From NCBI RefSeq assembly GCF_020524285.1, contig NZ_JAIVKX010000010.1:186001-250000 (forward strand): a stretch of 64,000 nt of DNA, given 5' to 3'. The notes under the pieces were generated by a model. The model had not been told where the DNA came from. It made no database searches and saw only the letters and a program-made list of their open reading frames with translations. The position numbers and the translations under genes were made by a program. This document shows, piece after piece, positions 1 through 64,000 of the stretch (position 1 is its first letter; each line of letters begins with the position of its first letter). The stretch comes from Alloyangia pacifica. Lineage in GTDB: Bacteria > Pseudomonadota > Alphaproteobacteria > Rhodobacterales > Rhodobacteraceae.

Positions 1-1441
1 GCGCATTGACGAAGTAGAGGCTCTCGTCGACCCGCAGGGTGAGCACGCCGGGCAGGGTCTCGACGTCGTGGCGCAGCACATTGCGGAAGTGATGCGTGCC
101 CGGCACCAGCCCGACCTCGGCCACATGCGGCTTCGAGGTCTTGTAGAGATGCAGCAGGATCGACAGCAGCACGCCCGCCGAGACACCGACCTCGACCCCG
201 ACCAGCAGGGTCAGCACGATGGTGGCTGAGACGGCGGTGAAATCGACCTTGGAGTAGGTCCATGTCTTCTTGAGGATCGAGAAGTCGACGAGGCTCAGTA
301 CGGCGACGATGATCGTGGCGGCCAGCGTGGCTTTCGGCAGGAAGAACAGCAGCGGGGTCAGCACCAGCGTGGCGAGGCCGATGCCCACGGCGGTATAGGC
401 GCCCGCGGCGGGAGTCTCGGCCCCGGCGTCGAAGTTCACCACCGAGCGCGAGAAGCCGCCGGTCACCGGGAAGCCCCCCGAGAGCGCCGAGCCGATGTTC
501 GAGGCGCCGAGGCCGATCAGCTCCTGGTCGGGATCGATGCGCTGGCGGCGCTTCGCGGCGAGGGTCTGGGCGACCGAGACCGATTCCACGAAGCCGATGA
601 TCGAGATCAGGATCGCCGGCATCAGCAGCGTCTTCCACATCGACAGGTCAAAGGACGGGGCCGAGAACGGCGGCAGGCCCATGGGCACCTCGCCGACAAC
701 CTTCACGCCCATGTCATTCAGCCCCAGCCCCCAGGTCAGCAGGGTGGTCACCGCGACGGCGGCGACGGGACCGGCCTTGGCAAGGATGTCGGCCATGCGC
801 GGGCCGAGGCCCATGTTGCGCAGCAGCGGCTTCAGCCCCTTGCGCACCCAGAACAGGAAGGCGGTGGCGGCGACGCCGATGGCCAGGGTGATGACGTTGG
901 TCTCGGGCAGGTGGGCGATCAGCGAGGCGACGAGGTCGACCAGCGTGTGACCCTCGGCGCTGATGCCGAAGATATGCTTGAGCTGCGAGGCGGCGATCAG
1001 CACGCCCGAGGCGGTGATGAAGCCGGAAATCACCGGGTGGCTGAGGAAGTTCGCCAGGAAGCCGAGCCGCAGCACGCCGATGGCCACGAGGAAGACGCCG
1101 GAGATGAAGGCCAGCGTCACCGCGGCCAGCGCGATCTGTGCCGGATCGCTGAGGCCGAGCTGGCCAATCGCCGCGGCGGTCATCAGCGAGACGACAGCCA
1201 CCGGGCCCACGGCCAGTGCGCGGCTGGTACCGAAGATCGCATAGGCCACCAGCGGCAGGATCGATGCGTAGAGACCCATCTCGGCGGGCAGCCCGGCCAG
1301 CAGGGCATAGGCCAGCGACTGCGGGATCAGCATGATCGTCACGATGACGGCGGCCACGAGGTCCGACGTTGCCGTGTCGCGGTCGTAGCGGCGCGCCCAG
1401 TCGAGGATTGGCAGGTAGCGGGTCAGGCGGGGAAGTTGCAT
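1..1441 (-). CDS. SulP family anion permease (partial, cut by window start)
   Basis: Inner-membrane anion transporter of the SulP/SLC26 family, usually moving sulfate or related oxyanions. The start ATG is at 1441. The first 480 codons are present and the C-terminus lies outside the window. The N-terminal part has the typical hydrophobic signature (IPQSLAYALLAGLP near residues 40-55, then GPVAVVSLM), and FLSHPVISGFITASG is in the middle. The visible end (about residues 430-480) is the linker and first strand of a cytoplasmic STAS domain. An ATTC-N8-GAAT dyad lies about 60 bp upstream, and the next gene upstream is a sulfide oxidoreductase fusion with the same type of dyad. This suggests the permease moves a sulfur compound formed during sulfide oxidation; that role is inference. 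Confidence 0.93.
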   Translation of the reverse strand, partial: MQLPRLTRYLPILDWARRYDRDTATSDLVAAVIVTIMLIPQSLAYALLAGLPAEMGLYASILPLVAYAIFGTSRALAVGPVAVVSLMTAAAIGQLGLSDPAQIALAAVTLAFISGVFLVAIGVLRLGFLANFLSHPVISGFITASGVLIAASQLKHIFGISAEGHTLVDLVASLIAHLPETNVITLAIGVAATAFLFWVRKGLKPLLRNMGLGPRMADILAKAGPVAAVAVTTLLTWGLGLNDMGVKVVGEVPMGLPPFSAPSFDLSMWKTLLMPAILISIIGFVESVSVAQTLAAKRRQRIDPDQELIGLGASNIGSALSGGFPVTGGFSRSVVNFDAGAETPAAGAYTAVGIGLATLVLTPLLFFLPKATLAATIIVAVLSLVDFSILKKTWTYSKVDFTAVSATIVLTLLVGVEVGVSAGVLLSILLHLYKTSKPHVAEVGLVPGTHHFRNVLRHDVETLPGVLTLRVDESLYFVNA

Positions 1442-1499
1442 GGGGCAAGGTCCTGAGTTGCGCGGTCCCCGGGGAAAGTCGGGGATTTGAGGTCTATAT

Positions 1500-1515
1500 A
1501 TTCTGAAAATAGAAT
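1500..1515. promoter_or_regulatory. ATTC-N8-GAAT dyad, candidate SqrR/BigR-type operator of the SulP gene
   Basis: The sequence reads ATTC, then eight bases, then GAAT, in an AT-rich patch between the SQR-fusion stop and the SulP start. The inner bases extend the dyad to ATTCT/AGAAT. This is the consensus I recall for the persulfide-sensing ArsR-family repressors SqrR and BigR. A second copy with identical outer arms and spacing precedes the SQR fusion at 3314-3329. Confidence 0.6.
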
Positions 1516-1550
1516 TTGTGAAGGGCGAAACTCATGTTCCCTGCGATTCA

Positions 1551-1578
1551 GCATGGGCGGAACAATGTCCGCCCATGC
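1551..1578 (-). terminator. GC-rich hairpin after the SQR-fusion gene
   Basis: A perfect 11-bp stem (1551-1561 with 1568-1578) and a 6-base loop sit 24 bases after the stop codon of the SQR fusion and before the SulP operator. There is no clear U-tract on the minus strand, so it may attenuate or stabilise transcripts rather than act as a full Rho-independent terminator. Confidence 0.45.
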
Positions 1579-1601
1579 CTTTCATTTCCAGAAAAAGGTT
1601 T

Positions 1602-3275
1602 TCAGTACGCCGTGACAGGCTCGGGTTTGGCCATCCACTCCTTCCCGCGCAGCATGGCCTTCCAGTAGACCGGTGGCAGGACCTGCTCCTTGAGCAGCCA
1701 GGCGGCACGCGTCGGCTTGGTTCCGTCGATCAGCCATTTCGGGAAGCTTGGCAGCAGCGCCCCGCCGTAGCCGAACTCGGCGAGCACGATCTTGCCCCGT
1801 TCAACGGTCAGCGGGCAGGAACCGTAGCCGTTGTAGAGCGCGGCGGGCGACCTGCCGTCGATGTCCGCCGCCACGTTCTCGGCCACGACAGGAGCCTGCA
1901 TCCGCGCCGCCGCGGCGGTCTTGGCATTGGGCGCGTTCATAACGTCGCCGAGGCTCCAGATATTGTCGTAGCTCTTGTGGCGCAGGGTGCCCTGGTCGAC
2001 ATCCACCCAGCCCGCGGCATCGGCCAGCGGCGAGACCTTGATGAAGTCGGGCGCGACCTGCGGCGGGCAGACGTGCATCATGTCGAAGTCGACGGTCACC
2101 TCGGTCGCTTCGGTATCGGGCTTGGCGACCTTGAAGGTCGCCTTGCGGGCAGGGCCGTCGACCGCCACGAGGTTGTGGAAGAAGTTCAGCTTCGCGCGGT
2201 ATTTCTCGATGTAGCTTTCCAGCGCGGGAACGTAGTCCTTCACCCCGAAGAGCACTCCGCCGGCGTTCATGAACTCGATCTCGATGCGCGGCAGCACCCC
2301 GGTGCGGAACCAGTGATCGCCCGAAAGGTAGAGCGCCTTCTGCGGCGCGCCGGCGCATTTGATCGGCATCGGCGGCTGGGTGAAGACGGCGCGGCCGCTT
2401 TTCAGCCCTTTCACCAGCTCCCAGGTATACGGCGCGAGGTCGTAGCGGTAGTTCGAGGTGACGCCGTTCTTGCCCAGCGTCTCGACGAGCCCTTCGACCT
2501 TGTGCCAGTCGAGTTTCAGGCCGGGGCAGACGATCAGCCGGTCGTATTTCAGCACACGGCAGCCATCCAGGATTACGGCGTTGTCCGCGGGCTCGAAAGC
2601 GGCGACCGCGGCCTTGATCCAATGCACGCCGCGCGGGATCAGGCTGCCCATGGTGCGGGCGGTGGTCTGCGGTTCGAAGACGCCGCCGCCGACCATGGTC
2701 CAGCCCGGCTGGTAGTAGTGGATGTCGGCGGGGTCGAGCAGGGCGATGTTCAGCTCGGGCTTGCGCGCCTTGAGGCTCGCCGAGACGGCAATGCCCGCCG
2801 CGCCGCCGCCGACCACCACCACGTCGAACTTCGCATCGCCGGTGTCGGTCGGGGTCTTGCCGCCGTTGACGATGCGCCGGACGACGCCCGCCATGTCGTA
2901 GCCCGCCTGCTTGGTGGCTGCGAGGATATCTGCGGGCGGCAGGCCGCCGGCCTGGCTCAGCGACCAGAGCGTGGCCGAGCGCGTGCCGCTGCGGCAGTAG
3001 GCCAGCACCGGGCCCGGCAGCTCGCGCAGGGCCTTGCCGAAGGCCACGGCGTCGGCGTCCTGCACCTTGCCGGCGACGACGGGGATGTAGCGCGCCTCGA
3101 GCCCGGCCTGTTTCGCGGCGGCCTCGATCTCTTCGAAGTTCGGCTGATCCGCGCCCTCGCCGTCGGGCCGGTTGCAGATGATGGCGCGGTAGCCGGCCTC
3201 GGCGATCCCGGCCAGGTGTGCGGCGGTGATCTGCGGCGAGGCGGCGATGTCGTCGGTGATCTTGCGAATGTCCAC
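1602..3275 (-). CDS. DUF442 (beta-lactamase-hydrolase-like phosphatase fold) fused to sulfide:quinone oxidoreductase
   Basis: Two-domain, 557-residue protein predicted to oxidise sulfide and handle the resulting persulfide. Residues 1-140 are a DUF442/TIGR01244 domain with the Cys-loop YCRSGTRS at 93-100. Residues 150-557 are an FAD-dependent type II SQR-like oxidoreductase with the dinucleotide motif VVGGGAAG near 154-161, the KCAGAPQKALYL motif holding one redox Cys, and a second Cys in MHVCPPQ. The late motif reads GDVMNAPN, where human SQOR has GDC. The start chosen is GTG at 3275, with a good GGAGGA ribosome site at 3283-3288; an in-frame TTG at 3320 would overlap the operator. The gene is separated from SulP by a hairpin and an operator. 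Function is confident at family level; the catalytic Cys pairing is uncertain. Confidence 0.9.
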   Translation of the reverse strand: MDIRKITDDIAASPQITAAHLAGIAEAGYRAIICNRPDGEGADQPNFEEIEAAAKQAGLEARYIPVVAGKVQDADAVAFGKALRELPGPVLAYCRSGTRSATLWSLSQAGGLPPADILAATKQAGYDMAGVVRRIVNGGKTPTDTGDAKFDVVVVGGGAAGIAVSASLKARKPELNIALLDPADIHYYQPGWTMVGGGVFEPQTTARTMGSLIPRGVHWIKAAVAAFEPADNAVILDGCRVLKYDRLIVCPGLKLDWHKVEGLVETLGKNGVTSNYRYDLAPYTWELVKGLKSGRAVFTQPPMPIKCAGAPQKALYLSGDHWFRTGVLPRIEIEFMNAGGVLFGVKDYVPALESYIEKYRAKLNFFHNLVAVDGPARKATFKVAKPDTEATEVTVDFDMMHVCPPQVAPDFIKVSPLADAAGWVDVDQGTLRHKSYDNIWSLGDVMNAPNAKTAAAARMQAPVVAENVAADIDGRSPAALYNGYGSCPLTVERGKIVLAEFGYGGALLPSFPKWLIDGTKPTRAAWLLKEQVLPPVYWKAMLRGKEWMAKPEPVTAY

Positions 3276-3313
3276 GAGGTGTCCTCCCAACTCGATTCGC
3301 AAACAGCATACAC

Positions 3314-3329
3314 ATTCCAAAATGAGAAT
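3314..3329. promoter_or_regulatory. ATTC-N8-GAAT dyad, candidate SqrR/BigR-type operator of the SQR fusion
   Basis: ATTC and GAAT arms separated by exactly eight bases, about 40 bp upstream of the GTG start of the SQR fusion. It has the same arms and spacing as the site before the SulP gene. The position suits repression of the leftward promoter. No SqrR-like regulator gene is in the window. Confidence 0.62.
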
Positions 3330-3392
3330 GCATTTGGTTCGACGGGGGAGGGCCGATCACATTGTCGCAGGGTCAGCGCGATTGACTTGGGG

Positions 3393-3429
3393 CGCAAAAG
3401 AAAAACGCCGCCCCGAGGGACGGCGTTTT
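3393..3429 (-). terminator. Rho-independent terminator after rpmE
   Basis: A 9-bp stem (3402-3410 with 3421-3429) is followed on the minus strand by a T-rich run (TTTTTCTTTT). It closes the rplS-rpmE transcript. Its A/T flanks on both sides could also let it work for rightward transcripts. Confidence 0.85.
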
Positions 3430-3451
3430 CCGAAATCCGGAAGGGATGGGA

Positions 3452-3673
3452 TCAGAAGCCCAGGCCTTCGTATTTCTTCTTGAACTTCGACACGCGGCCG
3501 CCGGCGTCGAGCAGGCGCGACGAGCCACCGGTCCAGGCCGGGTGCACGGTCGGGTCGATGTCGAGCGACATCTGATCGCCTTCCTTGCCCCAGGTCGAAC
3601 GGGTCTGGTAGACGGTGCCGTCGGTCATCTTGACGTCGATGACGTGATAGTCGGGGTGGATGCCCTTTTTCAT
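3452..3673 (-). CDS. rpmE: 50S ribosomal protein L31
   Basis: Small protein of the large ribosomal subunit, 73 residues, beginning [10 protein letters not shown] and carrying the family motif HPAWTGG near residues 44-50. It has no cysteine at all, so it is the zinc-independent (C-minus) form. It follows rplS by 11 bases and is almost certainly co-transcribed with it. A strong terminator lies 20-60 bases downstream. The length is normal for the C-minus form in alphaproteobacteria. Confidence 0.97.
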
Positions 3674-3684
3674 AACGGCTCTCC

Positions 3685-4068
3685 TTATGCGTCGGCGCCG
3701 GCGAGCGGCTTGTAGTTGGTCTGCTCTGCGATACGTGCGGATTTGCCGCGACGCGAACGCAGGTAGTACAGCTTGGCGCGACGGACTTTACCGCGGCGCA
3801 CCACCTCGATCGAGTCGATGTTGGTGGCATAGAGCGGGAAGACGCGCTCGACGCCCTCACCGAAGGAAATCTTGCGGACGGTGAACGAGCCGGCGATGCC
3901 CTTGCCGTTCTTACGGCTGATGCAGACGCCTTCGTAGTTCTGCACGCGGGTACGCGTACCTTCGGTCACCTTGTAGCCGACGCGCACGGTGTCGCCGGGC
4001 TTGAAGTCGGGGATGGTCTTCCCCAGGGCGGCAATTTGCTCCGCCTCGAGCTGTGCGATCAGATCCAT
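3685..4068 (-). CDS. rplS: 50S ribosomal protein L19
   Basis: Large-subunit protein at the interface with the 30S subunit, 127 residues. Recognisable stretches are [15 protein letters not shown] (residues 20-34), the core around [13 protein letters not shown], and [31 protein letters not shown]. The ATG at 4068 has GGAGAG at 4075-4080, which decides the start over longer in-frame extensions. It sits before rpmE and downstream of trmD, the conserved trmD-rplS order, but with a GNAT gene and a 273-base gap between. Confidence 0.97.
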
Positions 4069-4341
4069 CTGACGCTCTCCTATCTGCTCACGGTTTGTCC
4101 CGTGAAGGTGTCGCGTTCTCAGAGCTCCGTGTCTTCGACCGGGTCCGCCGCAGCGCCCGCCGGAGGTAACAACATCTTTGTCTTCTGGGTGGCCATAGGC
4201 CGCGTCCGTACCGCTCGGGCCGCGCCGAAGAAACGCGGGAGGCGGGAACGGACGAATCCACGAGCGCCCGAAGGACGTCGCGGATTGGCGCCGTATAGGC
4301 GGGGACAGCGCTTGGATCAAGTGAAAACGGGTGCGCCGAGC
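4069..4341. other. Intergenic leader upstream of rplS
   Basis: About 270 bases without a convincing gene. On the minus strand this is the leader of rplS and may hold its own promoter, or be the long untranslated link from the trmD-GNAT transcript. I could not identify a clear promoter, terminator or known ribosomal-protein leader structure. Confidence 0.5.
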
Positions 4342-4800
4342 TCAGAGCGTGCGCTTGAAGCCCAGGTGGCTCGCCTTGAAGCCGAGCCGCTCGTAGAAGC
4401 GATGCGCATCGGTGCGGCTGGCGTCGGAAGTCAGCTGCACCGTCGCGCATCCGCGGGCGCGGCACTCTTCGACCGCCCAGTCGATCATCTGGCTGCCCAG
4501 CCCGATACCGCGTGCCGGTGCCGCAACGCGCACGGCCTCGATCTGGCCGCGCAGCGCGCCCTTGCGCGACAGGCCGGCAATGAAGGTGAGCTGCAGCGTG
4601 CCGATGATCTCGCCATCACGCTCGGCGACCGCGAGGACCTGGTTCGGGTCCGCCTCAATCGCGCGAAAGGCATCGAGGTAGCTCGTGGCGAGAGGCTCCG
4701 AGAGATCCTCGCGCATGGCACCCAGCGGATCGTCCGCCAGCATTTCGACGATGATCCGGACGTCCGCCTCGGTGGCGCGGCGCAGGCTGATCCCGCTCAT
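4342..4800 (-). CDS. GNAT family N-acetyltransferase
   Basis: Cytoplasmic acetyl-CoA-dependent acetyltransferase of unknown substrate, 152 residues. The acetyl-CoA-binding motif A is present as RGIGLG at residues 97-102, with conserved RFYERLGF near 134-141. Its ATG overlaps the trmD stop codon (ATGA), so it is translationally coupled to trmD. The coupling may only reflect compact packing, but acetylation of a ribosomal or tRNA-related target is possible. Confidence 0.88.
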   Translation of the reverse strand: MSGISLRRATEADVRIIVEMLADDPLGAMREDLSEPLATSYLDAFRAIEADPNQVLAVAERDGEIIGTLQLTFIAGLSRKGALRGQIEAVRVAAPARGIGLGSQMIDWAVEECRARGCATVQLTSDASRTDAHRFYERLGFKASHLGFKRTL

Positions 4801-5603
4801 TTGCCGGACCCCTTTGCTGCCTCATGCGCGGCCCAGAGGTCGGGACGGCGGGTGCGGGTGATCTCTTCGGACTGTTCGCGGCGCCAGGCGTCGATCGCGG
4901 CGTGGTTGCCCGAGAGCAGCACGTCGGGGATGCGGTGGCCCTGCCATTCGGCGGGGCGGGTGTACTGAGGATGTTCGAGCAGGCCGTTGGAGAAACTCTC
5001 CTCCTCGGTCGAGGAGGCGTTGCCCAGTACGCCGGGGATCAGCCGGATGGTGGCGTCGAGCAGAATCTGCGCGGCGATCTCGCCGCCGGTGAGGACGAAA
5101 TCGCCGAGCGAGACCTCGATGATCTGGTAATGGTCGATGACCCGCTGGTCGAGCCCCTCGAAACGGCCGCATATCAGCGTGACCCCCGGCTCCTGCGCGA
5201 GGCGCTGCGCCATCTGCTGGTCGAAACGGCGGCCGCGCGGGCTGAGGTAGATCAGCGGGGCGCGAGCGGGCATGCGGGCGCGGGCGTGTGCGATGGCCTG
5301 GCCCATCACGTCGGGGCGTAGCACCATGCCGGCGCCGCCGCCGGCGGGGGTGTCGTCGACGTTGCGGTGCTTGCCCTCGCCGAACTCGCGCAGGGAGACG
5401 GTGTTGAGCTGCCAGAGCCCGTCCTGCAGGGCGCGGCCGGTGAGCGAATGGCCCAGCACGCCGGGGAAGGCGTCGGGCAGCAGGGTGATCACCTGCGCCT
5501 GGAAGGCGCGGGCGAGCTCCGGTGCCTCGCTCATCAGGTCCCGCGGTGTCAGGCTGGGACGGATGGTCTTGCGCCCCAGGGCGCGCTGCGGTGTGTCGGT
5601 CAT
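4797..5603 (-). CDS. trmD: tRNA (guanine-37-N1)-methyltransferase
   Basis: SPOUT-class enzyme that methylates G37 next to the anticodon using S-adenosylmethionine and prevents frameshifting. The 268-residue product has the conserved blocks GEGKHRNVDDTPAGGGAGM (residues 75-93), YLSPRGRRFDQ (119-129), ICGRFEGLDQRV (144-155) and the trefoil-knot segment LGDFVLTGGE (166-175). About 35 residues precede the usual VITLLPDAFPG start of the domain. The ATG at 5603 has AAGGA upstream, so the extension is probably real. It overlaps the following GNAT gene by four bases. Confidence 0.96.
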   Translation of the reverse strand: MTDTPQRALGRKTIRPSLTPRDLMSEAPELARAFQAQVITLLPDAFPGVLGHSLTGRALQDGLWQLNTVSLREFGEGKHRNVDDTPAGGGAGMVLRPDVMGQAIAHARARMPARAPLIYLSPRGRRFDQQMAQRLAQEPGVTLICGRFEGLDQRVIDHYQIIEVSLGDFVLTGGEIAAQILLDATIRLIPGVLGNASSTEEESFSNGLLEHPQYTRPAEWQGHRIPDVLLSGNHAAIDAWRREQSEEITRTRRPDLWAAHEAAKGSGK

Positions 5604-5726
5604 GGCAGGTGTCCTTCGCGCCCCTCACGGTCGCGCCCCCGTCTAGCGGCGGAGCGCGCCCGGCTCAAGCCATGGTATCGGCATCGCGGCGGAGCGCCGG
5701 AGCCGAGGTGTCGCCGGAGCGGAAGA

Positions 5727-6356
5727 TCAGGCCGAGCGGGCCATGGGCATGGGGGCGGTTGCCGCGGCATGCGCGGCGGCGATCTGGCGCACCCGGTCGT
5801 GCAGGTCCAGCACCATGTCCGGCAGGCGGAAACAGCGGGCGAGCCCGCCGGCACGCTCGGGTGTCGCCCGCAGTAGCATCGCCAGCAGCCAGAGCTCGGT
5901 CAGCCCGCGCGGGGACAGATCTGTGACGGTTCGCGCATGCTGGCAGGCGAGACCGCGTTCGAGAATGCGGCGGATTGCATGCTCGGGGCTTTCCGGCAGC
6001 GCGCCGCGCGGTGCCGGGCTGGTCAGCAGCCGCGCCAGTTCGGCGCGCATCTGGCGCAGGGGCGGCAGGGGCAACGGAGGGCGGCGCAGCGCGCGCCGGG
6101 TCAGCAGCACCGGCCGCGCCGCACGGAACCGGCGCAGCGCCGAGGTCGCGGCCAGCAGCGCCAGCAGCGCAAGGATCCAGAGCGCGGCAATCAGGTAGAG
6201 GGTGCCGTGCGGCAGCGCGGGTGCGGCTGCGGCGACGAGAACAGCGGCGCAGAGGGAAAGCAGGAGTGCCGGCGCATAGCGCGCCCGCAGGCCGAGCCGA
6301 ACTACCGAAAACACAACACCAAACCTCGGTTCAAAACACAGCATTAACCCTAACAT
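5727..6356 (-). CDS. Uncharacterised membrane protein between rimM and trmD
   Basis: I do not recognise this 209-residue protein. It has two hydrophobic segments near residues 28-50 and 53-72 (YAPALLLSLCAAVLVAAAA, then LYLIAALWILALLALLAAT), followed by an Arg/Pro-rich stretch and a soluble C-terminal half with helical character. The start may be an internal ATG or GTG within the first 20 codons. It lies in the direction of the ribosome operon between rimM and trmD, with gaps of about 135 and 123 bases. The codon pattern and absence of a better overlapping frame support a real gene. Confidence 0.6.
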   Translation of the reverse strand: MLGLMLCFEPRFGVVFSVVRLGLRARYAPALLLSLCAAVLVAAAAPALPHGTLYLIAALWILALLALLAATSALRRFRAARPVLLTRRALRRPPLPLPPLRQMRAELARLLTSPAPRGALPESPEHAIRRILERGLACQHARTVTDLSPRGLTELWLLAMLLRATPERAGGLARCFRLPDMVLDLHDRVRQIAAAHAAATAPMPMARSA

Positions 6357-6491
6357 AGGGCTGCCGAATTTTGGACAAAATTCACCAATCGCGCCTGCTT
6401 TTCACGTTTGGATGAACAATCGGCCGCGCGGCGTGACCTCGTTTCCGGTGAGCGCGGCAGTCTCAGCTTCCGGTTGTATCGTACGGGGAGT

Positions 6492-6998
6492 TTACGCAAG
6501 CAGCCCTTCGGGTGGATCGGCGATGATCCGTCCCGAGGCGAGGTCGACCGTCGGCACCACCTCGCGGGTGAAGGGCAGCAGCACGGTGGCCGAGGCGCCG
6601 GGCACGATCAGCTCGAGCAGGTCCGAGGCCCCGTGGTTGAGCACCGCCTTCACCTTGCCGATCTCGGCGCCGCCGGTGTCGAGCACGGTCAGCCCGATCA
6701 GGTCGGTGTAATAGTACTCGTCGTCGGGCAGGTCGGGCAGACGGTCGCGCGGTGCGAAGAGCTGCAGCCCCTTGAGGGCGTCGGCCTCCTCCTTGGTGCG
6801 CACACCCGAAAGCCGTGCCGCGAAGCCGCCCTTGAGCGGGCGGGTGATCTGCAGCTCGAAGCTGCGGCTGCCGTCCTCGGAGGTGAGCGGGGCGTAATCG
6901 GCAATCGCCTCGGGATCGGCGGTGTAGCTCTTCAGCCGGACCTCGCCATGCACGCCGAAGGCGCCACCCAGAACGCCGACACAGATCATCTCGTCCAC
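6492..6998 (-). CDS. rimM: Ribosome maturation factor RimM
   Basis: Assembly factor that binds S19 in the head of the 30S subunit and aids 16S rRNA processing. The 168 residues show the N-terminal RimM barrel ([21 protein letters not shown], residues 5-25) and a C-terminal PRC-barrel ([14 protein letters not shown] near 92-105, then [14 protein letters not shown]). Length is typical. It belongs to the rpsP-rimM-trmD-rplS set, but here a MipA-like porin separates it from rpsP and a membrane protein from trmD. Confidence 0.95.
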
Positions 6999-7105
6999 TT
7001 TGATGCGCCTCCCGTCATTGCGCGTGCCGGATCCGTTGCGCGTCGCGCCGGCTCCGGTGAGGGCCGGGATAGCGCGACCGGGGCCGGATATGCAATCTCA
7101 GAAGG

Positions 7106-7960
7106 TCAGAAGCGCAGGTTGAAGACGCGGGTCACCCCGATGCGGAAGCGCCACTGGTCGTTGTCGCCGGTGTCGACGATCGGGCTGTCGGCGGCGTCGC
7201 CCTGCAGGTTGTCCCAGTTCAGCGCGCTTTCCACGCCCCAGAGATCGTTGATCTTGTAGCGCGCGCCGAGCTGGATGCCGGCGCTGATCAGCCCGCCGTC
7301 GGGGTCGTAGGCCGGCAGCTCCGGGGTTGCCTCGTCAGATTCGACCCCCGAATAGGTGTCGATGAACTCGTCGTTGGCCCAGATGAAGCGTGGGCCGACG
7401 GTCAGCCGCCAGCGGTCGTCCGGGCGGGCGACATAGTCGAGCCCGACCGCGCCGACGAGGCCCTCGTGGCCGCCGAAGCCGCGGCGGATGTCGGCAAAGG
7501 CCTCGTAGTTGGGGCCGGCGAAGCCGATGCCGAAGCCGAGCTCGTAGCTCGGGTCGACGTCATGCAGGCTTTCAAGGTCCGGGTCCTCGCTGGCGTCGCG
7601 CTCGCCAAGGTAGCGGAACGAGCCGTGCAGGTCCCAGCCGTAGTCCTCGGCCCAGGGGTCGTTGTCGCCGACCTCGGGCAGGCCGCGCAGGCGCAGGTGC
7701 TTGAACTGGAAGCCGATGTCCGGGCCGACGTCATACTCGTCGGAGCCGAAGAACTTCGGCTGGGTGGCCACGCCGCCACGCAGGGTGAAGGTGAAACTGT
7801 TGCCCGCGGACTGGGTCGAGGTGACCGGCAGCGTCGCGGCGGGGCCGTCGCTCAGGGTCTCCTGCGTCGCGAACTCCTGCGCGAGCGCAGGTCCGGCGCA
7901 GAGCGCGGCCGCAAGGCTCAGCGCAGCAGTCTTGGCAGCAAGGGGGCGGAGCAGCGGCAT
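7106..7960 (-). CDS. MipA/OmpV family outer-membrane protein
   Basis: Predicted beta-barrel outer-membrane protein of the MipA/OmpV family, whose E. coli member scaffolds murein enzymes. From ATG 7960 it is 284 residues and begins with a signal peptide (MPLLRPLAAKTAALSLAAAL, cleavage after GPALA). The mature part has alternating polar/aromatic strands and ends with the outer-membrane signature FNLRF, a terminal Phe. An upstream in-frame ATG at 7993 would put 11 residues before the signal peptide and is less likely. It sits between rpsP and rimM and is followed by 107 noncoding bases. Confidence 0.85.
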   Translation of the reverse strand: MPLLRPLAAKTAALSLAAALCAGPALAQEFATQETLSDGPAATLPVTSTQSAGNSFTFTLRGGVATQPKFFGSDEYDVGPDIGFQFKHLRLRGLPEVGDNDPWAEDYGWDLHGSFRYLGERDASEDPDLESLHDVDPSYELGFGIGFAGPNYEAFADIRRGFGGHEGLVGAVGLDYVARPDDRWRLTVGPRFIWANDEFIDTYSGVESDEATPELPAYDPDGGLISAGIQLGARYKINDLWGVESALNWDNLQGDAADSPIVDTGDNDQWRFRIGVTRVFNLRF

Positions 7961-8036
7961 GGCAGAAATCCCGGTGTTCGCAAGGCAATACATGGCTGAT
8001 GGTAGGCCGCGGATACAACTTATCCAAGCGTCAACG

Positions 8037-8072
8037 AAAAAGGGTGCGCAGGATTTCTCCCGCGCACCCCTT
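8037..8072 (-). terminator. Rho-independent terminator after rpsP
   Basis: An 8-bp GC stem (8042-8049 with 8062-8069) is followed on the minus strand by TTTTTCG. It marks the end of the ffh-to-rpsP transcript, so mipA and rimM are likely driven by another promoter. Confidence 0.8.
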
Positions 8073-8097
8073 ATTGTGGCTTTGATGCCGCGGAGGA

Positions 8098-8481
8098 TTA
8101 CTCTGCGGATTCCTCTGCCGGTGCTGCTGCGGCCTCTGCGGCGGCGGCTGCTTTTGCGGCCTTGGCTTCGGCGCGCTCGGTGGCTGCCTTGCCCGGGACG
8201 GCTTTCTTGGGGTTGCTGCGCTCTTTCTTCGCGACAACGCCGGCGGCTTCGAGGAAGCGCGACACGCGGTCGGTCGGCTGGGCGCCCTGGCCGAGCCAGT
8301 ACTGAACGCGCTCGACGTTCATCACCACGCGGCGCTCGTCGTCCTTGGCGAGCAGCGGGTTGTAGGTGCCCAGCTTCTCGAGGAAGCGGCCGTCACGCGG
8401 CATGCGCGAGTCGGAGGCGACGATTGCGTAGTGGGGGCGCTTTTTCGAGCCACCGCGGGCGAGACGGATTTTCATGGCCAT
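8098..8481 (-). CDS. rpsP: 30S ribosomal protein S16
   Basis: Small-subunit ribosomal protein, 127 residues. The core [39 protein letters not shown] (residues 4-42) is diagnostic. The last 35 or so residues are an Ala/Lys/Glu-rich tail ([21 protein letters not shown]), longer than the roughly 80-residue S16 of enterics. The start is ATG 8481 with AAGGAGAT nine bases upstream; a second ATG lies two codons later. It is 45 bases downstream of chorismate mutase. Confidence 0.97.
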
Positions 8482-8526
8482 TGTGGTATCTCCTTGGAAT
8501 GGCGTTTGATGACGGGCAAAGACCTG

Positions 8527-8823
8527 TCAGGATTGGTGTTTTTCGTGGTGCTTGATGACTTCCTGAATGATGAAGTTCAGGAATTTCTCGGCGAAGGCCG
8601 GATCGAGATCCGCTTTCTCCGCCAGGTCCTTGAGCCGCGCGATCTGCTGCTCTTCACGCGCGGGGTCGGAGGGGGGCAGCTCGTGGGTGGCTTTCAGCAC
8701 CCCCACGGACTGCGTGTGCTTGAACCGCTCGGCGAGCGTGAACACGAGGATCGCGTCCAGCCGGTCGATGCTTTCGCGGTGCTCTTTCAGAAGGTCAGCG
8801 GCGCGGGCGGCGGAATCACTCAT
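8527..8823 (-). CDS. Chorismate mutase (AroQ class)
   Basis: Small all-helical enzyme converting chorismate to prephenate at the branch to phenylalanine and tyrosine. The 98 residues from ATG 8823 (GGAGC ribosome site) match the AroQ fold: N-terminal helix LLKEHRESIDRLDAILVFTLAERF, middle REEQQIARLKDLAEKADLDP, and C-terminal EKFLNFIIQEVIKHHEK. A longer in-frame extension upstream is Cys-rich and not credible. It sits between the GNAT trio and rpsP, an arrangement I have seen in other Rhodobacteraceae. Confidence 0.9.
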   Translation of the reverse strand: MSDSAARAADLLKEHRESIDRLDAILVFTLAERFKHTQSVGVLKATHELPPSDPAREEQQIARLKDLAEKADLDPAFAEKFLNFIIQEVIKHHEKHQS

Positions 8824-8933
8824 GCTCGGCTCCTTTGAACGAAAAAGAGGGGGCACACACCATACACATCCGGTGCACGCGTGGTGCATCGGAGGCGGCA
8901 GGAACCGCGCGCCGGGACGTGGAGGAGAACACT

Positions 8934-9584
8934 TCAGTCAACGGCCCATCCCTTCGGCTTGAAGAGCGGATCGATGTAGTTGGCGATCTCCATGTCGATG
9001 CCATGCGCGAGCTGACTGCCGCGCAGCGCCGCCGGCGCCGGGTGGCGGTAGACGGCGTCGCTGCCATCGACGGTTGCGGCCGCGGGATCCTTCTTGGCCC
9101 CGAGCCGTTCGGCAAGACGGATGGAATCGAGGTTCTTGGGGTCGATGTAGCTGACCGCGCCCTCCCATCCGGCCTCGTCGTAGAAATACTGGCGCACGCG
9201 CTGCGTTGCCTCGAGCGCGTAGCCGCGCCCGCCGCGGTCCGGCCAGATGATCCAGGCGATCTCGCGCTCGGGCCACTTCGCCGGGAACCAGCCACCTGCC
9301 ATGCCGACGGTCTCGCCGGTGTCGCGCAGGTGGATCATCCACATGCCGAAGCCGCGAATCTGCCAGTGGCCGATCTCGGCGGCATAGAGCATCCAGGTCT
9401 CATAGGCGTTCAGCGGGCCGCCCATGAAGCGCGAGCGGTAGGACGCGAAGGTGGCCTTGAAGTCCGGGTAGTCCCCGGCCTGAGGCGCGCGCAGCACCAG
9501 CCGGGCCGTGTCCAGCTCGGGAATTCCCTGCAGCACGGCTGCGGGCACCGCCGGAGCGGCCTGATGGTGCACGGCGAGGCTCAT
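8934..9584 (-). CDS. GNAT family N-acetyltransferase, third of a tandem trio
   Basis: RimJ/RimL-like acetyltransferase of 216 residues. Conserved features are ELDTARLVLRAP (residues 23-34), GHWQIRGFGMW, the acetyl-CoA loop RGGRGYALEA and DPKNLDSIRLAERLGA. It is clearly paralogous to the two genes upstream (same GHWQIRG and RLG blocks) but about 40 residues longer at the C-terminus. Its ATG overlaps the stop of the previous GNAT (ATGA). Substrate unknown. Confidence 0.88.
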   Translation of the reverse strand: MSLAVHHQAAPAVPAAVLQGIPELDTARLVLRAPQAGDYPDFKATFASYRSRFMGGPLNAYETWMLYAAEIGHWQIRGFGMWMIHLRDTGETVGMAGGWFPAKWPEREIAWIIWPDRGGRGYALEATQRVRQYFYDEAGWEGAVSYIDPKNLDSIRLAERLGAKKDPAAATVDGSDAVYRHPAPAALRGSQLAHGIDMEIANYIDPLFKPKGWAVD

Positions 9585-10093
9585 CCGGCGATCTCCGGGT
9601 GGCGATAGATGTGGGCCACGTGACCCAGCACCATCTCCTCGCGCTCGAAGGTGGCGCCGAGCCGAAGGGCCAGCGCCTTGGAGCGGTCGTTCTGAGGGTC
9701 GACGAGGCTGATCAGCCGGGTCAGGCCGAAGTGTTTCGACGCGGCGGCACGTGCGGCAGCGGCCGCCTCATGGGCGTAGCCGCGGCCTTCGAACTGCGAG
9801 AAGATCGAGTAGGCGAGTTCGGGCTCGGGCCATTCGATGTGGTTGAGCGGCCCGGTGAAGCCGGCCATCTCTCCGCTCTCGCGGTCGGTGACATGCCAGA
9901 TGCCGTAGCCGCGGATCTGCCAGTGACCGGCCGAGCGCAGCAGCGTGCGCCAGACCTGGCCGCGGTCGGTGGGACCGCCGACGAAATGCGAGCGCGGCTC
10001 GGCGTAGAAGGCGCACATGGCCTCGAGATCGTCCATGTGCGGGGCGCGCAGGGTCAGACGCTCGGTCTCGATGACGGGGATCTCGACGCTCAT
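9581..10093 (-). CDS. GNAT family N-acetyltransferase, second of a tandem trio
   Basis: RimJ/RimL-like acetyltransferase of 170 residues from ATG 10093, which overlaps the preceding stop (ATGA). Motifs are IETERLTLRAPHMDD (8-22), GHWQIRGYGIWHV, the acetyl-CoA loop EGRGYAHEA and DPQNDRSKALALRLGA. An in-frame extension far upstream is only the antisense of the neighbouring gene's frame. The three paralogues probably arose by duplication; targets unknown. Confidence 0.88.
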   Translation of the reverse strand: MSVEIPVIETERLTLRAPHMDDLEAMCAFYAEPRSHFVGGPTDRGQVWRTLLRSAGHWQIRGYGIWHVTDRESGEMAGFTGPLNHIEWPEPELAYSIFSQFEGRGYAHEAAAAARAAASKHFGLTRLISLVDPQNDRSKALALRLGATFEREEMVLGHVAHIYRHPEIAG

Positions 10094-10620
10094 GCCAGCA
10101 CCTCCTCGGCGGGAGGGTGGCGATAGAGCATGTCCTCGCCCATGTGGTAGTTCGTGTAGGTGCGCTCGTAGACCGCGCCCAGCCGTTCGGCCAGCGCGAC
10201 GGAGCGGGCATTGCCCGGCACGATGTTGGAGGTCAGCGTCTTGAGGCCGAGGTCCTCGTAGGCGTAGCGGCGCACGCGCAGCGCCGCCTCGGAGGCGATG
10301 CCGCGGCCCTCGTAACCCTCGAAGACCACCCAGCCGATCTCCGGCTCGGGCCAGCCCTCGGGCTCCCAGATGCCGCAGATGCCGGCGGGCTTGCCGGTCG
10401 CCTTGTCTTCGATGGTGAAATAGCCGTAGCCGCGCAGGTGCCAGTGGCCCACGTTGAGCGCGAACCAGCGCCATGCGTCGCCGCGGTGATCGTAGCCGCC
10501 GAAGCCGTCCGAGCGTTCACGGTCGAGCAGGAAGGCGATCATCGCCTCTGCGTCGGCGGCTTCGGGGCCGCGCAGGATCAGGCGTTCGGTTTCGAGGCGG
10601 GGGGCGTTGACGAGAGTCAT
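10090..10620 (-). CDS. GNAT family N-acetyltransferase, first of a tandem trio
   Basis: RimJ/RimL-like acetyltransferase of 176 residues from ATG 10620. Motifs are LETERLILRGPEAADAEAM (9-27), GHWHLRGYGYFTI, GYEGRGIASEAALRVRRYAY and VPGNARSVALAERLGA. Its start overlaps the stop of the 58-codon ORF upstream (ATGA), and its stop overlaps the next GNAT start, so it is inside a chain of coupled genes beginning at ffh. Confidence 0.88.
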   Translation of the reverse strand: MTLVNAPRLETERLILRGPEAADAEAMIAFLLDRERSDGFGGYDHRGDAWRWFALNVGHWHLRGYGYFTIEDKATGKPAGICGIWEPEGWPEPEIGWVVFEGYEGRGIASEAALRVRRYAYEDLGLKTLTSNIVPGNARSVALAERLGAVYERTYTNYHMGEDMLYRHPPAEEVLA

Positions 10621-10793
10621 GCATAGGCCTCCACGCTGCCATCCGAATCGTCCTCGGGCGCGCCGTAGAGTGCGAAGGGATCGGTCGAGGGACGCTCTTG
10701 AGACGCGCGCACAACCTCCGTGCCGGCCGCCTGCGGGGCGGTCGGGTCCATCTCCTCGGGAGAGGGAAGGGGGAGGGGGCGCAGCTCGCTCAT
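10617..10793 (-). CDS. Small 58-residue ORF coupled to ffh and the GNAT trio
   Basis: A short frame of 58 codons beginning MSELRPLPLPSPEEMDPTAP and ending DDSDGSVEAYA. Its ATG overlaps the ffh stop codon (ATGA) and its TGA overlaps the next GNAT start (ATGA), so both ends fit translational coupling exactly. The product is acidic, Pro-rich and probably disordered. No family is recognised. It could be a real small protein or a coupling leader; the double overlap argues against chance. Confidence 0.6.
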   Translation of the reverse strand: MSELRPLPLPSPEEMDPTAPQAAGTEVVRASQERPSTDPFALYGAPEDDSDGSVEAYA

Positions 10794-12304
10794 TTCTTCT
10801 TGCCGAACCCGCCGAGGCCCGGAGGCAGCGCGCCGCCGCCCATGCCGGGCATGCCGCCAAGACCGCCGGGCATCTTGCCGCCCATCGCCTTGGCCGCGGC
10901 CTCGATCTGCTTGGGGTCCATCTGCGACGGGTCCATGCCCTCGGGCATGCCGCCCTTACCGAACATGCCCTTCATAGCCTGTTTCAGCATGCCGCCTTTG
11001 CCCATCTTGCCCATCTTCTTCATCATGTCGGACATCTGCCGCTGCATCTTCAGCAGCTTGTTGAGATCCGACACGTCCATGCCCGCGCCGGCCGCGATGC
11101 GCTTCTTGCGCGAGGCCTGCAGGAGCTGCGGGTTGGCGCGCTCCTTCTTGGTCATGGAGTTGATGAGGGCGACCTGCTGGCGCAGGATCTTGTCGTCCAT
11201 CCCGGCCTCGTCCATCTGCTTGGCCATCTTGGCCGCGCCGGGCATCATCTGCATCATGGCGCCGAGGCCGCCCATCTTCATCATCTGCTCGAGCTGCATC
11301 TTCAGGTCGTTCATGTTGAACTGACCCTTCTGGAAGCGCTTCATCATGCGCTCGGCCTGTTCGACCTCGAGCGTCTGCTGTGCCTTCTCGACCAGCGCGA
11401 CGATGTCGCCCATGCCGAGGATGCGGCCGGCGACGCGGTCGGGCTCGAAGGTTTCCAGCGCGTCCATCTTCTCGCCGAGGCCGACGAACTTGATCGGCTT
11501 GCCGGTGATCGCGCGCATCGACAGCGCGGCGCCGCCGCGGCCGTCGCCGTCCATCCGGGTCAGCACCACGCCGGAGACGCCGATCTTGTCGTCGAACTCG
11601 GTGGCGACGTTGACCGCGTCCTGGCCGGTGAGGCCGTCGACCACCAGCAGCGTCTCGCGCGGGTTCACCACGTCGCGGACGTCGGCGGCCTGCTGGATCA
11701 GCTCGGCGTCGATGTGCAGGCGGCCCGCGGTGTCGAGCATGTAGACATCATAGCCGCCGAGGCTGGCCTGGGTCTTGGCGCGCTTGGCGATCGCCACCGG
11801 ATCCTCGCCCTTGACGATCGGCAGCGTGTCGACGCCGATCTGCTGGCCGAGGATTTGCAGCTGCTCCATGGCCGCCGGGCGGTTCACGTCGAGCGAGGCC
11901 ATCAGCACCTTCTTGCGGTCGCGCTCCTTGAGGCGCTTGGCAAGCTTGGCGGTGGTCGTGGTCTTGCCCGAGCCCTGAAGGCCGACCATGAGGATCGGCG
12001 CCGGGGCGTTGTCGATGCGCAGCGCGCCGGGCTCGCCCTCGCCGGCGAGGGTGGCGATCAGCTCGTCGTGGACAATCTTCACCACCTGCTGGCCGGGGGT
12101 CACCGACTTGGTGACCGCGGCGCCGGTAGCCTTCTTCTCGACGGCCTTGATGAACTGGCGCGCCACGGGCAGCGAGACGTCGGCCTCGAGCAGGGCGACG
12201 CGCACTTCGCGCAGGGCGGTGCGGACGTCATCCTCGGAGAGGGCGCCCTGCTTGGTCAGGCGGTCGAAGACGCCGCCGAGGCGTTCGGAAAGAGATTCGA
12301 ACAT
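10790..12304 (-). CDS. ffh: Signal recognition particle protein Ffh (SRP54)
   Basis: GTPase that binds 4.5S RNA and signal sequences and delivers ribosomes to FtsY at the membrane. From ATG 12304 it is 504 residues: N domain (1-85), G domain with GLQGSGKTTTTAK near 108-120 and DTAGRLHID, then an M domain rich in Met with the RNA-binding segment around SRKKRIAAGAGMDVSDLNKLLK. The C-terminus is a Gly/Met-rich tail ending FGKKK. Upstream in-frame codons are unlikely given GGAG before 12304. No 4.5S RNA is seen nearby. Confidence 0.97.
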   Translation of the reverse strand: MFESLSERLGGVFDRLTKQGALSEDDVRTALREVRVALLEADVSLPVARQFIKAVEKKATGAAVTKSVTPGQQVVKIVHDELIATLAGEGEPGALRIDNAPAPILMVGLQGSGKTTTTAKLAKRLKERDRKKVLMASLDVNRPAAMEQLQILGQQIGVDTLPIVKGEDPVAIAKRAKTQASLGGYDVYMLDTAGRLHIDAELIQQAADVRDVVNPRETLLVVDGLTGQDAVNVATEFDDKIGVSGVVLTRMDGDGRGGAALSMRAITGKPIKFVGLGEKMDALETFEPDRVAGRILGMGDIVALVEKAQQTLEVEQAERMMKRFQKGQFNMNDLKMQLEQMMKMGGLGAMMQMMPGAAKMAKQMDEAGMDDKILRQQVALINSMTKKERANPQLLQASRKKRIAAGAGMDVSDLNKLLKMQRQMSDMMKKMGKMGKGGMLKQAMKGMFGKGGMPEGMDPSQMDPKQIEAAAKAMGGKMPGGLGGMPGMGGGALPPGLGGFGKKK

Positions 12305-12757
12305 GGGCCGTCTGGGCTCCTTCTTCTCTGGTCCGTATCTGGTGTGCAGACCCGAGATGGGGGCCGCGCGGCGTGGAATCAAACGTGACGCGGGAGCGTT
12401 TTGTCGCCGGACCCGTGTTCCAATGCGAAAACGCCTCCGTGGGCGCAACGCGCTGACGGAGGGCGATCCCGGGCATTGGCCCAAGGGACCGGAAGCATAG
12501 CGGACTCCCGGTGGATTGCGCGCGATGTACGCCCATGGGCACGGCGAGTCAAGTTGCGGCCGGGCCGGGGGCCGGAATGGGCGGAAACTCGAAGTTGAGT
12601 TGGCGCCGCGTCATGTAGAGGCGGTGCGTTGTTTGCAAAATGGGCACACTTCGCGCTGTTGCCCGCCGAAGAAGCATGTTTTCTTATTTAATTCTGGCCG
12701 GGTGGCCGGAATGACGCTATGTCAGAATTTGAAGACGCTCAATTGATAGGTGCGAAT
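12305..12757. other. Long intergenic region between ffh and the small secreted protein
   Basis: About 450 bases between divergent genes. It should hold the leftward ffh promoter and the rightward promoter of the next gene. I looked for SRP RNA, tRNA and small ORFs and saw none. An AT-rich patch at 12674-12692 and an imperfect dyad at 12690-12711 (ATTCTGGCC with GGCCGGAAT, one mismatch) are the only visible structure. Confidence 0.5.
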
Positions 12758-13003
12758 ATGAAACTCAAAGAACTGTTTGCTTCCGCAGCCGTCATCTCCA
12801 TGATCGGCGCTTCCGCGGCTCTCGCTGGCTCGCCGGCACCGGTTGTCGAAGAAGAAGACCCCTACGCTGTGGTTCCGGTTGCTGCTCCCTCGAGCGGCGC
12901 TGCTCTGGCCGTGGCTGGTGGTCTCGCAGCAATCGCGCTGATCGCCGCTGCTTCGGACGGCGACGACGACGACAGCTCGGACACCACCGGCGCCACCGAC
13001 TAA
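12758..13003 (+). CDS. Small secreted or membrane-anchored acidic protein
   Basis: An 81-residue protein of unknown function. Residues 1-22 form a signal peptide (MKLKELFASAAVISMIGASA, cleavage after ALA). A short Pro/Glu-rich section follows, then a hydrophobic Ala/Gly helix (ALAVAGGLAAIALIAAA, near 49-65), then a tail of Asp, Ser and Thr (DGDDDDSSDTTGATD). ATG 12758 has AGGTG seven bases upstream. The gene is single and ends in a strong terminator. The architecture suggests a periplasmic protein anchored by its C-terminal helix. Confidence 0.75.
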   Translation: MKLKELFASAAVISMIGASAALAGSPAPVVEEEDPYAVVPVAAPSSGAALAVAGGLAAIALIAAASDGDDDDSSDTTGATD

Positions 13004-13039
13004 TCCTTTCGGATTTTGGCCGTGTCCTGACGCGGCCCG

Positions 13040-13073
13040 AAAACGCCCGGCAGTGCCGGGCGTTTGCTTTTTC
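13040..13073 (+). terminator. Rho-independent terminator after the small secreted protein
   Basis: An almost uninterrupted 10-bp stem with a short loop (about 13041-13064) is followed by GCTTTTTC. It gives a monocistronic transcript for the gene ending at 13003. Confidence 0.85.
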
Positions 13074-13206
13074 AGGCACTTGTCCCGGTGTCAGCGACTG
13101 TTTCGACGCAAGATCGGACAGGGTCCAGCCCTCTTCGCTCCTTGCATTCCCGCACCGCTTCGCGCTTTCTAGCGCGGACCCGTGAGCAGGCGCACAGGAG
13201 AGGCCG

Positions 13207-14088
13207 ATGGACAACTGGGACGAGATTCGCACCGCCTATCATGTGGCGCGTCTGGGCACCGTCAGCGGCGCGGCCGAGGTGCTCGGCGTGCACCATGCGA
13301 CGGTGATCCGCCACATCGATGCGCTGGAGGCGCGGCTCGGGGTCAAGCTGTTCCAGCGCCACGCGCGCGGCTACACGCCGACCGAGGCTGGCAGCGACCT
13401 GTCCCGGGTCGCGCAATGCACCGACGATCAATTCCAGCAACTGGTCGGCCGAATCAAGGGCCGCGGCGAGGCGGTCTCGGGCGAATTGCTGGTGACCTCG
13501 CTGGTCAACTTCTCGGCTCTGATGATCGGCGCGCTGACCTCCTTCCGTGAGACCTACCCCGACGTGACCGTGCGCTATCTGACCGGCTCGCGCCTGTTCC
13601 GGCTGGAATATGGCGAGGCGCATGTGGCGCTGCGCGCCGGTGCGGCCCCGGAAGAGCCCGACAACGTGGTGCAGCCCTTCTCGCGGCGTCCGGTCGCGCT
13701 TTATGCCGCGAAATCCTATCTCGCGCGCAAGGGCACGCCGAAGGCCGTCTCGGAGTTCGGCTCGCATGATTTCGTCGGCTTCGACGATCTCGAATCGCGC
13801 GCGCCTTATCATCGCTGGATGAAGAGCAACGTTCTGCAGGAGCGTATCGTGTTCCGGACCTCGGATGACCGGGTGCAGTTGCAGGCTATCCGCGCAGGGG
13901 CGGGCATGGGCTTCATGCCGGTGACCGAGGCCGAGCAGGACCCCGAGCTTGTGCAGGTGCTGCCGCCGCAGGAAGATTGGACGTCGCCGCTGTGGCTGGT
14001 GACCCATGTGGACCTGCACCGCACGCCGAAGGTTCAGGCCTTCCTCAAGCACCTCAAGGCCTACGCCGCCGAACAGGATATCGCGTGA
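13207..14088 (+). CDS. LysR family transcriptional regulator
   Basis: DNA-binding regulator of 293 residues. The N-terminal winged helix (about 3-62) contains the LysR pattern GTVSGAAEVLGVHHATVIRHIDALEARLGVKLFQR. The rest is an effector-binding domain in which AGMGFMPVTEAE resembles the usual GxGIxxLP motif. Its TGA overlaps the GTG start of an EamA exporter, so the two are co-transcribed and the regulator may control export; the ligand is unknown. Confidence 0.9.
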   Translation: MDNWDEIRTAYHVARLGTVSGAAEVLGVHHATVIRHIDALEARLGVKLFQRHARGYTPTEAGSDLSRVAQCTDDQFQQLVGRIKGRGEAVSGELLVTSLVNFSALMIGALTSFRETYPDVTVRYLTGSRLFRLEYGEAHVALRAGAAPEEPDNVVQPFSRRPVALYAAKSYLARKGTPKAVSEFGSHDFVGFDDLESRAPYHRWMKSNVLQERIVFRTSDDRVQLQAIRAGAGMGFMPVTEAEQDPELVQVLPPQEDWTSPLWLVTHVDLHRTPKVQAFLKHLKAYAAEQDIA

Positions 14089-14969
14089 GCTTAACCCCCG
14101 CCGCGCGCGGCCATCTTGCGATGCTGGGCTTTTCGGCCTGTGTCGCGGGGTCGTTTTCGCTGGGCTCGATGGCCGCGCCGCATATTGCGCCGGCGGCGCT
14201 CAACGCCCTGCGCTTCCTGCTCGGCACGACGCTGCTTGCCGGGCTGGTCTTCGCCCGCGGTGGTGTCCCGCGCACGGCCCTGACGGCGCCCTGGCGCTAC
14301 CTTCTGATCGGCGCGCTGATGGCGGTCTATTTCCTGCTCATGTTCGAGGGGCTGAAGACCGCCGAGGCGGTGAGCATGTCGGCGGTCTTCACCCTGACGC
14401 CGGTGATGGCGGCGGGCTTCGGCTGGCTGCTGATGCGCCAGCGCATGAGCGGGCGCATCGCTCTGGGGTTGGCGATCGGTGCGGCCGGGGCGCTCTGGGT
14501 GATCTTCCGCGCCGATCTCGCGGCGCTGCTCGCCTTCGCCCCGGGGCGGGGAGAGACGGTCTTCTTCTTCGGCTGCGCGGCCCATGCGGTCTATGCGCCG
14601 CTGGTGCCACGTCTGAACCGCGGCGAGCCGGGGCTGATCTTCACGCTAGGAACCATGCTGGCCGCCACCCTGGTGCTGCTCGTTTGGGGCTGGTCCGATA
14701 TCATGGTCACCGATTGGGCGGAGCTACCGCCCATTGTCTGGGTGACCATTCTCTATACCACCCTGGCGGCGACGGCGCTGAGCACGGTGCTCCTGCAGTA
14801 CGCGGCCATGCGTCTGCCGAGCGCCAAGGTCATGGCCTACACCTACCTTATCCCGAGCTGGGTGATCCTCTGGGAGCTCGCGCTCGGGCGCGGCGCGCCG
14901 CCAGCGCTGATCCTCGTCGGGGTCGCGATGTCGGTGCTGGCCGTGCTCTTGCTGCTGCGGGACGGGTAG
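14085..14969 (+). CDS. EamA/DMT family transporter
   Basis: Inner-membrane drug/metabolite exporter with ten predicted helices and two EamA repeats, 294 residues. The GTG at 14085 overlaps the LysR stop (GTGA), which sets the start; a longer frame upstream is only readthrough. Hydrophobic repeats include LRFLLGTTLLAGLVFA, LMAVYFLLMFEGLKTAEAVS and YTYLIPSWVILWELALG. Substrate unknown. Confidence 0.9.
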   Translation: MSLTPAARGHLAMLGFSACVAGSFSLGSMAAPHIAPAALNALRFLLGTTLLAGLVFARGGVPRTALTAPWRYLLIGALMAVYFLLMFEGLKTAEAVSMSAVFTLTPVMAAGFGWLLMRQRMSGRIALGLAIGAAGALWVIFRADLAALLAFAPGRGETVFFFGCAAHAVYAPLVPRLNRGEPGLIFTLGTMLAATLVLLVWGWSDIMVTDWAELPPIVWVTILYTTLAATALSTVLLQYAAMRLPSAKVMAYTYLIPSWVILWELALGRGAPPALILVGVAMSVLAVLLLLRDG

Positions 14970-15036
14970 GGGACACCCCTCGCCTCAGAGAGGTGCAAGT
15001 TCCTTCGAAGGACTTTGCGTCACCGACCAACGCTGT

Positions 15037-15372
15037 TCAGGCCGGATCGTCCGTCTTCAGCTCGACCTGAAGGAACCGCTCGAAGGCGTCGAGGTTGATC
15101 GGCTCGAACTGGCCGAAACCTTGCATCCAGACCGAGGCTTCGCGCAGCGCATCCGGCTCCAGCTTGCACCATTTCACCCGGCCGCGCTTCTCCTGGCTGA
15201 TCAGCCCGGCCGCAGCGAGGATCGCGAGGTGCTTGGAGATCGCCGCGAGCGACATCTCGAAGGGCTCCGCGACATCGGTCACCGCCATGTCATCCTCGAG
15301 CAGCATGGCGAGGATGCGCCGCCGCGTGGGGTCGGCCAGGGCGGCGAAGACGGTGTCGAGATCGGGTTGCAT
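15037..15372 (-). CDS. ArsR family transcriptional regulator
   Basis: A 111-residue winged-helix repressor. The motif ALADPTRRRILAMLLEDDMAVTDVAEPFEMSLAAISKHLAILAAAGLI (residues 11-58) is typical of the SdpR-like subgroup. It has one Cys (KWCKLEP), so it lacks the Cys pairs of ArsR, SmtB or SqrR sensors. A near-perfect 24-base dyad lies 60 bases upstream and could be its operator. It is convergent with the EamA gene and divergent from atpI. Confidence 0.9.
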   Translation of the reverse strand: MQPDLDTVFAALADPTRRRILAMLLEDDMAVTDVAEPFEMSLAAISKHLAILAAAGLISQEKRGRVKWCKLEPDALREASVWMQGFGQFEPINLDAFERFLQVELKTDDPA

Positions 15373-15432
15373 GGGCTCATAAGCGCCGGAGCGGGGTGGG
15401 CCGTCAAGCCACGCCGTGGCGGCGGTTTTCCT

Positions 15433-15456
15433 ATACTCAACCCCGGGGTTGAATAT
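15433..15456. promoter_or_regulatory. 24-base dyad between the arsR-type gene and atpI
   Basis: The core TCAACCCCGGGGTTGA (15437-15452) is a perfect 16-base palindrome, flanked by ATA on the left and TAT on the right with one mismatched pair between. It starts 60 bases upstream of the ArsR start and ends about 165 bases before atpI. Winged-helix ArsR proteins bind dyads of this size, so autoregulation is plausible. Confidence 0.5.
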
Positions 15457-15619
15457 GGATTTGCGCGCCTGGTGGCGCTAGCGGCCCGATGCTGCGCTGC
15501 GGCCTCGATGGTGACGCCAGTAAAATCAATGCCTTAGAAGGCTGTTTCAGGCGATCACGGCGGGTTGACTCGAAGCCCCCCTCCGCATAGCAACTCCGGG
15601 AACGTCCGAATGGAGCGAA

Positions 15620-16000
15620 ATGGTGGGCGATCCCGATCCGAAGCGGCAACTCGACGCGCTGGAGGCGAAGATCGCGGCGGCCAAGGCTGCCCGGGAGACC
15701 CGGAAGTCGCACCACGAGGAGCACTATTCCCAGGCCAATGTCGCCTGGCGGATGGTGACGGAAATGGTGGCCGGTCTCGGGATCGGCTTTGGTATCGGCT
15801 ACGGCCTGGACGCCCTTCTGGGCACCATGCCGTGGTTCATGGTGCTGTTCACATTGCTGGGCCTCGTGGCGGGCATCCGCGTGATGCTGCGGACCGCCGC
15901 CGAGATTCAGGCGAAACAAACTTCCGGCACCGCCGGAGAGGGACAATCCTCCGGCCAGCCCGGAGATGACGAGAAGAGGGATCGCGGCGATGGCGACTGA
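15620..16000 (+). CDS. atpI: ATP synthase assembly/accessory protein AtpI
   Basis: Membrane protein that aids c-ring assembly or magnesium supply of F1F0 ATP synthase. The 126 residues have a charged N-terminus, two transmembrane segments ([20 protein letters not shown] about 50-69, and [17 protein letters not shown]), and a hydrophilic tail. ATG 15620 is preceded by GGAGCGAA. Its last 11 bases overlap atpB in another frame. First gene of the F0 operon. Confidence 0.9.
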
Positions 16001-16769
16001 AGCGGCTCACGGTGCTGATATGGCAGAACACGCGGTAGAAGGCGGCCTGTCCTTCCACCCGATGGACCAGTTCATGATCAAACCGCTCTTCGGAGCCGGC
16101 GACGTGGGCATGTTCACCATCACCAACGTGACGCTGTGGATGTTCATCTGCATCCTCGCGATCATCGGCGTCATGGTGCTGGGCACCTCACGCCGCGCGA
16201 TCATCCCCTCGCGCAGCCAGTCGGTCGCCGAGCTTGCCTACGGCTTCATCTACAAGATGATCGAGGACGTGACCGGCAAGGACGGTCTGAAGTACTTCCC
16301 GTACATCATGACCCTGTTCATGTTCATCGTCTTCTCGAACTTCCTCGGCCTCATCCCGATGAGCTTCACCACCACCTCGCACATCGCGGTGACCTGGGTG
16401 CTGGCTCTCGCGGTGTTCCTCGGGGTGACCATCCTCGGCTTCGTAAAGAACGGCGTGCACTTCCTGGGCCTGTTCTGGGTGACCTCGGCGCCGCTGGCGC
16501 TGCGCCCGATCCTCGCCGTGATCGAGATCATTTCCTACTTCGTCCGTCCGGTCAGCCACTCCATACGTCTTGCTGGCAACGTGATGGCCGGTCACGCCGT
16601 GATGAAGGTCTTCGCAGGCTTCGCCGCGCTGGCCGTCGTCTCGCCGGTGTCGATCGTCGCGATCACCGCGATCTATGGGCTCGAAGTTCTGGTGGCCTTC
16701 ATCCAGGCCTACGTGTTCACCATCCTGACCTGCGTGTACCTCAAGGACGCGCTGCACCCTGCCCACTAA
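15990..16769 (+). CDS. atpB: F0F1 ATP synthase subunit a
   Basis: Inner-membrane stator subunit forming the proton half-channels, 259 residues. The essential Arg is in the helix [21 protein letters not shown] (near residues 185-205); earlier helices include [19 protein letters not shown] 15990 overlaps the atpI end by 11 bases, while an in-frame ATG 24 bases upstream lies inside atpI and is less likely. Confidence 0.97.
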
Positions 16770-16827
16770 GGGCAGGACGGTCCGGACAACCCCTATCCAT
16801 CCAATTCCATCGTAAGGAGAGACTCAA

Positions 16828-17064
16828 ATGGAAGGCGATATCGCAAACCTCGGTCAGTTCATCGGCGCCGGCCTCGCAGGCCTGGGTTCGGGCCTCGCAG
16901 CCCTCGGCGTGGGTAACGTTGCTGCAAACTTCCTGGGCGGCGCGCTGCGCAACCCGTCGGCAGCTGCATCGCAGACCGCCACCCTCTTCATCGGCATCGC
17001 ATTCGCAGAAGCACTGGGGATCTTCTCGTTCCTCGTCGCTCTGCTGCTGATGTTCGCCGTCTAA
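16828..17064 (+). CDS. atpE: F0F1 ATP synthase subunit c
   Basis: Proteolipid of the rotating c-ring, 78 residues, two helices joined by the polar loop RNP (41-43). The proton-binding carboxylate is Glu61 in AFAEALG. There is no sodium-type ligand pattern in helix 1, so this is a proton-driven ring. A strong GC hairpin follows the gene before atpF'. Confidence 0.97.
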
Positions 17065-17089
17065 TCCTTCGGGACCTTATCCTTACGCG

Positions 17090-17119
17090 GGGGCGGCGCC
17101 GTCATTGACGGGCCGCCCC
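17090..17119 (+). other. Intercistronic GC hairpin between atpE and atpF'
   Basis: An 8-bp stem (17090-17097 with 17112-17119) continues inward through CC/GG and GTC/GAC with one bulged base and an ATT loop. There is no U-tract. Hairpins here can protect or process the atpE message, fitting the need for many c subunits per complex. It could also partially terminate. Confidence 0.6.
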
Positions 17120-17150
17120 AAGTAGAGACAACGTTCCGACGGAGGACGAC

Positions 17151-17702
17151 ATGGCGGTCGAACCCATTCAGGAAGAAATGGCCGGTGTCTGCGTCGATGC
17201 CCATGGCTCCGCCATCGGGATGCCGCAGCTTTGCGGCGAGTGGATTCCGAACCAGATCTTCTGGCTCATCATCACTCTGGTGGTGATCTTCTTCGTGCTG
17301 TCGCGCATCGCTCTGCCGCGGATCGCATCCGTCCTGGCCGAGCGTCAGGGCACCATCACGAACGACATCTCCGCCGCGGAAGAACTGAAGCGCCAGGCGA
17401 AGGACGCGGAAGCGGCCTACGAGAAAGCGCTTGCCGACGCCCGCACCGAGGCACAGGCCATCGCGCAGAAAGCCCGCGACGAGATCAAGGCCAAGCTCGA
17501 TGCCGCAACGGCCGAGGCGGACGCCAAGATCGCCGAGAAATCGGCCGAGTCCGAAAAGGTGCTCGCCGGGATCCGCGCCTCTGCCGTGGAAAGCGTCGAG
17601 GCCGTTGCAAAGGAAACCGCGGAAGCCATCGTGGCTGCCCTCGGGACCTCTGCCGACCAGGCTGCGATCGACGCGGCCGTGGCAAACCGGATGAAAGGCT
17701 GA
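17151..17702 (+). CDS. F0F1 ATP synthase subunit b' (second b subunit)
   Basis: Peripheral-stalk subunit of the b/b' type found in photosynthetic and related alphaproteobacteria, 183 residues. One transmembrane helix near residues 40-60 ([20 protein letters not shown]) is followed by a long Ala/Glu/Lys coiled coil that reaches up to delta. ATG 17151 follows GGAGGA. It is four bases before atpF and pairs with it as a heterodimer. Confidence 0.93.
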
Positions 17703-17706
17703 TCCC

Positions 17707-18270
17707 ATGCGCCACCTCATTTCCCTGAGCGCGCTCGGAACCCTGATGGCCAGCCCCGCGCTGGCCGCCTCCGGCCCGTTCTTCTCGCTGCGCAACACCG
17801 ACTTCGTCGTGCTGCTCGGCTTCCTGCTGTTCCTCGCGGTCCTCGTGTACTTCAAGGTGCCGAAGACCCTGGGCGGCCTGCTCGACAAGCGTGCCGACGG
17901 CATCCGCGACGAGCTGGAAGAAGCCCGCGCCCTGCGCGAAGAAGCACAGACCCTGCTGGCCTCCTACGAGCGCAAGCAGCGCGAAGTGCAGGAGCAGGCG
18001 GAAAAGATCGTGGCCCAGGCCAAGATCGACGCCGAAAGCGCCGCGGACCAGGCCCGCAAGGACCTCGACGTCTCCATCGCCCGCCGCATCGCGGCTGCCG
18101 AGGAGCAGATCAAGTCCGCCGAGACCTCGGCCGTCAAGGAAGTGCGCGACCGCGCGATTTCCGTGGCCGTGGCGGCTGCCCGCGACGTGATTGGTCAGCA
18201 GCTTGGTGCTGCCGACAAGGCGAAGCTGGTGGACTCCTCGATCAAGGAGGTCGGTGCCAAGCTGCACTGA
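17707..18270 (+). CDS. atpF: F0F1 ATP synthase subunit b
   Basis: Peripheral-stalk partner of b', 187 residues. After a short N-terminus with signal-like character (SALGTLMASPALAASGPF), one membrane helix (DFVVLLGFLLFLAVLVYF, near 34-51) leads into a coiled coil ending ATDVIG-like (AAARDVIGQQLG). Last gene of the F0 operon; a terminator follows within 30 bases. Confidence 0.95.
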   Translation: MRHLISLSALGTLMASPALAASGPFFSLRNTDFVVLLGFLLFLAVLVYFKVPKTLGGLLDKRADGIRDELEEARALREEAQTLLASYERKQREVQEQAEKIVAQAKIDAESAADQARKDLDVSIARRIAAAEEQIKSAETSAVKEVRDRAISVAVAAARDVIGQQLGAADKAKLVDSSIKEVGAKLH

Positions 18271-18295
18271 TCTGTCCCGAGCGACACGCTTGCAG

Positions 18296-18326
18296 AGCCC
18301 GGCCCATGGCCGGGCTTTTGCTTTTG
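18296..18326 (+). terminator. Rho-independent terminator of the F0 operon
   Basis: A 7-9 bp GC stem (18296-18302 with 18310-18316) with a short loop is followed by TTTGCTTTT. It ends the atpI-B-E-F'-F transcript. Confidence 0.85.
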
Positions 18327-18465
18327 TGCCGCGCGTCCAATCCGGAAACCGCGAAAGGTTGCGGGCTTGGGGCGTCTGAAGGCTTTTCCTTGAAGTGGAC
18401 CCCATATACTGTGGGCCTACCGCAAGCACAGCCAAACATGTGGGCGGGAAACACGAGGGGACAGC

Positions 18466-19275
18466 GTGGCACATATCATCGTCGTAGGAAACGAGAAGGG
18501 TGGGGCGGGGAAGTCCACCGTCTCGATGCACGTGGCAACCGCCCTGGCGCGTATGGGGCACCGGACCGGCACGCTGGATCTCGACCTGCGGCAGCGCTCG
18601 GTCGGCCGCTACATAGAGAACCGCCGCGCCTTCTGCGCGCGCGAGGGGCTCGACCTGCCGATCCCGCTCTACCTCGACCTGCCCGAAGTCTCGCCCGAGG
18701 CATTGGCGCCCGGAGAGAATGCCTTTGACCACCGCCTGTCCAAGGCCGTCGCGCAGCTTGAGACTGACTGCGACTTCGTGCTGATCGACTGCCCCGGCTC
18801 GCACACCCGCTTGAGCCAGGTGGCGCATTCGCTCGCCGACACGCTGATCACCCCGCTCAACGACAGCTTCATCGATTTCGACCTGCTGGCCCATATCGAC
18901 ACCGACGGCGAGAAGATCCTCGGCCCTTCGGTCTACTCCGAGATGGTCTGGAACGCGCGCCAGCTACGCGCCCAGGCCGGGCTGCAGCCGATCGACTGGG
19001 TGGTGCTGCGCAACCGCCTCGGGGCGCAGAACATGGTCAACAAGATGAAGATGGAAAAGGCACTGACCAAGCTGTCGAAGCGCATCGGCTTCCGCATCGC
19101 GCCGGGCTTCAACGAGCGGGTGATCTTCCGCGAGCTTTTCCCGCGCGGCCTCACGCTGCTCGATCTCAAGGACATCGGCGTCGGCAACCTCAATATCTCG
19201 AACGTCGCCGCGCGACAGGAGTTGCGCGAGCTGGTCTCGGCGCTGGAGCTGCCCGCGGTCGAGGTCAACTTCTGA
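18466..19275 (+). CDS. mipZ: Division-plane positioning ATPase MipZ
   Basis: ParA/MinD-like ATPase that binds ParB at the poles and inhibits FtsZ there, placing division at mid-cell in alphaproteobacteria. The 269 residues have the deviant Walker A KGGAGKST (11-18), the DLDLRQRS block (38-45) and DFVLIDCPGSHTRLS as Walker B region. The start is GTG. The full-length match to the Caulobacter family and absence of a ParB neighbour fit MipZ rather than ParA. Confidence 0.92.
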   Translation: MAHIIVVGNEKGGAGKSTVSMHVATALARMGHRTGTLDLDLRQRSVGRYIENRRAFCAREGLDLPIPLYLDLPEVSPEALAPGENAFDHRLSKAVAQLETDCDFVLIDCPGSHTRLSQVAHSLADTLITPLNDSFIDFDLLAHIDTDGEKILGPSVYSEMVWNARQLRAQAGLQPIDWVVLRNRLGAQNMVNKMKMEKALTKLSKRIGFRIAPGFNERVIFRELFPRGLTLLDLKDIGVGNLNISNVAARQELRELVSALELPAVEVNF

Positions 19276-19290
19276 GCTGACGCAGCGCAG

Positions 19291-19836
19291 CTAGTGGTTC
19301 CGCATGTGCAGCGCGATCAGCGTTGCGCCGATCCCGGAACTCAGCAGGTCGATCGCGAGAAAGATGCCCAATAGGCCCGTCGCCGAGCCGGGCAGCGTCG
19401 CCATGATCAGCACGCCGAGGCACAGCGACACCAGCCCGGCAAAGACAAGCCAGCCCCAGCCGGAGCGCTCGCGGACCGAGAAGCCGATGGCGATGCGCAC
19501 GACGCCGAGCGCGAGAAAGAAGAAGGCGATCAGCCAGGTCAGCGAGACCAGGCCGCGCAGCGGGTTGGCCAGCAGGAAGAGCCCGAAGGCCAGGACCAGC
19601 AGGCCGAGCAGCGCCTCGGCGATCCGCGCGCCGGTGCTGGCGTGATCGTTGAAGGCAATCCAGAGTTGCAGCGCGCCGGCGATGACGAAGGCAATGGCTG
19701 AAATGGTCAGCACGGTCATCGACGCGGCGAAGGGGTGCACGAAGGCCCCGATGCCGCCGAGGGTCAGGACGATCCCGAGAACGAGCATCCAGCCCCATTT
19801 CTTGCGTGGGGTGATTGGGGCGGGACCGTCGGGCAT
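19291..19836 (-). CDS. HdeD/DUF308 family membrane protein
   Basis: Inner-membrane protein of 181 residues with about six short hydrophobic helices, typical of DUF308 (HdeD, acid-resistance membrane protein in E. coli). Hydrophobic runs include WMLVLGIVLTLGGIGAF (16-32), LLGLLVLAFGLFLLANP and LGVLIMATLPGSATGLLGIF. Convergent with mipZ. Its function in this group is not established. Confidence 0.8.
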   Translation of the reverse strand: MPDGPAPITPRKKWGWMLVLGIVLTLGGIGAFVHPFAASMTVLTISAIAFVIAGALQLWIAFNDHASTGARIAEALLGLLVLAFGLFLLANPLRGLVSLTWLIAFFFLALGVVRIAIGFSVRERSGWGWLVFAGLVSLCLGVLIMATLPGSATGLLGIFLAIDLLSSGIGATLIALHMRNH

Positions 19837-20150
19837 GGCGGGGCTCCGTATTTGGGGCGGCGCGTGTCGGGACTGGCACCAGTCTGGGCGGAGAGCGGCG
19901 CCGATGACAAGGCGCGGCGGCCGCCATTCAGGGAAAGTTCATAGGTTTGCACGAAGATTTGCGCGGGATGCCGCATTGGCGCGCGCGGATTTCCGCGGGC
20001 TGCCGATCGCCGGCGCTTTGGCGCGCAGCTTAGGTTTAGGGGTTGGGCAGGTCCGCGTTCGGCCATGACTTCGACCATGACCTGTTGACGGTCGGTCGAG
20101 CGGAGAGATTGAGAGGAGGTACGAAGCGTATGCAGGATGAAGCGTAGGCG
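19837..20150. other. Intergenic region between the HdeD-like and GNAT genes
   Basis: About 314 bases on which I see no convincing gene, RNA or repeat. It must contain the leftward promoter of the HdeD-like gene and the end of the GNAT transcript. Confidence 0.45.
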
Positions 20151-20603
20151 TCAGAGCGCCTTTTCGTAGAACAGGCTCGAACTGTTCTCCACGTAGCCGT
20201 CGAATGGACCTCGCGGTACGAAGCCCGTACGTTCGTAGAGCGCCACCGCGGCGGGCAGCTTGTCGCCGGTCTCCAGTCGCAGGAGTGGGATGGCTTCAGC
20301 CCGTGCCACGGTCTCGAGGTGTTCAAGCAGACGGCGGGCGAGGCCGAGACCGCGCGCTTCGGGGCTCACGAACATCGATTTGATCTCGGCGTAGCCGTCC
20401 TTGCGGGCGATTGCGGCGCAGCCCAGAAGCACACCGTTTTCTTCGGCCCCGAACAGGGTGATCTCGGGCGTACAAAGCGCGTCGATGTCGAGGAAGTAAT
20501 TCTCTTCCGGTGGGAACAGCGACTCCATCAGCGCGTGGCTGGCTTTCAGCAACGCTTCGGCGCGCGGGTCGCGGGGCGGAACTGGACGAATGGTCACCGA
20601 CAT
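20151..20603 (-). CDS. GNAT family N-acetyltransferase
   Basis: Acetyltransferase of 150 residues from ATG 20603, which has GGAGGAAAG upstream. The acetyl-CoA loop is in VSPEARGLGLARRLLEHLE, and the C-terminal part has LRLETGDKLPAAVALYERTGFVPRGPF, matching the subgroup of small PA4026-like GNATs. The substrate is unknown. It is divergent from smc. Confidence 0.88.
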   Translation of the reverse strand: MSVTIRPVPPRDPRAEALLKASHALMESLFPPEENYFLDIDALCTPEITLFGAEENGVLLGCAAIARKDGYAEIKSMFVSPEARGLGLARRLLEHLETVARAEAIPLLRLETGDKLPAAVALYERTGFVPRGPFDGYVENSSSLFYEKAL

Positions 20604-20794
20604 CAATGCTTTCCTCCGGGCATGGCTTCGGATATTGGCCGGGCCTGCGCCACGGTCAACCCACAAAGATAGCGCGGTTCCCGCAATATCTTGTGGACAA
20701 CTGGCAGCCGCCCGCCACATCCGGTGTAAAGCGTTTGACTTGTGCCCCCACCGGGCGGCAAATTTGGAAATATCTTCGGAATCAGGGCTACGCT

Positions 20795-23700
20795 TTGCAG
20801 TTCACACGGCTTCGACTGACGGGCTTCAAGAGCTTCGTCGACCCCACGGACCTCGTCATCGCCGACGGGCTGACCGGGGTCGTCGGGCCGAACGGCTGCG
20901 GCAAGTCCAACCTGCTCGAGGCGCTGCGCTGGGTCATGGGCGAAAACCGCGCCAAGGCGATGCGCGGCGCGGGCATGGAAGACGTGATCTTCGCCGGTGC
21001 TCATTCGCGCCCCGCCCGCAACTTCGCCGAGGTGGCGCTGACCATCGACAACGGCGACCGGCTCGCCCCTGCGGGCTTCAACGACCAGGACCAGCTGGAG
21101 ATCGTGCGGCGGATCACCCGCGACGTCGGCTCGGCCTACAAGGTCAACGCCAAGGACGTGCGGGCGCGCGACGTCCAGATGCTCTTCGCCGACGCCTCGA
21201 CCGGGGCGCATTCGCCCGCGCTGGTGCGGCAGGGGCAGATCTCCGAACTGATCAACGCCAAGCCGAAGAACCGCCGCCGCATCCTCGAGGAGGCCGCGGG
21301 CATCTCGGGGCTCTACCAGCGCCGCCACGAGGCGGAGCTGAAGCTGAACAACACCGAGGCCAACCTGCTGCGCGTCGACGACGTGATCGAGCAGCTTGCA
21401 TCGCAGCTCGGGACGCTTGACCGGCAGGCCCGGCAGGCGCAGCGCTACCGCGCCATCGGCACCGAGCTGCGGCAGGTCGAGGGGCTGCTGCTGTATCGCC
21501 GCTGGATGGAGGCCGAAGAGGCCCGGCAGGCGGCAGAGACCGTGCTGCGCGGCCTTGTCACCGCCGCCGCCCAGGCCGAGAGCGCCGCCCGCGCCGCCGA
21601 GCGCGCGCGCGCCGAGCGCGACGAGGCCCTGCCACCGCTGCGCGAGGAGGAGGCCATCGCCGCCGCCATCCTGCAGCGCCTGGCGGTGCAGCGCGACGCG
21701 CTGGCCGAGCAGGAAGCGCGGGCGCTGGATACCATCGAGACGCTGACCCGGCGGATCGAGCAGATCGGCCTCGACATCGAGCGCGAGGGCGCGCTCAACC
21801 GCGATGCCGGCGAGACCATCGCGCAACTCGAATGGGAGGCGCGCGAGCTGGCCAAGGCCGCCGAGGGGCATGACGAACGGCTGGCGGATGCCGCAGATGC
21901 CGCGTCCGAGGCCTCGGACGTGCTGCAGGATCGCGAAGCGGCGCTGACCCAGCAGACCGAGGACGTGGCGCGGCTGGCCGCCCGCCACCAGTCGGCGCAC
22001 CGCTACCTCGCTGACCTGCGCCAGGCGCTGGTCCGCCACGAGGGCGAGGCCGGCAAGGCGCGCGATGCCGTGGCCGAGGCGCGCGGCAAGCTGACCGAGG
22101 CAACCGGCGCCATGGAAGACGCGCAGGCGCGGTCCGAGGCGGCGCAGACCATGGCCGCCCGCGCCGAGGAACTGCTGGCGCAGGCCGACGAGGCCCGCAC
22201 CGACTGCCAGTCGCGCGAGGCGGAGGCCCGGGCCGAGCGTTCCGAGGCCGAAGGCGAAGCCAGCGCGCTGCGCGCCGAGGTCGGCGCGCTCACCCGGCTG
22301 CTCGAACGTGACACCGCCGAGGGCGGGCAGGTGCTCGACCGTCTGCAGGTGGCCCAGGGCTTCGAGAAGGCGCTCGGCGCGGCGCTCGCCGACGACCTGC
22401 GCGCGCCCGAGGTGGGTGCGGGTGGGGCTTCGGGCTGGGTGGAACTGCCGCGCTACGAGAGCCAGCAGATGCTGCCCGAAGGGGTGCGCGCGCTGTCGCA
22501 GCATGTCTCCGTCCCGGGCGTGCTGATGCGGCGGATGAGCCAGATTGGCCTCGTGGACCGGGCCGAGGGCGACCAGCTGCAGCCGCAGTTGAAACCCGGC
22601 CAGCGGCTGGTCAGCCGCGAAGGCGATCTCTGGCGCTGGGACGGCTTCCGCGCCGGCGCCGAGGATGCGCCGTCAGCCGCTGCGCTGCGGCTCGAGCAGC
22701 TCAACCGGCTCGAGGTTCTGAAGGCCGAACTGGACCGCGCCGAGGCGCAGGTCGAGGCCACGCGCCTGGCGCATGATGCGCTGGTCGCGCGGCTTGCCGA
22801 TCTCACCCGTGCCGACAAGGTGGCGCGCGAGACCCGGCGCGAGGCCGACCGCGAGGTCAACGAGGCGATGCGCGCCTTCAACCGGGCCGAAAGCGAGCGC
22901 AGCATGGCCGAGAGCCGGCTGGAAAGCGTTGGGCTGGCGGTGAGCCGCCACGAGGGCGAGGCCGAGGCGGCGCGCAAGCAGGTGCTCGAGGCCGAGCGCG
23001 GCCTGTCGGAGCTGGGCGATCTGGAAAGCGCCCGGGCGCTGGCCGAGGACGTGCGGATGACCGTCGAGGCGGCGCGCATGACCATGTTGACCCGCCGCTC
23101 GGCGCATGACGAGCTGCGCCGCGAGGGCGAGGCGCGCAAGGGCCGGCAGCAGACCGTGACCAAGGAGCTCTCGGGCTGGCGTCATCGTCTCGACACCGCC
23201 GAGAAGCGCAGCGCCGAGCTTTCGGATCGCAAGGCGACGCACGAACGGGAACTGGCCGAGGCGCGGGCGGTGCCGGACGAACTGGCTGGCAAGCGCGACG
23301 AGCTTGCCCGCTCGATCGAGGAAGCCGAGGAGCGCCGCGCTGCCGCCGCCGACATGCTGTCGGCCGCCGAGAGCGCCATGCGTGCCGCCATCGCCGCCGA
23401 GCGGGACGCGGAGCGCGCCGCCTCCGAGGCGCGCGAGGCGCGCGCGGGCGCAGAAGCCCGCGTCGAGGCTGCGCGCGAGACGGTGACCGCCGCCGCCGAG
23501 CGAATCGAGGAAGAGCAGGAGACCACCCCCGAGAAGCTGCTGGCCCGGCTCGACATGGCGCCCTCGGACATGCCCGCCTCCGAGACGATCGAGGCCGACG
23601 TGAACCGGCTCAAGCGCCAGCGCGACGCACTCGGCGCGGTCAACCTGCGCGCCGAGGAGGACGCCCGCGAGGTGCGGACCGAGCACGAGACGCTGGTGCA

Positions 23701-24250
23701 GGAAAAGACCGACCTCGAGGAAGCGGTGCGCACCCTGCGCGCGGGCATCTCCTCGCTCAACCGCGAGGGGCGCGAGCGGCTGCTGACCGCCTTCGAGCAG
23801 GTGAACGCCAACTTCCGCACGCTCTTCACCCACCTGTTCAATGGCGGCGAAGCGAACCTCGTCATGGTCGAGAGCGACGATCCGCTCGAGGCCGGGCTCG
23901 AGATCATGTGCCAACCGCCGGGAAAGAAGCTCTCGACGCTCTCGCTCCTCTCGGGCGGCGAGCAGACGCTGACCGCGCTGGCGCTGATCTTCGCGGTGTT
24001 CCTCGCCAACCCGGCGCCGATCTGCGTGCTCGACGAGGTCGACGCGCCGCTCGACGATGCCAACGTCACGCGCTTCTGCGACCTGCTCGACGAGATGTGC
24101 CGCCGCACCGAGACGCGCTTCCTGATCATCACGCACCACGCGGTGACCATGAGCCGGATGGACCGGCTCTTCGGCGTGACCATGCAGGAGCAGGGCGTCA
24201 GCCAGCTCGTCTCGGTGGACCTGAAGAAGGCGGAACGGCTGGTCGCCTGA
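20795..24250 (+). CDS. smc: Chromosome segregation protein SMC
   Basis: Large ATPase of the bacterial condensin (with ScpA/ScpB), 1151 residues. The N-terminal head has Walker A GPNGCGKSN (31-39). Two long coiled coils rich in Glu, Ala and Arg flank a hinge near residues 490-630. The C-terminal head has the ABC signature LLSGGEQTLTALALIF and Walker B CVLDEVDAPLDDANV. The start chosen is TTG at 20795 (MQFTRLRLTGFKSF), the usual beginning of the family, with AGGG upstream; an in-frame ATG at 20510 would run through the divergent GNAT promoter. Confidence 0.96.
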   Translation: MQFTRLRLTGFKSFVDPTDLVIADGLTGVVGPNGCGKSNLLEALRWVMGENRAKAMRGAGMEDVIFAGAHSRPARNFAEVALTIDNGDRLAPAGFNDQDQLEIVRRITRDVGSAYKVNAKDVRARDVQMLFADASTGAHSPALVRQGQISELINAKPKNRRRILEEAAGISGLYQRRHEAELKLNNTEANLLRVDDVIEQLASQLGTLDRQARQAQRYRAIGTELRQVEGLLLYRRWMEAEEARQAAETVLRGLVTAAAQAESAARAAERARAERDEALPPLREEEAIAAAILQRLAVQRDALAEQEARALDTIETLTRRIEQIGLDIEREGALNRDAGETIAQLEWEARELAKAAEGHDERLADAADAASEASDVLQDREAALTQQTEDVARLAARHQSAHRYLADLRQALVRHEGEAGKARDAVAEARGKLTEATGAMEDAQARSEAAQTMAARAEELLAQADEARTDCQSREAEARAERSEAEGEASALRAEVGALTRLLERDTAEGGQVLDRLQVAQGFEKALGAALADDLRAPEVGAGGASGWVELPRYESQQMLPEGVRALSQHVSVPGVLMRRMSQIGLVDRAEGDQLQPQLKPGQRLVSREGDLWRWDGFRAGAEDAPSAAALRLEQLNRLEVLKAELDRAEAQVEATRLAHDALVARLADLTRADKVARETRREADREVNEAMRAFNRAESERSMAESRLESVGLAVSRHEGEAEAARKQVLEAERGLSELGDLESARALAEDVRMTVEAARMTMLTRRSAHDELRREGEARKGRQQTVTKELSGWRHRLDTAEKRSAELSDRKATHERELAEARAVPDELAGKRDELARSIEEAEERRAAAADMLSAAESAMRAAIAAERDAERAASEAREARAGAEARVEAARETVTAAAERIEEEQETTPEKLLARLDMAPSDMPASETIEADVNRLKRQRDALGAVNLRAEEDAREVRTEHETLVQEKTDLEEAVRTLRAGISSLNREGRERLLTAFEQVNANFRTLFTHLFNGGEANLVMVESDDPLEAGLEIMCQPPGKKLSTLSLLSGGEQTLTALALIFAVFLANPAPICVLDEVDAPLDDANVTRFCDLLDEMCRRTETRFLIITHHAVTMSRMDRLFGVTMQEQGVSQLVSVDLKKAERLVA

Positions 24251-24281
24251 CCCCGCCTGCGCCTGCGGCCCTGCCTGGCCT

Positions 24282-24372
24282 GCCTCCGACGGGGATTTTT
24301 TCCACCCAGACGAAGGGGCGACTTCGTCTCTTCGTCTAGACCGAAATATCCCGGGGGTCCGGGGGCAGCGCC
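24282..24372 (+). repeat. Extragenic repeat element, copy A
   Basis: About 90 bases after smc whose two ends match, in opposite orientation, the ends of the element at 27741-27845. Left end: CCTCCG-CGGGGAT with a T run, then AGACGAAG. Right end: AAATATCCCGG-GGTCCGGGGGCAGCGCC. The middle differs. It sits between convergent genes and probably forms a folded RNA or terminator. Confidence 0.65.
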
Positions 24373-24384
24373 TCCGGCCTGGCC

Positions 24385-25230
24385 TCACCCTACCGCGATA
24401 TTGTCGATCAGCCGCACCCCGCCCAGCCAGGCGGCGGCGAGCAGGCGGGCAGGCCGGGTGGGATGTTCCAGTGGCGCGAGCCCGTCCGCGCCGCGCAGCT
24501 CGATGTATTCGACCTCGGAAAAACCTGCCTCGTGCAGCGCCGCCTCGGCCTGGAAGCGCACCGGCCCGAGGCTTTCCCCCTCGGCCAGCCGTTCGGCCAC
24601 CTGCCGCATCACCCGGTTCAGCGCCGGGGCGGCGGCGCGGGTCCCGGACGGCAGCAGCACGTTGCGCGACGACAGCGCCAGCCCGTCAGGCTCGCGCACG
24701 GTGGGGCAGCCGATGACCTCGGTCAGCAGGTCGAGATCGCGCGCCATGCGGGTGACCACCTGCAACTGCTGGTAGTCCTTCTCGCCGAAATAGGCGCGGT
24801 CGGCGAGGGTCTGCAGGAAGAGCTTGGCGCAGACCGTGGTGACACCGTCGAAATGCCCCGGCCGGTGCGAGCCGCACAGCCCGTCGGTGAGGCCGGAGAC
24901 GGTGACCGCGGTGGCGAAACCCTCGGGGTAGATCTCCTCCGGTCCCGGCACGTAGATCGCATCGACCGCGAAAGGCGCGAGCTTCTCGGCATCGGACTCC
25001 TCGGTGCGCGGGTAGCTCTCGAGATCGGAGGGATTGTTGAACTGCTTGGGGTTCACGAAGATCGTCACGATTACCCGGTCGCAATCCGCCTTGGCGGCCT
25101 CCACGAGGCTCAGGTGCCCGGCGTGCAGCGCGCCCATGGTAGGCACCACGCCGATGGTCTCGCCGGCGCGTTTCCAGCCCAGCACGGCGTCGCGCAGCGC
25201 CGCCTTGGTCCGCAGGATGGGAGGGGTCAT
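24385..25230 (-). CDS. panC: Pantothenate synthetase
   Basis: Condenses pantoate and beta-alanine with ATP to give pantothenate, the coenzyme A precursor. 281 residues with [14 protein letters not shown] (30-43, the HIGH-type motif), [19 protein letters not shown] and SSRNVLL. Its ATG overlaps the panB stop (ATGA), giving a coupled panBC operon. Confidence 0.97.
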
Positions 25231-26060
25231 GTCTTGGTCTCCGGAGCCTCTTCGGCGAAGACGTGCTCGGGTCCGGGGAATTCCCGGGCGCGCACCTCGG
25301 CCGCATATTCCTCGATCGCCGCCTCGGCCTGGTGACCGAGCGCCGCGTAGCGTTTCACGAATTTCGGCTTGAAGGCGGTGAAGGCCCCCAGCATGTCGTC
25401 GACCACGAGGATCTGCCCGTCGCAGCCCGCCGAGGCGCCGATGCCGATGGTGGGGATCGGCAACTCGGCGGTGAGCCGGTCGGCGAGCGCCGCGGGCACC
25501 TTCTCCAGCACCACGGCGAAGGCCCCGGCCTCCGCGACGGCGCGGGCGTCGGCGACCAGCGCCTCGGCGGCGGCGCCGCGGCCCTGCACCTTGTAGCCGC
25601 CCAGCGTGTTGATCGATTGCGGTGTGAGGCCGACGTGGCCCATCACCGGGATGCCGCGCTGCACGAGAAAGCGGATGGTCTGTGCCATGTGCCTGCCGCC
25701 CTCGAGCTTGACCGCCGCGGCGCCGGTCTCGGCCATGATCCGTGCGGCATTGCGAAAGGCCTGCTGCGGGCCTTCCTCGTAGCTGCCGAAGGGCATGTCC
25801 ACGACCATCATCGCCTTTTCGAGGCCGCGCTTCACCGCCTGGCCGTGCAGGATCATCATCTCCAGCGTGACGCCCAGCGTCGAGGGCAGCCCGTGCAGCA
25901 CCATGCCGACGGAATCCCCGACCAGCACGAAGTCGCAATGGGCGTCCATCGACTGCGCCATCGGGGTGGTATAGGCGGTGAGGCTGACCAGCGGGACGCC
26001 GCCCTTGCGGGCGCGGATGTCCTCGGGCAGCGGGGCGCTCTTGCGGGCCGTGGCGCTCAT
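25227..26060 (-). CDS. panB: 3-methyl-2-oxobutanoate hydroxymethyltransferase
   Basis: First committed enzyme of pantothenate synthesis, adding a hydroxymethyl group from methylene-tetrahydrofolate to ketoisovalerate. 277 residues from ATG 26060. Conserved blocks are [24 protein letters not shown] (metal-site Asp), [21 protein letters not shown] and [20 protein letters not shown] longer in-frame extension upstream lacks similarity. Followed by panC with a 4-base overlap. Confidence 0.97.
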
Positions 26061-26229
26061 CGGCGTCTCCTCTCGTCGCGGCTGCACATCGGGGCTGGCG
26101 CCGTTTAGCAGGCCGGGACGCTTCGATCCAGAGAGCAAACCGTGTCGCCGCTTGCACAAACGGGAAATTTGCGGGCAGTCTTGACCGAACGTCCGCTTGC
26201 CCGGTCCCGACACAGGAGTTGCCATCCCG

Positions 26230-27711
26230 ATGATCCGTTCGATCTCACGTCTCAGTCTCTCGCTCGCCGCGCTGCTGCTCGGTTCTGCCGCCTTTGCCCA
26301 GCAGGACGACCTGATCATCGCGCTGCAGCTCGAGCCGCCGCATCTCGATCCGACCTCCGCCGCCGCCGGGGCCATCGACTCGGTGCTCTACGCCAATGTC
26401 TTCGAGGGGCTGACGAAATTCACCGAGGACGGCTCGATCGCGCCCAGTCTCGCCGAGACCTGGGATATTTCCGAGGATGGCACCAGCTACACCTTCCACC
26501 TGCACGAGGGCGTGACCTTCCACGACGGCACAACGATGGACGCGGAGGACGTGAAGTTCACCCTCGGCCGTGCCCGCGCCGAGGACAGCCAGAACGCCCA
26601 GAAGGCGCTTTTCGCCGGCATCGAGGAGGTCACGGTGATCGATCCGCTGACGGTGCAGGTCACGCTCAAGGCCCCTGACGGGGCGTTCCTCTTCAACATG
26701 GCCTGGGGAGACGCGGTGATCGTGGCGCCCGAAAGCATCGAGGGCATCAAGGCGCAGCCGGTCGGCACGGGGCCCTTCACCTTCGCCAGCTGGACGCAGG
26801 GCGACAGCATCAGCCTCAGCCGCAACCCGGACTACTGGGGCGAGGCCCCGGCGCTGAGCAAGGCCACCTTCCGCTTCATCTCCGACCCGACGGCGGCCTT
26901 TGCCGCGATGATGGCGCAGGACATCGACGCCTATGCCGGGTTCCCGGCGCCCGAGAACCTGCCGCAGTTCGAGGCCGACCCGCGCTTCCAGGTGCTGGTG
27001 GGCTCGACCGAGGGCGAGACCATCCTGGCGATGAACAATGGGCTCGAGCCCTTCGACGACCCGCTGGTGCGCGAGGCGGTGGCTCATGCCATCGACCGGC
27101 AGGCGATCATCGACGGCGCCATGTTCGGCCTCGGCACGCCGATCGGCACGCATTTCGCGCCGCACAACCCCGACTACGTGGATCTGACCGGCCTGTCGGA
27201 TTACGATCCCGAGAAAGCCAAGACGCTGCTCGCCGACGCGGGCTACCCCGACGGTTTCACCACGACGCTGAAACTGCCGCCGCCCTCCTACGCGCGCCGC
27301 GGCGGCGAGATCATCGCGGCGCAGCTGCGCGCGGTGGGCATCCAGACCGAGATCACCAACCTCGAATGGGCGCAATGGCTCGAGGAGGTGTTCCGGGGCA
27401 AGGACTTCGGCCTGACCATCGTCAGCCACACAGAGCCGATGGACATCAATATCTACGCCCGGCCCGACTATTACTTCCAGTATGATAATCCGAGCTTCCA
27501 GGAGCTGATGGCCCGGCTTGCCGCCACCACCGATCCCGCGGCGCGCTCGGAGATGCTGAAGGAGGCGGAGACGGTCATCGCCGAGGATCACGTCAACGCC
27601 TTCCTCTTCCAGCTTGCCTTCCCGACCATCGCGGATGCCAAGCTGCACGGGCTGTGGAAGAACCAGCCGACGCAGGCGACCGACCTGACGGGTGTCTACT
27701 GGGAGGAGTGA
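26230..27711 (+). CDS. ABC transporter periplasmic substrate-binding protein, family 5
   Basis: Periplasmic binding protein for peptides or similar solutes, 493 residues. Signal peptide at 1-23 ([15 protein letters not shown], then Q). The family-5 signature is clear: [53 protein letters not shown], then [10 protein letters not shown]. No permease or ATPase genes follow; the next gene is a convergent ArgE-like deacylase, which might act on the imported compound. The last codons (YWEE-stop) are duplicated downstream by a 17-base tandem repeat. Confidence 0.92.
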
Positions 27712-27729
27712 CCTACTGGGAGGAGTGAC
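27696..27729 (+). repeat. 17-base tandem duplication across a stop codon
   Basis: CTACTGGGAGGAGTGAC occurs twice in direct, gap-free succession (27696-27712 and 27713-27729). The first copy holds the last four codons and TGA of the substrate-binding protein. The second lies just outside the gene. The copies are identical, suggesting a recent slip event that left the protein unchanged. Confidence 0.9.
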
Positions 27730-27740
27730 CGCAAGCCGGG

Positions 27741-27845
27741 GGCGCTGCCCCCGGACCGCCGGGATATTTGGGTCTCGGCGAAGGGCCGAGGACTGGCGCA
27801 GCGGGCGTGCGCTTCGTCTAGATGAAAAATATCCCCGCCGGAGGC
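27741..27845 (-). repeat. Extragenic repeat element, copy B
   Basis: About 105 bases between convergent genes. Read on the minus strand, its ends match copy A (24282-24372): CCTCCG-CGGGGATATTTTTCAT-AGACGAAG at one end and AAATATCCCGG-GGTCCGGGGGCAGCGCC at the other, with only a few mismatches. The central part is unrelated. The pattern fits a family of intergenic palindromic elements in this genome. Confidence 0.65.
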
Positions 27846-27880
27846 CGGCCCGAGCGGCCCGCCCGTGCGGCCCTCGGCGA

Positions 27881-29158
27881 TCAGCGCAGCAGCAGGCGCT
27901 CCAGGCTGCGGGCCATGACCCGGGCGCTGTCGAGCATGTCGGTGACGCCGATCCACTCGTCGGGCTTATGCGCCAGTTCCAGAACGCCCGGCCCGTAGGC
28001 GATGCAGTTCTTCAGCTTGCCGATCCGGTCGATGTGCTTCTGGTCGTAGCTGCCGGGCGAGGCGACGTAGGTGGCGTCCTGCCCGAGCACCTCGCGGATC
28101 GCCTCGGCGACGGTGGTGACCACCGGGGCCGACTTCTCGGTCATCGAGGGGATGACGCGGTTGAGTTCCCGTATTTCGTAGTCGAAGTTCGCACGGCGCG
28201 ATTTCAGGTCCTCGAGCAGGGTGATGACCTCCTGCTGCACGCCTTCCACCGTCTCCTCGATCAGGAAGCGCCGGTCGATCACGATGCGGCAGCTGTCGGG
28301 CACGCAATGCGCGGGCAGGCCCTCGTGCGTCTCGGCCTGGCCGCCGTGGATCGAATTGATGTTCATTGTCGAGTTGCGCGCGCCCTCGGGGACCACGGGC
28401 ATCGCGGTGACGCGGGCGGCCATGGCGGGGAAGAGCGTCTCTTCGAAGGCGTCGAGCACCGCGCCCATGTGGCGGATCGCGCAATCGCCGAGGAAGGGCA
28501 TGGAGCCATGGGCGATTTCGCCCTTGGTCTCGATCTCGGCCCACCATCCGCCGCGGTGGCCGAGGCAGATGCGGTGCTTGTCGAGCGGCTCGGGGATGAT
28601 GACGTGCTGCACGCGGGCCGGGTCGAACCAGCCCTCTTTCGCCAGATGCGCAACGCCGCCATAGCCGCCGGACTCCTCGTCCGCCGTGGCGCTGATCTCC
28701 ACCGCGCCGGCGAAATCCGGATGCTGTTCGAGAAAGGCTTCGGCGGCAATGATCGAGGCGGCGAGCCCGCCCTTCATGTCGCAGGTGCCGCGGCCGTAGA
28801 TGCGGTCGCCCTCGAGCGCGCCGCCGAAGGGGTCGCGGGTCCAGCCGGCACCCACCTCGACCACGTCGTGATGCGAGTTGAAATGCACGCAGTCGCCGGG
28901 GCGCGGGCCCTCGCGGCGGGCAACGATGTTCCAGCGTGGGTATGTTGCGCTGTCGCCGGGCGCGCCCTCGGCCCGCACCAGCGTGCAGGCGAAGCCGCGC
29001 GCCGAGAGCCGCCGCTCGAGGTAGTCGCAGACGTCGCGGTAATATTGCCCCGGCGGGTTCAGCGTCGGGATGCGGACGAGGTCCTGCGTCAGCGCGATCA
29101 GATCGTCACGCTTGTCGTCGATGCGGGTGTCCATGCGGGAGGCGAGAGCGTCGGTCAT
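27881..29158 (-). CDS. M20 family deacylase, ArgE/DapE-like
   Basis: Zinc-dependent amidohydrolase of 425 residues related to acetylornithine deacetylase and succinyl-diaminopimelate desuccinylase. Metal-site motifs are HFNSHHDVV (92-100), GRGTCDMKGG (122-131, bridging Asp127) and ATADEESGGYGG (157-168, catalytic Glu). The dimerisation insert is in the middle. It lacks an arg or dap neighbourhood, so the natural substrate is open; the convergent solute-binding gene hints at imported N-acyl amino acids or opines. Confidence 0.88.
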   Translation of the reverse strand: MTDALASRMDTRIDDKRDDLIALTQDLVRIPTLNPPGQYYRDVCDYLERRLSARGFACTLVRAEGAPGDSATYPRWNIVARREGPRPGDCVHFNSHHDVVEVGAGWTRDPFGGALEGDRIYGRGTCDMKGGLAASIIAAEAFLEQHPDFAGAVEISATADEESGGYGGVAHLAKEGWFDPARVQHVIIPEPLDKHRICLGHRGGWWAEIETKGEIAHGSMPFLGDCAIRHMGAVLDAFEETLFPAMAARVTAMPVVPEGARNSTMNINSIHGGQAETHEGLPAHCVPDSCRIVIDRRFLIEETVEGVQQEVITLLEDLKSRRANFDYEIRELNRVIPSMTEKSAPVVTTVAEAIREVLGQDATYVASPGSYDQKHIDRIGKLKNCIAYGPGVLELAHKPDEWIGVTDMLDSARVMARSLERLLLR

Positions 29159-29246
29159 ATGCGCACTCTTCCCGGCTTTGCCGCGCCGCGCAAGCGTGGC
29201 GGCGCGGGCCGGGAGATTGGGTTCGTGGGCGCGGCCCCGGAAAGGC

Positions 29247-30194
29247 TCAGGGGAAGCGCAGCCGCGGCGCCTCGCCGAGCGGGATCGGACCCAGCCGGGC
29301 GATGCCCCCGTCGAGCGTCAGCGGCAGGTCGAGCGTGTCGCGGTTGCCCGAGAGCCCGGCGACGAGGCCGAGCCCGTCCTCGAGCGCCTGTGCCATGCCC
29401 TCGGGAAGCTGGCCGCTCTGCCGCGCCATGTCGATCATCTCGCGCCAGTTCACCGCCTTGACGGTCACCTGCCCGTCGAGCCGGCCGTTGTCGTCCACGT
29501 CGACATCGCCCGCCATCTTCAGTTGCAGGTCGTCGACCTTGTACTCGGCGAGCCGCAGGTCCACGCGCAGCGGCTGCGGGTGCGGGCCCGCCTGCTTGCC
29601 GACGCGCAGCGGCAGGTCGGTGTCGAAGCCCGCATCGAGCCGGATGGCATCGGCCACGCGCCCGCCGGAGCCGGCGATCGCATCTGCGCCGACGGCGATG
29701 CGGTAGCTGGTCTCCTCGCCCTCGTCGCGGGTGAGCGCGGCGGTCAGCCCAGCCAGCGCCGCGGTGGTGGCGCCGGTGAGGTTGAGCGTGGCGCTCTCGA
29801 AATTGGCGCGCACGACGATGTCGCCTTCGTGGATGAAGCTGGCGCGCATCCCGTCCGAGGCGATCTCGGTTTCGCCAAGCTCGGTGGTCACGCGCATCTG
29901 CGGTGGGAAGGCGACGATCTCGTGCCCGAAGTTGTAGACCAGCCGGTAGATGTCGACGAAGGGCGCCTCCCAGCGCAGCCCTTCGGGGCTTGCAAGCACC
30001 ACGCCGCTCAGCCGCGCATCGACGCGGTTCGGAAAGCCCTGGAACGAAAGATCGTCGTAGGTGGCGGTCCAGCCCTCGGCCCGGCGCGCCGCCATCCAGC
30101 CATCGATCGCCTTGCGCTCGAAATGCACCGAGACGAACCAGAAGCCGGACCAGGCCAGCGCCGCCACGATCACGGCAAACAACAGTTTCTTCAC
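29247..30194 (-). CDS. DUF2125 domain protein
   Basis: A 315-residue protein of unknown function, common in alphaproteobacteria. It starts at GTG 30194 (AGGGG upstream) with an N-terminal membrane anchor or signal (KKLLFAVIVAALAWSGFWFVSV, 2-23), followed by a beta-rich periplasmic domain resembling lipid-binding AsmA-like folds (ATYDDLSFQGFPNRVDARLSG, WEAPFVDIYRLVYN). A longer frame to 30290 would enter the divergent ChaC promoter. Confidence 0.82.
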   Translation of the reverse strand: MKKLLFAVIVAALAWSGFWFVSVHFERKAIDGWMAARRAEGWTATYDDLSFQGFPNRVDARLSGVVLASPEGLRWEAPFVDIYRLVYNFGHEIVAFPPQMRVTTELGETEIASDGMRASFIHEGDIVVRANFESATLNLTGATTAALAGLTAALTRDEGEETSYRIAVGADAIAGSGGRVADAIRLDAGFDTDLPLRVGKQAGPHPQPLRVDLRLAEYKVDDLQLKMAGDVDVDDNGRLDGQVTVKAVNWREMIDMARQSGQLPEGMAQALEDGLGLVAGLSGNRDTLDLPLTLDGGIARLGPIPLGEAPRLRFP

Positions 30195-30256
30195 AACGCG
30201 CCCCTTTTCTGACGGACAGGATTGGTGTTTACAGCCGCCATGCGGAAAGGACCAGA

Positions 30257-30802
30257 ATGATGGCACTTTGGGTCTTCGGCTACGGCTCACTTCTTTGGAA
30301 CCCCGGCTTTCCGGTGGCCGAGAGCGTGCATGCCACGCTGCCGGGCTACCGGCGCTCCTTCTGCATGCGCTCGATCCACCACCGCGGCACCCCCGAGGCG
30401 CCCGGGCTGGTGCTGGCGCTGGATGCCGAGCACGAGGCCGCCTGCGACGGGCTGGCGCTGCGGGCGCAGCCGGGCACCGAGGGTGCGACGCTCGCCTACC
30501 TGCGCGAGCGCGAGCTGGTCTCGGCGGCCTATTACGAGGCCACGCTGCCGCTGACGCTGCAGGACGGGCGCGCGGTGGAGGCGGTGACCTACATCATCGA
30601 CCCGGACCACGTGCAGTATTGCGGCGGGCTCGACCTCGAGGAGCAGGCGCGGATCATCGCGCAGGCGATCGGCGGGCGCGGTCCGAACAGCGAATATCTC
30701 TACAACACCGCCTCGCATCTCGAGCACCTGGGCATTCCTGATGCCGAGCTGCACTGGTTGGCCGACCGTGTGCGGGGTCTGACGGATAACGGCTTGGCTT
30801 GA
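30257..30802 (+). CDS. Gamma-glutamylcyclotransferase, ChaC type
   Basis: Cytosolic enzyme that cleaves glutathione to 5-oxoproline and Cys-Gly, 181 residues. The substrate-binding loop is FGYGSLLWNPGF near residues 7-18; other conserved parts are GYRRSFCMRSIHHRG and YIIDPDHVQYCGGL. Start ATG 30257 or the adjacent ATG 30260, both after AAAGGA. Divergent from the DUF2125 gene. Confidence 0.9.
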   Translation: MMALWVFGYGSLLWNPGFPVAESVHATLPGYRRSFCMRSIHHRGTPEAPGLVLALDAEHEAACDGLALRAQPGTEGATLAYLRERELVSAAYYEATLPLTLQDGRAVEAVTYIIDPDHVQYCGGLDLEEQARIIAQAIGGRGPNSEYLYNTASHLEHLGIPDAELHWLADRVRGLTDNGLA

Positions 30803-30856
30803 TTGGGGCGACGGCTTACGCTGCCGCGCAGAATAGTACAAATTCAGGTGCCCAGA

Positions 30857-32074
30857 ATGGACCGACGCGACCTCGAGGCAGAGGCCCATTTCAGTCAGCC
30901 GGTCCGCCAGATCCTCTTGATGCTGGCGGTTCTCGGGCTGTGCGGTGCCGGCGCGGTGCTGGTGCTGCCGCGGGTGCTGCCGGTGTTCCAGTCGAACCCC
31001 TATCTCAACGGCTTCATCCTCTTCGTCTTCGTGCTCGGCGTGCTGGCGTGCTTCCTGCAGGTGGCGCAACTGATCGGCTCGGTGCGCTGGATCGAGGGCT
31101 TTGTCTCGGGCCGCGACGCCGGGGCGCGCCCGCCGCGCCTGCTGGCCCCGCTGGCGGCGCTGCTGCGGCGGCACGACAAGCGGCTGCAGATCACCACGAC
31201 CTCGACCCGCTCGATCCTCGACTCGGTCGCGACCCGGATCGACGAGGCGCGCGAGATCACCCGCTACATCACCTCGCTGCTGATCTTCCTCGGCCTGCTG
31301 GGCACCTTCTACGGGCTCGCCACCACGGTTCCGGCGCTGGTCGACACCATCCGCAGCCTCGTGCCGGAAGAGGGCGAGAGCGGGGTGCAGACCTTCTCGC
31401 GCCTGATGAGCGGCCTCGAAGGCCAGCTCGGCGGCATGGGCGTGGCTTTCGCCTCCTCGCTTCTGGGTCTTGCCGGATCGCTGATCGTCGGCCTGCTGGA
31501 GCTTTTCGCCGGGCACGGCCAGAACCGCTTCTACCGCGAGCTCGAGGAATGGCTCAGCTCGATCACCAAGCTCAGCTTCAGCTCGGGCGAGGGTGAGGGC
31601 AGCGGCGACGAGGCGCTGATCGGCATGGTGCTCGACCAGATGAACGATCAGATGGCCCGGATGACCGCGCTCTACACCGAGAGCGAGCAGGGCCGCATGG
31701 AAGTCGAAGGCCGGCTCGGCCAGCTTGCCGACTCCATCGAGCGGATGACCGAGCGGCTCGAGGCCACGGCGCCCTCGTCGAACTCGCTGGCGCGGATCGC
31801 CGAGGGGCAGGAGCGCCTGATCGAGGTGCTGGAAAGCCGCGAGAGTGCCGAGGGGCTGGATGCAGAGAGCCGGATGCGCCTGCGCTCGATCGACGTGCAG
31901 ATGCTGCGGCTGCTGGAAGAGGTGGCCGCCGGCCGGCAGGAGAGCATGGCCGAACTGCGCACGGACCTTGCCACGCTGACCCGCGTGCTTGGCCAGATCG
32001 CCCGCCCGCAGCAGGCGCCGCAGGTGCGCGCCGTGCGCCCGGGGCCGGCGCGCTCCGGCGGCTCCGAGGGCTGA
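30857..32074 (+). CDS. MotA/ExbB-like proton-channel protein
   Basis: A 405-residue inner-membrane protein. Predicted helices lie near residues 19-37, 51-72, 138-160 and 193-216; the last two (LLIFLGLLGTFYGLATTVPALV and GGMGVAFASSLLGLAGSLIVG) are typical MotA/TolQ/ExbB pore helices. From 225 on it is cytoplasmic and mostly helical, with a likely coiled coil (TERLEA, RIAEGQERLIEVLES). It is three bases before a MotB/OmpA-like gene, so the two form a channel complex. The energised process is unknown; no TolA/TonB or flagellar genes are nearby. Confidence 0.82.
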   Translation: MDRRDLEAEAHFSQPVRQILLMLAVLGLCGAGAVLVLPRVLPVFQSNPYLNGFILFVFVLGVLACFLQVAQLIGSVRWIEGFVSGRDAGARPPRLLAPLAALLRRHDKRLQITTTSTRSILDSVATRIDEAREITRYITSLLIFLGLLGTFYGLATTVPALVDTIRSLVPEEGESGVQTFSRLMSGLEGQLGGMGVAFASSLLGLAGSLIVGLLELFAGHGQNRFYRELEEWLSSITKLSFSSGEGEGSGDEALIGMVLDQMNDQMARMTALYTESEQGRMEVEGRLGQLADSIERMTERLEATAPSSNSLARIAEGQERLIEVLESRESAEGLDAESRMRLRSIDVQMLRLLEEVAAGRQESMAELRTDLATLTRVLGQIARPQQAPQVRAVRPGPARSGGSEG

Positions 32075-32077
32075 TCC

Positions 32078-33979
32078 ATGGCCCTGTCACGCCGCACTGG
32101 GGCCCGTCTGCAGGCCAATATCTGGCCCGGTTTCGTCGATGCGATGACCGGGCTGCTGCTGGTGCTGATGTTCGTGCTCACCATCTTCATGGTGATCCAG
32201 TTCGTCCTGCGCGAGACCATCACCGGGCAGGAAACCGAACTCGACAGCCTGTCCGGCGAGCTGGCCTCTCTGGCGCAGGCGCTGGGGGTGCAGGAGCGCA
32301 AGAACACCGCGCTCACCAACCAGCTTGGTGAACTGGAGGCGACGCTCTCGGACAATGCCACGCAGCTGGCCGAACAGCAGTCGATCATCGCCGCGCTCAC
32401 CGCGCAGCGTGACGCGCAGCAGGGCCGCATTGCATCCTTCGAGGAACAGGTGGCCTCGCTGATCGCCGAGCGCGACGGCGCGCAGCAGACCGTCTCCGAA
32501 CTCACCGCGGAGACCGAGGCGCTGACCTCGGACCGAGATGCGCTGCAGACCGCGCTGGCTTCGGCCCGATCCGAGATGGATGACCAGGCCGAGGCGGCCC
32601 GGCTCGCAGCCGCGCAGCGCGAGGCGATGGAGGCGTTGATCGCCGACCTCCGGGCGCAGAACTCCGAGCAGGAGGTGCAGCTGGGCGGGCTCTCGTCGCA
32701 GGTCGACGCCTTGCAGCAGGATCTCACCGACGAGGAACAGCGGCGCCTGGCCGAGTCCGAGGCCGCCGCCGCGCTGCGCAAGCGGCTCGAGGGCGCGCAG
32801 GCCGAGCTGACCGCCATGACCCTCGCGCTCGAACAGCAGCGCAAGAAGGCCGAGGACACGCTGACCTTGCTTGCCGCCGCCCGCGAGGGCGAGTCCGAGC
32901 TGAACGCCCGTCTGGCCGCCGCGCTGGCCGCCGACAACAGCAACGAGCTGGAGGCGCGGATCGTCGCGCTGGAAAGCGAGCTTTCGGAGGCCGAGCAGAG
33001 CGGCGAGACCCAGTCCGGCCAGCTCGCCACGCTGCGCGACGAATTGACAACTGTGCGCGCCGAACGCGATGCGGCGCAGGTGAAGTTGGCCGAGGCGCTG
33101 GCGGCGCAGAGCGACGTGCAGCTCGACGCTCAGCAGGTGCGTGACCGGCTCGCCGCGGCTCTGGCCGCGAAGGCCGAGGCCGAGGCGAAGCTGGCCGAGG
33201 GGCTCAGCGACGACGAGCGTCAGCAGGCGCTGCTGGCACAGGCCCGCAAGGAGCTGGAGGCCAGCGACGACCGGGCCAGCGCGGCGCAGAAGCAGTCGGA
33301 ACTGCTGAACCAGCAGGTCGCGGCGCTGCGCACGCAGCTCTCGCAATTGCAGGGGCTGCTCGACGACAGCCGCGAAAAGGACGCCGAGGCGCAGGTGCAA
33401 ATCCAGAACCTCGGGTCCGACCTCAATGCCGCGCTTGCCCGCGTTGCCGCCGAGGAGCGCAAGCGCCGTCAGCTCGAGGAGGCCGAGCGCCAGCGGCTCG
33501 AGGCGCAGGCGCAGGATCTCGAACGCTACCGCTCGGAGTTCTTCGGCCGGCTGCGCGAGGTGGTGGGCCAGCAGGAGGGCGTGCGGATCGAGGGCGACCG
33601 CTTCGTCTTCTCTTCTGAGGTTCTCTTCCCGCCGGGCGGCGCGACGCTTTCGGCGGCGGGCGAGGCGGAGATCGCGAAGATCTCCGGGCTGATCCGCGCC
33701 ATCGCGCAGGACATTCCGCCGGGCATCAACTGGATCCTGCGGGTCGACGGGCACACGGATGACACGCCGCTGCGCCCCGGTGCGCCCTTTGCGGATAACT
33801 GGGAACTGAGCCAGGCGCGGGCCCTGTCGGTGGTGCGTTACATGGTCGAGAACGAGGGCATCCCGCCGCAGCGGCTCTCGGCCAATGGGTTCGGGCAGTT
33901 CCAGCCGATCAATTCCGATGGCACCGCCGAGGCCAAGGCGCAGAACCGCCGGATCGAGCTCAAGCTGACCGAGAAGTAG
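32078..33979 (+). CDS. MotB/OmpA-like peptidoglycan-binding protein with long coiled coil
   Basis: 633 residues. A short cytoplasmic N-terminus is followed by one membrane helix (about 22-44) beginning FVDAMTGLLLVLMFVL, with Asp21 placed like the proton-binding Asp of MotB. Residues 50-490 are an almost unbroken coiled coil rich in Ala, Glu, Gln and Leu. The C-terminal 120 residues are an OmpA domain (RVDGHTDDTPLRPG, ELSQARALSVVRYM, GFGQFQPINSDGT, NRRIELKLTEK) that should bind peptidoglycan. It pairs with the upstream MotA/ExbB-like gene. The very long periplasmic coil is unlike MotB, TolR or ZorB. Confidence 0.85.
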   Translation: MALSRRTGARLQANIWPGFVDAMTGLLLVLMFVLTIFMVIQFVLRETITGQETELDSLSGELASLAQALGVQERKNTALTNQLGELEATLSDNATQLAEQQSIIAALTAQRDAQQGRIASFEEQVASLIAERDGAQQTVSELTAETEALTSDRDALQTALASARSEMDDQAEAARLAAAQREAMEALIADLRAQNSEQEVQLGGLSSQVDALQQDLTDEEQRRLAESEAAAALRKRLEGAQAELTAMTLALEQQRKKAEDTLTLLAAAREGESELNARLAAALAADNSNELEARIVALESELSEAEQSGETQSGQLATLRDELTTVRAERDAAQVKLAEALAAQSDVQLDAQQVRDRLAAALAAKAEAEAKLAEGLSDDERQQALLAQARKELEASDDRASAAQKQSELLNQQVAALRTQLSQLQGLLDDSREKDAEAQVQIQNLGSDLNAALARVAAEERKRRQLEEAERQRLEAQAQDLERYRSEFFGRLREVVGQQEGVRIEGDRFVFSSEVLFPPGGATLSAAGEAEIAKISGLIRAIAQDIPPGINWILRVDGHTDDTPLRPGAPFADNWELSQARALSVVRYMVENEGIPPQRLSANGFGQFQPINSDGTAEAKAQNRRIELKLTEK

Positions 33980-33982
33980 GGC

Positions 33983-33998
33983 AGGGGCTTTTGTGCCC
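33983..33998 (+). terminator. Short hairpin after the MotB/OmpA-like gene
   Basis: A 5-bp GGGGC/GCCCC stem with a six-base T-rich loop four bases after the stop codon. The tract after it (ATTTGCG) is weak, so it is only a possible terminator. Confidence 0.35.
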
Positions 33999-34057
33999 CA
34001 TTTGCGTACGCTCCTCTAAGTGTTGTTCTCGGACACCGGACCGCAGAGCCATTTGAA

Positions 34058-34080
34058 GGCATCAGGCATCAGGCATCAGG
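34058..34080 (+). repeat. GGCATCA short tandem repeat
   Basis: Three complete head-to-tail copies of the 7-base unit GGCATCA plus GG, in the space between convergent genes. No function apparent; a candidate slippage locus. Confidence 0.85.
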
Positions 34081-34174
34081 CCGGGGTCACCCTTTGTGCG
34101 AGCATCGCGAGGGTAGGGCGGGACAAAGAAGGGGATCGACCCCTCCTTAGTCATGCCCCGCGACCACCGCTACC

Positions 34175-34217
34175 GCGCAAAAGAAAACCTCCCCGCCGGT
34201 CGCCCGGCGGGGAGGTT
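34175..34217 (-). terminator. Rho-independent terminator after clpA
   Basis: A perfect 14-bp stem (34186-34199 with 34204-34217) and a 4-base loop, followed on the minus strand by TTTTCTTTTGCG. It is 22 bases after the clpA stop. Confidence 0.9.
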
Positions 34218-34238
34218 CTCATTTTTACGGCGCTGCGA

Positions 34239-36566
<2,328 letters not shown>

Positions 36567-36622
36567 GGCGTGCTCCTTCCTGTCTGCGTCGGGCACGGGC
36601 CCAACATTGCCTCTTACCGTTA

Positions 36623-36652
36623 AAGTTTGGTCGATCAGGACCATCCTTCAAG
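36623..36652 (-). promoter_or_regulatory. Possible sigma-32-like promoter of clpA
   Basis: On the minus strand, CTTGAA (36647-36652), a 16-base spacer, then CCAAACTT (36623-36630), about 57 bases before the clpA GTG. The -35 box and spacer equal those of the clpB promoter; the -10 box is a weaker match. Low certainty. Confidence 0.3.
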
Positions 36653-36718
36653 TGTTTTCTAGGCTTGCGGCGCTCACATTTGTCCCGGAGGGCGCAACGT
36701 GGCGTGAAAAGCGGCGGC

Positions 36719-37480
36719 CTAGAAGCGGTCTTTCCTGGCGCGGATTTCGGCAAAGACAACGGCATCCGTCGCCTCGGTCAAGCCGAGCCGCTTGCGGATC
36801 TCGGGGGAGTCCGGTCGCAGGAAAGGGTTGGTGGCCAGTTCCTCGGACAGCGCGCAGGAGGCGGTAGGTCGCCCCTCTGTCCGGGCTTTGGCGATGGCGT
36901 CACTCCGAGATTTAAGCTCGGCGTTCTCTGGTTCAATAGTAAGCGCAAATCTGGCGTTGGCGGAAGTGTATTCGTGGCCAGAGCAAATCATCGTGTCCTG
37001 CGGCAGCGCCATAAGCCGCTGCATCGAGGCCCACATCATCTCGGCATCGCCCTCGAACAGCCGCCCGCAGCCCAGTGCCATAAGGCTGTCCGCGGTGAAG
37101 GCGGCCTGCGCCTGCGGCATGTAGAAGGCGACATGGCCCAGGGTGTGGCCGGGCACGTCGATCACGTGCACGCCGACGCCCGCGACCGAGAATTCATCGC
37201 CGCCGCCGACCAGCTGTTCGAGCCCGTCGATCTTGGCCGCCTCGGCGCGCGGGCCAATGACGGTGCAGCCGTAGCGGTCGCGCAGCGCGGCGATTCCCCC
37301 GACGTGGTCGTGGTGGTGGTGGGTGATGAGAATCGCCGCCAGCGTCCAGCCACGCGCGTCGAGCGCCGCCTCGATCGGCGCCGCCTCGGGGGCATCGACA
37401 AGGATCACGCCCTCGGGGCCCTGCACCAGGTATGCGTAGTTGTCGCTCAGGCAGGGGACGGTGACGATCTCGAGGGGCAT
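36719..37480 (-). CDS. gloB: Hydroxyacylglutathione hydrolase (glyoxalase II)
   Basis: Metallo-beta-lactamase-fold enzyme that hydrolyses S-lactoylglutathione to lactate and glutathione, 253 residues from ATG 37480. The binuclear site is THHHHDH at 53-59; further ligands sit in GHTLGHVAFY and FTADSLM (aligned with the usual TGDxLF), with C-terminal glutathione-binding CSGHEYT and the dipeptide NP in LATNPFLR. Divergent from the methyltransferase with 74 bases between. Confidence 0.95.
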   Translation of the reverse strand: MPLEIVTVPCLSDNYAYLVQGPEGVILVDAPEAAPIEAALDARGWTLAAILITHHHHDHVGGIAALRDRYGCTVIGPRAEAAKIDGLEQLVGGGDEFSVAGVGVHVIDVPGHTLGHVAFYMPQAQAAFTADSLMALGCGRLFEGDAEMMWASMQRLMALPQDTMICSGHEYTSANARFALTIEPENAELKSRSDAIAKARTEGRPTASCALSEELATNPFLRPDSPEIRKRLGLTEATDAVVFAEIRARKDRF

Positions 37481-37554
37481 GGCTTTTCCTTCAAGGCTTT
37501 GACAGAGTGACTCGCGAGAGTGACCCAGACTGACGCAAGGGACGACGGCCCGCA

Positions 37555-38304
37555 ATGCATCCGGATGTGCAGGCGCTTCGCGACTTCTACTATCGCAGCG
37601 CGCTTGGCCGCGCGGCGCGCGGGGCGCTGCGGGATCAGGTCCTGCGATTCTGGCCCGAGGCGCAGGGACTCAACGTGGCGGGCTACGGATTCGCCGTGCC
37701 GGTGCTGCGCCCCTATCTGGCGCAGGCCCGCCGGGTCATGGCGCTGATGCCCGCGCCGCAGGGGGTGATGCGCTGGCCAGCGGGGATGCCCAATGTCTCG
37801 GTGCTGGCCGAGGAGATGCTCTGGCCGGTGGAGACCGGGCATCTCGACCGGCTGGTGGTCATGCACGGGCTCGAGACCTGCACCAATGTCACCGCGCTGC
37901 TCGACGAGTGCTATCGCACGCTGGGTCCGGGCGGCGAGGTGCTGTTCATCGTGCCCAACCGCTCGGGGCTCTGGGCGCGCTCGGAGACCACGCCCTTCGG
38001 GCAGGGCCGCCCCTATTCGCTCAGCCAGCTCGACGCGCAGCTCAGGGCGCATGACTTCCTGCGGGTCTCCAACGCCTCGGTGCTCTACCAGCCGCCCTCG
38101 ACCCGGCGCTTCTGGATGAAGACCGCGCCGGCCTGGGAGCGGATCGGTCGCACGGTGCCGGCAGTGATGGCCGGAGGCGTGCTGATGGTGCGCGCCTCGA
38201 AGCGTTACCCGCCGCAGCGCAAGGGGCTCGGGGACAAGGTGCGGGTGCCAAGCCCGCTCGAGGTTCTGAGCCCGGTGCCGAGCAAGGAGCCGAAGCCGGT
38301 CTGA
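37555..38304 (+). CDS. SAM-dependent methyltransferase-like protein
   Basis: 249 residues, class I methyltransferase fold. [40 protein letters not shown] (about 103-142) is the post-motif region with the usual LxPGG turn. The early SAM-binding glycine motif is degenerate ([15 protein letters not shown]), so activity is uncertain. The gene is often found beside gloB in Rhodobacteraceae. Substrate unknown. Confidence 0.75.
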
Positions 38305-38681
38305 CGAAGGCCGGAGGGAAAGATTCGCGTCCGCCAGCCGGATCCGGCGCATCTCCTTAAGATTGTGGGCCTGCGGATGCGTTTGCGCTAGCGTGACGCG
38401 TGATCAAAACCTGCGCTTTCGTGACGCATTATTTCCGGCGCTCACGAAAAAGCGAGATATTCCATAGCCCTGTCTGCCGCATTGTGTCGCAGCACCGATC
38501 AGGGGCCGGAAAAGCTACGCTCCGCAGGTGGTTAAATGGCCGTTAGCATGTTGCGAGGTCCCCATGGCTCTGATAGATCGTCGGCGATTTCGACGCCTTG
38601 AGGGCATCAGGGCAGGGACAACGCCTCCGGACGCCGGATCACTTCCGTGCGTCGCGGGGGCCTCATATCGGAAGGGTGGAC
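38305..38681. other. Intergenic region upstream of the F1 ATP synthase operon
   Basis: About 377 bases holding the promoter and leader of atpHAGDC. I see no gene. The middle (38385-38470) is less GC-rich and is the likeliest promoter position, but I could not pick confident -35/-10 boxes. Confidence 0.45.
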
Positions 38682-39242
38682 GTGTCTGAACCAGCTTCGA
38701 TCTCCAGCGGCATCGCGGCGCGCTATGCCACGGCGGTCTTTGGGATCGCCAAAGAGGAAAAGGCGCTCGACAAGCTCGAGAGCGGTATCGACGATCTGTC
38801 CGCCGCACTCGACGAGAGCGCCGAGCTGAAGGATCTGATCTCTTCGCCGGTCTACACCCGCGAAGCGCAGGGCAAGGCTATCACGGCAATCGCAGCGAAG
38901 ATGGGCCTCGCGCCCGTGCTGACCAACACGCTTGGGCTGATGGCCTCGAAGCGTCGGCTCTTCGCGCTGCCGCAGCTCATTGCCCATCTGCGCGAGATGA
39001 TCGCGGCAGAGAAGGGTGAGGTGACCGCCGAGGTGACCTCCGCCATCGAGCTGACCCCGGCGCAGGCCTCCGAGCTTGCCGCGACGCTGAAGTCGCAGAT
39101 CGGCTCGGACGTGAAGATCAAATCGACCGTGGATGAGAGCCTCATCGGCGGTCTCGTTGTTAAGGTGGGCTCGAAGATGGTCGACACGTCGATCCGCTCG
39201 AAGCTCAACTCCCTCCAGAATGCAATGAAAGAGGTCGGATAA
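38682..39242 (+). CDS. atpH: F0F1 ATP synthase subunit delta
   Basis: Stalk subunit joining F1 to the b/b' peripheral stalk, 186 residues. GTG 38682 begins [26 protein letters not shown], the usual start in this group; the frame extends upstream without similarity. The C-terminal motif [29 protein letters not shown] is diagnostic. Directly abuts atpA. Confidence 0.95.
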
Positions 39243-40781
<1,539 letters not shown>

Positions 40782-40802
40782 GCGCCCTGAAAGGACAGGA
40801 TT

Positions 40803-41681
40803 ATGCCTAGCCTCAAGGACCTCAAAAACCGCATCTCCTCGGTCAAATCGACCCGGAAGATCACCAAGGCCATGCAAATGGTGGCCGCCGCAAAACTGCG
40901 GCGGGCACAGGATGCGGCCGAGATGTCGCGGCCTTACACCGAGCGCTTCAACGCGCTGCTCGGTGGTCTGGCCGCGTCGGTGGGCGGTAGCGCAACGGCG
41001 CCGAAGCTGCTCTCGGGCACCGGGAAGGACGACGTGCAGCTGCTCGTCGTCATGACCGCCGAGCGCGGCCTTTGCGGGGGCTTCAACAGCTCCATCGTGA
41101 AGAAGGCGCGGACCCATATCGAAACGCTCAGGGCCTCGGGCAAGACGGTGAAGATCCTCACCGTCGGCAAGAAGGGGCGTGAGCAGCTCAAGCGTGACTA
41201 CGGCGATCTGTTCGTCGGTCACGTCGACCTGAGCGATGTGAAGAAGATCGGCTACGCCGACGCTCAGAACATCGCGAAGGACATCCTCATTCGTTTCGAC
41301 AATGAGGAATTCGACGTGGCGACCATCTTCTATTCGAAGTTCCAGTCGGTGATCTCTCAGGTCCCGACGGCGCAGCAGGTGATCCCGGCGCAGTTCGACG
41401 CGCCCGAGGGAGAAGCTGGCGGGTCCACGCTCTACGAATACGAGCCCGGTGAGGAAGCCATCCTTGCCGATCTCCTGCCCCGTGGTGTCGCAACCCAGAT
41501 CTTCTCGGCTCTGCTGGAGAACGCGGCTTCGGAACAGGGGGCTCGGATGAGCGCCATGGACAACGCCACGCGCAACGCGGGCGAGATGATCGACAAGCTG
41601 ACGATTGAGTACAACCGCTCGCGTCAGGCGGTCATCACCAACGAACTGATCGAAATCATCTCGGGCGCCGAGGCGCTCTAA
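40803..41681 (+). CDS. atpG: F0F1 ATP synthase subunit gamma
   Basis: Central shaft of the rotor, 292 residues. The N-terminal helix [33 protein letters not shown] and the C-terminal helix [37 protein letters not shown] form the coiled-coil axle. ATG 40803 follows AAAGGA. Normal length. Confidence 0.97.
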
Positions 41682-41697
41682 GAACCGGAGACGATAA

Positions 41698-43122
<1,425 letters not shown>

Positions 43123-43165
43123 GACCAGAGGGGGGCCTCGCGCCCCCCAGTAACCGGAGGCCCAA

Positions 43166-43609
43166 ATGGCTGAAACGATGCAATTCGACCTGGTGAGCCC
43201 CGAGCGCAACCTGATGTCGGCTGCCGTCAAGGCAGTGCAGATTCCGGGCACCGAGGGCGATCTCACGGCGATGCCCAACCATGCGCCGATGATCACCACG
43301 CTGCGTCCGGGCATCCTCAAGGTCGAGACCGAGACCGGCACCGAAGAGTTCGTCGTCACCGGCGGCTTTGCGGAAATCGGCACCTCGGTCAGCGTGCTGG
43401 CCGAAAAGGCCGTGCCGCACGGCGACATGGATCAGGCGACCTACGACGCGCTCGTGGAAGACGCTCTTCTGGCCTACAAAGCCGCGAAGGAAGCAGCTCC
43501 CGAGAACGAGCCGGGCCCCGTGGACGAGGCAGCCAAGCTGCTTCAGGACATGGTGGCGGTGGGCACGCACATCGGGCTCGACCCGAAAGCGGCCAACCTC
43601 AACTACTGA
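43166..43609 (+). CDS. atpC: F0F1 ATP synthase subunit epsilon
   Basis: Rotor subunit that couples gamma to the c-ring and can inhibit hydrolysis, 147 residues. The N-terminal beta-sandwich ([45 protein letters not shown]) is typical; the C-terminal helical region is shortened and divergent, as in other alphaproteobacteria. Last gene of the F1 operon, before a terminator. Confidence 0.95.
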
Positions 43610-43630
43610 GCCTGGCGTTCGAGACATGCA

Positions 43631-43661
43631 AAGGCCCCGCGAGAGCGGGGCCTTTTGCTTT
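43631..43661 (+). terminator. Rho-independent terminator of the F1 operon
   Basis: An 8-bp GC stem (43633-43640 with 43645-43652), a GAGA loop and the run TTTTGCTTTTT, 20-50 bases after atpC. Confidence 0.9.
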
Positions 43662-43762
43662 TTGGCGGCCTTGATGGGGCCGCGTGAAAACCCGGCGCCC
43701 TGCTGACAGGTGCTGTCGGCAGTGTCGGCTACTCCGGAAGAAGACCACCACAGGAGCCCGCC

Positions 43763-44128
43763 ATGATCCCTAACCTGATCCTCTTCTATGTCGCTGATCC
43801 CGCCGCAAGCGCCGTCTTCTACGAACGCCTTCTTGGCACCGCGCCCGAGGCGGTCTTTCCTGGCTACGCGGCATTTTCCTTCGCGAATGGTCTCTCCTTG
43901 GGGCTCTGGTCCGAAACCGCGCGGGACTTCGTCTCCGGCGGCAGCGGACATCGGTCGGAACTGGCCTTCATGGTGGCAGAGGATACCGAGGTCGACCGAA
44001 CCCACGCGCGCTGGAGCGAAATGGGTATCGAGATCGAACAGCCCCCGCTCGATGCGGTCTTCGGGCGGACCTTCGTGGCGCGCGATCCTGATGGTCATCG
44101 CATCCGCGTGTGCACCCCGGACAACTGA
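43763..44128 (+). CDS. VOC superfamily (glyoxalase/bleomycin-resistance-like) protein
   Basis: A 121-residue single-domain vicinal-oxygen-chelate protein. NLILFYVADPAASAVFYERLLG (4-25) and FGRTFVARDPDGHRIRVCTP (near 99-118) are the paired beta-alpha-beta motifs. No operon partner; the substrate cannot be told from sequence. Confidence 0.85.
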   Translation: MIPNLILFYVADPAASAVFYERLLGTAPEAVFPGYAAFSFANGLSLGLWSETARDFVSGGSGHRSELAFMVAEDTEVDRTHARWSEMGIEIEQPPLDAVFGRTFVARDPDGHRIRVCTPDN

Positions 44129-44218
44129 AGCCCAAGGTCATGTGATAAGTGGAAATTCCCCTTTTTCTTTCGCCGGAAGTTGCTCAAGACTGGGCTCGCG
44201 AGGATGAGGAAGACCCTG

Positions 44219-44569
44219 ATGAGGAAATTGCGCGGTGCCTGGGTCGGGATCGACCAGGGGAATGTAGACCTGTTCTCGGAATTCGAGAGTGGCGGCAACA
44301 TGTGGACCGGCTCGGGCGACCGCGAGCGGCGTCAGCACGTCCGCTTCGCCGAGCCTTTCGCAAGCCCGCCGAACGTTCAGGTCTCTCTGGCGCTATGGGA
44401 TTTCGACAATGGCGGGAACATCCGTGCCGACCTCGGGGCGGAGAATGTCTCTCAGACCGGGTTCGACATGGTGTTCCGCACATGGTCCGACACGCGCGTG
44501 GCGCGCGTGCGTCTGGCCTGGATGGCGATCGGGGAGGTGCGGGGCGAGGATGACTGGAGCATCGACTAG
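44219..44569 (+). CDS. H-type lectin domain protein
   Basis: A 116-residue protein matching the H-type lectin fold (discoidin and snail-agglutinin C-terminal domain, binds N-acetylgalactosamine in known members). Recognisable are VGIDQGNVDLFSEFESGG (9-26), MWTGSGDRERR, the lectin core FAEPFASPPNVQVSLALWDFD and SQTGFDMVFRTWSDTRVARVRLAWMAIG. ATG 44219 has AGGAAG seven bases upstream, better than the two earlier in-frame ATGs at 44180 and 44204. No signal peptide is visible, so it may be cytoplasmic or exported by an unknown route. Confidence 0.8.
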   Translation: MRKLRGAWVGIDQGNVDLFSEFESGGNMWTGSGDRERRQHVRFAEPFASPPNVQVSLALWDFDNGGNIRADLGAENVSQTGFDMVFRTWSDTRVARVRLAWMAIGEVRGEDDWSID

Positions 44570-44602
44570 CCTGCCGCGGGTCGTGTGGCCTTCGGCCGCC
44601 GC

Positions 44603-44818
44603 TCAGCGGCCGTAGGCTGCCTGCCAGGCAATGTCACGAATGTTGGCGCGGTGAATGCCGATGTCGGCCAGATCGCGATCGCTGTAGGTCTCAAGTTCGC
44701 TGACCACGCGGTGGTACTCGGCGCGGCGCGCGCGCGACAGCTTGAAGCGTTCGATCATGCGGCTGAAGCTGCCGCGGCTGGTGTCGGTCGGAAGACTGTG
44801 AATGTCCGTCGTTGCCAT
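44603..44818 (-). CDS. DUF1127 (YjiS-like) small protein
   Basis: 71 residues. The C-terminal half EYHRVVSELETYSDRDLADIGIHRANIRDIAWQAAYG (34-70) is the DUF1127 motif, with the usual basic stretch (ERFKLSRARRAEYH) before it. Proteins of this type are abundant in alphaproteobacteria; some bind RNA or act in phosphate and carbon metabolism. Single gene. The stop lies within a GC hairpin region. Confidence 0.88.
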   Translation of the reverse strand: MATTDIHSLPTDTSRGSFSRMIERFKLSRARRAEYHRVVSELETYSDRDLADIGIHRANIRDIAWQAAYGR

Positions 44819-44938
44819 GATGGCCTCCTGTTTTCGTGATGACCGTGAGATCGGGTTTTGCCGCCCGACTCACAAGGCACGTAAGGAGAAGCCCGCCTTG
44901 CGGAGTCTGCATGCCGGGAAAAAATCCAGGCGCGAGGC

Positions 44939-45406
44939 TCAGATAGGCTTTTCGAAATAGACCCGGTTGAAGCCCTTTTCGTGCACACGCCCGGTCTCGC
45001 GGTAGCCGAGCCGGGGGTAGAGCGCGAGATTCTCGGTCATCAGGGCGTTTGTGTAGAGACGGATTCGGTCGAAACCGGCGGCCCGCCCCTGCGCTTCGGC
45101 AAACTCCATCAGCGCCCGGCCCAGCCCATGGCCCTGAGCCCGGGGCGAGACGGCGATATTGTCGAGCAGGAGCGCGTCCTCCTGTGGCAGCAGCACCAGC
45201 AGCACCAGCAGCGCGGCAGCCTCGCCCTCGAGGTCAACCACGTGAACGTGGTTCGCGGCGATCAACGCCGCGTAGTCGTCGAGCATCGGGCCGGGTTTCT
45301 GGCCCATGCGCGGAATGTAGGGGGAGTAGGCGGCCTCGACGATCGCTTCGATCGTGTCGAGGTCCGCGGGGCGCGCCCGCCGGATCAGCGGCGGGCGCGC
45401 GGTCAT
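44939..45406 (-). CDS. GNAT family N-acetyltransferase
   Basis: Acetyltransferase of 155 residues from ATG 45406, which shares its A with the prs stop (TGATG). Conserved parts are IRRARPADLDTIEAIVEAAY (8-27), LLDNIAVSPRAQGHGLGRALMEFAE with the acetyl-CoA loop QGHGLG, and LYTNALMTENLALYPRLGYRETGR. Substrate unknown; coupling to prs may be only positional. Confidence 0.88.
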   Translation of the reverse strand: MTARPPLIRRARPADLDTIEAIVEAAYSPYIPRMGQKPGPMLDDYAALIAANHVHVVDLEGEAAALLVLLVLLPQEDALLLDNIAVSPRAQGHGLGRALMEFAEAQGRAAGFDRIRLYTNALMTENLALYPRLGYRETGRVHEKGFNRVYFEKPI

Positions 45407-46416
45407 CAGAGGATGCCTTCGTAGATCGGGCCGAGCACGTCGGTCTCGAACAGCGACGACACCGAGGTGCCGTTCCAGATGTTCAGGATGGCCTGGGCGA
45501 AGATCGGCGCGGTCGGCAGGATACGGATGTTCGGCGCGGCGGCGACGGCATCGGTGGCGGCGATCGAGTCGGTGATCACCAGCGACTTCATCACCGACTT
45601 GGTGACGCGCTCGACCGCCGGGCCCGACAGGACACCGTGGGTGATGTAGGCGTGCACCTCGGTAGCGCCGTGGTCCATCAGCACTTCGGCGGCCTTGCAC
45701 AGCGTGCCGGCGGTGTCGCAGATGTCGTCGACGATGATGCACTTCTTGCCGGTGACGTCACCGATCACGGTCATCTCGGCGATCTCGCCCGGCTTCTCGC
45801 GGCGCTTGTCGACGATGGCAAGCGGCGCGTTGATCCGCTTGGCCAGTTCGCGGGCCCGGGCCACACCACCGACGTCCGGCGAGATCACCATGACGTCCTG
45901 CAGCGAGTCCTTGAACTGGTGCTGGATGTCGAGCGCGAAGATCGGCGAGGCGTAGAGGTTGTCGACGGGGATGTCGAAGAAGCCCTGGATCTGCGCGGCG
46001 TGGAGATCCATGGTCAGCACCCGCTCGATGCCGGCCTCGTGGATCATGTTGGCGACCAGCTTCGCGGTGATCGGGGTGCGCGCCTTGGTGCGGCGGTCCT
46101 GGCGGGCGTAGCCGAAGTAGGGGATCACGGCGGTGATGCGTGCGGCCGAGGAGCGGCGCAGCGCGTCGGCCATGATCAGCAGCTCCATCAGGTTGTCGTT
46201 CGCCGGGTTCGAGGTCGGCTGGAGGATGTACATGTCCTCGCCGCGCACGTTCTCGTAGACCTCGACGAAGATCTCCTGGTCGTTGAACCGCTCGACGCGG
46301 GCATCGACGAGCCCCACCGCGCCGCCGCGGTACAGGGACATGCGCCGCGCGATGGCGTTCGCGAGCGGCTTGTTGGCATTACCCGCGATGAGCTTGGGTT
46401 CGATGACGGTGGGCAT
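45406..46416 (-). CDS. prs: Ribose-phosphate pyrophosphokinase
   Basis: Makes PRPP from ribose 5-phosphate and ATP for purine, pyrimidine, histidine and NAD synthesis. 336 residues with [22 protein letters not shown], the metal-binding region [11 protein letters not shown] (near 138-148), and the PRPP loop [10 protein letters not shown]. About 20 residues longer than E. coli Prs, as in other alphaproteobacteria. Its stop overlaps the GNAT start. Confidence 0.97.
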
Positions 46417-46518
46417 TTGGGAGGCTCCGGCGTTACGGAATGACAGATTCGTGACGTTGCGGTCGCCTTAACACGCAGTTAGCGTGGGGCAAAGATACAC
46501 GGAAGGGCATGTGACCCC

Positions 46519-47118
46519 ATGGCACGAATCCAGTACTATTTTTCGATGTTGTCGCCCTTTGCCTACCTCGCGGGGCCGCGGTTCGAGGAGATCGCGGCGA
46601 AGCATGGGGCCGAGATCGTCTACAAGCCCTTCGACATCATGGCGCTCTTCCCGCGCACCGGCGGCGCGCCACTGGGCCAGCGCCACCCCTCGCGGATCGA
46701 CTACCGCAATGTCGACCTGCCGCGGCAGGCGAAGAAGATCGGCATGCCGCTGAACCTCAAGCCGATGTTCTGGCCGACCAATTCGGCGCCGTCGTCCTAT
46801 GCGATCATCGCGGCGGCGAAGGCCGGCGGCGGGGATGTCGGCGGGCTGATCCACGCCCTGCTGCGCGCCTGCTGGGCCGAGGAAAAGGACATCGCCGAGG
46901 ACGCGGTGATCAAGGCGGCGCTGGAAGCGGCGGGCTTCGATCCGGCGCTGGCCGACAGCGGCCTGCTGGTCGGGGCCGAAACCTATGCTTCCAACCTCGA
47001 GGAAGCTGTCGGCGCCGGGGTCTTCGGCTCGCCGTTCTGGATCACCGAGGATGGTGAGAAATTCTGGGGGCAGGACCGGCTCGAGGATCTGGACCTGCAC
47101 CTGAGCGGAAAGCTCTGA
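46519..47118 (+). CDS. 2-hydroxychromene-2-carboxylate isomerase family protein
   Basis: DsbA-fold, kappa-GST-like protein of 199 residues. It begins IQYYFSMLSPFAYLAGPRFEEIA, has FDIMALFPRTGGAPLG, and near the C-terminus GVFGSPFWITEDGEKFWGQDRLEDL, the standard HCCA isomerase pattern. The family acts in naphthalene degradation or as glutathione-dependent isomerases. No aromatic catabolic genes are adjacent, so the substrate is open. Confidence 0.88.
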   Translation: MARIQYYFSMLSPFAYLAGPRFEEIAAKHGAEIVYKPFDIMALFPRTGGAPLGQRHPSRIDYRNVDLPRQAKKIGMPLNLKPMFWPTNSAPSSYAIIAAAKAGGGDVGGLIHALLRACWAEEKDIAEDAVIKAALEAAGFDPALADSGLLVGAETYASNLEEAVGAGVFGSPFWITEDGEKFWGQDRLEDLDLHLSGKL

Positions 47119-47348
47119 CAAAAACGCCACGGTAGCGATGCAGCCCGGAATAGAGGCGAAGCCGCCGGGCGAGCGGTTGCCTCTCGAGGCGCCATCGGCG
47201 CGAGCCCGATGGACGACGCCGTGCGGGCGGGCAAGCGCCTAAAGACGTGTGGTCATGGCTCGGCGTTGGCCGGACTTGATATGGATAGAGTGACGCTGCC
47301 AGAGAGTGCTGCGCCATCCCATGGGCAGGCGCCCGCCCGGCTCGACCG

Positions 47349-47960
47349 TCAGCCCTTCTGGCCGATCTTCGACTCGGTGCCTTTGCGGATGCGGTCGATG
47401 TTCTCGTGGTGTCGCCAGAAGATCAGCACGGTCAGCGCCAGCGTCAGCGCGGTCATCTCGATTTGACCAAAAAGCATCATCCAGACCGTTGAGAGCAGCG
47501 CCGCCACCAGCGCGCCCACCGAGGAGATCCGCGACATGGCCGCCGCGGCGAGCCATGTGGCGCAGGTGATCAGCCCCACCGGCCAGTGCAGCGCGAGGAT
47601 GAGACCGATGAAGGTCGCCACGCCCTTGCCGCCCTTGAACTTCAGCCAGACCGGGAAGCAATGCCCGAAGAAGGCCGCGAGGCCGGCGAGCTGCGCCGCG
47701 TCCTCGCCCGTCAGCCAGCGCGCCAGAAGCACCGCGACAGCGCCCTTGGCGCCGTCGAGGATCAGCGTGCCCGCCGCCGCCGCCTTGTTGCCGGTGCGCA
47801 GCACGTTGGTCGCGCCGATATTGCCCGAGCCGATCGAGCGCAGGTCGCCGAGGTTCATCGCCCGGGTCAGCAGCAGGCCGAAGGGGATCGAGCCGAGCAG
47901 GTAGCCCAGCACCGCCCAGAGGATCAGCACGGGGACCGAAGAGGTGATCTCGGGCAGCAT
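47349..47960 (-). CDS. plsY: Glycerol-3-phosphate acyltransferase PlsY
   Basis: Membrane acyltransferase that uses acyl-phosphate to make lysophosphatidate, the first step of phospholipid synthesis. 203 residues with five or so helices and the three motifs GSIPFGLLLTR, SGNIGATNVLRT (about 43-54) and FKGGKGVATFIG. ATG 47960 is one base after the stop of the dihydroorotase-like gene. Confidence 0.95.
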   Translation of the reverse strand: MLPEITSSVPVLILWAVLGYLLGSIPFGLLLTRAMNLGDLRSIGSGNIGATNVLRTGNKAAAAGTLILDGAKGAVAVLLARWLTGEDAAQLAGLAAFFGHCFPVWLKFKGGKGVATFIGLILALHWPVGLITCATWLAAAAMSRISSVGALVAALLSTVWMMLFGQIEMTALTLALTVLIFWRHHENIDRIRKGTESKIGQKG

Positions 47961-47961
47961 G

Positions 47962-49251
47962 TCAGGCGCTCCAGACGGGGGTTCCGGCGACGAGGGTCTG
48001 CAGCACCTTGCCCTGCAGCCGCGCCCCGTCAAAGGGGGTATTCTTGGATTTCGACTGCAGCTTGAAGCGGTCGAGGATGAACGGCTTGTCGGCGTCGAAG
48101 ACGACAAGGTCGGCAGGGGCGCCCGCGCTTAGCCGGCCGCAGTCGAGGCCGAGCCGTTTGGAGGGGTTCAGCGACAGCCCGCGGAACAGCGTGGGCAGGT
48201 CGACCTCGCCGGCGTGGTAGAGCCGCAGCAGCACCGGCAGCATGGTCTCGAGACCCACCGCGCCCGAGGCCGCCTCCTCGAAGGGCAGACGCTTGGATTC
48301 CTCGTCCTGCGGCGTGTGGAACGAGCCGATCACGTCGATCAGCCCGCTGCGCAGCGCCTCGAGCACCGCCTGCCGGTCGTCCTCGGCGCGCAGCGGCGGC
48401 TTGACCTTGAAGAAGGTGCGGTAGTCGGCCACGTCCATCTCGTTCAGCGTGAGGTGGTGCATCGAGATGCCCGCCGTCACGTCGAAGCCGTTGTTCTTGG
48501 CGCGCTCCAGCGCGGGCAGGGCGCGGGCCGTGGTGATCTGGTCGGCGTGGTAGCGCACGCCGGTCATCTCGACGAGCGCGATGTCGCGGTCGAGCCCCAT
48601 GCGCTCGGCCATCGGCGAGACCGCGGGCAGGCCCCGCAGCGAGGCGAACTTGCCCGAGCTGGCGGCGGCGCCCTTCGACAGGATCGGCTCCTGCGGATGC
48701 GCCATCACCAGCGCGCCGAGCGACCGGGCGTAGCTCATCGCGCGCGAGAGCACCTTGGTGTCGGCGACCACGTGGTCGCAATCGGTGAAGGCCACGGCGC
48801 CCGCGTCGAGCAGGAAGCCAAGTTCGGTCATCTCCCGGCCTTCACGGCCCTTGGTCAGCGCGGCCATCGGCAGCACGTTGACCGGCGCGGTCTCATTGGC
48901 GCGGCGGCGGATGAATTCCAGAACTTCGGGCGTGTCGATTGCCGGCGCGGTGTCGGGGCGGGTGACCATGGTGGTCACGCCCCCGGCGGCAGCGGCCACG
49001 CCGGCGGTCTTGAAGCTCTCCTTGTGACGCTCGCCCGGCTCGCCCACCTTGACGCCCAGGTCGACGATGCCTGGCGCGACATGGGCGCCGCCCAGATCCC
49101 GCGCCTCGGTCTGCCCGGCAAGCGTGGCGATCTCGTCGACGGAGGTGACCACGGCCTTGATCCGGCCACCCGAGAGCAGCAGCGCGCCTTCCGAGACGGT
49201 CCCGGCCTCGGGGTCGATCAGCCGGGCGTTGTAGAGCAGCGTGTCTTTCAT
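47962..49251 (-). CDS. Dihydroorotase-like protein lacking the metal site (PyrC'/PyrX type)
   Basis: 429 residues, amidohydrolase fold of the dihydroorotase family. Where active enzymes have D-x-H-x-H-x-R-E-P-G, this reads DLGVKVGEPG, so both His ligands are gone. The later Asp motif (SDHAPH in active enzymes) reads GSFHTPQ. The His in MAHPQE and SMHHLTLNE remain. Such non-catalytic dihydroorotases support aspartate transcarbamoylase structurally in Pseudomonas and others. It lies downstream of pyrB in the same direction, with one unknown gene between. A separate active PyrC should exist elsewhere. Confidence 0.85.
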   Translation of the reverse strand: MKDTLLYNARLIDPEAGTVSEGALLLSGGRIKAVVTSVDEIATLAGQTEARDLGGAHVAPGIVDLGVKVGEPGERHKESFKTAGVAAAAGGVTTMVTRPDTAPAIDTPEVLEFIRRRANETAPVNVLPMAALTKGREGREMTELGFLLDAGAVAFTDCDHVVADTKVLSRAMSYARSLGALVMAHPQEPILSKGAAASSGKFASLRGLPAVSPMAERMGLDRDIALVEMTGVRYHADQITTARALPALERAKNNGFDVTAGISMHHLTLNEMDVADYRTFFKVKPPLRAEDDRQAVLEALRSGLIDVIGSFHTPQDEESKRLPFEEAASGAVGLETMLPVLLRLYHAGEVDLPTLFRGLSLNPSKRLGLDCGRLSAGAPADLVVFDADKPFILDRFKLQSKSKNTPFDGARLQGKVLQTLVAGTPVWSA

Positions 49252-49300
49252 TCGGAGGCTCCGGAAGTCGGGGTCAGGGTCAGGGAGGCGGAGAAATGCA

Positions 49301-49849
49301 TCAGGACGTGCCGAAGATCGCGGCGAGGGCCAGCACCAGCAGGACGCCGAGCCCGAGCAGCGCAAAGGTCAGCGCGCGGCTGCGCGGGGCCGGGGCGCCG
49401 CTGTCCGGGTGATCCATGCTGCCGCGCGCGGCGGCGCTGCGCAGTTTTCCGGCGCGGGCGCCAGCCCCCTTGGCTTCCTTCAAGGTGCCGATCCAGCGCA
49501 GCGGCGTCGAGATGGTCAGGTCCTGCGAGGTCTGGTCGAAGGCCGCGCTCGGCAGGATCACCACGTGCCCCTTCAGCGCGTCGATGCGCGGCTTCATCTG
49601 GCGGAGCTCCTCGCCGCCGACCTGGTAGGCCTCGGCGAGATAGGCCGAGAGCGACATCTCCCCGAGATCGCGGATCGAGACCACGTCGATCCGCGAGGGG
49701 CGCAGCTTGCGCGCGCCGAGCGCGTATTGCAGCGGAAACTCCCCGGTGCCGGCCTGGGTGGTGAAGCGCTCGACCGCCTCCGGGGGCAGATCGAGGTGGA
49801 AGAGGCGAACCTCGCCATCCACCGAGCCGTTGATGTGCATCCTGGTCAT
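49301..49849 (-). CDS. Uncharacterised tail-anchored protein between pyrB and the pyrC-like gene
   Basis: 182 residues, no family recognised. A soluble N-terminal region (HINGSVDGEVRLFHLDLPPEAVERF, SRIDVVSIRDLGEMSLSAYLAEAY) is followed by a basic, Ala-rich linker and a C-terminal membrane helix (ALTFALLGLGVLLVLALAAIF, near 158-178). It starts 12 bases after the pyrB stop and is clearly in the pyr operon. It could anchor or scaffold the PyrB complex at the membrane; this is speculative. Confidence 0.75.
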   Translation of the reverse strand: MTRMHINGSVDGEVRLFHLDLPPEAVERFTTQAGTGEFPLQYALGARKLRPSRIDVVSIRDLGEMSLSAYLAEAYQVGGEELRQMKPRIDALKGHVVILPSAAFDQTSQDLTISTPLRWIGTLKEAKGAGARAGKLRSAAARGSMDHPDSGAPAPRSRALTFALLGLGVLLVLALAAIFGTS

Positions 49850-49861
49850 GCCGCGCCCCGC

Positions 49862-50812
49862 TCAGACCGCCAGCTCGGTGGGGCGGGCGCGCAGGTTGCG
49901 GGCGAGCAGGTCCATGGCGGCCATGCGTACCGCGACACCCATCTCCACCTGCTCCTGGATCACCGAGCGGTTGATGTCGTCGGCGATGGTGCCGTCGATC
50001 TCGACGCCGCGGTTCATCGGGCCCGGGTGCATGACGATGGCATCGGGCTTGGCATGCGCCAGCTTCTCGGCGTCCAGCCCCCAGCGGTGGTAGTACTCGC
50101 GCTCGGAGGGAATGAAGCCGCCGTCCATGCGCTCCTTCTGGAGACGCAGCATCATCACCACGTCGACGTCCTTCAGACCCTTTTCCATGTTGTCATAGAC
50201 CTCGGCACCGAAGTCGGCGATCCCTGAGGGCATGAGCGTGGAGGGTCCGACGAGACGGATGCGGTTCTCCATCTTGTGCAGCAGCAGCAGGTTCGAGCGC
50301 GCGACCCGCGAATGCGCGATGTCGCCGCAGATCGCGATGTTGAGCCGGTGCAGCCGCCCCTTGGCACGGCGGATGGTCAGCGCATCGAGCAGCGCCTGCG
50401 TGGGGTGCTCATGGCGTCCGTCGCCGGCGTTGATCACCGCGCAGTTCACCTTCTGCGCCAGCAGGTCCACCGCGCCGGAATGCGGATGGCGCACCACCAG
50501 CAGGTCCGGATGCATGGCGTTCAGTGTCAGCGCCGTGTCGATCAGCGTCTCGCCCTTCTTGATCGAGCTGGCCTGCATCGACATGTTCATGACGTCGGCC
50601 CCGAGCCGCTTGCCCGCCAGCTCGAAACTGGATTGGGTGCGGGTGGAATTCTCGAAGAACATGTTGATCTGGGTGAGCCCGGCCAGCGCGTTGGCGTGCT
50701 TGTCGCGGGCGCGCGACAGGGTCACGTAGCGCTCGGCGAGATCGAGCAGCGTGGTGATCTCGTCCGGACGAAGGGGCTCGATGCCCAGAAGGTGGCGCTG
50801 GTCGAAACGCAT
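49862..50812 (-). CDS. pyrB: Aspartate carbamoyltransferase catalytic subunit
   Basis: Joins carbamoyl phosphate and aspartate in pyrimidine synthesis. 316 residues with the carbamoyl-phosphate site [13 protein letters not shown] (52-64), [13 protein letters not shown] and [11 protein letters not shown]. There is no pyrI regulatory gene; a pseudo-dihydroorotase lies downstream, which suggests a class A-like PyrB-PyrC' complex. Confidence 0.97.
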
Positions 50813-50943
50813 GGAACGGCTCCCCTGAAGTTGCCGCGGTTATAGAAACGCAGGGGCCGCGCGACAAGTGGTCGCGAATTCGCGGCAAATGCCCGCCACC
50901 GTGCCAATATGCCCGGATCAGGCGCAGAGTTTAAGGCGCGGTT

Positions 50944-51501
50944 TCAAGGCGCTTCCAGAAGCGTCACCGTGGTGTCGCCGTAGCGGCGGCTGTCGAGCGG
51001 GGTGAAGCCCTCGGGCGCCTCCTGCGGGCCGCTTTCCTCCCAGACGATCAGTGCCTCGGGCGCGAGCCAGCCCTGCGTGCGCGCCGCCTCCAGCGCCTTG
51101 GCGCCGAGGTTCAGCCCGTAGGGCGGGTCGAGGAAGACCAGTGTCGCGGGCGTTTCGGCAGGGGGCAGGCGGGTGGCGTTGCACGACAGCGTCCGGGCGC
51201 GGTCTGCGCAGCCGAGCAGGCGGATGTTCTGCTTGATGAGCTTCTGCGCCACCCGGCCGTCATCCACGAAGGTCGCCGAGGTTGCGCCGCGCGACAGCGC
51301 CTCGAGCCCCAGCGCGCCGGTCCCGGCGAAGAGGTCGAGCACCACGGCGCCCTCGAAAGGCTCGCCGAAGCGCCCGCCGCCGAGCATGTTGAACAGGCTC
51401 TCGCGCACCCGGTCGGTGGTCGGGCGCAGATGCGCGCCCGGATCACCCTTGCCGACGGCGGTGAGCGCGCGGCCGCGCCAGTCTCCGGCGATGATCCTCA
51501 T
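50944..51501 (-). CDS. rsmD: 16S rRNA (guanine-966-N2)-methyltransferase
   Basis: Methylates G966 of 16S rRNA. 185 residues with the SAM site VLDLFAGTGALGLEALSRGA (54-73) and the catalytic FLDPPYG motif. Starts MRIIAGDWRGR, and the family motif RPTTDRVRESLFNML is present. ATG 51501 overlaps the stop of the FAD reductase (ATGA). Confidence 0.95.
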   Translation of the reverse strand: MRIIAGDWRGRALTAVGKGDPGAHLRPTTDRVRESLFNMLGGGRFGEPFEGAVVLDLFAGTGALGLEALSRGATSATFVDDGRVAQKLIKQNIRLLGCADRARTLSCNATRLPPAETPATLVFLDPPYGLNLGAKALEAARTQGWLAPEALIVWEESGPQEAPEGFTPLDSRRYGDTTVTLLEAP

Positions 51502-52709
51502 GCCTTCAGCAGCGCCTTGAGATCGCTGCCCGCATCGGCCACGACCTCGGGATCGGCGGTCTTGCCCGCCTCGATGAGCCGCTTGCCGACCATGTAGGCG
51601 CGCGGATCGTTCATCGCGTCGAGCGCGATGAGCTGGCCCTCGCGGTAATACCAGTGCGACACCGGCCCTGCGCCGCCGTCCCGCACCACGACCTTGTCGT
51701 AGCCCGCGTTCAGCCCGGCGATCTGCAGCTTCACGTCGTACTGGTCGGACCAGAACCACGGCTTCGGCTGGTACGGCGCCTCGGCACCCATGATGTTGTC
51801 CGCCACCGCCTCGGCCTGATCGATGGCATTGCCGACGCTTTCCAGCCGCAGCTGTGCCTCGCCCAGCGGGAAAGAGGCGCAATCGCCCGCCGCCCAGACA
51901 TGCGGGGCGGAGCAGCGGCCCATGGCGTCGGTGCGGATGCCGTTCTCGATCTCGATGCCGGCGGCCTCGGCGACCGAGGTCTCGGGCAGGATGCCGACGC
52001 CGACGATGACGAAATCGACGCGCAGGGTAGTGCCGTCGGTGAGCTCCGCCGCGGTGACCTTGCCGTTCTCGCCCACCAGCTTGCCGAGGCCGACGCCCTC
52101 GCGCAGGTCGACGCCATGGCCCTTGTGCAGCGCGCGGAACCAGTCCGAGGTCTCGGGCGCGGCGACGCGCTGCAGGATGCGGTCGGCCATTTCCACCAGC
52201 GTTACCTGCAGGCCGAGCTTGGAGGCCACCGCCGCGGCCTCGAGCCCGATGTAGCCGCCACCGACGATCAGCACGCGCGCCCCTTCGGAAAAGCGGGCGC
52301 GCATGGCGTCCACGTCGGCGATGCCGCGCACCACGCAGACGCCGTCCAGATCGCCGCCGATCGCGGCGGGCAGGCGGCGCGGGGCGGAGCCGGTGCAGAA
52401 GACCAGCTCGTCATAGGCGATCTCGCGCGCCCCGGCGATGACATGCTGGGCCTCGGTGTCGACCGAGACGGCGGGTTCACCCAGCATCAGCGTGATGTCC
52501 TGCTCGTCGTAATAGGCGCGGGGGCGGAGGTAGAGACGGTCCTTCTCCATCTCGCCCAGCAGGTAGGCCTTGGAGAGCGGCGGGCGCTGGTAGGGCGGTT
52601 CTGTCTCGGCGCCGGTCACGGTGATCTCGCCCTCGAACCCCTTGCCGCGCAGACGCGCCACCAGCGAGGCCGCGGCCTGTCCCGCGCCGATCACAACAAC
52701 ATGCCCCAT
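51498..52709 (-). CDS. FAD-dependent ferredoxin/rubredoxin reductase family protein
   Basis: 403 residues, two dinucleotide-binding domains: FAD site VVIGAGQAAASL (4-15) and NAD site VLIVGGGYIGLEAAAVASKLG (near 144-164), plus PPYQRPPLSK and WAAGDCASF. This matches the electron-transfer reductases of cytochrome P450 and dioxygenase systems. No ferredoxin or oxygenase is adjacent. It overlaps rsmD and is divergent from a peroxiredoxin. Confidence 0.9.
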   Translation of the reverse strand: MGHVVVIGAGQAAASLVARLRGKGFEGEITVTGAETEPPYQRPPLSKAYLLGEMEKDRLYLRPRAYYDEQDITLMLGEPAVSVDTEAQHVIAGAREIAYDELVFCTGSAPRRLPAAIGGDLDGVCVVRGIADVDAMRARFSEGARVLIVGGGYIGLEAAAVASKLGLQVTLVEMADRILQRVAAPETSDWFRALHKGHGVDLREGVGLGKLVGENGKVTAAELTDGTTLRVDFVIVGVGILPETSVAEAAGIEIENGIRTDAMGRCSAPHVWAAGDCASFPLGEAQLRLESVGNAIDQAEAVADNIMGAEAPYQPKPWFWSDQYDVKLQIAGLNAGYDKVVVRDGGAGPVSHWYYREGQLIALDAMNDPRAYMVGKRLIEAGKTADPEVVADAGSDLKALLKA

Positions 52710-52792
52710 GCCTGGCCTCTTTCCGCTTTCCCGTGATTTGCGCGAAACCTATATCTCGCCGTGTCGGAAACGCAAATGATGGAGAAAACGGC

Positions 52793-53281
52793 ATGGCGCT
52801 ATCCGCAGGAGACCGGCTGCCCGAGGCAGAGCTGCTGACACTGGGCGAGGCCGGCCCCGAGCAGGTGTCGCTCGGCGCGAAGCTGGCGGGCCGCAAGGTG
52901 GTGATCTTCGCGCTGCCGGGGGCCTTCACCCCGACCTGTTCCTCGGCTCATGTGCCGAGCTTCATGCGCACCAAGGAGGGCTTCGCCGCCAAGGGCGTGG
53001 ACGAGATCATCTGCATCTCGGTCAACGATCCCTTCGTGATGAAGGCCTGGGGCGAGGCCACCGGCGCGACCGAGGCCGGGCTGACGATGCTCGCGGATGC
53101 GGAGTGCGCCTTTACCTCGGCGATCGGCATGGAGTTCACCGCCGAGCCGGCCGGGCTGATCCGCCGCTCGAAGCGCTACGCGATGTATGTCGAGGACGGC
53201 GCCGTGAAGGTGTTCCACGAGGAGACCGGGCGCGGCACCTGCGAGATCTCGGGCGGCGAGGCGCTGCTGGCGGCGATCTGA
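52793..53281 (+). CDS. Peroxiredoxin (Prx5 type)
   Basis: Thiol peroxidase of 162 residues from ATG 52793, with GGAG nine bases upstream. Peroxidatic Cys49 lies in LPGAFTPTCSSAHVPSF (41-57). Another Cys near 150 (GRGTCEISGGE) matches the resolving position in atypical members. It reduces peroxides or organic hydroperoxides with glutaredoxin or thioredoxin. Single gene, followed by a long extragenic hairpin. Confidence 0.93.
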   Translation: MALSAGDRLPEAELLTLGEAGPEQVSLGAKLAGRKVVIFALPGAFTPTCSSAHVPSFMRTKEGFAAKGVDEIICISVNDPFVMKAWGEATGATEAGLTMLADAECAFTSAIGMEFTAEPAGLIRRSKRYAMYVEDGAVKVFHEETGRGTCEISGGEALLAAI

Positions 53282-53321
53282 GCGAAACGGCATCCGGCGG
53301 CGCGGGTGGCGTCGCCGGATT

Positions 53322-53377
53322 TGCGTATTTGGAAAGAGAAGAAGGGTAAGGGGGCTTCTTCTCTTTCCAAATACGCA
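53322..53377. repeat. Long perfect extragenic hairpin (23-bp stem)
   Basis: Arms 53322-53344 and 53355-53377 are exact reverse complements (23 bases), separated by 10 bases. The right arm is pyrimidine-rich (CTTCTTCTCTTTCC). It sits 41 bases after the peroxiredoxin stop. It may end both the rightward peroxiredoxin and the leftward phhB transcripts, or be a copy of a dispersed palindrome. Confidence 0.9.
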
Positions 53378-53479
53378 TGGTGAGGTGAAGCGGCGCGTGT
53401 GCGGCTCCGGGCAGCGAGCGGCGCCGGGACGGACGTGCGCTGTCCCGATGCCCGCCAAGGTTGCCTCGGTAAGAGAGGG

Positions 53480-53504
53480 GGCGGGAGGGTTGGCCCCTCC
53501 TGCC
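53480..53504 (-). terminator. Weak GC hairpin after phhB
   Basis: A 10-bp stem with one G-U pair (53480-53489 with 53495-53504) just past the phhB stop on the minus strand. No U-tract, so only a possible terminator. Confidence 0.35.
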
Positions 53505-53514
53505 GTTGCGCGGC

Positions 53515-53801
53515 TCAGAGTGAGTCGAGCTTGCGCGCGAGCTTGGCGTCGAGCGAACTGAGGCCGCCCACGTCGTGGGTGGTGAGGGTCACCTCGACGG
53601 TCTTGTAGACGTTGCGCCAGTCCGGGTGGTGGTTCCACTTCTCGGCCCAGAGCGCGGCGCGGGTCATCCAGCCGAAGGCCTCGGTGAAATCGGCGAATTC
53701 GAAGGTCTTGCAGAGCGCATCCTCTGCCGCGTTCATCTCCCATCCGTTCTCGAGCAGCGGGGCGAGCATGGTTGCGCGGCCGGTGTCGGAGAGTTTCTCA
53801 G

Positions 53802-53805
<4 letters not shown>
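53515..53805 (-). CDS. phhB: 4a-hydroxytetrahydrobiopterin dehydratase (pterin carbinolamine dehydratase)
   Basis: Recycles the pterin cofactor of phenylalanine hydroxylase. 96 residues with the active-site motif [13 protein letters not shown] (near 54-66) and [12 protein letters not shown]. Its ATG overlaps the stop of the FemAB-like gene (ATGA). No phhA is adjacent. Confidence 0.93.
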
Positions 53806-55025
<1,220 letters not shown>

Positions 55026-55092
55026 TTGGTGATCTCGGCTCGGGTCATCTGCGGCAGTATCTGACCCCGGCGGGGCCGGGATCAAGACACGC

Positions 55093-55848
55093 TCACGCGA
55101 GATATTGCTCGAAGGTCACGTTCTGGGCCACGGCGCGGGCCTGTGCTTCCTGCTCAGGCGTGCGGATGGTCCAGCACAGGATCGCCGCGCCTTCGCTCTT
55201 CAGCTCCGCGACGCGCGCGGCGCCGAGGTCTTTCCAGTTGTGCGAGATGAAGCAGGCGCCGCTGCGGGCGTAGTCGGGGATGCCGCGCAGTTCCTCGAGC
55301 CGCCAGCCGGGCACGCCGGACCAGTTTTCGGGATCGAAGGCATCGGTGGTCAGCCCCCGCGGCACCTGCGGTGCGAGCCGCGCCATCCGCGCCATGGAGT
55401 GGGGGTTGAAGGACATCACCGCCACCGGACCCTCGTAGCCGCGCAGCGCGTTGGCAGTGGCCTTTTCCAGCGTGCCGACATCCGGACCCAGCGCGCCGTC
55501 CTGATCCTTGATCTCGATGAGCAGGGGCACCTTTCCGGCGACCAGCTCCAGCACCTCGGAGAGCGTCGGGATGCCCTCGTCGCCGCCCTTGAGCTTGAGC
55601 GCGGACAATTCTGCGGCGTCGCGCGCGCCGAGCAGCCCGCGCGCGCCGGTCAGACGTTCCAGCCGCTCGTCGTGAAAGACCATCGCCACCCCGTCGGAGG
55701 ACAGCTGCAGGTCGATCTCGATGCCGTAGCCCGCCGCTATGGCGGCCGAGATGGCGGCGCGGGAGTTCTCGGGGCGGCCCGCCGCGAGGTCGTGCAGGGC
55801 TCGGTGCGCGATGGGCCGGTCGAGGAAGGCGGCGGGAAGCCCGGCCAT
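55093..55848 (-). CDS. Glycerophosphodiester phosphodiesterase
   Basis: TIM-barrel enzyme hydrolysing glycerophosphodiesters to sn-glycerol 3-phosphate and an alcohol. 251 residues. Active-site residues are in IAHRALHDLAAGRPENSRAA (13-32) and YGIEIDLQLSSDGVAMVFHDERLERLTG (41-68). No signal peptide, so cytoplasmic. Its ATG shares bases with the ridA stop (TAATG). Confidence 0.93.
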   Translation of the reverse strand: MAGLPAAFLDRPIAHRALHDLAAGRPENSRAAISAAIAAGYGIEIDLQLSSDGVAMVFHDERLERLTGARGLLGARDAAELSALKLKGGDEGIPTLSEVLELVAGKVPLLIEIKDQDGALGPDVGTLEKATANALRGYEGPVAVMSFNPHSMARMARLAPQVPRGLTTDAFDPENWSGVPGWRLEELRGIPDYARSGACFISHNWKDLGAARVAELKSEGAAILCWTIRTPEQEAQARAVAQNVTFEQYLA

Positions 55849-56309
55849 TAGGCGAGCTCGAAGATCGCTTCGATCTCGACCGCCACGCCCATCGGCAGCG
55901 ATGCGGCGGAGACCGCGGAGCGCGCGTGCTTGCCGGCCTCGCCGAAGAGCGCGACCATCAGGTCGGATGCACCGTTGATCACCTTCGGCTGGTCGGTGAA
56001 GTCCGGGGTGGAGTTGACGAAGCCCACCAGCTTGACCACGCGGGCCAGCTTGGACAGGTCGCCGCCGCAGGCCGCCTTGGCCTGTGCGATGAGCGCCAGG
56101 GCGCAGCGCTGCGCGGCCTTGGCTCCGGCCTCGACATCCAGCGTGTCGCCGAGCTTGCCGGTGATCAGCCCGCTTTCGTCCATGCTGATCTGGCCCGAAA
56201 CGTAGAGCATGGTCCCGCTCTGCACGTAGGGCACGTAGTTGGCGGCGGGGGCAGGGGCGTCGGGCAGGGTGAGGCAGAGCTCTTCAAGGCGGGCGGTGAT
56301 GTCGGTCAT
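55848..56309 (-). CDS. RidA family protein
   Basis: YjgF/YER057c/UK114 family, 153 residues from ATG 56309. RidA proteins hydrolyse reactive enamine/imine intermediates. The conserved Arg is in KHARSAVSAASLPMGVAVEIEAIF, with LYVSGQIS near residue 40. This longer form belongs to a YjgF subgroup whose substrate is unclear. Overlaps glpQ-type gene. Confidence 0.9.
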   Translation of the reverse strand: MTDITARLEELCLTLPDAPAPAANYVPYVQSGTMLYVSGQISMDESGLITGKLGDTLDVEAGAKAAQRCALALIAQAKAACGGDLSKLARVVKLVGFVNSTPDFTDQPKVINGASDLMVALFGEAGKHARSAVSAASLPMGVAVEIEAIFELA

Positions 56310-56354
56310 GGGAGCCTCCTTTGGATTTGCGCGGACGCTAGCCCCGGCAGACGG

Positions 56355-56392
56355 CAAAGAAAAGGGGCCGCGCCCCAGTTGGACGCGGCCCC
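56355..56392 (-). terminator. Rho-independent terminator after the HlyD-like gene
   Basis: A perfect 9-bp GC stem (56364-56372 with 56384-56392) with an 11-base loop, followed on the minus strand by TTTTCTTT. It ends the type I secretion transcript. Confidence 0.85.
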
Positions 56393-56413
56393 GATCAAAA
56401 GTCTGCCCCAAGG

Positions 56414-57721
56414 TCACTCGCGGAACGCCTTGGAGAAGTAATCGGTGAAGGGTTTCACCAGGTAGGCGATCGGCGTGCGGTCGGCGGTGCGCAGGAAGGT
56501 TTCGACCGGCATGCCCGGCACCAGGGTCGAGCCCTCGGGCAGGCGCTCGATCTGGCCTTCGTCGAGCATGATCTCGGCGCGGTAGAAGCTGGCCGAGGTG
56601 TTCTCGTCGGTGAAGGCGTCGGCCGAGATCTGGGTCACCGTGCCGAAGGTCTCCGGCGTGCGGCGCTGGTCGAGCGCCGAGAAGCGCAGGGTCACCTCCT
56701 GGCCGACGTGCACCTGGTCGATGTGGATCGTCGGGATCTGCGCGGTGATCACCAGCGGGCGATCCTGCGGGATCAGGTAGAGCACCGGGTCCGCGGCGCG
56801 GATCACCGAGCGCGGCGCAAAGACCGTGAGCCCGTAGACGATGCCGCTGACCGGGGCGCGGATCTCCATCCGCTTGAGCTTCTCGAGCAGGGCGGAGCGC
56901 TGCTCGGCCAGTTCGCGCTCGCGGTACTGCATGTCGCGCAGCTGGGTGATTGCCTCTTCACGGCGGGAGGTGGCCAGCTTCAGGATCTCGATGTCGATCT
57001 CGGTGGTGCGCCCCTCGGCCTCGGCCTTCTGCGCGGTGAGATCGCCCACCTCGCCGGCGAGCCGGGCTTCCTCGCGCTGCAGGGCAAGCACGCGGCTTGC
57101 CTGGGCGAGGCCGCGGTCGAGCAGCGATTTCTGGTCGCCCAGCTCCTGCTCGATCAGCGCGAGCTGGCTCTTCAGCGCGGATTGCTGCGCCTCGATGCCC
57201 TCGACCTGATTGACGATCTGGTCGCGCCGCTTGGCCAGCTGCTCGGCCTCGCGCTGCTGGGTCTCGAGCCGGGCGAAGAACAGGTTGCGCTGACCTTCCA
57301 CGAGGTCGGCGACCTCGTCATCGTAGCCGGCCACCTCGAGCAGGGTCTCGTCGAACGCGAGCTCCTCGGAGTTGTCGCGTTCGGCCTGCAGGCGGGCCCG
57401 CCGGGCGACCAGTTCGAAATACTGCCCCTCGACGATGTTCAGCTCGGACTGCAGCAGCGTGGGGTCGAGTTTCACCAGCACCTGGCCTTCCTCGACGCTG
57501 TCCCCCTCGTCGACCAGGATCTCCTGTACGACACCGCCATCCGGATGCTGCACGACCTGACGGTTGCGCTCGACCTGGATCTGGCCGCCGGCGACGATGG
57601 CGCCAGAGATGTTGGTGGTCGCGGCCCAGGTGCCGAAGCCTCCGACGAGGATCAGCAGGGCGACGAGTCCCAGGGTCAGCGGTTTCTTCAGCGGGAAGCG
57701 CTTGTCGGTTGTCTGCGACAT
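56414..57721 (-). CDS. HlyD family type I secretion periplasmic adaptor
   Basis: Membrane-fusion protein joining the ABC exporter to an outer-membrane TolC channel, 435 residues. One N-terminal membrane helix (LTLGLVALLILVGGFGTWAA, 15-34), a lipoyl-like segment (GQIQVERNRQVVQHPDGGVVQEILVDEGDSVEEGQVLVKLD), a long coiled coil, and the C-terminal beta-barrel region (RAPVSGIVYGLTVFAPRSVIRA). ATG 57721 shares its A with the ABC stop (TGATG). No TolC or substrate gene is seen. Confidence 0.92.
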   Translation of the reverse strand: MSQTTDKRFPLKKPLTLGLVALLILVGGFGTWAATTNISGAIVAGGQIQVERNRQVVQHPDGGVVQEILVDEGDSVEEGQVLVKLDPTLLQSELNIVEGQYFELVARRARLQAERDNSEELAFDETLLEVAGYDDEVADLVEGQRNLFFARLETQQREAEQLAKRRDQIVNQVEGIEAQQSALKSQLALIEQELGDQKSLLDRGLAQASRVLALQREEARLAGEVGDLTAQKAEAEGRTTEIDIEILKLATSRREEAITQLRDMQYRERELAEQRSALLEKLKRMEIRAPVSGIVYGLTVFAPRSVIRAADPVLYLIPQDRPLVITAQIPTIHIDQVHVGQEVTLRFSALDQRRTPETFGTVTQISADAFTDENTSASFYRAEIMLDEGQIERLPEGSTLVPGMPVETFLRTADRTPIAYLVKPFTDYFSKAFRE

Positions 57722-59451
57722 CAGCGGACACCTCCGGGCCCGGCGTGGCGGGCGATCTGTTCGTGGTTCTTGACCTGCGCGCGCAGCACCTCGTCCTTCG
57801 GGCCGAAGGCGACACGGGCGCCGTGCTCGAGCATCAGCAACTGGTCGCATTCGCGGATCGCGGCCGGGCGGTGGGCCATGATGAGGACCGACTTGCCCTC
57901 TTCCTTGAGGCGGCGGATCGCGGCATTGACCGCTTCGCTGCCCTCGTTGTCGAGGTTCGAGTTGGGCTCGTCGAGCACGAGGATGACGGGATCGCCGTAC
58001 ATCGCGCGGGCCAGGCCGATGCGCTGCATCTGGCCGCCCGAAAGCCGCCCGCCGGTGGCGGTGACGCGGGTGTCGTAGCCCTTGGGCAGCTTGAGGATCA
58101 TCTCGTGCGCGTCGGCCTTCTTGGCCGCCTCGACGATCTTGTCGGGGTCGGGCTGCGCGGCGAGGCGGGCGATGTTCTCGGCGATGGTGCCGTCGAACAG
58201 GCTGACCCGCTGCGGCAGGTAGCCGATGTGCTTGCCCAGATCCTCGTCGTACTGGTCGAGCGTCGCGCCGTCGAGGCGGATGCGCCCGCCGGCGGGGCGC
58301 CAGACCCCGGTGATCGCGCGGGCGAGAGTCGACTTGCCGGCCCCCGAGGAGCCAATCACCCCGATGGCATGACCGGGCTGCAGGTCGAAGGAGACCAGGC
58401 GCAGCGAGGCCTGCTGCTCGCCCGGCGGCACGACGGTGAGCTGCTGCACCTCGAGCAGGGCACGTGGCTTGGGAAGCGGCGTGCGGGTTGCCTCGGGGGG
58501 CATTTCGCCCAGAAGCTCCGCCAGGTTGTCCCAGCCCTTGCGAGCGCGGGTCACCAGCGGCCATTGCCCGATGGCAAGCTCGATCGGGGCCAGCGCGCGA
58601 CCCATCAGGATCGAGCCGGCGATCATCGCACCGGCGGTCAACTCGTTCTGCAGCACCAGGTAAGCACCGAGGCCCAGCATCGCCGACTGCAGCAGCATGC
58701 GGAAGCTCTTGGTCATCGTGGTGAAGGTGCCGACGAGATCGTTGGTCGAGATCTGGCCGCTCAGCGCCTCGGACCGGGCGCGGTCCCAGCGCGAGAAGGC
58801 GGCACCGCGCATGCCCATGGCCTGCACGGTCTCGGCGTCGAGGCGAATCTGCTCGGAGGTCTGTTCGGCGGCCAGCACGGCGCGGTTCGATTTCAGGGTC
58901 GGATTGCGGCTGAGGGTGGTGTTGAGCAGGGTGATGACCACCAGCACCAGGCCGCCGGCGATGGCAAGGAAACCGAGCCAGGGGTGGAAGACGAAGATGC
59001 CGGCGATGAACAGCGGGGTGAAGGGCAGGTCGAACAGCGCCATGAGCACCGGCGAGCCGATGAATCGCTGTACGGCTTCAAGATCCTTGAGGCCGGTGGC
59101 GGCGAGCTCATCGGATTTGACCGCCGAGCGGCGGATCACCGCGTCGAAGACGCGCATGTCGAGCGCCGCCTGGAAGCGCGCGGCGACGCGCGCCATGACC
59201 CGGCCCCGGGCGTAGTCGAGAATGCCCATCATGCCATAGAGAAAGACGACCAGCGCGGTCAGGGCGATCAGCGTTGCTTCGGAACGCGATCCCAGCACAC
59301 GGTCGTAGACCTGCAGCATGTACAGCGGGCCCGTCAGCATCAAGAGGTTGACAAAGAAACTAAATACGCCGACGAACCAGTAGTAGGGACGGCTTTGCTT
59401 GCGGACAGATGCGAGCTCGTCTGCCCCCGCGGCTTTCACTCTATTTTTCAT
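57721..59451 (-). CDS. Type I secretion ABC transporter (permease fused to ATPase)
   Basis: PrtD/AprD-like exporter, 576 residues. N-terminal membrane domain with about six helices (YYWFVGVFSFFVNLLMLTGPLYMLQVYD at the start), C-terminal ATPase with Walker A GSSGAGKST, signature LSGGQMQRIGLARA and Walker B ILVLDEPNSNLD. There is no N-terminal C39 peptidase domain, as expected for exporters of RTX-type proteins. The start chosen is ATG 59451; a TTG seven codons upstream is possible. Co-transcribed with the HlyD-like gene. Confidence 0.93.
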   Translation of the reverse strand: MKNRVKAAGADELASVRKQSRPYYWFVGVFSFFVNLLMLTGPLYMLQVYDRVLGSRSEATLIALTALVVFLYGMMGILDYARGRVMARVAARFQAALDMRVFDAVIRRSAVKSDELAATGLKDLEAVQRFIGSPVLMALFDLPFTPLFIAGIFVFHPWLGFLAIAGGLVLVVITLLNTTLSRNPTLKSNRAVLAAEQTSEQIRLDAETVQAMGMRGAAFSRWDRARSEALSGQISTNDLVGTFTTMTKSFRMLLQSAMLGLGAYLVLQNELTAGAMIAGSILMGRALAPIELAIGQWPLVTRARKGWDNLAELLGEMPPEATRTPLPKPRALLEVQQLTVVPPGEQQASLRLVSFDLQPGHAIGVIGSSGAGKSTLARAITGVWRPAGGRIRLDGATLDQYDEDLGKHIGYLPQRVSLFDGTIAENIARLAAQPDPDKIVEAAKKADAHEMILKLPKGYDTRVTATGGRLSGGQMQRIGLARAMYGDPVILVLDEPNSNLDNEGSEAVNAAIRRLKEEGKSVLIMAHRPAAIRECDQLLMLEHGARVAFGPKDEVLRAQVKNHEQIARHAGPGGVR

Positions 59452-59586
59452 GAGCGCTATTTCGCTCTCCAATTGTGAATATCCCGTCTGCGTTGCAGAC
59501 TTGAAGAATTTTCATGTTACTTTCGCGACACGAGGCCGGCGGGAAATACGAGGCCCCTTGGGGTCCGTCGCGATAGCAATTAGGAA

Positions 59587-59605
59587 GATCTTGTACATCA
59601 AGATC
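59587..59605. promoter_or_regulatory. Dyad just upstream of mlaA
   Basis: GATCTTG-TACAT-CAAGATC, arms of seven bases with a five-base centre, ends 12 bases before the mlaA ATG and is followed by GGATTTTTCC. It could be an operator, a hairpin over the ribosome site, or a weak terminator in this AT-rich divergent region. Confidence 0.45.
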
Positions 59606-59617
59606 GGATTTTTCCTA

Positions 59618-60397
59618 ATGAGAATTCCCCGGCTGACCGCTCGTGCTCCTGTTTTGCGGGCTTTTGCGGGCGTGGTACTTATCACGGGACTCGCCGGATG
59701 CGCGACTCCCGGACCGGGCGAAACACGCGATGGGGTCTTCGATCCGCAAGAACCCGCCAATCGCCGCGTACATGCCTTTAACAAGAGGATTTATTCCCGC
59801 CTATCGGGCGACGGAGAGCCGGGATTCGTCGAATCTCTGCCAAATCCTGTCAAAAATGGGGTGGTGAATTTCTCCGATACGGTCGCCCTGCCGCAGACCG
59901 TGGTGAATCAGTTGCTGCAGGGGCGGCTGCTACGGGCCTCGCGCAACACGCTCCGTTTTTCGGTCAACGCAACGCTGGGTGTGGCCGGGCTGATCGACGT
60001 GGCAAGCCCCATGGGCCTGCCCGAGGACCGCAGCAACTTCGGCGAGACGCTCTACGTCTGGGGCTTCCCCGAGGGCGGCTACATGGAATTGCCGGTGCTC
60101 GGGCCCTCGACCGAGCGCGAGACGGTGGGCCTGTTCGTCGACTTCTTCACCGACCCCTTTGCCTATGTTCTGCCCTCGCCGCAGCGCTACGTGCGCTATG
60201 GTGCGCGGCTGGGGGAGCTGATGATCAAGCGCAGCGATTACGGCGACGCGATCGACGCGGTGATGGAAGGCAGCGCCGACAGCTACGCGCAGGCGCGGGT
60301 GATCTGGCTCGAGAAACGGCGGCACGAGCTGGGGGATGACAGCATCGAGGGATCGGGGTTCATTGACCCGGAAGCCTTGGACACGGAGGGATTCTGA
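59618..60397 (+). CDS. mlaA: Outer-membrane lipoprotein MlaA (VacJ)
   Basis: Outer-membrane component of the Mla lipid-transport pathway that keeps phospholipids out of the outer leaflet. 259 residues from ATG 59618. The lipobox LAGC places the lipidated Cys at 28. The MlaA core is clear: DPQEPANRRVHAFNKRIYSRL, LPQTVVNQLLQGRLLRASRNTLRFSVNATLGVAGLIDVAS, and GEPGFVES. The upstream frame is not homologous. Its stop overlaps the mlaC start (TGATG). Confidence 0.93.
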   Translation: MRIPRLTARAPVLRAFAGVVLITGLAGCATPGPGETRDGVFDPQEPANRRVHAFNKRIYSRLSGDGEPGFVESLPNPVKNGVVNFSDTVALPQTVVNQLLQGRLLRASRNTLRFSVNATLGVAGLIDVASPMGLPEDRSNFGETLYVWGFPEGGYMELPVLGPSTERETVGLFVDFFTDPFAYVLPSPQRYVRYGARLGELMIKRSDYGDAIDAVMEGSADSYAQARVIWLEKRRHELGDDSIEGSGFIDPEALDTEGF

Positions 60398-60996
60398 TGG
60401 GCTATTTCACGAGCAGGCGCGGGTTTCTTGCCGGGGCGTTGAGTGCCGGCGCACTTGCGGGGCTGCCGGGTGTGGCGGGCGCGGCAAGCGCGGCGCAGGC
60501 GGAGCAGCTGGTTCAGGGGCTGGTCGGGGACGTCAATACGGTGATCGCCTCGGGTGCGTCCGAAGCGGCGATGATCGCCGAGTTCGAACGCATCTTCGTG
60601 CGCTACGGCGACATGCCCTATATCGCTGCCTACGTGATGGGGGCTGACGGGCGCCGGGCCACGGGCGCGCAGAAGAAGGCTTTCACCGCCGCCTTCCAGG
60701 GCTATGCCGCGCGCAAGTACGGCAAGCAGTTCCGCAAGTTCATCGGCAGCGCGATCAACGTGTCCGGCACGCAGAAGGTCAAGAACGCCTACCAAGTCGC
60801 CACCGTCGCCAAGCTGCGCGGGCAGTCGCCCTTCGAGGTGACCTTCTTCGTCGGCGAGAAGTCGGGCCGCTTCTACAATATGTATGTCGAGGGCGTGAAC
60901 ATGCTGCTCACCGAGCGCACCGAGATCGGGGCCATGCTCGACCTGCGCCGGGGTGACATCGACGCGATGATCGCCGATCTGCGCCAGGCGGGCTGA
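60397..60996 (+). CDS. mlaC: Periplasmic phospholipid-binding protein MlaC (Ttg2D)
   Basis: Shuttles phospholipid between MlaA and the inner-membrane MlaFEDB. 199 residues with an N-terminal signal that contains a Tat-like motif (TSRRGFLAGALSAG). The MlaC fold is seen in FERIFVRYGDMPYIAAYVMG and KKAFTAAFQGYAARKYGKQFRKF. Overlaps mlaA by one base; the ABC components are not nearby. Confidence 0.93.
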   Translation: MGYFTSRRGFLAGALSAGALAGLPGVAGAASAAQAEQLVQGLVGDVNTVIASGASEAAMIAEFERIFVRYGDMPYIAAYVMGADGRRATGAQKKAFTAAFQGYAARKYGKQFRKFIGSAINVSGTQKVKNAYQVATVAKLRGQSPFEVTFFVGEKSGRFYNMYVEGVNMLLTERTEIGAMLDLRRGDIDAMIADLRQAG

Positions 60997-61011
60997 CCGC
61001 CGGACGGGCAA

Positions 61012-61317
61012 TCAGCGCCATCGCCCGCGGTGTGCTTCGAGCCCGCGCAGACGCAGGATCCGCGCGAAGGTCAGCCGCTTGGCGCCGCCGCGGTATTCCG
61101 GCATGCGCAGGACCTGCCGGATCGCGGTGATCAGGGCGCGACCCGGCTCGCCGGGCGTGACGGCGAGCGAGACGTGGATCTGCCCGCCGCGGGCGATCAG
61201 CGAGACGGCGCCGGGGTGCGGTCCCTCCTCGGCCCATGGATCGGGCGCGGGGCCGCCTGCCTGGGGCATCGGCTGAAATCCGTCAAATTCGACACGCTCG
61301 ACGTGCATGGCTTGCAT
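61012..61317 (-). CDS. Conserved-looking small hypothetical protein
   Basis: 101 residues, no family recognised. The N-terminus reads MQAMHVERVEFDGFQPM, with a second ATG at codon 4; the middle ARGGQIHVSLAVTPGEPGRALITAIRQVLRMPEYRGG (42-78) looks folded; the C-terminus is Arg-rich (LTFARILRLRGLEAHRGRWR). It is convergent with mlaC with a 15-base gap. Basic ends suggest nucleic-acid contact, but this is a guess. Confidence 0.6.
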   Translation of the reverse strand: MQAMHVERVEFDGFQPMPQAGGPAPDPWAEEGPHPGAVSLIARGGQIHVSLAVTPGEPGRALITAIRQVLRMPEYRGGAKRLTFARILRLRGLEAHRGRWR

Positions 61318-61571
61318 CCTTCTGCTGCAGGGCGCCTTCTGGGTTGGCTAGTCAGACGGCCTCGGGGAGCAGCATGCGGCAAAGACATTAACCGGTGGTG
61401 TCCGAAGCCGCATCGGGCCGCGGCCAAGCCCCTGATGCGGCATTTTTTCACCCGCGATGTTCTTGAACCGTTCAGGGCCTGCGCCCATCTCTATCCCGAG
61501 GCCCGATATCGCCCCGTGCTGCCTGGCAGGCGGGGCAAATCCAGGCGGGCGCTTGTGGAAGGAGAGACAGC
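61318..61571. other. Divergent intergenic region upstream of clpB
   Basis: About 250 bases between the hypothetical gene and clpB. It holds the clpB heat-shock promoter and leader; nothing else recognisable. Confidence 0.5.
61462..61490 (+). promoter_or_regulatory. Sigma-32 (RpoH)-like heat-shock promoter of clpB
   Basis: CTTGAA at 61462-61467, a 16-base spacer and CCCATCT at 61484-61490, close to the RpoH consensus (CTTGAAA and CCCCATNT). It lies about 80 bases before the clpB ATG, as expected for a heat-shock chaperone. Confidence 0.7.

Positions 61572-64000
<2,429 letters not shown>

Follow-up and report, generated by a model that had tools for sequence, protein, structure and literature searches.

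The same short palindrome stands upstream of a gene for a sulfide:quinone oxidoreductase (SQR) with a fused BLH domain (blh-sqr) and upstream of the SulP permease gene that follows it (sulP), and the question that this locus raises is whether one regulator acts at both places and which regulator this may be. Two ATTC-N8-GAAT boxes had been reported in the first-pass annotation of the window (the whole 64-kb stretch of DNA analysed here), and a pattern search across the entire window bore this out: both have exact arms and an 8-bp spacer (ATTCTGAAAATAGAAT at 1500-1515 and ATTCCAAAATGAGAAT at 3314-3329), and a third exact match is absent within the 64 kb. The claim that each box lies directly upstream of a sulfur gene on the minus strand holds too, as the distances are 58 bp to the ATG of sulP and 38 bp to the GTG of blh-sqr. 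The chance expectation for an exact box in the window is 0.47, and at least two were present in 8 of 100 shuffles; when up to one mismatch is allowed, the window has four matches and 11.8 are expected. The number of boxes, taken alone, is weak evidence for operators; their placement together with their conservation argues strongly for the predicted function. The features of the window are listed in the table.

Features of the blh-sqr and sulP region, in window coordinates
Feature	Position	Strand	Remarks
sulP, SulP-family anion permease with C-terminal STAS domain, 585 aa	1..1441	-	PF00916 and PF01740
Promoter-like frame around the sulP operator, CTTCACAAATTC-N8-GAATATATA	1495..1523	-	Conserved frame; extended-pattern match
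Predicted operator of sulP, ATTC-N8-GAAT	1500..1515	-	Exact match; kept in the sqr-sulP gap at 10/73 loci
Strong stem-loop right after the sqr stop codon, without U-run on the sqr strand	1550..1579	-	z -4.68
blh-sqr, BLH/DUF442 sulfur-transferase domain and type II (SQOR-like) sulfide:quinone oxidoreductase	1602..3275	-	557 aa
Predicted operator of blh-sqr, ATTC-N8-GAAT	3314..3329	-	Exact match; kept upstream of sqr at 14/80 loci
Terminator-like hairpin with U-rich tail after rpmE	3396..3431, approximate	-	z -4.89

The blh-sqr gene starts with a GTG codon (3275-3273), and a profile search identified a BLH_phosphatase domain (PF04273) and a Pyr_redox_2 domain. The BLH domain passes the sulfur transferase model TIGR01244 (132.4 bits, cut-off 85.85) and its CxxGxR-type loop is present in 160 of 164 homologues. 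The top PDB matches of the SQR part are mitochondrial sulfide:quinone oxidoreductases (E=3e-95) and both catalytic cysteine columns of type II SQR are kept (in 159/164 and 164/164 homologues); we take these cysteines to correspond to Cys201 and Cys379 of the human enzyme. Absence of the second catalytic cysteine had been suspected from a valine that follows GD in 143 of the 164 homologues, and the idea was dropped when counting along the PDB chain placed Cys379 at the SCP cysteine, which all 164 have. By species name, the closest SQR relatives are from Alloyangia pacifica (96%) and Salipiger mangrovisoli (92%), in a listing that may omit the window's own genome.

The start codon of sulP is the ATG at 1441-1439; its 3' end lies beyond the window, and the whole gene spans L037:7685-9442. 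The protein passes TIGR00815 (457.5 bits, cut-off 380.45) and has both the Sulfate_transp and the STAS domain. With gene linkage as the sole guide, its cargo is most likely an anion of the sulfide-oxidation pathway (sulfite, sulfate or thiosulfate), and the direction of transport is probably outward. The upstream neighbour of blh-sqr is rpmE (ribosomal protein L31, identified by eye), and the hairpin after rpmE suggests that blh-sqr has a transcript start of its own. The stem-loop at 1550-1579 may separate the sqr and sulP transcripts. Because there are hairpins both after rpmE and after the sqr stop codon, one transcript each for blh-sqr and sulP is plausible.

Conservation of the boxes was followed in the family: at E<=1e-100, BLH-SQR was detected in 84 of the 295 genomes searched, which sample roughly one genome per genus; 85 loci were retrieved, of which five without the N-terminus were excluded. 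An exact box is present within 200 bp upstream of sqr at 14 of the remaining 80 loci with full N-terminus, and inside the sqr-sulP gap at 10 of 73 loci; both counts include the window's locus. Every other spacer length from 2 to 19 gave 0-2 loci at either position, and letter-shuffled controls gave a mean of 0.14 loci upstream of sqr and 0.015 in the sqr-sulP gap. Aligned, the sites read CTTTACAAATTC-N8-GAATATATA, and the operator seems to occupy the stretch that separates the promoter elements; the two halves of the frame at sulP would be the -35 and -10 elements. When this extended pattern was searched with up to three mismatches in 15 of the 16 genomes that have sites (G222 omitted), there were ten matches and none for the reversed control; by their coordinates, eight lie at sulP promoters, one at a sqr promoter and one elsewhere (G041:C84). 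On this 4.5-kb contig, two ATTC-N8-GAAT boxes are found in close tandem (L325; G041:C84:3264-3292).

The pair itself is far more widespread than the boxes: at 72/80 and 73/80 loci in two sets, a sulP gene is found no more than 1.5 kb after sqr and in the same orientation; the sets overlap, as 16 of the 80 loci of the second set share identical SQR DNA with the genus-sampled set. In most sampled relatives, the pair stands behind a dioxygenase gene and the box is absent. Where the dioxygenase gene is directly upstream of sqr, exact boxes were found at 0/50 loci of the genus-sampled set and 0/55 loci of the second set; without it, they were found at 16/30 and 20/25, respectively, with about 1.5 kb or less of upstream DNA at 30 of the 85 genus-sampled loci and with 'dioxygenase' assigned from matches to the dioxygenase portion of Blh (369 and 463 bits, under the two-domain cut-off of 625). 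Somewhere in the 6 kb upstream of the dioxygenase-led operons, 7 of the 55 second-set loci have a box. A family search identified a DUF6691/YedE-like gene (L077) and a Crp/Fnr-type regulator gene (L094) further upstream of dioxygenase-led loci, at one locus each, and these neighbours suggest that the dioxygenase-led arrangement is under a different regulator.

SqrR-type repressors with both sensing cysteines, which the first-pass annotation had proposed to look for, exist in the window's genome: the HTH_5 profile has at least eight matches (150 of 172 candidates were scored), and the SqrR-type cysteine pair is present in two of these proteins, which we call SqrR-A and SoxR-like. SqrR-A is encoded by an orphan gene (G000:C3:401142-401468) and the gene of the SoxR-like protein adjoins soxX, soxA and soxB on contig C9. 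Both are ArsR-type proteins with two conserved sensing cysteines, and their first PDB matches are 13ct/6o8k-o (E 8e-34 and 8e-36), with both cysteines aligned; these records are labelled just 'ArsR family' and presumably represent SqrR of Rhodobacter capsulatus (RcSqrR). In a phylogenetic tree, a 100/99 branch separates 30 SqrR-A rows (29 genomes, with the window genome's sequence entered twice) from RcSqrR. This split is sharpened by the way the rows were selected, each for its resemblance to one of two queries. The RcSqrR side includes 20 proteins encoded next to soxV. When BigR and HlyU were added as long-branch outgroups, the SoxR side remained intact (96/99) and SqrR-A formed a clade or a grade. 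SqrR-A thus falls outside the RcSqrR/SoxR clade and is not an orthologue of R. capsulatus SqrR by the measure of a common clade. The putative recognition helices also differ (RQAAVSQMLARLREE in SqrR-A versus RQSAVSQQLSRLRLE in the SoxR-like protein), and the motif RQxAVSQQLxRLRLE in this putative helix is common to the SoxR-like protein and RcSqrR. A box with 0-1 mismatch was not found in the 250 bp at the start of SqrR-A, nor in the soxR-soxV gap. The window has an ArsR gene of its own (15037-15372, minus strand), which sits just upstream of ATP synthase genes (identified by eye); its product has a single cysteine, is not SqrR-type and was rejected as the sensor.

The box pattern had been taken for an operator of SqrR or BigR. 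The SqrR half of this reading agrees with an excerpt of PMC9774250, in which ATTC-N8-GAAT is the deduced site of R. capsulatus SqrR. The BigR half fell away: no tie to BigR was seen, and both repressors miss the cut-off of 155 of the BigR equivalog NF040642 (NCBIfam), with 108.5 bits for SqrR-A and 95.7 bits for the SoxR-like protein.

Genome-wide, there are 23 exact boxes and two matches to the reversed pattern. A site model was built from the aligned sites of the relatives, with the window's own two excluded; it gives the seven best boxes scores of 20.6-44.1 and the other 16 at most 15.8. The neighbours of these top seven of the 23 were annotated: the boxes precede sulP, blh-sqr, a dioxygenase gene (C8:155003), a gene for a YgaP-type protein with PF11127 (YgaP-TM; C8:132223), soxX, soxB and a gene for an RND adaptor (C28:15134). 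A binomial estimate for 6 of 23 boxes at listed genes ranges from 3e-17 to 7e-10, for a post-hoc list taken as 6 to 100 genes. The shared operator that had been proposed for blh-sqr and sulP is supported by the sequence data as a prediction; the predicted regulon is larger than these two genes, with the box before five further ones. A crude coding-frame score for chance boxes was discarded, as four of the seven promoter-linked boxes were flagged along with 13 of the 16 unlinked ones.

The targets outside the window differ in how well they are conserved. YgaP-TM is a transmembrane-domain protein of 67 aa and its gene does not adjoin either SqrR-type gene. In 23 genomes with SqrR-A, 9 of 10 close homologues (60% or more) have an exact box at -51 to -91, and 0 of 2 distant homologues do; in 57 further genomes, three of seven close homologues have an exact box, three have a box with one mismatch and one has neither, and no exact box was found before the four distant homologues. 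The idea that the box is exclusive to SqrR-A was rejected, because it is also found at YgaP-TM in genomes without SqrR-A (exact in 2/5, with one mismatch in 2/5 and neither in 1/5); the SqrR/SoxR group at large probably uses the box. The dioxygenase is weak as a widely conserved member of the regulon: 31 matches were obtained and 30 loci fetched, and only 4 of these 30 have an exact box within 250 bp, with 26 lacking it. Against the NCBIfam Blh model, the C8 dioxygenase scores 462.6 bits (cut-off 625 for the two-domain protein), and only the dioxygenase part is aligned (141-422/423). The sox cluster has one box upstream of soxX (L047:4187-4202) and one just before the likely start of soxB (L047:6513-6528) and may therefore have two internal control points. 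The remaining box (G000:C28:15134-15149; L039:4135-4150) is 27 bp before the RND efflux adaptor gene, and the RND pump may be a conserved SqrR target.

The genome that encodes the RcSqrR query sequence at 100% (G396) serves as a positive control. It has 17 exact boxes, most of which are not tied to sulfur genes; many looked coding or had no clear gene (15 of the 17 were viewed). From the end of one exact box to the gene of an SQR-related flavoprotein, the distance is 14 bp; another exact box precedes a gene for an RND adaptor that is 49% identical to that of the window's genome, about 4.7 kb from sqrR. At the sulfide-quinone reductase gene itself (E=2e-142), the box is imperfect, with one mismatch, and is located about 40 bp upstream of the likely start. 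According to an excerpt of PMC9995734, SQR and a flavin-dependent disulfide reductase are more than 10-fold up with sulfide and upon loss of sqrR.

The distribution of SqrR-A was compared with that of the sites in 80 BLH-SQR genomes (84 less 4), with at least 139 bits required for an SqrR-A call: 75 have an SqrR-type match and 29 have SqrR-A. SqrR-A is present in 15 of the 16 genomes with sites versus 14 of the 64 without (p=1.5e-7, a value inflated by relatedness), and, with the comparison restricted to genomes without upstream dioxygenase gene, in 15/16 versus 9/14 (p=0.07). Mapped onto the SQR tree, the presence of sites requires seven changes and that of SqrR-A eleven. Two genomes, G287 and G198, have both SqrR-A and sites and are nested in a group otherwise without SqrR-A. 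The one genome that has a site and no SqrR-A, G222, has a homologue of the SoxR side only.

These data make it very probable that an SqrR-type persulfide-sensing ArsR repressor of the SqrR/SoxR/BigR group acts at both sites, and we lean towards SqrR-A as the main cognate repressor there. In its reduced form, a repressor dimer would occupy each promoter between its -35 and -10 elements and block blh-sqr and sulP separately. Upon sulfide entry, persulfides and polysulfides would form, sulfur atoms would bridge the two conserved cysteines, and the repressor would leave; excerpts describe a tetrasulfide bridge in the derepression of SqrR (PMC9995734) and sensing of sulfane sulfur through two cysteines by SoxR (PMC10451225). 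BLH-SQR (sulfide to persulfide), the dioxygenase (persulfide to sulfite), the YgaP-type membrane protein and SulP would then be made together. The SoxR-type paralogue probably recognises this box too, at soxX and soxB, and there may be cross-talk. To a fuller version we give an even chance: an orphan SqrR-A lineage, distinct from R. capsulatus SqrR and from SoxR, would run a dispersed sulfide-detoxification regulon in Salipiger-like bacteria, in which BLH-SQR, SulP and the YgaP-type protein each have their own promoter-nested operator, most sampled relatives keep the pair behind a dioxygenase gene without a box, and SulP is the anion exit of the pathway.

Both repressors could also read the one box and share the regulon, a tentative proposal that falls short of an even chance and that is a version of the explanation just given rather than its opposite. 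The identical box at sox and non-sox targets speaks for it, as do the excerpts on other alphaproteobacteria: two related repressors occur in one organism (PMC10451225, PMC12423496), and in Hyphomicrobium denitrificans the repressors sHdrR and SoxR affect 165 and 170 genes, 138 of them in common (PMC12423496). However, the putative recognition helix of SqrR-A differs from that of the SoxR-like protein and the preferences of the two may differ. It is unlikely that the SoxR-type paralogue by the sox genes represses at both window sites while SqrR-A has another job. This would fit the common clade and shared helix motif of the SoxR-like protein and RcSqrR, the box at soxX, at soxB and, in genomes without SqrR-A, at YgaP-TM, and the site in G222, but in 46 of the 80 genomes the SqrR-type homologues do not include SqrR-A, and only one of these 46 has sites, a count confounded by the fact that most are dioxygenase-led. 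It is highly improbable that the palindromes arose by chance as inverted repeats within AT-rich promoters and have no regulator: the 8 in 100 window shuffles with two exact sites and the 16 of 23 genome boxes without a shown promoter link would allow it, but the spacing is specific and the position conserved in other genera, the box recurs at an unlinked third gene (9/10 for YgaP-TM), and the boxes are split by gene arrangement (0/50 versus 16/30 and 0/55 versus 20/25).

For sulfide sensing in a widespread bacterial group, these predictions yield a concrete target list and two candidates for the repressor. In several genera, a SulP transporter shares its predicted regulation with the sulfide-oxidising enzyme; a whole-word literature search, with the SqrR paper of Shimizu 2017 outside its reach, found no paper that names both SqrR and SulP. 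The two wiring states of one gene pair offer an entry to how a detoxification operon was dismantled and rewired.

Among known systems, the SqrR regulon of R. capsulatus has the same ATTC-N8-GAAT box, an ArsR-type dithiol repressor and an SQR target (PMC9774250 and PMC9995734, excerpts), features that are predicted from sequence for the window's genome, and an RND adaptor gene has the box in both genomes. Unlike in R. capsulatus, the SQR here is a type II enzyme joined to a BLH domain, SulP is among the predicted targets, and the favoured repressor SqrR-A is outside the RcSqrR/SoxR clade. The bigR operon of Xylella and Agrobacterium combines a sulfide/persulfide-responsive ArsR repressor, DUF442, a dioxygenase and an anion transporter in one response, as is predicted here; an excerpt of PMC5823870 describes BigR, the sulfur-transferase activity of DUF442 and a TauE-related transporter, and an excerpt of PMC7315123 places yeeE-yedE-pdo2 under BigR control. 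In that operon the dioxygenase carries the DUF442 domain and a TauE-related protein is the transporter, whereas here it is SQR that carries DUF442, the transporter is a SulP, and sqr and sulP each have a predicted operator. E. coli ygaVP has an SqrR-like repressor, YgaV, and, in the region that YgaV binds, a sequence similar to ATTC-N8-GAAT, with none in the YgaV-bound katG promoter (PMC9774250, excerpt); a YgaP-type PF11127 protein is a predicted target here as well, but it is a 67-aa transmembrane-domain protein encoded away from both SqrR-type genes. SoxR of the sox genes in Paracoccus, Pseudaminobacter and Hyphomicrobium is the system of the closest paralogue, and the box is present here at soxX and soxB; unlike in the SoxR/sox systems, the window's blh-sqr and sulP stand outside the sox cluster.
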